Assembly (NCBI GenBank): GCA_031276235.1
Contig: JAISNL010000150.1
Location: 1-32,993, forward strand
DNA length: 32,993 nucleotides
Origin: Prevotellaceae bacterium
Lineage (GTDB): Bacteria; Bacteroidota; Bacteroidia; Bacteroidales; UBA932
Direction: 5' to 3'
Position numbers and translations under genes: made by a program. Within the stretch, counting starts at the first letter, position 1. The number at the start of each line of letters is the position of its first letter. Under the pieces are notes generated by a model that saw only the letters and a list, made by a program, of their open reading frames with translations, had not been told where the DNA came from and did no database searches. Positions 1 to 32,993 of this stretch are shown here, one piece after another.

Positions 1-2540
1 ATTCTGTATTGCCAGCAGTTATTTACATTTGCGGGAATATTGATGCGTTCTTCGTCTTCGTTTTTTCTGCGAATATTTTCATCAACAGCCAGCCAGTCCT
101 GAAATGGAAAAACGGCAAACATGGATGGGGATTTCAGATGTGCGGTTAAAATATTTTCGGCAATTTCGCCTGTGCAAATTTCTGGCGCATTGCCTTGCAT
201 GTTCAATATTTGGCTGTAATACTGCTGTGTTTTTTCGCGGTTTTCTTTCCACCATCCGCGCAATGTGGATGTGTCGTGAGTAGAGGTTGTGCAAACCGAA
301 TTGCGGGGATATGTTGCCGTATTTCCGAAATCGGAATTTAGGCTTTTCGACATTCGCTGGATTTCGAGTCCGAGAATTTGCAAAGTCTTTATCACTTCAG
401 GCACGCAATCGGGTATCATGCCCAAATCTTCGCAACATGCAAGCATGTTTGTTGCACAAATCAATGCAGGCAATTTCTTCATTGCGCCTGCTTTCCACAG
501 TTCATTATTGCGGCGGTAATAAAATTCATCGTAAATTTGGTTGAATATCTGTTTTTGATTATCGTTGAGCTTTGCGTATGCCGCAGATAATTGAGCCTCA
601 ATTCGCGGGTGAAAATGTTTTTTTTGGTATTCATCTTCAACAAAAAGCACATCGTTGGTTAATGAGAAAAGTATTGATTTCAATGTTTCTTTTTTTTCAA
701 TATTCATGGTTTTAAAAAAACTGTCGATTTTGCGTTGTGTGTTGAATTTGGATTTGAATTTCAATTTACTGTCTGTGCAGTCGAAAAAAGTTTTAATTGC
801 GTAATTTGCGTCTTTTCCGAAAGTTTTTCGTATAAAACTGTTATCGAAACAGGGCGTTAGCCAAGTTGCATCAATCGGCAATCCGCGCTGTTCCAATTCA
901 TGGGCAGAGTATGGGAGCGCGGGATTGAAACGTCCTAAAAAGCCTTGCAGCGAATGTATCGGAATTTCCCAAATTCTGAAAAAGCCAAGCACATGGTCTA
1001 TTCTGAACGCATCAAAATATTCCGACATTTTTATCAATCGCCGAGTCCACCATTTATAGGAATCTTCACTAATGCTGCGCCAGTTGTAAGCGGGAAATTC
1101 CCAATTTTGTCCGTTTGTTGAAAATGCATCAGGCGGCGCTCCCGCCTGACTTGCAAGATTAAAATATTCGGGATTTGTCCATGTATCTACGCTGTTGCGT
1201 GCAATTCCAACAGGTATATCGCCTTTCAATATTATTCCGTTTTTGCGTGCATGTTTGCTTGCTGCTTTCATTTGCCTGTGGGCATGATATTGCAAAAAAC
1301 AGTAAAATTGTACAGATTTTTCATATTGTTTTTCAAAGTTAACTGTATTTATTTTTTTGAAATTTTCGTAATTCAGCCATGTATTAAAATCGGGAGTTTT
1401 GAACTTGTCGCGCAGTGTGCAGAACATTGAATATGGTTTGAGCCAGAAACTGTTTTTGCTGAAAAATTTTTTGTACGAAGCCGATTTCATACAGTCGTTT
1501 CCATCTTGATTGAAAATTTCTTTAAAAAATTTCCATTTTATTTTTATGACTTTTGCATAGTCCACAGTTTGCGATTTATTGAGTTGATTTTTTATTTGTT
1601 CGTATTTCTTTTCATCCGACAGTTTCCCCATCGTTTTCAAATTAATATATACAGGATGCAAAGCATGGGTGGAGATTGCGCTGTACGGGGAACTGTCGCG
1701 GCTGTCGAAAAATGCGCAAGTGTCGTTCACGGGCAATATTTGCAACAAAACCTGACCTGTTTTTTTCAGCCAGTCGATAAATATTTTCAAATCGCAAAAA
1801 TCGCCAATGCCGCAACTGTTTTCTGTTCGCAGCGCAAAAACGGGAATCGCCGTACCCGCGCCGCGCCAGTTATCCTGATTTGTGAGCGAAGTTTCGAGCG
1901 TATGAATTTTATGTTCGCTGTGCAAAAAATCATTTGCAGAAAGCTGTCTATTGTTTCCTTCTTCCCACTTTATAATATTGTGCGTTTGACTGTCGATTAT
2001 CACAAATTTAAATTCAAACGGACATTGCAGTTTTGCTGCATTTATTTTAATTTTCCAAAGCGGAAATTCATCGTCATTCATTTTCAGCGGTTTTGTCCAG
2101 TTGCCCAAAACATCGCAGTTGCCAACTATTGCCAATGAATTTTCTTTTGCAATTTGCGGCACATTCAGTCTAAATTCCAGCGTTTTTTCATACACTTTGT
2201 CATCATGCGTTTTTTTGCTGCGCCTGTTTATAATGTCTGTAAAAGCGGAAGAATAAAACGGCTGCGCATCGCTTATTTCGCGCCAGACGTCGTAAATATC
2301 GTAAAATTCGGTTGCGCTGTTCAGTTGCAATCGTCGGTTTTTTTCCCATTCCGAAGCAATTTGTTTTCCTTCGCTGTTTTTTATTAAATAAAAATATGTT
2401 ATTGAGGATTTAATTTCGGATATTTCAATGCTCCAAAAGCCATAATTTTGGCAGCGCAGTGCAAATTCTTTGCTGTTGATTTTTATAAACAGATTTTCGC
2501 CGAACTTTGCAATATAATGTATGTGAAATTTGAGCAGCAT
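1..2540 (-). CDS. malQ: 4-alpha-glucanotransferase (amylomaltase, GH77) with N-terminal starch-binding-like region; C-terminus truncated by the window edge
   Basis: The reverse-complement reading frame is open from the ATG at 2540 through the stretches I translated. N-term MLLKFHIHYIAKFGENLFIKINSKEF; mid GTAIPVFALRTENSCGIGDF; MSEYFDAFRIDHVLGFFRIWEIP; C-term PSMFAVFPFQDWLAVDENIRRKNEDERINIPANVNNCWQYR. These are hallmark GH77 motifs. It is absent from the ORF track because the stop lies outside the window. Confidence 0.93.
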   Translation of the reverse strand, partial: MLLKFHIHYIAKFGENLFIKINSKEFALRCQNYGFWSIEISEIKSSITYFYLIKNSEGKQIASEWEKNRRLQLNSATEFYDIYDVWREISDAQPFYSSAFTDIINRRSKKTHDDKVYEKTLEFRLNVPQIAKENSLAIVGNCDVLGNWTKPLKMNDDEFPLWKIKINAAKLQCPFEFKFVIIDSQTHNIIKWEEGNNRQLSANDFLHSEHKIHTLETSLTNQDNWRGAGTAIPVFALRTENSCGIGDFCDLKIFIDWLKKTGQVLLQILPVNDTCAFFDSRDSSPYSAISTHALHPVYINLKTMGKLSDEKKYEQIKNQLNKSQTVDYAKVIKIKWKFFKEIFNQDGNDCMKSASYKKFFSKNSFWLKPYSMFCTLRDKFKTPDFNTWLNYENFKKINTVNFEKQYEKSVQFYCFLQYHAHRQMKAASKHARKNGIILKGDIPVGIARNSVDTWTNPEYFNLASQAGAPPDAFSTNGQNWEFPAYNWRSISEDSYKWWTRRLIKMSEYFDAFRIDHVLGFFRIWEIPIHSLQGFLGRFNPALPYSAHELEQRGLPIDATWLTPCFDNSFIRKTFGKDANYAIKTFFDCTDSKLKFKSKFNTQRKIDSFFKTMNIEKKETLKSILFSLTNDVLFVEDEYQKKHFHPRIEAQLSAAYAKLNDNQKQIFNQIYDEFYYRRNNELWKAGAMKKLPALICATNMLACCEDLGMIPDCVPEVIKTLQILGLEIQRMSKSLNSDFGNTATYPRNSVCTTSTHDTSTLRGWWKENREKTQQYYSQILNMQGNAPEICTGEIAENILTAHLKSPSMFAVFPFQDWLAVDENIRRKNEDEERINIPANVNNCWQYR

Positions 2541-2542
2541 AA

Positions 2543-3190
2543 TCAGTTTTTCAGTTTGCGCACAATCATCATTCCATCGCGCAGGTTAAGCAAAACGTTT
2601 TCTACTCGCGAATCATTCTGTACTAAATCGTTAAATTCAACAATGCCGGCAGTTTGTCTGTCGTTATGCTTCACAGTTTCTACCACTTTTCCGTTCCATA
2701 AAACGTTGTCGGCAAAAATGAATCCGCCGATATTCACCATGCCGAACACAGTATTGTAATTATCGGCATAATTGCGTTTGTCTCCATCGATAAAGACAAT
2801 ATCAAATTTTTTGTTCAGTGCAGGAATCACATCTTTTGCATCGCCTGCATGCAAGTAAATTTTGTTGGCATATGGCGATTTGGCAATCATGTGTTTTGCC
2901 GTTTCCAGAATTTCGTCGTTGATGTCAATGCTGTGCAATTCGCCATCAGGCAGCAATCCTTTTGCCATGCAAAGCGCTGAATATCCAGTAAAAGTTCCTA
3001 TTTCAAGAATAGTTTTTGGTTTAATCATTTTGCTGAAAAATTCCAGTATTTTTCCTTGCACGTGTCCTGAAATCATTCGCGTTTGTATTACGCTCAGATT
3101 GGTTTTGCGATAAATTTCGTGCAGCAGTTCGTCTTCGGCTGAAGTATGCGCGGCAATATACTGTTCTATTTTTTTATCGTTATCAAACAT
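2543..3190 (-). CDS. SAM-dependent O-methyltransferase (caffeoyl-CoA OMT-like family)
   Basis: 215 aa; ILEIGTFTGYSALCMAKGL (SAM motif I), FDIVFIDGDKRNYADNYN, GGFIFADNVLWNGKVV. Stop lies 2 bp from the malQ start. Confidence 0.9.
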   Translation of the reverse strand: MFDNDKKIEQYIAAHTSAEDELLHEIYRKTNLSVIQTRMISGHVQGKILEFFSKMIKPKTILEIGTFTGYSALCMAKGLLPDGELHSIDINDEILETAKHMIAKSPYANKIYLHAGDAKDVIPALNKKFDIVFIDGDKRNYADNYNTVFGMVNIGGFIFADNVLWNGKVVETVKHNDRQTAGIVEFNDLVQNDSRVENVLLNLRDGMMIVRKLKN

Positions 3191-3217
3191 TTATTGAAAA
3201 TAATTTTATTAAAAACA

Positions 3218-4444
3218 TTATGAATAACTGAGGAATGATAAATTTTCTTCGGAAAAAATATCGTTGGCAATTTCGTGCAGTTCATCGGCTTTCAGAGCGT
3301 TTATTTTTGCTTTTTGCATGTCCATAGTTTCTATTTTATCAAACAGCAAAAGCATCTTTGCATTATCAATCATTCGCTGTTCATAATTTTCATTTTGAAT
3401 AATCAACTGCCCTATGAATCTGTGTTTGGCATAATCCAAATCCTGTTTTTTAATTTTTGTTGACCGCAGTTTTTCAAGTTCGGAAAGGGCAAGTTTTATG
3501 CTTTTTTTCAGATGTTTTTTTGCCGTTTCAAAATAAATTTGGAATACTCCCGAATTTTCAAATGCTTCGTAGCTTGCCGAAATATCATACACCAAACCGT
3601 TTTGTTCGCGCAAACTTATGTTCAGTAATGAGGAAAAAATAGGACCTCCGAGCATGTTTGCAAGCAAACTTAATCCTGTGCTGCGGCTGTCGCTTGCGCT
3701 GTAGGCTCTGTTGCCTATTATGCAAAATGCCTGCGCCGAATCTGATGAACAGTCTTTTTTGAAAGGTTTGTATTTGCTTATTTTTTCGCACTGTACAGCA
3801 TCCGAATTATTGTTGTATTTCATAAGATATTTGTTCGACAGCAAACTCAGTCTGTCAATATCGATATTGCCTGCAACCGAAAGAATAATGCGTTTGTTAA
3901 TGTAATTGCGTTTTATAAAAGAGCGCACATCATCGACCGTAAACGATTTTACGGATTTTATTGTTCCCAGTATTGGCTTTCCTATGGCATTTCTTTTAAA
4001 CATCAATTGCATGGATTTATCGTAAATAACTTCCGAAAGATTGCATCCTGATGAATTTATTTCGCTTATTATTACGCCTTTTTCTTTGTTGAGTTCGTCT
4101 TCGGGAAAGGTAGAATTGAATACCAGATCGCATATAAGTTCCAAAGCCTTTTCAAATTGGGAATTTTGTACTATCGAATACACAATCGTGCTTTCGCGAC
4201 CTGTAAAAGCGTTCAACTCGCCGCCATTGTTTTCAAGTCCGTAACAAATATCAAGTGCCGAGCGTTTTTTTGTACCTTTGAACAGCACATGTTCTATAAA
4301 ATGCGCTATTCCATGTTCTCCGTCAAGTTCTGCGGCAGTTCCCGCGCCTATCATCAATCCGCAATAAACCACATTACTTTTCGTTTGCTGTAAAACAATC
4401 CGTATTCCATTGCGAAGAGTTATTATTTCATGTTCGTTTTTCAT
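3218..4444 (-). CDS. M16 family (insulinase/processing peptidase-like) zinc protease
   Basis: 408 aa; HxxEH motif in GIAHFIEHVLFKGTKKRSA and GGELNAFTGRESTIVYS. Confidence 0.92.
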   Translation of the reverse strand: MKNEHEIITLRNGIRIVLQQTKSNVVYCGLMIGAGTAAELDGEHGIAHFIEHVLFKGTKKRSALDICYGLENNGGELNAFTGRESTIVYSIVQNSQFEKALELICDLVFNSTFPEDELNKEKGVIISEINSSGCNLSEVIYDKSMQLMFKRNAIGKPILGTIKSVKSFTVDDVRSFIKRNYINKRIILSVAGNIDIDRLSLLSNKYLMKYNNNSDAVQCEKISKYKPFKKDCSSDSAQAFCIIGNRAYSASDSRSTGLSLLANMLGGPIFSSLLNISLREQNGLVYDISASYEAFENSGVFQIYFETAKKHLKKSIKLALSELEKLRSTKIKKQDLDYAKHRFIGQLIIQNENYEQRMIDNAKMLLLFDKIETMDMQKAKINALKADELHEIANDIFSEENLSFLSYS

Positions 4445-4449
4445 GGCGG

Positions 4450-4457
4450 CAAAGGTA
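4450..4457 (-). promoter_or_regulatory. Bacteroidota -7 promoter element (TACCTTTG) immediately upstream of the M16 peptidase start
   Basis: Reverse complement of CAAAGGTA is TACCTTTG (TAnnTTTG). The ATG is only 5 nt downstream. Confidence 0.55.
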
Positions 4458-4548
4458 CGAAAAATAAAAAATTACCCGTTGTCGAGATTAAAAAACATTA
4501 AGTTTTATCAAAATTCACATGCATTTGTCTTTGATTTTGCCTAAAATA

Positions 4549-4579
4549 TTTGGCAGTAAAATAAAATTTACTACCTTTG
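4549..4579 (+). promoter_or_regulatory. Bacteroidota sigma-ABfr-type promoter of tRNA-Ser
   Basis: TTTG (4549-4552), 19-nt spacer, TACCTTTG (4572-4579), matching the TTTG-N19-21-TAnnTTTG consensus, 12 nt before the tRNA. Confidence 0.8.
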
Positions 4580-4591
4580 CGCACTCAAATC

Positions 4592-4676
4592 GGAGAGATG
4601 GCAGAGTGGTCGATTGCGGCGGTCTTGAAAACCGTTGAACTGAGAGGTTCCCGGGGTTCGAATCCCTGTCTCTCCG
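4592..4676 (+). tRNA. tRNA-Ser (anticodon TGA), class II with long variable arm
   Basis: Acceptor GGAGAGA/TCTCTCC, anticodon loop CTTGAAA, T-arm GGTTCGAATCC, long variable region. Confidence 0.95.
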
Positions 4677-4724
4677 CGATTAGTAGTAATAATTGATGTA
4701 TTATTAATTGTACATTATGAAAGA

Positions 4725-4752
4725 AATAAGGGTGCATAACTGCATCCTTATT
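4725..4752 (+). terminator. Hairpin terminator downstream of tRNA-Ser
   Basis: AATAAGGGTGCA-TAAC-TGCATCCTTATT: 12-bp stem with one G.T pair and a 4-nt loop. Confidence 0.6.
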
Positions 4753-4858
4753 TGCTTTGACAGTGAATATTTGTTTAATCTTACTGATTGAATTGTTTTT
4801 TTAATGGCTTTGCCATTGACATAACATAAGTTATTTATTCAATCATTAAATTATTTTG

Positions 4859-4866
4859 TATCTTTG
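4859..4866 (+). promoter_or_regulatory. -7 promoter element TATCTTTG upstream of the pseudouridine synthase
   Basis: TAnnTTTG match 18 nt before the ATG at 4885; no convincing -33 element seen. Confidence 0.5.
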
Positions 4867-4884
4867 CGGCAAATTTGATAAATA

Positions 4885-6177
4885 ATGGCATACAAAAAGT
4901 CAACTGATAACAGTAAAAAAAATGTTTCGCGGAAAACATTCAAATCAAAAGATCAATCGTCCAAATCCTATTCGCAAAAAAAATATACCCGTAAATCCAA
5001 TGACAATAGCAGTTTCAGGGAAAGAACGGATGATGAAGCTGCATCCAAAAAACGCAGATTCAACGATGCAGACGAACGACCGAAAAGAACCTACAGACGC
5101 AATGAAGATAAAGGTTTCGGAAGAAGAACGGATGATGAAGCTGCATCTAAAAAACGAAGATTCAGCGATGCAGACGAACGACCGAAAAGAACCTATAGAC
5201 GCAATGAAGATAAAGGTTTCGGAAGAAGAACGGATGATGAAGCTGCATCCAAAAAACGCAGATTCAGCGATGCAGACGAACGACCGAAAAGAACCTACAG
5301 ACGCAATGACGAATATGCATCGCAAAGCGGATTGTCGAATAAAACAGAAAGGCAACCTAAAAATTATGTTCGCATGTCCGAACCAGTTGACAGCAGATTG
5401 CGGCGCAGAATAAAAGAAGCAAAGGTGAATAACGTAGCGGACGTCAATATTGCCGAAGACAGTAAGGTACGCTTGAACAAGTTTATCGCAAATTCGGGAA
5501 TATGTTCGCGGCGCGAAGCCGACACGTTCATAAAAGCCGGAGTGGTTTCGGTGAATGGCGTTGTTGTAACCGAATTGGGAGTTAAAATTTCAACAAATGA
5601 CGAAGTACTGTTTAACGGGGAAAAACTGCACGGCGAAAAAAAGGTTTATCTGGTGATGAACAAACCCAAAGGCTATGTTACAACGGTAGAAGACCCTCAT
5701 GCCGACAAAACAGTGATGACAATTGTGAGCAATTATTGCAGCGAACGCGTTTATCCTGTCGGCAGGCTTGATAAAAATACAACAGGAGTTTTGCTTTTTA
5801 CGAATGATGGAAATTTGACAAAAGTATTGACGCATCCGAGCTACGGAAAGAAGAAAATATATGCCGTAGGATTAGATAGAAATCTTACAAAAAATGATAT
5901 GACGCGGCTTGCCGAGGGCGTTCAACTTGAAGATGGACTTGCTTTTTTTGACGAAATTTCATATACGGACGATAATGATAAACGCAAAATAGGAGTTGAA
6001 ATACATTCGGGCAGAAACAGAATTGTACGCAGAATGTTTGAACATCTTGATTATAAAATTACCAAACTCGACAGAGTATATTTTGCAGGACTTACCAAAT
6101 CGAAACTGCGGCGCGGCGAATGCCGTTTCCTTAGCGAACAGGAAATAATAGCGCTGAAAATGGGAGCGTATGAATGA
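4885..6177 (+). CDS. 23S rRNA pseudouridine synthase, RsuA/RluB family, with Lys/Arg/Asp-rich repetitive N-terminal extension
   Basis: 430 aa; S4 domain RLNKFIANSGICSRREADTFIKAGVVSVNG, catalytic region VYPVGRLDKNTTGVLLFTNDG, GRNRIVRRMFEHL. Confidence 0.93.
   Translation: MAYKKSTDNSKKNVSRKTFKSKDQSSKSYSQKKYTRKSNDNSSFRERTDDEAASKKRRFNDADERPKRTYRRNEDKGFGRRTDDEAASKKRRFSDADERPKRTYRRNEDKGFGRRTDDEAASKKRRFSDADERPKRTYRRNDEYASQSGLSNKTERQPKNYVRMSEPVDSRLRRRIKEAKVNNVADVNIAEDSKVRLNKFIANSGICSRREADTFIKAGVVSVNGVVVTELGVKISTNDEVLFNGEKLHGEKKVYLVMNKPKGYVTTVEDPHADKTVMTIVSNYCSERVYPVGRLDKNTTGVLLFTNDGNLTKVLTHPSYGKKKIYAVGLDRNLTKNDMTRLAEGVQLEDGLAFFDEISYTDDNDKRKIGVEIHSGRNRIVRRMFEHLDYKITKLDRVYFAGLTKSKLRRGECRFLSEQEIIALKMGAYE
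5020..5310 (+). repeat. In-frame 102-bp (34-aa) coding tandem repeat, about 3 copies
   Basis: 'acggatgatgaagctgcatc' starts at 5026, 5128 and 5230 (exact 102-bp spacing); protein repeat RTDDEAASKKRRF(N/S)DADERPKRTYRRNEDKGFGR. Confidence 0.95.
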
Positions 6178-6202
6178 TATTCACAAAAAACATTAACGGC
6201 TT

Positions 6203-7102
6203 ATGACCTCTGCAACTAATGTGCATCGTTCAGGATTTGTAAACATAATAGGAAATCCTAACGTAGGCAAATCAACGCTGATGAATGCTCTGGTAGGTGA
6301 AAACCTGTCGATAATTACAGCCAAATCACAAACCACGCGGCATCGTATATTGGGAATTGTCAGCGGTGAAGATTTTCAAATAGTGTATTCGGATACTCCG
6401 GGAATTATAAAGCCTAAATACCGTCTGCAATCATCGATGATGAAATTCGTGAATACCGCAATAGGCGATGCCGACATAATTGTATATGTAACAGATGTGG
6501 TAGAAAAAATTGACAAAAATATAGAATATGTCGAAAGACTAAACAGTATTGAAACCCCAATAATTCTGGTTATAAATAAAATTGATTTGACAAATCAGCA
6601 AATATTGACCGATATGGTAGAACAATGGCAAAAACTTTTACCAAAAGCGCTGATATTTCCCGCATCTGCATTAGAAAAATTTAATCTCAACAATATCTTT
6701 GCAAAGATTCTCGAATTGCTGCCCGAAGGCTCGGCTTATTATGAAAAAGATGAACTGACCGATAAGAACCTGCGCTTCTTTGCTTCCGAAATTATCCGCG
6801 AAAAAATATTACTGTATTACCAAAAAGAAATTCCGTATTGCGTTGAAGTGGGCATAGAAAATTTTGTGGAAGATAAAAACATGTACATCATCGAAGCGGT
6901 AATATATGTTGCACGAGAATCGCAAAAAGGAATAATCATAGGCAAAGGCGGAAAATCTTTGAAACTTGCCGGCACTGCCGCACGAAAGGACATGGAAAGG
7001 TTTTTTGACAGAAAGGTGTTCTTAAAACTGTTTGTAAAAGTTGACCCCGACTGGCGCGACAGCGAACAGCAACTCAAAAAATTCGGATATATTAATGACT
7101 AA
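6203..7102 (+). CDS. era: GTPase Era
   Basis: 299 aa; G1 GNPNVGKSTL, G3 DTPG, G4 NKID, C-terminal KH domain IIIGKGGKSLKLAGTAARKDMERFFDRKVFLKLFVKVDPDWR. Confidence 0.97.
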   Translation: MTSATNVHRSGFVNIIGNPNVGKSTLMNALVGENLSIITAKSQTTRHRILGIVSGEDFQIVYSDTPGIIKPKYRLQSSMMKFVNTAIGDADIIVYVTDVVEKIDKNIEYVERLNSIETPIILVINKIDLTNQQILTDMVEQWQKLLPKALIFPASALEKFNLNNIFAKILELLPEGSAYYEKDELTDKNLRFFASEIIREKILLYYQKEIPYCVEVGIENFVEDKNMYIIEAVIYVARESQKGIIIGKGGKSLKLAGTAARKDMERFFDRKVFLKLFVKVDPDWRDSEQQLKKFGYIND

Positions 7103-7165
7103 TCTCCCTGTAATTACATTTTGCTTTGCTTTTCCCTTTGATGATGTATTATCTGGGAATGTATG

Positions 7166-8611
7166 TTAACTGCGATTTTGTAATTTATTCTGTATTCTGT
7201 TTCTGTAATAAACAAACATAATGCCTGTGCATACTGTTATCGCAAACCCTGACATGTTCGACACAAATGCGCTTAAACCGAAGCCTTCGGGTGCGGTGAA
7301 AATGTATGTTGACGTTACTGCCGTCATAAATAATGCAGGAACAAGCGATATGAAATAATTTTTCCCGCTGCGGCAAAGATAAACGGTGATTGCCCAAAGC
7401 GTAAATACTGCCAGCGTTTGATTGCACCATGCAAAATATCTCCATAACACATTGAAGGGAATGAAAAAGAGAATAACGAATGTTAAGGCAAAAATTGGCA
7501 GGGCAACAAACAGCCGTTTTGTTAATTTGTGCTGGCTGACATGCAGAAAGTCGGCAACAATTAAACGCGCCGAGCGCAATGCGGTATCGCCCGAAGTGAT
7601 TGGCGCGGCTACAACGCCCAGCAGAGCCAGCGCTCCGCCAAGTGTGCCGAGCCACGTTTTGGATATTATGTTAACAACTTCCGCGCCTGTGTTGGAATTG
7701 GGAGGAAGCGATGCCGCATAGCGCTGCAAGCCATCAACAGAGCCGAAAAACGATGCCGCTGCAGCCGCCCAAATCAATGCTAAAACGCCTTCGGCAACCA
7801 TGGCTCCGTAAAAACACCGCCGTCCGTATTTTTCGTTTTTCAGGCAGCGAGCCATCATTGGCGACTGTGTGGCATGAAATCCTGATATCGCGCCGCAGGC
7901 TATCGATACAAACATCATGGGGAATATGGGTAATCCATCGGGATGCTGATTTGCCAGACCGGATGTAAGTTCGGGTATGGGCGCATCGTTTGCAAACAGT
8001 GAAATCAATATTCCCGCCGCCATAAACAGAAGCGCCGCGCCAAACAGTGGATAGATTCTGCCTATAAGTTTGTCGATAGGAAGCAGCGTAGCCAGAATGT
8101 AATAGGCAAAAACAATCACTGTCCACCAAAAAACGCTTACGTAGCCAGCGGTCATGCCTGCAAGCAAGCCCGCGGGACCTGAAATAAATACCGCTCCTAC
8201 CAGAATCATAAGCAGCAGCGAGAATATCCGCATAAACTGTTTTGCGGCAAGTCCAAGTTCTTTGCCGTTGAGTTCGGGCAAACTTGCTCCTTTGCTGCGA
8301 ACCGACATCATGCCCGAAAAATAATCGTGAACCGCTCCGCCAAATATTGTGCCGAAAACTATCCACAAAAAGGCGGCAGGTCCAAACATGATGCCCATTA
8401 TTGCGCCAAAAACAGGCCCCAGTCCCGCTATATTCAGAAATTGAATAAGAAATATGCGCCACCATGACATTGGTACGTAATCCACGCTGTCGGTCATGGA
8501 ATATGCCGGCGTTTGCCGATGCTTATCAATGCCGAAAATGCGTTCGGCAAATTTTCCGTATATAAAATATCCTGCAACCAAAACTGCAAGGGCTACACAA
8601 AAACTTATCAT
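7166..8611 (-). CDS. cstA: Carbon starvation protein CstA-family transporter
   Basis: 481 aa polytopic; FLNIAGLGPVFGAIMGIMFGPAAFLWIVFGTIFGGAVHDYFSGMMSVRSKGASLPEL, ISGFHATQSPMMARC, ITSGDTALRSARLI. Confidence 0.93.
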   Translation of the reverse strand: MISFCVALAVLVAGYFIYGKFAERIFGIDKHRQTPAYSMTDSVDYVPMSWWRIFLIQFLNIAGLGPVFGAIMGIMFGPAAFLWIVFGTIFGGAVHDYFSGMMSVRSKGASLPELNGKELGLAAKQFMRIFSLLLMILVGAVFISGPAGLLAGMTAGYVSVFWWTVIVFAYYILATLLPIDKLIGRIYPLFGAALLFMAAGILISLFANDAPIPELTSGLANQHPDGLPIFPMMFVSIACGAISGFHATQSPMMARCLKNEKYGRRCFYGAMVAEGVLALIWAAAAASFFGSVDGLQRYAASLPPNSNTGAEVVNIISKTWLGTLGGALALLGVVAAPITSGDTALRSARLIVADFLHVSQHKLTKRLFVALPIFALTFVILFFIPFNVLWRYFAWCNQTLAVFTLWAITVYLCRSGKNYFISLVPALFMTAVTSTYIFTAPEGFGLSAFVSNMSGFAITVCTGIMFVYYRNRIQNKLQNRS

Positions 8612-8732
8612 AGCTTTATTTTTTTTGATTCATTCGGTAAAATTATAAAAAGTTTATAAACTGCCTGCTAATACGGTATTTTTTGTTTGTTTTTGTCTTC
8701 ATAAATCCTGTACGTTTCGCGGCGGCGGAAAT

Positions 8733-8958
8733 TTCCCTTATGCGGGAAAACGTCTTACCCTTATGCGGGAAAACATCTTACCCTTATGCGGGGGAACGTC
8801 TTACCCTTATGCGGGGGAACATCTTACCCTTATGCGGGGGAACATCTTACCCTTATGCGGGGGAACATCTCTCACCTATGCGGGTGAACATCTCTCACCT
8901 ATGCGGGTGAACATCTCTCACCTGTGCGGGTGAACATCTCTCACCTGTGCGGGTGAAT
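8733..8958. repeat. 23-bp tandem repeat, ten copies, each with a short inverted repeat; two sequence blocks (6 + 4)
   Basis: Core TGCGGG at 8741, 8764, 8787, 8810, 8833, 8856, 8879, 8902, 8925 and 8948: exact 23-bp period. Units 1-6 cttaccCTTATGCGGGrraac; units 7-10 ctcTCACCtatgcGGGTGAacat. Confidence 0.97.
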
Positions 8959-8969
8959 ATAAATAGCCA

Positions 8970-8994
8970 CAGGCGTTGAGTTTATCAACGCCTG
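8970..8994. repeat. Perfect 10-bp inverted repeat with 5-nt loop (possible terminator of the 9087-11345 gene)
   Basis: CAGGCGTTGA-GTTTA-TCAACGCCTG. Confidence 0.75.
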
Positions 8995-9086
8995 CTTACT
9001 AATTTAAAAACATTTTTATGAAAAAAAAACTATTGCTTGTGCAACAATATATTGTCATCTGCCGTTTTAAATATGCTCATATTACG

Positions 9087-11345
9087 CTAAAACTGTAATA
9101 ATATTGTTTTTATATTTTCTTTATACAGCGCTATTTCCGCCAGCAGCGCTTCGTTGCGCGTGTCGTAGTGTATGCAATAATGATTTTTGCCGTCATCGGC
9201 TCTTATCAGCTGCACTTCTTTGCCTGTGATGCGTTCGGCGTCTTTGATTACGGGCAAATCAAGTTCGCCTGAATTTGACGATACTCGAATCTGCACCCAC
9301 CAGCCGCTTAAATCTACCGCTCCGTTGGAACTGTTGATCATATCTTCTGCCGATATTTTCTTTATCACTATATTGGTGGCATGAAGACCAAGCGTCAGCA
9401 CTTTGAATACTGTGCGGCGGTTTGCCTGATGTTCGGCTTCGGTTTTTGCATCGGGTATGAGCAGTTGTTCTTCGCCATATCCTTTCCACACAAGCCTTTT
9501 TGCATCTATGCCTTTTGATATGAAATAATCGACTACTGATTTTGCTCTTTGTTCGGACAGTTTCATATTGTATGCGTTTGAGCCGCGGGAGTCGGTGTGC
9601 GAGCCTATTTCAACTACAAGTTCGGGATATTCGTCGAAATACTGCACGTATTTATCCAGTTCCTGTTTTGATTTTTCGGTCAGGCGCGATTTGTTGTATT
9701 CATAAAATATATCTTTTATTTCGATATACATCATTTTCACTGAATCGCCTTCGGTGATTTCAATAGTTGGTTCTTCTATCGGAGGTTCTTCTATGATAAC
9801 GGTTTTGTTAAGATATATTTTCGAGTGCAAATCCGAAAAGTTGGGTATGCCAACCGTACTGAGGGTTTCGGTATTTTCGTCATATCCCGGAGATATTGCT
9901 TTGATTTGATAATTCTTATCAGGATTTATATACACAAAGTAGTTGCTGCTGTCGGTTACGTTTATTTCAAAAAACTTGTCAGCGCTGTCCATTATGGCAA
10001 CCGTATATTCTTTCAGCAGTTCTTTGGTTTCGCTGTCATATACGGTTCCGTCCAGAGTGATTACCTTGGGTGGAAAATCGTTGAACATGTATATGTCATC
10101 GCTGCTTACGGCATTGTTGCGATTGCTTATAAACAGCCCTGTATTGTTGAATGTTTGATGTATCAAATTAAAATCGTCCCATGATGTATTAAACGGGGCG
10201 CGTAAATTGTGGGCTTCGCCAAAAGTTCCATCTTCCTGCATGTAGCTGGCAAAAATATCCAGCCCTCCCATTCCCGGATGTCCGTCGGATGCAAAGTACA
10301 GAACGCCATCTATGAACGATGGAAATACGTCATCTCCTGCTGTGTTTATGTTTTCTCCCAGATTCACAGGACTGCCGTACATTCCTTTTGCGTCTCTGTC
10401 AACATACCACAGGTCAACTCCGCCATAGCCGCCGGTAATGATTGACGAAAAGTAAATTCTGTTGCCATCATCTGTTACGTAGGGATGTCCTATTCCATAG
10501 GTTACATTGCCCAGTTTGAGTTTTCCGTTTACTTTGTATCTGTTGTCCTTCACGCTTATTTTGAGTATGAAGCAATTCTGGTTATCGGCTTCGCAGCGGG
10601 TGCAGTACAGTTGTTTGGTTTTTGAGTCGTAGCAGAATGTGCCATCGTTAGCCTGTTCTTCTGACACTTCTTCTAATTTTTTGATTGCTCCGTACAGCGA
10701 GCGCGAGTCTGGCGATGCTATATATACGTCTGAATAGGGCAGCCCCGTGCGTTCTGATATTTTTTTAATCTGCGTTACTCTGCCTGTGGATGCGTATATT
10801 AAATTTTCTTTGTAAAACGATATTCCGTATTCGCTGCCTTTTGTATTTATGCCTTCCAGCGGCACTATTTCGTACAGGTTATTGATTTTTCCGTAATGGC
10901 TGGCAATCTCGCACGATGCTATTTTGGTATCAAGCAGTTTCATGTCTGCATCTTTCAGTTTTGCAACCATAAATAATTTGTGAGCGTCTGCATATTGTCC
11001 GTGCATCAATTTAACGCATCCCATTCCGAAATACAGGTCTGCTTCATTATATTTTGCCGCTTCGGCTTGTGCGTACCATTTTTGGGCATCCAGCGTTTTA
11101 TTCATTTTCCTGTAACATTCGCCTATTCTGAACAGTATTTCTCCTTTTCTTTTCCTTACTTCCTCGTCTTTGCCTTTCAGATTCACAACCTGTCTGTACA
11201 GATTTGCCGCGCTGTAGTATGCGTTGTTTGCAAAGTAGCTGTCTGCCGTTTTCAGCGATTGTGCGTTAGCTGATACTGCCGATACAAGCGACAGTACAAA
11301 TACCGCAAATGCTGCAATAATGTTATTAAAATCTTTATTTTTCAT
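9087..11345 (-). CDS. Outer-membrane-associated OmpA family protein with N-terminal TPR-like region, PD40/WD40-like beta-propeller, regulatory-like domain, OmpA C-terminal domain and SPOR-like tail (PorE-like layout)
   Basis: 752 aa with signal peptide; propeller repeats (GNRIYFSSIITGGYGGVDLW, GVLYFASDGHPGMGGLDIFAS), OmpA core VEIGSHTDSRGSNAYNMKLSEQRAKSVVDYFISKGI, tail WWVQIRVSSNSGELDLPVIKDAERI. Confidence 0.9.
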   Translation of the reverse strand: MKNKDFNNIIAAFAVFVLSLVSAVSANAQSLKTADSYFANNAYYSAANLYRQVVNLKGKDEEVRKRKGEILFRIGECYRKMNKTLDAQKWYAQAEAAKYNEADLYFGMGCVKLMHGQYADAHKLFMVAKLKDADMKLLDTKIASCEIASHYGKINNLYEIVPLEGINTKGSEYGISFYKENLIYASTGRVTQIKKISERTGLPYSDVYIASPDSRSLYGAIKKLEEVSEEQANDGTFCYDSKTKQLYCTRCEADNQNCFILKISVKDNRYKVNGKLKLGNVTYGIGHPYVTDDGNRIYFSSIITGGYGGVDLWYVDRDAKGMYGSPVNLGENINTAGDDVFPSFIDGVLYFASDGHPGMGGLDIFASYMQEDGTFGEAHNLRAPFNTSWDDFNLIHQTFNNTGLFISNRNNAVSSDDIYMFNDFPPKVITLDGTVYDSETKELLKEYTVAIMDSADKFFEINVTDSSNYFVYINPDKNYQIKAISPGYDENTETLSTVGIPNFSDLHSKIYLNKTVIIEEPPIEEPTIEITEGDSVKMMYIEIKDIFYEYNKSRLTEKSKQELDKYVQYFDEYPELVVEIGSHTDSRGSNAYNMKLSEQRAKSVVDYFISKGIDAKRLVWKGYGEEQLLIPDAKTEAEHQANRRTVFKVLTLGLHATNIVIKKISAEDMINSSNGAVDLSGWWVQIRVSSNSGELDLPVIKDAERITGKEVQLIRADDGKNHYCIHYDTRNEALLAEIALYKENIKTILLQF

Positions 11346-11372
11346 GTCAGTATAAAATTTATTGTTTATATA

Positions 11373-13433
11373 TTAATTGTTTATTGTTGGCAAACTTGAA
11401 TAATCGCGTGAATAACGTAAATGCTGTTCTGCGAAATTTTCGGTATAGTCAATTTTCAAATCAATAAAGTTGTTGTCGGCATCAAATATCGGCGTATAAA
11501 CGGGATTTACAAATCCCTTGTATGGCGCAAGATTTAATTTTGCGTAGCGTTCAATGACTTCTTTGTGCAGCACAGGGTCGAGTTTCACCGCATAAGTTTC
11601 AACAATATTGCGTGCGGCATTAAAATCGCCTGTTGATTTGATTCGTTGAATTTCGGCTAACAGTTCGCCCAAATATTGTCTTACTTTGCTGTAATCGTTG
11701 ATAACTGCAAAGGTTTTTCCATCGCGTTTTTTAAGTTCAACGGCTTTGTCATCGGCTGATTTTTCAAGTACATAGCGGGCTATAAGCTGACGATTCCGCA
11801 TGTGCGCTTCTTCTATGCTTTTGCCTGCTTCAATGCGCGTTTGCTGAGTCAATAAGCCATTCATAAAGAATGAATAATATTCGGCTTTGTATGCTTCGTC
11901 GTTTGGCAGCAAGCCAAGTTCTACCATTTTCGGGTCGGCTATGAAATACAGCCCGAACAAATCGGCGCGTGCTTCTTCAACAGTTGCTCCGTACGACTGC
12001 AAAGCGTCAGGGTCAACGCCTTGAAGCAGTTTGCCTGAACCGTGACCCAAACATTCGTGCAAATCGGTATGAAGATTATCGGTTATAAATTTATATTTGC
12101 TCATCAAATTCAATTCCGTTTCGCTCCACGCAAATTCTTCAGCAAAGCCGTTTCCGTGCGATGCCTGATCATAGGCTTCGGTAATATTTTCTATGGTTAC
12201 AGATTTTGACCCGTGAACAGCGCGTATCCAGTTTGAGTTTGGCAGATTAATTCCTATCGGCGTGGCAGGATAGCTGTCGCCTCCGAGCATTGATACATTG
12301 ATAACTTTTGCTGCAATTCCTTTCACTGTTTCTTTTTTGAACTGCTTATCGGCAGGCGAATTATCTTCAAACCACTGTGCGTTGGTGCTTATGATTTCGG
12401 TGCGTTTTGTGGCTTCGGTGTTTTTGAAGTTTACATTTGCTTCCCAGCTTGCTTTCATTCCCATAGGGTCGCCGTATGTTTCGATAAAACCGTTTATAAA
12501 ATCAATATGAGATGAGGTATCGGCAACCCACAAAACAGAGTATTCGTCAAATGTTTTCAGGTCGCCGGATTTGTAATATTCAACAAGTTTTTCGATAACC
12601 GATTTTTGCTGTTCGTTTTCGGCAACAGCAGCTGCTTTTTGCAGCCAGTAAACTGTTTTTTCGATTGCCGCTGAATATAAGCCTCCTATTTTATATGTTT
12701 TTTCAAATATTTTTCCGTTTTCTTTCACAAGTTTACTGTTCAGTCCGTACGAAACAGGCGTTTCATCGTCTGCTTTTTTCATGCTGTTATAGAATGTTTC
12801 AACTTCTTGTCTGTTTACGTTTTCGTAGTAATTGGATGCAGATGCCGTTATCGGGTCAACGCCTGATGTCTGGTTCAAGCGTGTAGCGGCAATAGCAGGG
12901 TCGAAAATAACAGGCACAATCAGAGATACAAGTTCGTCCCGATTCAGTTCTATTTTATTTAATGCCGTTTCGGGAAGTTTTTTTATTTCGGCGGTAAGGA
13001 AATCCTGCGAAAATTCGGGTACAAACTTATGATTTCCGTAATGATGATGTATTCCATTTGAGACCCAAATGCGTTTCAAATAAGTTTCAAAAGCTTTGAA
13101 ATCAATGGAACTCTTATCGCCGTCAAAGTTTGTATATATTTGTTCGAGCGTACGGCGAATGCATAAATTGTATTTTCCATTCTGGTCGTAAAGAATATCG
13201 CGACCTTGCAATGCCGCTTCGTTCAAATAATAAAGCAGTTCTTTTTGTTTGGTTGTCAGTTTTTCAATTTCAGGAACTCTATAGCGTAAAATTTCCATAT
13301 CTGCAAAAGCATCTACTTTATAGTTAAAGTCGGCAATTGCAGGAGTTTTCAATTCTGAATCTGTTGAAGATTTTTTGTTGTTACATGCATACAAACAAAT
13401 TGTTGTCATAGCAATAAATACAGTTATTTTCAT
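11373..13433 (-). CDS. Dipeptidyl-peptidase III-like (M49 family) lipoprotein zinc peptidase
   Basis: 686 aa; lipobox-like N-terminus MKITVFIAMTTICLYAC; HECLGHGSGKL (HEXXXGH) and downstream EEARADLFGLYF. Confidence 0.92.
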   Translation of the reverse strand: MKITVFIAMTTICLYACNNKKSSTDSELKTPAIADFNYKVDAFADMEILRYRVPEIEKLTTKQKELLYYLNEAALQGRDILYDQNGKYNLCIRRTLEQIYTNFDGDKSSIDFKAFETYLKRIWVSNGIHHHYGNHKFVPEFSQDFLTAEIKKLPETALNKIELNRDELVSLIVPVIFDPAIAATRLNQTSGVDPITASASNYYENVNRQEVETFYNSMKKADDETPVSYGLNSKLVKENGKIFEKTYKIGGLYSAAIEKTVYWLQKAAAVAENEQQKSVIEKLVEYYKSGDLKTFDEYSVLWVADTSSHIDFINGFIETYGDPMGMKASWEANVNFKNTEATKRTEIISTNAQWFEDNSPADKQFKKETVKGIAAKVINVSMLGGDSYPATPIGINLPNSNWIRAVHGSKSVTIENITEAYDQASHGNGFAEEFAWSETELNLMSKYKFITDNLHTDLHECLGHGSGKLLQGVDPDALQSYGATVEEARADLFGLYFIADPKMVELGLLPNDEAYKAEYYSFFMNGLLTQQTRIEAGKSIEEAHMRNRQLIARYVLEKSADDKAVELKKRDGKTFAVINDYSKVRQYLGELLAEIQRIKSTGDFNAARNIVETYAVKLDPVLHKEVIERYAKLNLAPYKGFVNPVYTPIFDADNNFIDLKIDYTENFAEQHLRYSRDYSSLPTINN

Positions 13434-13465
13434 ATTATACTATTTTATAAAAAATTTACTGACTG

Positions 13466-13473
13466 CAAAATTA
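13466..13473 (-). promoter_or_regulatory. -7 promoter element (TAATTTTG) upstream of the M49 peptidase
   Basis: CAAAATTA on + strand, 32 nt upstream of the ATG at 13433. Confidence 0.5.
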
Positions 13474-13595
13474 CAAAAAATAAAATTCATACATACAAGA
13501 TATTTACAAAATAATTAATACGGTAGATTCAACATCTGAGTGCAACTTAGTTTAGAGATGAAAAATTAATAGGATATAACAACTCCTAATGTTGA

Positions 13596-13820
13596 CAAGC
13601 GATGATAAAACCTAATTTTCACCTAATTCAAAAACTGCAAAACAACATCGGTAGCATAGAAAAATAACATACAATTACTTCTTTTCCTCTTTAATCGGGA
13701 AGCAAGAATAATGAGGCAATAAAAGGTTGTCATTGTTGGTTTATTGTGGCTGTTTTGCAGGTAAAATCAGGTCAAAATGAGGTTTTCTTTTGTTATGCCT
13801 TATTTATTTTTCATCGCTTG
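13596..13820. repeat. Nested imperfect inverted-repeat element (MITE-like or structured RNA)
   Basis: Outer arms CAAGCGATGA (13596-13605)/TCATCGCTTG (13811-13820) are perfect. Inner arms AAAACCTAATTTTCACCT (13607-13624)/AGGTCAAAATGAGGTTTT (13769-13786) match 16/18. Innermost CTGCAAAAC (13635-13643)/GTTTTGCAG (13752-13760) are perfect. Confidence 0.7.
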
Positions 13821-13857
13821 GCAAATGTATTTTGAAAATAATTATTACCTTTGCACC

Positions 13858-13970
13858 TGTGTTTAACATACTGCAGCCGTTTACGGACGGTTGTGTATTT
13901 TTTAAGTTTAATAAGTTAATGAAAATTATTAGGGAAGGTGAAAATTTTAGGGTTTTCACCTTTTTGTTTT
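13858..13970 (+). ncRNA. Candidate small RNA, array copy 1
   Basis: Downstream of TACCTTTG (13846-13853); 5' hairpin CAGCCGT-TTACGG-ACGGTTG; terminator AAGGTGAAAA (13935-13944)-TTTTAGGG-TTTTCACCTT (13953-13962) followed by TTTGTTTT. The transcription start is inferred. Confidence 0.55.
13935..13968 (+). terminator. Intrinsic terminator of array copy 1
   Basis: 10-bp stem AAGGTGAAAA/TTTTCACCTT, 8-nt loop, T-rich tail. Confidence 0.7.
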
Positions 13971-13994
13971 GAAAATAATTATTACCTTTGCACT

Positions 13995-14106
13995 TGTGTT
14001 TAACGTACCGCAACCGTTCACAGACGGTTGTGAATTTTTAATGTTTTATAGTTATAAAAATTATTAGGAAAGGTGAAAATTTTAGGGTTTTCACCTTTTT
14101 GTTTTG
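13995..14106 (+). ncRNA. Candidate small RNA, array copy 2
   Basis: Downstream of TACCTTTG (13983-13990); 5' hairpin CAACCGT-TCACAG-ACGGTTG (perfect); terminator AAAGGTGAAAA-TTTTAGGG-TTTTCACCTTTTT. Confidence 0.55.
14069..14105 (+). terminator. Intrinsic terminator of array copy 2
   Basis: 11-bp stem AAAGGTGAAAA/TTTTCACCTTT plus T-tract. Confidence 0.7.
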
Positions 14107-14129
14107 AAAATAAATATTATCTTTGCACT

Positions 14130-14240
14130 TGCGTTTAACGTATTGCAGCCGTTCACAGAAGGTTGTGCATTTTTTATATTTTATAGTTAGAAAAATGGTT
14201 AGGAAAGGTGAAAATTTTAGAGTTTTCACCTTTTGTTTTG
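14130..14240 (+). ncRNA. Candidate small RNA, array copy 3 (5' hairpin with one mismatch)
   Basis: Downstream of TATCTTTG (14118-14125); CAGCCGT-TCACAG-AAGGTTG; terminator AAAGGTGAAAA-TTTTAGAG-TTTTCACCTTTTGTTTT. Confidence 0.5.
14204..14239 (+). terminator. Intrinsic terminator of array copy 3
   Basis: Stem AAAGGTGAAAA/TTTTCACCTTT, loop TTTTAGAG, T-rich tail. Confidence 0.7.
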
Positions 14241-14327
14241 CAAATAATTATTACCTTTCACTTGCGTTTAACGTACTGCAGTCGTTCACAGAAGGAGGCT
14301 TTAATGATGCGATAGATAAAATGAGAC

Positions 14328-14421
14328 GTTGACAGTTAATAATGATAATAATGAGCGGCACTGCGAGGGTTAGCGAAGTAATTCAGAAGAGTGAAAAGTG
14401 AAATAAAAAATAACTGTCCAC
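14328..14421. repeat. Short MITE/REP-like dispersed repeat (relative of 21286-21486)
   Basis: Ends GTTGACAGTTAAT / AATAACTGTCCAC (imperfect TIR); internal 'cactgcgagggttagcgaagtaattcagaagagt' resembles 'cattgcgagcgtcagcgaagcaattcagaaaagt' at ~21411. Confidence 0.65.
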
Positions 14422-14451
14422 TGCTTTGCATGGTTGGGACATTCGTTATTT
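14408..14451 (-). terminator. Hairpin terminator at the 3' end of the histidine kinase gene
   Basis: AAATAAC-TGTCC ... GGACA-(ttc)-GTTATTT; on the - strand it is followed by TTTATTT. Overlaps the stop codon. Confidence 0.5.
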
Positions 14452-15891
14452 TTTTATGTTAAAAACAAATTCAAGTCCACCGCTTGGGCTTATTTTTGCA
14501 GAGATTGCGCCTCCGTGAAATATTATTGCATTTTTTACTATTGACAGTCCCAAGCCTGTGCCTCCGAGTTTTCTGCTGCGACCTTTGTCTATTCTGTAAA
14601 ACCGTTCAAAAATTCGCGGCAGATATTTGTCTTCTACGCCAATTCCGTTGTCCGAAAACGAAAACATATAATCTTTGTCTGTTTCGCCTGTAAGGTTTAT
14701 GAAAATATCGCGTCCGCCGGAATGTGTGATGGCATTATCGGTAAGATTTCTGAATATGGAATGTAACAACGCGGGATTGCCGTGTACGATAATCGGTTTG
14801 TTGATGTTTGAAGTTATTCTCATGCGTTTATCGGCAGGCAGTAGCGCCGTATCGTTGATGATTTCCGAAATTATCTCGCGGATATCCACGCTCTGTTTTT
14901 CGATTAAAGGAGTTGCTTCATCTATGCGCGTAAGGGTAGCAACATCTTTGAGAAGTTGCGACAGCCGATTGGTTTGCTGGTAACTTTTGTGAATAAAATC
15001 AAGTATCTGTTCTTTTGATATATCGGGATTGCGAAGTATTGTTTCCAAATATCCGTGGATACTGCTTACGGGCGTTTTCAGTTCGTGATTGATATTTTGT
15101 GTGAGCTGTTTTTTTATTCTGTTTTTTTCGTTTTCGTAAAACAGTATTTCCTGTTTTTCTTTGTCCAAATCAATTTTTGCCTGTTGCAGCCGCGAGTATA
15201 TTTGCACAATAAAACGCGATATTTCTCCAAGTTCATCGGTATGAAAATCTTCGTTTTCATCAATAATTTCACCTTTTTCGGCACGCAGGGCAAATTGGCG
15301 CAAACGTTTGATGTTTTGTCCAAGCTGCTGGGTAAATGCATACGTAACTATTCCGATAATGGCGGCAACTATAATCATAAACCACAAGAAATCTTTGTCA
15401 ACTTTCAACAGTTCCACAAGCGGCATATTGTACGGAATGGCGGAACGTACTATATGTCCGTTTATTTTTTTCGATGAATAGAAATAATCGCTGTTTGTTG
15501 TTTCCGAATGTCGGCGTACAGTGTAGGCTGTTCCTGCTTTCAATGCCGTTTTTATTTCAGGACGGTTTGAGTGATTTGAAAATGAAAAATTAGCCTGCTC
15601 CGTGTCAAAAACTACATTTCCTAACGAGTCGATAACTGTTACGCGAAGATTTTCAAATTCCGATTTCTGTTTTTCAGCCACAAGCAGGGCTATTGCATTT
15701 CGGTCGGATATGACATTTCCTATTTGCGTATTAAAAAGTTGAAGTTTATAGTTAAGCTGTTCGGCTTTGAAAATTTTTTCGCGATGATATTGAAAAATAA
15801 AAAAACACAGCAAAAAAAAGCAAAGCGCCAACAGCAAAAATATCAATAACCGTTTGTGAAACGACAGTTTAGTTTTTAAACCCGTAGCCAT
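14446..15891 (-). CDS. Sensor histidine kinase (PhoR-like; HisKA + HATPase_c)
   Basis: 481 aa; two TM segments, H-box INHELKTPVSSIHGYLETI, N-box RNLTDNAITHS, G-boxes DNGIGV and GTGLGLSIVKNAI. Confidence 0.94.
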   Translation of the reverse strand: MATGLKTKLSFHKRLLIFLLLALCFFLLCFFIFQYHREKIFKAEQLNYKLQLFNTQIGNVISDRNAIALLVAEKQKSEFENLRVTVIDSLGNVVFDTEQANFSFSNHSNRPEIKTALKAGTAYTVRRHSETTNSDYFYSSKKINGHIVRSAIPYNMPLVELLKVDKDFLWFMIIVAAIIGIVTYAFTQQLGQNIKRLRQFALRAEKGEIIDENEDFHTDELGEISRFIVQIYSRLQQAKIDLDKEKQEILFYENEKNRIKKQLTQNINHELKTPVSSIHGYLETILRNPDISKEQILDFIHKSYQQTNRLSQLLKDVATLTRIDEATPLIEKQSVDIREIISEIINDTALLPADKRMRITSNINKPIIVHGNPALLHSIFRNLTDNAITHSGGRDIFINLTGETDKDYMFSFSDNGIGVEDKYLPRIFERFYRIDKGRSRKLGGTGLGLSIVKNAIIFHGGAISAKISPSGGLEFVFNIKK

Positions 15892-16555
15892 AACCTGTTC
15901 GCGTTATGATAAATTTGCCGTATTGCTTGATTTTTTTGCGCAGGCGAGTAATATTTACATCTATAGTTCGGTCAAGCACAATTACCTGTTCGTCCCATAC
16001 TCGTTTCAAAATTTCTTCGCGTGAAAATATTTTGCCTGTATTTTTCAGAAAAAGCGCAAGAATTTCCAACTCTTTTTTTGTAAGTTGAATATCTTTCCCA
16101 TCCAGCGTGCAGCATTTTTTTTCTATATCCACGCAAAGCGTTTCATAGCGAATTTCCTTTGCTTCGGTTGTTTGAGTCCGCATTGCCGCACGCCGCAAAA
16201 CGCTTTTAACGCGTGCAATAACCTCGCGTATCGAAAACGGTTTGGTGATGTAATCATCAGCGCCGATATTTAAGCCTGTTACAGTATCGTTTTCACTTTC
16301 CTTTGCCGTACAAAAAATTATTGGAATATTTGCCGTTCGCTCGTCGTTTTTAACAATCTGAGCCATTTTCAATCCGCTGATCGCTCCCATCATTATGTCG
16401 AGAATAATTAATGCGTATTTTTCCAGTTTCATTTGCAATGCCTGTTCTGCACTGTATGCCACGTCAACTTTGTACCCTTCGACTTCGAGGTTGAATTGAA
16501 GAATTTCGCATAAGGATTCTTCATCATCAACAACAAGAATATTATTATTTTTCAT
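15869..16555 (-). CDS. OmpR/PhoB-family response regulator; start reassigned from the ORF-track start (16678) to 16555
   Basis: MKNNNILVVDDEESLCEILQFNLEVEGY, receiver D in LIILDIMMG, C-terminal winged helix DRTIDVNITRLRKKI. A -7 element (TATATTTG, 16578-16585, - strand) lies between the two candidate starts and favours 16555. Overlaps the kinase start by 23 bp. Confidence 0.92.
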   Translation of the reverse strand: MKNNNILVVDDEESLCEILQFNLEVEGYKVDVAYSAEQALQMKLEKYALIILDIMMGAISGLKMAQIVKNDERTANIPIIFCTAKESENDTVTGLNIGADDYITKPFSIREVIARVKSVLRRAAMRTQTTEAKEIRYETLCVDIEKKCCTLDGKDIQLTKKELEILALFLKNTGKIFSREEILKRVWDEQVIVLDRTIDVNITRLRKKIKQYGKFIITRTGYGYGFKN

Positions 16556-16577
16556 TTCAATAAAAATAAAATTATTG

Positions 16578-16585
16578 CAAATATA
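16578..16585 (-). promoter_or_regulatory. -7 promoter element (TATATTTG) of the response regulator/kinase operon
   Basis: CAAATATA on + strand, 22 nt upstream of the ATG at 16555. Confidence 0.5.
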
Positions 16586-16835
16586 AGTTGAGTTTTTTAT
16601 AATTTGCCATGACGGTCGCATATTTAACATAAATGTAACAGCAAAATATGATTGTACAACGTTGCGCAGTATATTCATTTGCGAATCCGAAGTGTGAAGC
16701 CAAGCCAGAAAATCATGGCATATCCATGCGTAGAAAAAATCATCTGCGAGATGTTATCACGCATTGTATGACGCTATACTGTATTGTTTAAGGAAAAAAT
16801 ACAATAATCACTGACTGATATATAGTATTATATGC

Positions 16836-17618
16836 TTAATCAAATTTTTTTGCTTCTTCCCATATTTCGTTCATTTCGTCGAGGGACATTGTTTTGAGAG
16901 AGCGTCCCTGTTTTATGGTTTTTTGTTCAAGATATTCAAATCTGCGCATGAATTTTTTGTTTGTACGTTCCAAAGCCATTTCGGGGTCAATGTCGTACAG
17001 TCGTGCGGCATTAACAATTGAAAATATCAAGTCGCCAAATTCCTGTTCCAAATGTTCATGGTTTTTGGTTAGCAGTTCGGTCTGAACTTCGTCATATTCT
17101 TCCATAACTTTTTCCCATACCTGATTTTTATTCTCCCAGTCGAAACCTACTGCGCTTACTTTTTCCTGTATTCTGTTGGCTTTTATCAGCGCAGGCAGCG
17201 CTGCAGGAATGCCGGAAAGAACGGTTTTGTTGCCATCTTTTTCTTTCAATTTGAGTTGTTCCCAATTTTTCACAACTTGATTTGCATCGTTGTTCACATC
17301 TACATTTCCAAATACATGAGGATGTCTGTAAACAAGTTTGTCGCAAATTCCATTTATCACATCTGCAATATCAAAATCTTCGGTTTCGCTGCCTATTTTG
17401 GCATAAAAAACAATATGCAGAAGTAAATCGCCCAATTCTTTACGAATTTCATTCAAATCTTTTTTTATAATGGCATCTGCAAGTTCGTATGTTTCTTCTA
17501 TTGTGTGGTTGCGCAGGCTTTCAAAAGTCTGTTTTTTATCCCATGGGCATTTTTCGCGCAGTTCGTCCATAATGTCCAAAAGTTTGGCAAAAGCCGTAAT
17601 CCGTTTATCGTTTTTCAT
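16836..17618 (-). CDS. mazG: Nucleoside triphosphate pyrophosphohydrolase MazG
   Basis: 260 aa; LREKCPWDKKQTFESLRNHTIEETYELADAI ... ELGDLLLHIVFYAKI; second half EYDEVQTELL ... EQEFGDLIFSIVNAARL. Confidence 0.95.
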   Translation of the reverse strand: MKNDKRITAFAKLLDIMDELREKCPWDKKQTFESLRNHTIEETYELADAIIKKDLNEIRKELGDLLLHIVFYAKIGSETEDFDIADVINGICDKLVYRHPHVFGNVDVNNDANQVVKNWEQLKLKEKDGNKTVLSGIPAALPALIKANRIQEKVSAVGFDWENKNQVWEKVMEEYDEVQTELLTKNHEHLEQEFGDLIFSIVNAARLYDIDPEMALERTNKKFMRRFEYLEQKTIKQGRSLKTMSLDEMNEIWEEAKKFD

Positions 17619-17731
17619 TTATTTATTTTTATTGATATTGACTGTTATTTTTGCAAAATTAATCAAAATTTCCGTTTCTGCTGCTAAAAGTTATATGACG
17701 TTAAAGGCATCAAACATAATTGTCTATTCAT

Positions 17732-17739
17732 TATATTTG
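17732..17739 (+). promoter_or_regulatory. -7 promoter element TATATTTG upstream of the MFS gene
   Basis: TAnnTTTG, 17 nt before the ATG at 17757. Confidence 0.5.
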
Positions 17740-17756
17740 CATAATTTTTCCAAACA

Positions 17757-18935
17757 ATGACTCAACAGGACAAACCGAAATTATGGACGGCAGGATATAT
17801 AAACGTATGTATAGCCAATTTTCTAATGGCGTGTTCGTTTAATCTGTTAATGCCTTCAATACCGCTGTATATCACAGAGCAACTCGGCGTGGCGCAAAGC
17901 AAAACGGGAATAGTGCTGTCGTCATATACTATTGCCTTATTGTTTGTACGTCCGTTTTCGGGTTATATCGTAGATTTGTATTCGCGAAAAAAAGTATTAC
18001 TTGTCAGTTTTATTTGTTATGTTGGCATTTTTTTTGGATATTTCTGGGCGACAACAGTATTGTTGCTGATTTTTGTACGTTTTTTGCACGGCATAATGTG
18101 GGGTATGTGTTCGGTATCTACAAACACGCTGGCTATTGACCTTGTGCCAGCCGAACGGCGAGCCGAAGGCGCAGGTTTTGCAGGCACATTTATGAACGTG
18201 GCGATGGCTGTAGGTCCTTTTATTGCCATTCATATCTATCAGGAGCAGGGATTTAATACGTTAATAGCTTATGCCATTGGCATGGGAATACTTGGCATTA
18301 TTGCAGTTTCGCTGATAAAAGCTCCGGTAAGACCAAAAGTAAGGAATCGTGAAAAAATATCTTTCGACCGTTTTTTTCTTTTACCCGCATGGGCTATATT
18401 TCTTAATCAGTTGCTGCCTTGTTTTGCGTGGGGAAGTATAGGCTCGTTTGTAGCGCAGTACGGTAAACATATAGGCATACCTAATTCAGGCATTTTCTTC
18501 CTGTTTTTTGCCGCAGGCATTATTGCCTCGCGAGTATTTTCGGGACGCTTGGTAGATAAAGGTTATATACATCATGTAAATGTTGTTGCAATGGCAACTG
18601 TGAGCGTTTCGTTTTTTGCTTTTTCCATACTGCACGGTCTGTACGCATTTTGCTTGACAGGTTTGTTTATCGGGCTTGGATTTGGAATGATGCTGCCCGC
18701 AATGCTGATTATTTATGTGAATATGGCGTCGAACAACAAGCGCGGAACGGCAAATTCCACATATCTTTTAGGGTTTGATGTAGGTTGTTCCGCAGGTATG
18801 TTTGCAGGAGGATTTATCACTGGCGCGTGGACTTTTGAAACTTTATACATTATATCTTCGTGTCTGTGCCTGATTAGCATATTTATTTACGTATTCATAT
18901 CCAAACCCGCATTCGATAAAAAACGCTTGCGATGA
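17757..18935 (+). CDS. MFS transporter
   Basis: 392 aa, ~12 hydrophobic segments; RPFSGYIVDLYSRKKVLL (MFS motif A-like), second-half SRVFSGRLVDKG. Confidence 0.9.
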   Translation: MTQQDKPKLWTAGYINVCIANFLMACSFNLLMPSIPLYITEQLGVAQSKTGIVLSSYTIALLFVRPFSGYIVDLYSRKKVLLVSFICYVGIFFGYFWATTVLLLIFVRFLHGIMWGMCSVSTNTLAIDLVPAERRAEGAGFAGTFMNVAMAVGPFIAIHIYQEQGFNTLIAYAIGMGILGIIAVSLIKAPVRPKVRNREKISFDRFFLLPAWAIFLNQLLPCFAWGSIGSFVAQYGKHIGIPNSGIFFLFFAAGIIASRVFSGRLVDKGYIHHVNVVAMATVSVSFFAFSILHGLYAFCLTGLFIGLGFGMMLPAMLIIYVNMASNNKRGTANSTYLLGFDVGCSAGMFAGGFITGAWTFETLYIISSCLCLISIFIYVFISKPAFDKKRLR

Positions 18936-19015
18936 TAATTGCATTATCAAAATAATAAATAAAATAACTATTTCATTAAAATTTATAATTATTGATTTAA
19001 TTATATTTTTTTTAC

Positions 19016-19023
19016 TAATTTTG
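19016..19023 (+). promoter_or_regulatory. -7 promoter element TAATTTTG upstream of parA
   Basis: TAnnTTTG, 42 nt before the ATG at 19066. Confidence 0.45.
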
Positions 19024-19065
19024 TGCTTTACTCACATATAAATAAAACAAAAAAGTGCAAATACA

Positions 19066-19872
19066 ATGTCAAAAATTATAGCAATAGCAAACCAAAAAGG
19101 CGGAGTAGGCAAAACAACAACTGCCGTTAATCTGTCGGCAAGTTTAGCGGTGCTTGAATATCGCATTTTGTTGATAGACGCCGACCCGCAAGCCAACAGT
19201 ACATCCACTCTTGGCTTTGACTTAAACAATATTAAAAATTCCATTTACGAATGTCTGGTTGACAGAATCTCGCCGCGAGATGCAATATTGAATACCGAAA
19301 TCAAAGGCTTTGACCTGATTCCTTCGCACATTGATTTGGTAGGCGCAGAAATCGAAATGGTAAAAATTACCAACAGGGAACAAATAATGAAATCTACAAT
19401 AAATCAACTTAAAGATGATTATGATTTTATTATTATTGACTGCTCGCCATCGCTCGGTATAATTACCGTAAACGCATTAACGGCTGCCGATTCGGTAATA
19501 ATTCCCGTGCAATGTGAATATTACGCACTTGAAGGTTTGGGAAAATTGTTGAACACGATAAAGATAATACAGAACAAACTCAATCCCGACCTTATCATCG
19601 AAGGATTTTTATTATCGATGTTTGATTCGCGTTTACGATTATCAAATCAGGTTGTGGACGAAGTGCGTTCACATTTTCAGGATATGGTTTTTAAGACTGT
19701 AATACAGAGAAATGTAAAGCTTGCCGAAGCGCCGTCTCACAACAAGCCTGTAATTTTGTACGATGCAGGTTCGAGCGGAGCGGAAAGTTATATGAATCTG
19801 GCAAAAGAACTTATACAGCGAATACGAAGTAAGGAAAAGGCAGTAACAATTAAGGAAAAAATAACAGAATAA
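19066..19872 (+). CDS. parA: Chromosome partitioning ATPase ParA/Soj
   Basis: 268 aa; KGGVGKTTTAVNLSASLA (deviant Walker A), LLIDADPQANST, FIIIDCSPSLG. Confidence 0.95.
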   Translation: MSKIIAIANQKGGVGKTTTAVNLSASLAVLEYRILLIDADPQANSTSTLGFDLNNIKNSIYECLVDRISPRDAILNTEIKGFDLIPSHIDLVGAEIEMVKITNREQIMKSTINQLKDDYDFIIIDCSPSLGIITVNALTAADSVIIPVQCEYYALEGLGKLLNTIKIIQNKLNPDLIIEGFLLSMFDSRLRLSNQVVDEVRSHFQDMVFKTVIQRNVKLAEAPSHNKPVILYDAGSSGAESYMNLAKELIQRIRSKEKAVTIKEKITE

Positions 19873-19926
19873 CAAAAATAAGTATAGTAAATATTTATGA
19901 TTAAGGACAGTATTGTAAAATCAATT

Positions 19927-20811
19927 ATGGCAAAAAAAGAATCAGCTCTGGGAAAAGGTTTGGGCGCATTGCTTGGAGATGCGCAAAAAGTAGAACAGGT
20001 TAACGAACAGGTTCGCGGAATATACGAAATCAATATTGATGATATTGAAATAAATCCATATCAGCCGCGTACAAATTTTGATGAAGACGCACTGAACGAA
20101 TTAGCCGAATCAATAAAAGAACACGGAATAATTCAACCGATAACAGTTCGTCAGGTAGATGATAAATATCAAATAATAAGCGGAGAACGCCGATTTAGAG
20201 CATCCAGAATTGCAGGACAGAAAAGAATACCTGCATACGTTAGAACAACCAACGATCAGGGAATGCTCGAACTCGCCCTGATAGAAAATATTCAGCGTGA
20301 AGATTTGGATGCAATAGAAGTTGCTTCAAGTTTCAACCGTTTGATTGAAGAATGTAACCTCACGCAAGAATCGCTCGGCAGTCGCGTAGGCAAAAAGCGA
20401 GCGACAGTTACAAATTATCTGCGCCTGCTTAAACTTCCGGCAGAAATACAACTGTATATTCGCAACAAACAAATGTCGATGGGGCAGGCAAGAGCAATTC
20501 TGAACATGGAAGATGAAACATTGCAAAAAAACATTGCAAAACAAATTATTGACGAAAACTGGAGCGTGCGCCAAGTTGAAGATGCTGTGCGAAAACTGTC
20601 GCAGGAAAAAACACAAAAACAGGTAACAGAACAGCATGTAGAAGAATTCCCCGAAAAATATTACAAACTTACAGATTCATTAAGAAAATATTTTAACACC
20701 AGCGTAAACATAAAACCCGACAAAAACGGAGGCGGACGCATCATTATAACATTTGACAATGAAGCCGAAATAGATAAACTGCTTGACAAACTTGATGCGT
20801 GGATTTGGTAG
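19927..20811 (+). CDS. parB: ParB/Spo0J family partition protein (start 19897 or 19927)
   Basis: MAKKESALGKGLGALLGD; INPYQPRTNFDEDALNELAESIKEHGIIQPITVR; GERRFRASRIAG; ENIQREDLDAIEVA; HTH region. Confidence 0.95.
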   Translation: MAKKESALGKGLGALLGDAQKVEQVNEQVRGIYEINIDDIEINPYQPRTNFDEDALNELAESIKEHGIIQPITVRQVDDKYQIISGERRFRASRIAGQKRIPAYVRTTNDQGMLELALIENIQREDLDAIEVASSFNRLIEECNLTQESLGSRVGKKRATVTNYLRLLKLPAEIQLYIRNKQMSMGQARAILNMEDETLQKNIAKQIIDENWSVRQVEDAVRKLSQEKTQKQVTEQHVEEFPEKYYKLTDSLRKYFNTSVNIKPDKNGGGRIIITFDNEAEIDKLLDKLDAWIW

Positions 20812-20867
20812 AATAATTGAAAATGATAGCAGAAAAAACATCCATAAGAGGCAAACAAACATACTAT

Positions 20868-21281
20868 ATGAAACAAAAACTAATTACTTTTTCGGTTATA
20901 CTGCTGTTTGCATGTGCAGGCTGTTTCAGTAATAAGACCTATACGGAATATTTTAATATGGGACTTGATTATGCGGAACAGGGTAATTATACCGAAGCCA
21001 TAGTCTGCTATAAAAAGGCGCTTGAGATTAATCCAAACGAAGCGGTAGCATATTATTATATGGGAATTGCTTATGTTAATCTGGGAAATCATGCAGAAGC
21101 CATAGGCAGTTATCAAAAGGCTCTGGATATTGATCCAAACTATGCAGAAGCATATGTTAATATGGGATATTCGTACGGACAAATGGGAAATCATACAGAA
21201 GCCTTATTCTGTTACAGGAAAGCGGCGCAACTTGGAAACAAAGATGCTCTAATATGGCTGAATGAAATCGGAGACAAATAA
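20868..21281 (+). CDS. TPR-repeat lipoprotein
   Basis: MKQKLITFSVILLFACAGCFS lipobox, then three TPR units (YYYMGIAYVNLGNHAEAIGSYQKALDIDPN). Start chosen at the signal peptide rather than the ORF-track 20817. Confidence 0.85.
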   Translation: MKQKLITFSVILLFACAGCFSNKTYTEYFNMGLDYAEQGNYTEAIVCYKKALEINPNEAVAYYYMGIAYVNLGNHAEAIGSYQKALDIDPNYAEAYVNMGYSYGQMGNHTEALFCYRKAAQLGNKDALIWLNEIGDK

Positions 21282-21285
21282 TAAA

Positions 21286-21486
21286 CAGTTGACAGTTGAC
21301 AGTTGAGAATGATAATTAATAATAAAATGAAAAACATAATAATAATAAATTTGGATTGGCTACGCCGAACTACGCTCTTCGCAATGACAAACAAACACAG
21401 CGGCAGCGCGTCATTGCGAGCGTCAGCGAAGCAATTCAGAAAAGTAAACAGTAAACAAATAACAGTTAACTGTCAACAGTCAACTG
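21286..21486. repeat. ~201-bp MITE/REP-like element with ~21-bp terminal inverted repeats and internal hairpin
   Basis: Left end CAGTTGACAGTTGACAGTTGA; reverse complement of right end CAGTTGACTGTTGACAGTTAA (19/21). Internal CGCTCttcGCAATGAC (21373-21388)/GTCATTGCGAGCG (21410-21422). Confidence 0.75.
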
Positions 21487-21521
21487 ATTTCTACAAGTGA
21501 ATAACAATAAAAAATAACAAA

Positions 21522-22955
21522 ATGAAACAAATATTAATAATGCTAATCGTTGCATTTACACTGTATTCATGCGGCGACAACAAACAAAAAGCGCTTGACA
21601 GGATAAACGCCGAAATTGCAGCGGGAAATTTTACCCTTGCCGATTCGTTAATTGACAAATATATTGCGCAAAATGCCTTGAGCGAAGATGAAACATACAA
21701 TCTTAATTTTCAAAAAGATTTGATGCATCGCAAAAAACTTGATTTCAGAAAGAACAAAGAAGATGTACTCAAATACATCTCTAAATACTATCCAGAAGCA
21801 GATGATGCAATGCTCGAAAAATGGGAACAAACAAAGGCGCTCGAAACAATGATAATAGATGGCGACAAGAAATATTTTAACAGCGCGGCGCGAAATTTAT
21901 TTCGTATTGACAGGGAAGCCCGCAAGCGCAAAATAGAAATTGATGGAGAAAGCGCCGATGAACTGCAAACGCTGCTTGAGCAGCATTTGCCCGAAGTAAT
22001 GACGCAGGCAAAGGAATCTCCCGTACGTCAAAGCGTGCCGAAAAAAATGAAAATCACATATACGCTCACCGTGCCGGCAAACGCAGTTCCTGCAGGTGAA
22101 ACAGTTCGATGCTGGCTGCCATATCCGCGCACCGATAACCGCAGACAAACAAATATAGAATTGCTTTCGATTAATTCCGACAATTACCTGATTTCACCCA
22201 ATGAATACTTGCACAAATCGTTGTATATCGAAAAAACGGCGCAGGAAAACGAACCTGCCGTATTCCAATATTCATTTGTCATGTCATCGGCAGCCGAATG
22301 GTTCGACCTGAAACCCGAAAACATCAAGCCTTACGACAGGCAAAGCGAACTGTACAAAAAATATACGGCAGAACGCAGTACTCATGTAATTTTCAGCAGC
22401 CTGATAAAAGAATATTCGGCGAAAATAGTTGGCAGCGAAACAAACCCTTTGCTTGTATCAAACAGGATTCTTCAATATATCAAAGATAACTATCCTTGGG
22501 CAAGCGCACTCGAATATTCAACCATGGCTAATATTCCCGAATATGTACTCGAAAACAGTCACGGCGACTGTGGAATGGTTGGCTTGCTTTATATCACATT
22601 GTGCAGATACAACGGTATTCCCGCAAAATGGCAAAGCGGCTTCATGCTTCATCCCGGCGATGTAAATTTGCACGACTGGGCAGAAGCCTATTTTGAAGGC
22701 GCAGGCTGGATTCCTGTTGACCCGTCGTTTATACGCCGCAGCTTTGCCAACCATGACGCAAATGCTTTCTACTCAAACGGCATAGATGCTTATCGGTGGA
22801 TTGTAAACGATGACTATTCGCAGGAACTTTATCCCGCAAAAAAATATCCGCGCAGTGAAACCGTAGATTTTCAGCGCGGCGAAGTAGAATGGAGCGGAGG
22901 CAATCTGTATTTCAATGAATGGAACTGGAATATAGATGTAGAATATTTGGATTGA
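21522..22955 (+). CDS. Transglutaminase-like domain lipoprotein
   Basis: 477 aa; lipobox LIVAFTLYSCGDN; transglutaminase-like core HGDCGMVGLLYITLCRYNGIPAKWQSGF...LHDWAEAYFEGAGWIPVDPSF. Confidence 0.9.
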   Translation: MKQILIMLIVAFTLYSCGDNKQKALDRINAEIAAGNFTLADSLIDKYIAQNALSEDETYNLNFQKDLMHRKKLDFRKNKEDVLKYISKYYPEADDAMLEKWEQTKALETMIIDGDKKYFNSAARNLFRIDREARKRKIEIDGESADELQTLLEQHLPEVMTQAKESPVRQSVPKKMKITYTLTVPANAVPAGETVRCWLPYPRTDNRRQTNIELLSINSDNYLISPNEYLHKSLYIEKTAQENEPAVFQYSFVMSSAAEWFDLKPENIKPYDRQSELYKKYTAERSTHVIFSSLIKEYSAKIVGSETNPLLVSNRILQYIKDNYPWASALEYSTMANIPEYVLENSHGDCGMVGLLYITLCRYNGIPAKWQSGFMLHPGDVNLHDWAEAYFEGAGWIPVDPSFIRRSFANHDANAFYSNGIDAYRWIVNDDYSQELYPAKKYPRSETVDFQRGEVEWSGGNLYFNEWNWNIDVEYLD

Positions 22956-23020
22956 AAAAAGATTTTGTTGTTAATAGATGGAAAACATCAAACTAAACTT
23001 TGGTATGAAGTTTATCCTGT

Positions 23021-23054
23021 GTAGTGGGTTGAAAAAATACCCACTACTTTTTTT
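23021..23054 (+). terminator. Rho-independent terminator after the transglutaminase-like gene
   Basis: GTAGTGGGT-tgaaaaaat-ACCCACTAC followed by TTTTTTT. Confidence 0.9.
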
Positions 23055-23130
23055 CCTGACTCCGATACTGTTCCAGCCTTTATTTTATAAGCAGGCGTAA
23101 ATTAACTATTTTGCAAAATATGCGTTACCG

Positions 23131-23185
23131 ATTTGGATGACGCATTGCCTTTTTGCTCTTCGTAATGACGAACAAACAATCGTGG
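23131..23185. repeat. Partial/degenerate copy of the 21286-21486 repeat family
   Basis: atttggatgacgcattgcctttttGCTCTTCGtAATGACgAACAAACaa resembles atttggattggctacgccgaactacGCTCTTCGcAATGACaAACAAACac at ~21350-21396. Confidence 0.5.
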
Positions 23186-23201
23186 TTCAAGAGTATTTGT
23201 G

Positions 23202-23462
23202 TCATTTATTCTTGTTTGCAGGCTTCAAAAAGCAGCCTTCGCAGTCGTCGCAGTTTATTTTTTGTTTGCTGTTTTTGTTTTGCTGTTCCATTTCTTCCTG
23301 CCGTATGCACTTTATTCCCAATTTTTTCATATTTTTATTGCGTGATATTTCAGTTTCGGGGAATTTGCCGTTTTTCTTTATCCATATATTTATGGACATT
23401 GCGGCAAAGCAAACAAGTATTATGCAAGTTACAGTGATCATTATTATCAAAAAATTTGCCAT
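23202..23462 (-). CDS. Small single-TM Cys-containing membrane protein of unknown function
   Basis: 86 aa; MANFLIIMITVTCIILVCFAAMSINIWI TM segment, Lys-rich linker, C-terminal CDDCEGC (CxxCxxC). Ends 8 bp before the next gene's stop. Confidence 0.7.
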   Translation of the reverse strand: MANFLIIMITVTCIILVCFAAMSINIWIKKNGKFPETEISRNKNMKKLGIKCIRQEEMEQQNKNSKQKINCDDCEGCFLKPANKNK

Positions 23463-23469
23463 ACGCCTG

Positions 23470-26010
23470 CTAAAAGTTTACGTGAAATCTGAAACGGATT
23501 CCGAGTTTGTCAACATTTGGATTGTTGCGGTACGACATTCTCCAAACCAAATCGACTCTCAAAAATCTGAAAATATTGTCTATGCCTGCGCTTCCTTCCA
23601 TATATGGTTTTTTGCTTAATGAAAACATTGTTGTTTCTCCTTTCCCGTTTACCGGAAATCTGAAAAGTCCGTTATTGCTCGAAGGTAAATTTTTATTGGA
23701 TATTCCTCCCCAGACGGCTTTAAATGTTACTATTTCGCGCCATTTTGTTTTCTTTATCAATGGTATTCTGTTAAATATTAAGCCCTGTAAATTGTATGCA
23801 AGATTTATTTCCACATATTTATCGCTTGCAAATTCAAAAAAGTTCATCATATTATACGATTGCGTATGATAGGCATAAGTTTGATTTGCATTATGAACAA
23901 ACAATAATGGAAATGGCGCCGTACCCCAAATTTTCCCTGCGCGTGCAAAAGCATCAACAAATCCGAAACTTGAAATCCAAATACGTTTTCGAGCGGAAAC
24001 AACGGTTTTTTGATAACTGTAATCGGAGCCGAAAAGATTTTTTATTCCGGCGGTATGCGAGAGCGTTATCACAGGTTCCTTTTTTGTCATTGTAGCTCGA
24101 TAATGTTTGCTTTGGTAAAACTGTTCGTTTGGCGCAAACCGTATGTTGACGTTAAATTCGCTTATTGTGATTTTATTGATTTTGTTCAGGTTCAAATTGT
24201 CATCATACTTTTCAAAAATCAGCGAGCCTGCCGCTTTTTGAATAATATGCGAAAACGAAGTTTGAAATCCCCAGCCGCCTCCTGTTTCCAAGTCATACTG
24301 TAATTTCATGTTGGCATTATACACCATTTTATCAAAATTTCCGCGGTTGAACGAAAACAGAAAATTATCGCCGGTAGAGAAATTCAATTCCTGTCCGAGA
24401 ATTTTTGTATTGTATTCATACGACAGGCTTAACATATTCATCGGATATTCCCACTGGTGATATTTTTTTTTGTTAAACGAATATGTGAGCGATTCAAAGT
24501 ATTTTAATTTTTTGTCCTTTGTTCCGTAAGCCAAAAAAGTTTCAAAAAATATGTTTGGATGCAGATTTGCGCTTGTTTTTCCGCCTGCGCGGAAACGATG
24601 CCCTTCAACTTTATTGTGGCTGTACATTGCATTTACAGGTCCGAAATCAAATTTTTTAAATTCAATATATCCTGTTGAAACAATCATAAGAATATCCATA
24701 AAATTGCGAAACTGCTTTACATTGTTCAATGTGTCCAGCATGTCATAAATGCCCTGTTCGTTTTTATTAAGCGGTTCGTGGCGAGCATGCCGCCAAAATT
24801 CCTGCGATTTTATATCCGAATCGGCGATGCGGCTTTTATTTTCTGTGCCTTTATAATCAGCGTCGGGTCGCGGTTTGTCGAATATAAAATCTTTGTATGT
24901 TACGGTTCGTTTTGCATAAATTCCATGGCTTTTTTCAAACAAACTGAAATCAATATCTATTTCGTTTTTCGACAAAACCCATGTATTGTCAACTTTGTTG
25001 AATTCTTGAATCAGCGATAAATCATTAACAAAATTCATATTTATTTTTTTAAGAACTTTGAGATGAATTTTCTTTACCGCATAGGTTGAATCTGTTGTAA
25101 TATAAACATTACCGTTAAATCCCCAATCAGCAGTATTATGAGGAAGAAATGTGATATTATGGCATTTTATTCCATCAATATCAACGGTATCGAGCAGATA
25201 AAACTTGTAGAAAGTATTTGCAATATTCGACAGCGGACTGACAAAGTGCTGATTCAGCATTTCAATATCGTTGTTGTAAATGTCAATATTGTTGAAAAGG
25301 AGCGCCAGATATGATGAAAGTCCGGCTTCATCAAAATACTGATCAAAACCCGACATTTTTGTTGCTTTTATAATTTCGCGCGATGTTTTCGGCGATTTTC
25401 TGTAATATCTGTCGCTGATGGTTTCTTTTATAAATATTGGCAAATAAGGTTTTCCATTGAGTTTTGAAGTATCTACATACTTGAACATGAATTGAAAATT
25501 GCGAAGGAATTTTTTATCTTTCAGGTCGGGTTTGATATTATCAAGTGCAAATTCAAGTTTTTCATAACTTTCGTATTCGTAGTAATCGTGAGCTTCGATG
25601 CGGTTATATTTTTTGTTTTCAATCACTTTTTGCATCAATGCAACCGCAGGATTGTCTTTTTTGCGATAGCGCACGCGCTTTGGTCGTACCACAGTTTCTT
25701 CTATATTAATGGCATCAGGCACAAGTAAAATTTTATATTTATTTTTTTTGCCTGTTTCTACTTTCAGCGTCTGCGTTTGATAGCCCAAAAACGATACGCT
25801 GATTTCGTTTGACGCCCAAAGTGTTTCGATATGAAAATTTCCTTTCAGGTCGGTTGATGTTCCTATGTTTTTACCTTGAAAAAATATATTTACAAAAGCC
25901 AATTCTTCACCTGTAACCGCATCAATTACAGAACCGTCAACAGTTGTATTTTGCTGCGAAAACAGCATGAATGGCAAACATATTAATAATAGAGAATATA
26001 TTTTTTTCAT
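23470..26010 (-). CDS. DUF5686 / carboxypeptidase-regulatory-like domain outer membrane protein
   Basis: 846 aa; signal peptide, CarboxypepD_reg-like VDGSVIDAVTGEELAFVNIFFQGKNIGTSTDLKGNF; C-terminal beta-barrel ending in VDKLGIRFRFHVNF. Confidence 0.87.
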   Translation of the reverse strand: MKKIYSLLLICLPFMLFSQQNTTVDGSVIDAVTGEELAFVNIFFQGKNIGTSTDLKGNFHIETLWASNEISVSFLGYQTQTLKVETGKKNKYKILLVPDAINIEETVVRPKRVRYRKKDNPAVALMQKVIENKKYNRIEAHDYYEYESYEKLEFALDNIKPDLKDKKFLRNFQFMFKYVDTSKLNGKPYLPIFIKETISDRYYRKSPKTSREIIKATKMSGFDQYFDEAGLSSYLALLFNNIDIYNNDIEMLNQHFVSPLSNIANTFYKFYLLDTVDIDGIKCHNITFLPHNTADWGFNGNVYITTDSTYAVKKIHLKVLKKINMNFVNDLSLIQEFNKVDNTWVLSKNEIDIDFSLFEKSHGIYAKRTVTYKDFIFDKPRPDADYKGTENKSRIADSDIKSQEFWRHARHEPLNKNEQGIYDMLDTLNNVKQFRNFMDILMIVSTGYIEFKKFDFGPVNAMYSHNKVEGHRFRAGGKTSANLHPNIFFETFLAYGTKDKKLKYFESLTYSFNKKKYHQWEYPMNMLSLSYEYNTKILGQELNFSTGDNFLFSFNRGNFDKMVYNANMKLQYDLETGGGWGFQTSFSHIIQKAAGSLIFEKYDDNLNLNKINKITISEFNVNIRFAPNEQFYQSKHYRATMTKKEPVITLSHTAGIKNLFGSDYSYQKTVVSARKRIWISSFGFVDAFARAGKIWGTAPFPLLFVHNANQTYAYHTQSYNMMNFFEFASDKYVEINLAYNLQGLIFNRIPLIKKTKWREIVTFKAVWGGISNKNLPSSNNGLFRFPVNGKGETTMFSLSKKPYMEGSAGIDNIFRFLRVDLVWRMSYRNNPNVDKLGIRFRFHVNF

Positions 26011-26049
26011 TATTTACAGTTCAGATTATTCCGAATATAGGCAAATATT

Positions 26050-26667
26050 TTAATTAAATGAAGGATGCATTAGCATGTTTATAAAGTATCGAAGCAAATC
26101 AGGTTCAACCACAATGGGATAAACAAAACCGAAAAGAGCGCCGTAAAGATGGGCGTCGTGATTTATGTTGTCGTTGCTGTTGCGGCTCATGTAAGTGCAA
26201 TAAAGCAGATACAGCGCTGCAAAAATTATACCCGGCACAGGAATAATTCCCATAAACAGCAGTTTGCTCCACGGGTTGAAAAATATACACGCAAACAGCA
26301 CAGCCGACACGGCTCCAGATGCGCCTATACCGCGATACGCATAATTGTTGCGATGTTTTACTATAGTTGTCAACGTAGCAAACACCATTCCTCCGAAATA
26401 TACAGCCAAAAAATGTATCATTGTGTTACCGATAGAAAGAGAGAGATAATACGTCAATGCCTGTCCAAACGAATAAAATACGAACATGTTTATAAGCAGA
26501 TGCGCCCAGTTGGCGTGAATAAAACCGTGAGTTATCACACGATACCATTCATTTCTGTGTACAATCATGTAAGGCGACAGCAAAAGTCTGTCGAAAATTC
26601 GAGGAGATTCAAATGCGGCAATAGATGCAAGCACCGTAATTATTATAAGTATTAAAGTTAAATCCAT
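26050..26667 (-). CDS. Rhomboid family intramembrane serine protease
   Basis: 205 aa; HGFIHANWAHLLINMFVFYSFG, catalytic GASGAVSAVLFA, catalytic His region DAHLYGALFGF. Confidence 0.93.
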   Translation of the reverse strand: MDLTLILIIITVLASIAAFESPRIFDRLLLSPYMIVHRNEWYRVITHGFIHANWAHLLINMFVFYSFGQALTYYLSLSIGNTMIHFLAVYFGGMVFATLTTIVKHRNNYAYRGIGASGAVSAVLFACIFFNPWSKLLFMGIIPVPGIIFAALYLLYCTYMSRNSNDNINHDAHLYGALFGFVYPIVVEPDLLRYFINMLMHPSFN

Positions 26668-26708
26668 ATTGTAATATTTTAATCAGTTAAAATTCATAAT
26701 TTATATCA

Positions 26709-27752
26709 TTAGCAGTTAAATATTTTAGAAATCAATTCGCGCAGCAGTTCGCCATCATCGATTGCTACATGGTTGAAACCTTTGCTTTTCATGTCGTACT
26801 GGCGCAACAGTGAAATTACTTTTACTGTTTGAGGCATTTTGTAATTGCGTGCTGCAATTTCGTAATCCTTAATAAAATACGGATTTATGCCAAGCGCCGC
26901 AATAATAGCGCTATTATTAAGCCGCTGCCTGAGCAATGTCTGATATTTCAGTATTTTTGAAAATTGTGAAAACAATGTAGAAATTGTTACTACAAAAGGA
27001 TATTCCTTAATGTTTTTGCTGAAATGCGAGGCAATTTTATTTGCTTTCAATATGTTTCTTTCGGATATTGCCTTGCTCAATTCAAACGTATTGTATTCTC
27101 TGCTTATTCCTATATTATTTTCAATATCAAGCGAATTAATTTTTTTTCTGTTTTTCGGCAAAGCGGTAAACAGTTTATTCAGTTCGTTCACAATTTTGCT
27201 TAAATCCGCACCTAAAAAATCCGAAAGAATTGCCGCGGCATCATGGTCTATTTCAAATCCCTGCTGTTTTATGTACGTTGAAATCCAGCCCGAAACTTCA
27301 TTTTCGTAAAGTTGTACCGATTCAAGAACCTCACCGTTTTTTACAATTGTTTTATAAAAAGATGTACGTTTATCTATAGTTTTTCCTTTATAGCAAATCA
27401 CCAGAATTGTTGATTTCAAAGGATTTTTGACATATGATTCGAGTTCTTCTATTTTTTTTATTTCCTGAGCTTCGCGCACAATCAGAACCTGATAATTGGA
27501 CATCATTGGAAAGCGCCGAGCGGTATCGGCTATCTGGCTTATATCCGCAACATCCTTGCCGTAAATAATTGTTTGATTAAACGAACGTTCGTTTTCAGGT
27601 AAAACATTGTGCGCTATAAATTCGCTTAATTTGTCTATATAATAAGTTTCATCTCCCATTAAAACATAAACGGGTTTGTAGATTTTATTCTTCAAATCTC
27701 CAAGAATTTGGTTATATTTTGTTATTGTATCTTTTCCGCTAAATTTTGCCAT
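26709..27752 (-). CDS. holA: DNA polymerase III subunit delta
   Basis: 347 aa; YVLMGDETYYIDKLSEFIAHNVLPENERSFNQTIIYGKD ... RRFPMMSNYQVLIVREAQEIKKIEELESYVKNPLKSTILVICYKGKTIDKRTSFYK. Confidence 0.92.
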   Translation of the reverse strand: MAKFSGKDTITKYNQILGDLKNKIYKPVYVLMGDETYYIDKLSEFIAHNVLPENERSFNQTIIYGKDVADISQIADTARRFPMMSNYQVLIVREAQEIKKIEELESYVKNPLKSTILVICYKGKTIDKRTSFYKTIVKNGEVLESVQLYENEVSGWISTYIKQQGFEIDHDAAAILSDFLGADLSKIVNELNKLFTALPKNRKKINSLDIENNIGISREYNTFELSKAISERNILKANKIASHFSKNIKEYPFVVTISTLFSQFSKILKYQTLLRQRLNNSAIIAALGINPYFIKDYEIAARNYKMPQTVKVISLLRQYDMKSKGFNHVAIDDGELLRELISKIFNC

Positions 27753-27769
27753 TAGTTTTTTATATAGTG

Positions 27770-27777
27770 CAAATGTA
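27770..27777 (-). promoter_or_regulatory. -7 promoter element (TACATTTG) upstream of holA
   Basis: CAAATGTA on + strand, 17 nt upstream of the ATG at 27752. Confidence 0.45.
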
Positions 27778-27953
27778 GTGTTTTTTTATTATTTGTGTTT
27801 TGATTATTCAAACTGTTATTTGAAAATCTGTCGAAGATTTACAGTTTTTATTATAACTTTGCTCAATATTTTAATGAAAATTCTATTTAGTTTTAATGAA
27901 AAATAAAAATAATTTAATCATTTAATACTGTTATACATTTTACTGCTGTTAAT

Positions 27954-28409
27954 GTGAGCAACAAGATAGGACAAAAAAGTTTAAATATTCGCAGTACTTC
28001 CGATGGACAGCAAATTTTTGACTGTGTGCGTAAAAAATATGTTGTTCTCACTCCCGAAGAGTTAGTAAGGCAGAATATTATAATGTACCTTGCAAATGTT
28101 AAGAATTATCCGATAAATTTGATGCGAGTTGAAGTCGGTATGAAATTCAACAATATGCAAAAACGCTGCGATATTCTTATATATAATCGGAATCGCAGTC
28201 CTTTGCTGATGGTTGAATGTAAAGCCGCAAATGTAAAAATATCACAGGATATTTTCAATCAACTGTCGCGCTACAATTTAGTATTTAAAGTTCCTTATCT
28301 TGTTGCAACCAACGGCAAAGATACATACTGCTGCAAAATAAATTTTGAAAAACAAACACATGAATTTCTTAATGAAATACCATCATTTGAAGCAACAGCA
28401 AATTTATAA
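27954..28409 (+). CDS. Orphan type I restriction enzyme R N-terminal (HSDR_N-like) domain protein
   Basis: 151 aa; PD-(D/E)xK-like nuclease layout KRCDILIYNRNRSPLLMVECKAANVKISQDIFNQLSRYN; GTG start. Confidence 0.82.
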   Translation: MSNKIGQKSLNIRSTSDGQQIFDCVRKKYVVLTPEELVRQNIIMYLANVKNYPINLMRVEVGMKFNNMQKRCDILIYNRNRSPLLMVECKAANVKISQDIFNQLSRYNLVFKVPYLVATNGKDTYCCKINFEKQTHEFLNEIPSFEATANL

Positions 28410-28531
28410 TATACCATCGGCTGCATCAACTGTTTGATAAAATCACTCATGCCAAGCACAACAAAAGACTGTATTTTAATTCAACCGCTTAAATCATATT
28501 CCCGTTATTATATTTGATAACAATTTGCCTG

Positions 28532-28561
28532 TTGCAGTATAATTTATAATATTTATCTTTG
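28532..28561 (+). promoter_or_regulatory. Promoter of the YhcH/radical SAM operon
   Basis: TTG (28532-28534), 19-nt spacer, TATCTTTG (28554-28561). Confidence 0.65.
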
Positions 28562-28589
28562 CAAAAATTTTATTAATAAAATTACTCGT

Positions 28590-29036
28590 ATGATTATAGA
28601 TTCAATTCTTGGTCTGGAACGCTATCGCAGAATGCATGAAGGATTTGAAAAAGCATTTAAATTTTTACGTTCCTGCGATATTACTCAACTCGAAGCAGGT
28701 CGCTATGATATTGATGGCGACAATATTTATGCCGTAGTTTCAGAAAACGACATGAAAAATATCGAAGATGCAAAACTCGAAGTGCACGATTCGTATATTG
28801 ACATTCAAACTCCTGTGTCTGCAAGCGAAACGTTTGGATGGAAAGACCGCGCGCTCTGCAATACGGGCGAAGGCATATATAATGATGAAAAAGATGTTGC
28901 ATTCTTCGATGATGAACCTGAAGTTTATTGTGTAGTAAATCCATTGCAGATTGTAATATTTTTTCCTAACGATGCACATGCACCGCTTATCGGAAATGGA
29001 AAAATAAAAAAAATAGTTATAAAAGTAAAGATGTGA
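28590..29036 (+). CDS. YhcH/YjgK/YiaL family (DUF386-like) protein
   Basis: 148 aa; LEVHDSYIDIQTPVSASETFGW, VVNPLQIVIFFPNDAHAPLIG. Confidence 0.9.
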   Translation: MIIDSILGLERYRRMHEGFEKAFKFLRSCDITQLEAGRYDIDGDNIYAVVSENDMKNIEDAKLEVHDSYIDIQTPVSASETFGWKDRALCNTGEGIYNDEKDVAFFDDEPEVYCVVNPLQIVIFFPNDAHAPLIGNGKIKKIVIKVKM

Positions 29037-29977
29037 TTTACGCTTGGGGCGACAGCCGCAGATTTAATTCGTATGCAGGATATTTCAAACGTACGTTTGG
29101 GCAACGTATTCAAAAACTTGCCATTGATGCCGGTTTTACTTGCCCCAACAGAGATGGAACTGTCGCATTCAACGGTTGTACTTATTGCAACAACAAGGCA
29201 TTCAATCCATCGTACTGCAATACAGATAAAACAATAACCAGACAAATCAACGAAGGCATTGAGTTTCATGCAAATCGATACCGTCGTGCCGAATTGTTTT
29301 TAGCATATTTTCAAGCATTCAGCAACACTTATGCGCCTGTCGAAATACTGAAACAACGATACGGCGAAGCCCTTGAACATCCCAAAATTGCAGGAATGGT
29401 AATTGGCACTCGTCCCGATTGTATTGATAATGAAATACTTGATTATCTTGCCGAAATTTCAAAAACAAAATATATAATTGTAGAATATGGGATAGAATCA
29501 TGCTATAATGCAACTTTACAGCGCATAAACAGAGGACATTATTTTGAAAAATCAGTTGAAGCGATTCAGGCAACGGCTCAACGCGGAATAAAATGCGGAG
29601 CGCACATAATTTTCGGTTTGCCCGGCGAAACAGTGCAAATGATGTTTGACGAAGCAAAAATTTTGTCGCAACTGCCGCTTGATACCGTAAAATTTCATCA
29701 ATTACAAATCATAAAAAATACTGCAATGGAGCATGAATTTGTCAATAATCCGCAAGATTTTCATGTATTTGAAGTAGATGAATATATTGATTTTTTCGTA
29801 AAGTTTGCAGAACGGCTGAATCCAAAAATTGTTATTGAGCGATTTGCAGGAGAAGTTCCTCCGCGATTTTTATCTCAAAGCGCATGGAGTCTTTTGCGCA
29901 ACGACCAGCTCATTGCAAAATTTGAAAACAAGCTTGAAAAATTAAATACTTATCAGGGAAAATATTTTGTAATGTAA
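29033..29977 (+). CDS. TIGR01212-type (YhcC-like) radical SAM protein
   Basis: 314 aa; RRFNSYAGYFKRTFGQRIQKLAIDAGFTCPNRDGTVAFNGCTYCNN, HIIFGLPGET; GTG start overlapping the previous stop (GTGA). Confidence 0.93.
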   Translation: MIYAWGDSRRFNSYAGYFKRTFGQRIQKLAIDAGFTCPNRDGTVAFNGCTYCNNKAFNPSYCNTDKTITRQINEGIEFHANRYRRAELFLAYFQAFSNTYAPVEILKQRYGEALEHPKIAGMVIGTRPDCIDNEILDYLAEISKTKYIIVEYGIESCYNATLQRINRGHYFEKSVEAIQATAQRGIKCGAHIIFGLPGETVQMMFDEAKILSQLPLDTVKFHQLQIIKNTAMEHEFVNNPQDFHVFEVDEYIDFFVKFAERLNPKIVIERFAGEVPPRFLSQSAWSLLRNDQLIAKFENKLEKLNTYQGKYFVM

Positions 29978-30026
29978 TTTGTGAATCTATAAATTATTTA
30001 ATGAGAACACATTAAAAATGAATTTT

Positions 30027-30172
30027 TCACTACTGACCGACTAAATTTTTTTCGCTACCTTTGCCCATCATCGTACTGGTTTTGATTGTTGCTAATCAAA
30101 AGTACAACTTCTTGGACAATCTTCATCGGGTTGCCCTTTTTTATCCTCAAAAATTTAGTCGGTCAGTAGTGA
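30027..30172. mobile_element. MITE-like element, 146 bp, perfect 24-bp terminal inverted repeats
   Basis: TCACTACTGACCGACTAAATTTTT (30027-30050) / AAAAATTTAGTCGGTCAGTAGTGA (30149-30172); internal TACCTTTG at ~30056-30063; central hairpin GTACtggTTTTGATT-gttgct-AATCAAAAGTAC. Confidence 0.8.
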
Positions 30173-30263
30173 TTGTTTAATACGTTTACCCTGCAAAAAA
30201 TCTGCATAAAATTGATGATTTATATTTTTTTTGTATTTTAGCGGTTCAAAAACACTAACGAAT

Positions 30264-32306
30264 ATGGAAAATAATGAAGAAAAAATTATCGGATTACCTG
30301 ATAATGCATTTACAGAACTCAAGCATGACGAAGAATATAAACCTGTCATGCCGGCAAATAAAAAATTCCCCGAAGCAAACGCATGGTCGGTATTGTGGGG
30401 ACTGTTAATGGTTGCTCTGTTTTCAGCGGCGGCAGCATATCTCGGATTGAAAGTAGGGCAGGTTTTTGAAGCTGCCATTCCTATTGCCATCATTGCAGTT
30501 GGACTTTCTACGGTAGCAAAGCGCAAAAACGCTCTCGGCGAAAATATAATTATTCAGTCGATAGGCTCAAGTTCGGGAGTTATTGTAGCAGGCGCAATTT
30601 TCACGCTGCCTGCCTTATATATCCTTCAAGCAAAATATCCCGAAATGTCGGTTTCATTTGTACAGATATTACTCAGTTCGCTGTTGGGCGGTATTTTGGG
30701 TATATTGTTTTTAATACCTTTTCGCAAATATTTCGTTAAGGATATGCATGGGAAATATCCTTTTCCCGAAGCCACAGCTACAACTCAGGTGCTTGTGTCG
30801 GGAGAAAAAGGAGGCTCGCAGGCAAAACCGCTTATAATTGCAGGAATTGTTGGAGGACTTTACGATTTTATCATCGCAACATTCGGACTGTGGGCAGAAA
30901 CGTTCAAAAGCACAGTTTGCGAATGGGGACAGGCTGTTGCTGATAAAACAAAACTTTTTTTCGGAATAAATACAGGCGCAGCGGTTCTCGGACTTGGATA
31001 TATTGTAGGGCTGAAATACGCTGCAATTATCTGCTTTGGCTCGTTTCTGGTATGGTTTGTAATTATCCCACTGTTACCTTTATTGGGCGACAATATACTG
31101 ATGCTACTCAACTCTACATATACAGGCGGCATTGACAAAATGTCCCCGCAGGATATATTTCAGGGACTAAAACCTGTGCCTGATGCTATAACTTTTTCAG
31201 GTTTTGCCCGTCACATAGGCATAGGCGGAATAGCAACGGCGGGAATTATTGGAATAATAAAATCATGGAAAATAATAAAAGGCGCAATAGGTTTGGTTTC
31301 AAATGAAATGAAAAACAAATCGACAAGTACAAATAAAGAAATTATACGCACTCAACGCGATTTACCGATGAAAATTGTCGCTTTCGGCTTAATATTTACA
31401 TTGCTTGTTATCTTCTTATTCTTTTTTACAGGCGTTATGCAATTCAATTTGCTGCACGCAATTATAGGCGTTTTGGTTGTCGGCATTATAGCATTCATGT
31501 TTACAACCGTTGCCGCAAACGCAATAGCGATAGTAGGAACAAATCCCGTGTCGGGCATGACGCTGATGACATTGATACTTTCATCCGTAATCATGGTAGC
31601 CGCAGGGCTGAAAGGAGCCACTGGAATAGTGGCTTCGCTGATAATGGGAGGAGTGGTTTGCACGGCTCTGTCCATGGCAGGCGGATTTATTACCGATTTA
31701 AAAATAGGATACTGGCTGGGAGCAACGCCGGTAACCCAGCAAAAATGGAAATTTCTGGGAACGCTGGTTGCCGCTGCAACAGTTGGCGGAGTTATGATAA
31801 TTCTGAATAAAACTTATGGATTTGTCGGCGAAAACGCTCTGGTCGCCCCTCAGGCAAATGCAATGGCAGCCGTTATCGACCCGCTAATGTCGGGTACGGG
31901 AGCGCCTTGGATACTTTACGGCGCAGGCGCGGTAATTGCAATAATTCTTAATTTCTGCCGAGTATCATCTTTGGCATTTGCACTCGGAATGTTTATACCT
32001 TTAACCCTTAACGTGCCGCTTTTGGTTGGCGGCGCTATCAGTTGGTTTGTTACAACACGCAGCAAAAATGCAGAAACAAACAAACAGCGCGGAGAAAAAG
32101 GAACATTGCTCGCATCGGGCTTCATTGCTGGCGGAGCGTTAATGGGAGTGGCAAGCGCGGCATTACGCTTCGGTAATATTGATTTGACTGTGAAATCTTG
32201 GGCAGAATCGCAGGGCGCAGAAATCTTATCAATAATAATGTACGGTGCGTTGATAGGATTTTTATTGTGGCAAATATTGAAAAAAAACAAGCTATTGACA
32301 AAATAA
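30264..32306 (+). CDS. OPT-family oligopeptide transporter
   Basis: ~680 aa; WSVLWGLLMVALFSAAAAYLGLKVGQVFEAAIPIAI, KYPFPEATATTQVLVSGE, NPVSGMTLMTLILSSV. ATG at 30264 preferred over the ORF-track TTG at 30231. Confidence 0.92.
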   Translation: MENNEEKIIGLPDNAFTELKHDEEYKPVMPANKKFPEANAWSVLWGLLMVALFSAAAAYLGLKVGQVFEAAIPIAIIAVGLSTVAKRKNALGENIIIQSIGSSSGVIVAGAIFTLPALYILQAKYPEMSVSFVQILLSSLLGGILGILFLIPFRKYFVKDMHGKYPFPEATATTQVLVSGEKGGSQAKPLIIAGIVGGLYDFIIATFGLWAETFKSTVCEWGQAVADKTKLFFGINTGAAVLGLGYIVGLKYAAIICFGSFLVWFVIIPLLPLLGDNILMLLNSTYTGGIDKMSPQDIFQGLKPVPDAITFSGFARHIGIGGIATAGIIGIIKSWKIIKGAIGLVSNEMKNKSTSTNKEIIRTQRDLPMKIVAFGLIFTLLVIFLFFFTGVMQFNLLHAIIGVLVVGIIAFMFTTVAANAIAIVGTNPVSGMTLMTLILSSVIMVAAGLKGATGIVASLIMGGVVCTALSMAGGFITDLKIGYWLGATPVTQQKWKFLGTLVAAATVGGVMIILNKTYGFVGENALVAPQANAMAAVIDPLMSGTGAPWILYGAGAVIAIILNFCRVSSLAFALGMFIPLTLNVPLLVGGAISWFVTTRSKNAETNKQRGEKGTLLASGFIAGGALMGVASAALRFGNIDLTVKSWAESQGAEILSIIMYGALIGFLLWQILKKNKLLTK

Positions 32307-32398
32307 AACGGTTGGATAATTACTACGGTAACAGATTTTAGCCGTATAAATGGTGATATCAAAATTTTGGCAAAATTACACAGTTGATTATTGTATAG

Positions 32399-32440
32399 AA
32401 AAACGTGTTAGAGAAACGTATTTTTTCTAACACGTTTTTT
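32399..32440 (+). terminator. Rho-independent terminator of the OPT gene
   Basis: AAAAACGTGTTAGA (32399-32412) / TCTAACACGTTTTT (32426-32439): perfect 14-bp stem ending in a T-tract. Confidence 0.85.
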
Positions 32441-32710
32441 ACGTAACCGTTGCAAATCCCATTTGTTGTTTCTTTGTATTAAAAATGATGTAAAAATACA
32501 TGAAGTATCACACAAAATTATAAAAATCTAATTATTAGTATATTATCAATATTTTGCCTTGCAAGATTTTCAGAATGTACATCATGGAGAGTTTCAGTAA
32601 GTAAATACAGGGATATAAGATAGACCGAAAAATAACTTTATTATCAGAGTTTTTGGCGGCAAACAAAGCAATGCAAAAGGAATTGTCGGCTGAAAGGAAC
32701 AGGAAACGGT

Positions 32711-32881
32711 TTAAGAAATGAAAACTATCCAATAAATAATGCCTAATATAATCGCCCATACAGAGATGTACACAAAACCACCCCATATATCAAGCAAAAA
32801 ACTTTTAAAAGGATGTTCTTTTTTGTATTGCTTAAAAAAGTTTTTTACAGCAGGACTATCAGCAAATGATTTGTTACCCAT
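32711..32881 (-). CDS. Putative small single-TM protein (56 aa), not in the ORF track
   Basis: MGNKSFADSPAVKNFFKQYKKEHPFKSFLLDIWGGFVYISVWAIILGIIYWIVFIS*: basic amphipathic N-terminus plus a TM helix. Confidence 0.6.
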   Translation of the reverse strand: MGNKSFADSPAVKNFFKQYKKEHPFKSFLLDIWGGFVYISVWAIILGIIYWIVFIS

Positions 32882-32976
32882 AACATTAAATATTAAAATT
32901 AAACATTAAATTTTAATGCAAAATAAATAAAAATAAATAAAACAGCAAAATTTTTAACAAAAAAAAATAAATAAAC

Positions 32977-32993
32977 ATGAAAGGAATAATAGA
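32977..32993 (+). CDS. Possible start of a further CDS truncated by the window end
   Basis: ATGAAAGGAATAATAGA after an AT-rich leader; too short to identify. Confidence 0.3.

Follow-up and report, generated by a model that had tools for sequence, protein, structure and literature searches.

A tandem array of candidate sibling small-RNA genes in one uncultured Bacteroidales species

Short intergenic units that carry their own start and stop signals and encode no conserved protein, repeated head to tail, raise the question of whether they are small-RNA (sRNA) genes or a repeat that merely happens to bear such signals. We studied such an array in the window, the whole stretch of 32,993 nucleotides analysed here, which is contig C49 of a 2.6-Mb draft genome. 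An earlier note on this DNA had described the array as self-contained promoter, hairpin and terminator cassettes and proposed a multicopy family of small non-coding RNA genes of ~110 nt. To our knowledge, few sRNA families have been described in Bacteroidota.

Anatomy of the array

Tandem Repeats Finder (TRF) reported the array as the top-scoring tandem repeat within the window (13830–14292, period 135, 3.4 copies, 89% matches, score 712), and reading of the sequence resolved three intact ~135-bp units and a truncated fourth at 13830–14296. The -7 boxes lie at 13846 (TACCTTTG), 13983 (TACCTTTG), 14118 (TATCTTTG) and 14252 (TACCTTTC), with a spacing of 137/135/134 bp; TRF and sequence reading thus confirm the array, box positions and spacing first noted. 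The features are as follows.

13551–13819, no strand assigned: MITE-like repeat of ~270 bp, with 29-nt terminal inverted repeats at 13554–13582 and 13790–13818
13830–13966, + strand: unit 1, intact; -7 box TACCTTTG at 13846–13853, 5' hairpin 13872–13895, terminator 13933–13964
13967–14101, + strand: unit 2, intact; -7 box TACCTTTG at 13983–13990, 5' hairpin 14009–14032, terminator 14068–14099
14102–14235, + strand: unit 3, promoter and terminator intact; -7 box TATCTTTG at 14118–14125, hairpin (one mismatch) 14144–14167, terminator 14203–14234
14236–14296, + strand: unit 4, truncated within the 5' hairpin; -7 box TACCTTTC, terminator absent

In each intact unit, a TAnCTTTGCAC -7 box precedes a 5' hairpin, which an AT-rich linker joins to a strong terminator hairpin. 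The short unpaired 5' end of the complete units is CACyTGyGTTTAACrTA, their 5' hairpin is GCArCCGT-loop-ACGGTTGTG, and the terminator stem has 14 pairs and a T-run at its end (in unit 2, GAAAGGTGAAAATT-loop-GGTTTTCACCTTTT). Unit 4 has lost the final G of the -7 box and breaks at about 14296 in the hairpin, without linker or terminator; as its box reads TACCTTTC rather than TACCTTTG and it ends inside the hairpin, we regard it as a dead remnant. The description as self-contained cassettes therefore holds for units 1 to 3, which are complete, but not for unit 4, and the 5' hairpin of unit 3 is weakened.

The intact units fold better than all 200 dinucleotide shuffles (z = -3.4, -4.3 and -4.1). 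A stable 5' hairpin is predicted for units 1 and 2, each followed by a T-run, and both hairpins were called terminator-like, so that an early product of ~45 nt is possible. The unit 3 hairpin has one G-A mismatch and, taken alone, is no better than shuffles (z = -0.8); this hairpin and unit 4 are decaying. Substitutions between units affect 13 of 37 linker positions versus 2 of 32 in the terminator (Fisher p = 0.007), and 2 of 17 in the -7 region. Pairing is preserved by four of the five stem substitutions, and no stem pair has changed on both sides, so the evidence from covariation, which the earlier note had proposed to seek, is nil.

Other repeats also occur in the window. A 23-bp tandem repeat (8.9 copies, 8735–8958) lies upstream of a CstA-like gene; between its two variants, CCCTTATGCGGGGG and CACCTATGCGGGTG, the two sides of a small stem seem to have changed in concert, and a portion of this second array folds strongly (z = -5.0). 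In-frame 102-bp repeats (2.8 copies, 96%, 5022–5309) occupy the N-terminal part of reading frame 4885–6177, which looks like a pseudouridine synthase. A short dispersed intergenic repeat at 14355–14423 has many matches elsewhere in the genome, at about 74–97% identity.

Promoter and terminator signals in the genome

Across about 360 kb of the 2.6-Mb genome, we counted 33 occurrences of TAnCTTTGC upstream of genes where shuffles gave 0.2, and the -7 motif is thus a real promoter signal in this organism, as had been supposed. The array was also said to have no clear -33 element, leaving its promoter activity in doubt; that element is indeed not clear in the array, but the doubt is lifted by the other promoters of the genome. 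A TTTG at fixed distance was sought in 40 TAnCTTTGC promoters and none was clear, T-rich positions at about -21 and -15/-14, counted from the box, being the sole upstream signal. Compared with 36 genomic promoters, a set from which the lipoprotein contigs were excluded, the upstream boxes of units 1, 2, 3 and 4 outrank 18, 33, 27 and 27, respectively (50th to 92nd percentile), and so the array promoters look normal for the organism; since those 36 gene promoters are likewise without a clear TTTG box, its absence from the array is no objection. In units 2 to 4, the far upstream part of the promoter falls within the T-run of the preceding terminator.

The array terminator GGTGAAAATTTTAGGGTTTTCACC has seven further occurrences (one with a base change) on contigs C29, C61 and C52, each between tandem lipoprotein-like genes and each followed by a promoter-like stretch. 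These spacers resemble the array in that order of elements, with TATCTTTGC in most, but differ from an array unit in separating protein genes and in having neither the 5' hairpin nor the linker. The GGTGAAAATTTTAGGGTTTTCACC terminator with its loop was sought in 40 relatives, with 0 matches. Tandem lipoprotein-like genes with near-identical terminator–promoter spacers were seen at L022 1–3300, L023 6300–8400 and L024 1–1400.

Copies and homologues of the unit

One diverged further unit with the same layout was found in the same genome, at C5:4686–4822, after which come a second promoter and the beginning of another unit (whole stretch C5:4686–4857); a transposase-like reading frame lies close to it. 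A degenerate 5'-end pattern matched six other places in the genome, where the unit layout was absent, and a covariance model of the unit found nothing further in 270 kb of sampled contigs.

Neither array nor unit was found in ten genus relatives, and comparative evidence of selection is therefore confined to the array itself. These relatives are metagenome-assembled ‘Prevotellaceae bacterium’ genomes, presumably from insect (termite or cockroach) gut, judging by their isolate codes. Eight of the genus relatives carry the histidine kinase gene that flanks the array, but with differing 3' neighbours and in no case with the array. More widely, the covariance model built on the three units gave outside matches at E 0.03–0.1 in 200 family genomes, none convincing on inspection, and at down to E 2e-4 in 394 order genomes, again none convincing: the best of the latter is a hairpin-rich stretch adjoining a tRNA, and in the others the layout is preserved only in part, for which reason we regard them as chance or unproven matches. 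A search of GTDB contigs, a collection from which records of this genome were possibly left out, gave 0 matches to an exact 22-base pattern; phage and plasmid records yielded only short chance pieces, and Rfam gave nothing at either the gathering threshold or E <= 5. The homologues in Bacteroidota genomes and Rfam for which the earlier note had suggested a covariance search were thus not convincingly found among these family and order genomes. The unit family is nearly confined to this genome, and ‘multicopy’ was a generous word for it, given a single extra diverged locus and no clear homologue beyond the genome.

Probable sibling small RNAs and the alternatives

Because the units have their own start and stop signals and no protein, they are most likely sibling sRNA genes special to this species, and we consider it probable that the array is a tandem cluster of such genes, transcribed and acting in trans. 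At the level of sequence, we have established the layout of the units, their promoter and terminator signals, the pattern of conservation and the lack of a conserved ORF. Small non-coding RNA genes rather than a protein locus, as first proposed, is the best-supported reading, given the promoter motif, the strong terminator, the lack of a conserved frame and a position outside the MITE-like repeat.

The main rival, conceivable though rather doubtful, is that the array is non-functional: a terminator-plus-promoter intergenic module, tandemly duplicated and drifting, any transcript of which would be noise. Such a module also separates the lipoprotein-like genes on C29, C61 and C52, the genus is without the array, the surrounding intergenic region is rich in repeats and unit 4 is broken. 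Against drift, the three units have diverged by ~10–12% with promoter and terminator still intact and the linker changed, and the 5' hairpin is specific to the array unit, being absent from the lipoprotein spacers. The repetitive setting also brings in the idea, raised at the outset as an objection, of an IS or MITE fragment amplified with its element, as the MITE-like repeat has dozens of copies (about 50 matching places in the genome, nearly absent from the genus) and its end lies ~10 bases before unit 1. On checking, we found that this repeat abuts the array without containing it, that the unit lies outside the terminal inverted repeats and that other copies stop at their own inverted repeat and carry no unit; array and repeat are distinct, and the idea, largely refuted, is now scarcely credible.

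A cis-acting role is improbable. Three strong terminators and two terminator-type 5' hairpins do face the 3' end of the convergent histidine kinase gene (which ends at 14446) and might shield it from read-through, the promoters being incidental; however, the M49 peptidase gene upstream is divergent, leaving nothing on the + strand to insulate, a -7 box is kept in every unit, which is unexpected of a pure insulator, and relatives carry the same kinase gene without the array beside it. We give still less credence to a reading of units 1 to 3 as tiny leaderless genes (GTG-TTT-AAC ...) for FNVLQPFTDGC-like peptides, despite a frame F-N-x-x-Q-P-F-T-[DE]-G-C that recurs in all three with changes at several third codon positions. 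The putative start codon, GTG in the first two units, reads GCG in unit 3, a 2-base indel makes the C-terminal ends unequal (about 37 versus about 20 codons), and the frame overlaps the hairpin and is without a ribosome-binding site; six-frame translation found no start and stop shared among the units, FNxxQPFTxGC being shared over about 12 codons.

Returning to the sibling sRNA reading, tandem sibling sRNAs such as OmrA/OmrB, PrrF1/PrrF2 and AbcR1/2 are adjacent, similar genes thought to originate by duplication; most form pairs, for which targets are known and homologues occur across species (PMC4211561). The array resembles them, as a kind and not as a homologous family, in its adjacent copies of high identity, each intact one with its own predicted promoter and intrinsic terminator, and in having no conserved ORF. 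It differs in having three copies and a remnant, in showing no sequence relationship to them and in being found in one species; it adds a new case to this known kind. Nearer in taxonomy is FopS (RF04319), a paralogous sRNA family of Bacteroides with an unstructured 5' end that bears the R1 seed, then a terminator, in 12–15 copies per genome; in Bacteroides thetaiotaomicron, the multicopy FopS sRNAs are bound by the RRM protein RbpB (PMC11697453). Judged by its sequence signals, the array is likewise a Bacteroidales locus of candidate multicopy small RNAs with a sigma-ABfr-type promoter and an intrinsic terminator, and its genome also encodes an RRM protein (C112:1193–1402, E 8.6e-22), as FopS works with an RRM-1 protein; unlike FopS, it has a 5' hairpin in place of a single-stranded seed directly before the terminator. 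Against the FopS covariance model (71 positions, cut-off 56 bits) the array scored 19.2 bits (E 2.6), and a search of the whole genome for FopS gave 0 matches at E <= 0.01. Membership of FopS is ruled out by 19.2 versus 56 bits, and that of any other Rfam family by the lack of a match.

We infer that the units are transcribed and that their RNAs act as other tandem sibling sRNAs do. Tandem duplication in one uncultured Bacteroidales species would have given three sibling sRNA genes and one dead copy. A housekeeping-type promoter in each of the three would drive transcription on the + strand, which would start near 13858, 13995 or 14130 and end at the unit's own intrinsic terminator after about 105–110 nt, or after about 45 nt should the first hairpin act as a terminator; the ~110 nt first suggested agrees with the former and may not hold throughout, given the terminator-like 5' hairpin. 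By analogy with other tandem siblings, the RNAs may act in trans, their unpaired 5' end (GUGUUUAACGUA) pairing with target mRNAs, and additional copies would raise the sRNA dose. A search for base-pairing targets in 255 start regions (360 kb of 2.6 Mb) gave best duplexes no better than those of shuffled sRNA pieces. The RRM-type protein is a possible partner, by analogy with RbpB/FopS.

As to origin, a newly born, species-private family, in which a terminator–promoter spacer resembling those of the lipoprotein-like genes gained a short hairpin-bearing transcribed segment and was then amplified in tandem, is an unlikely scenario; if true, it would amount to recent de novo birth of an sRNA gene with dosage amplification in an uncultured Bacteroidales. 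The array alone changes no known principle. If it is transcribed, an unclassified sRNA family has been caught early, in one species, with three live copies, one dying copy and a diverged relative, and the array would serve as a small test case of the origin and multiplication of sRNA genes in Bacteroidota.
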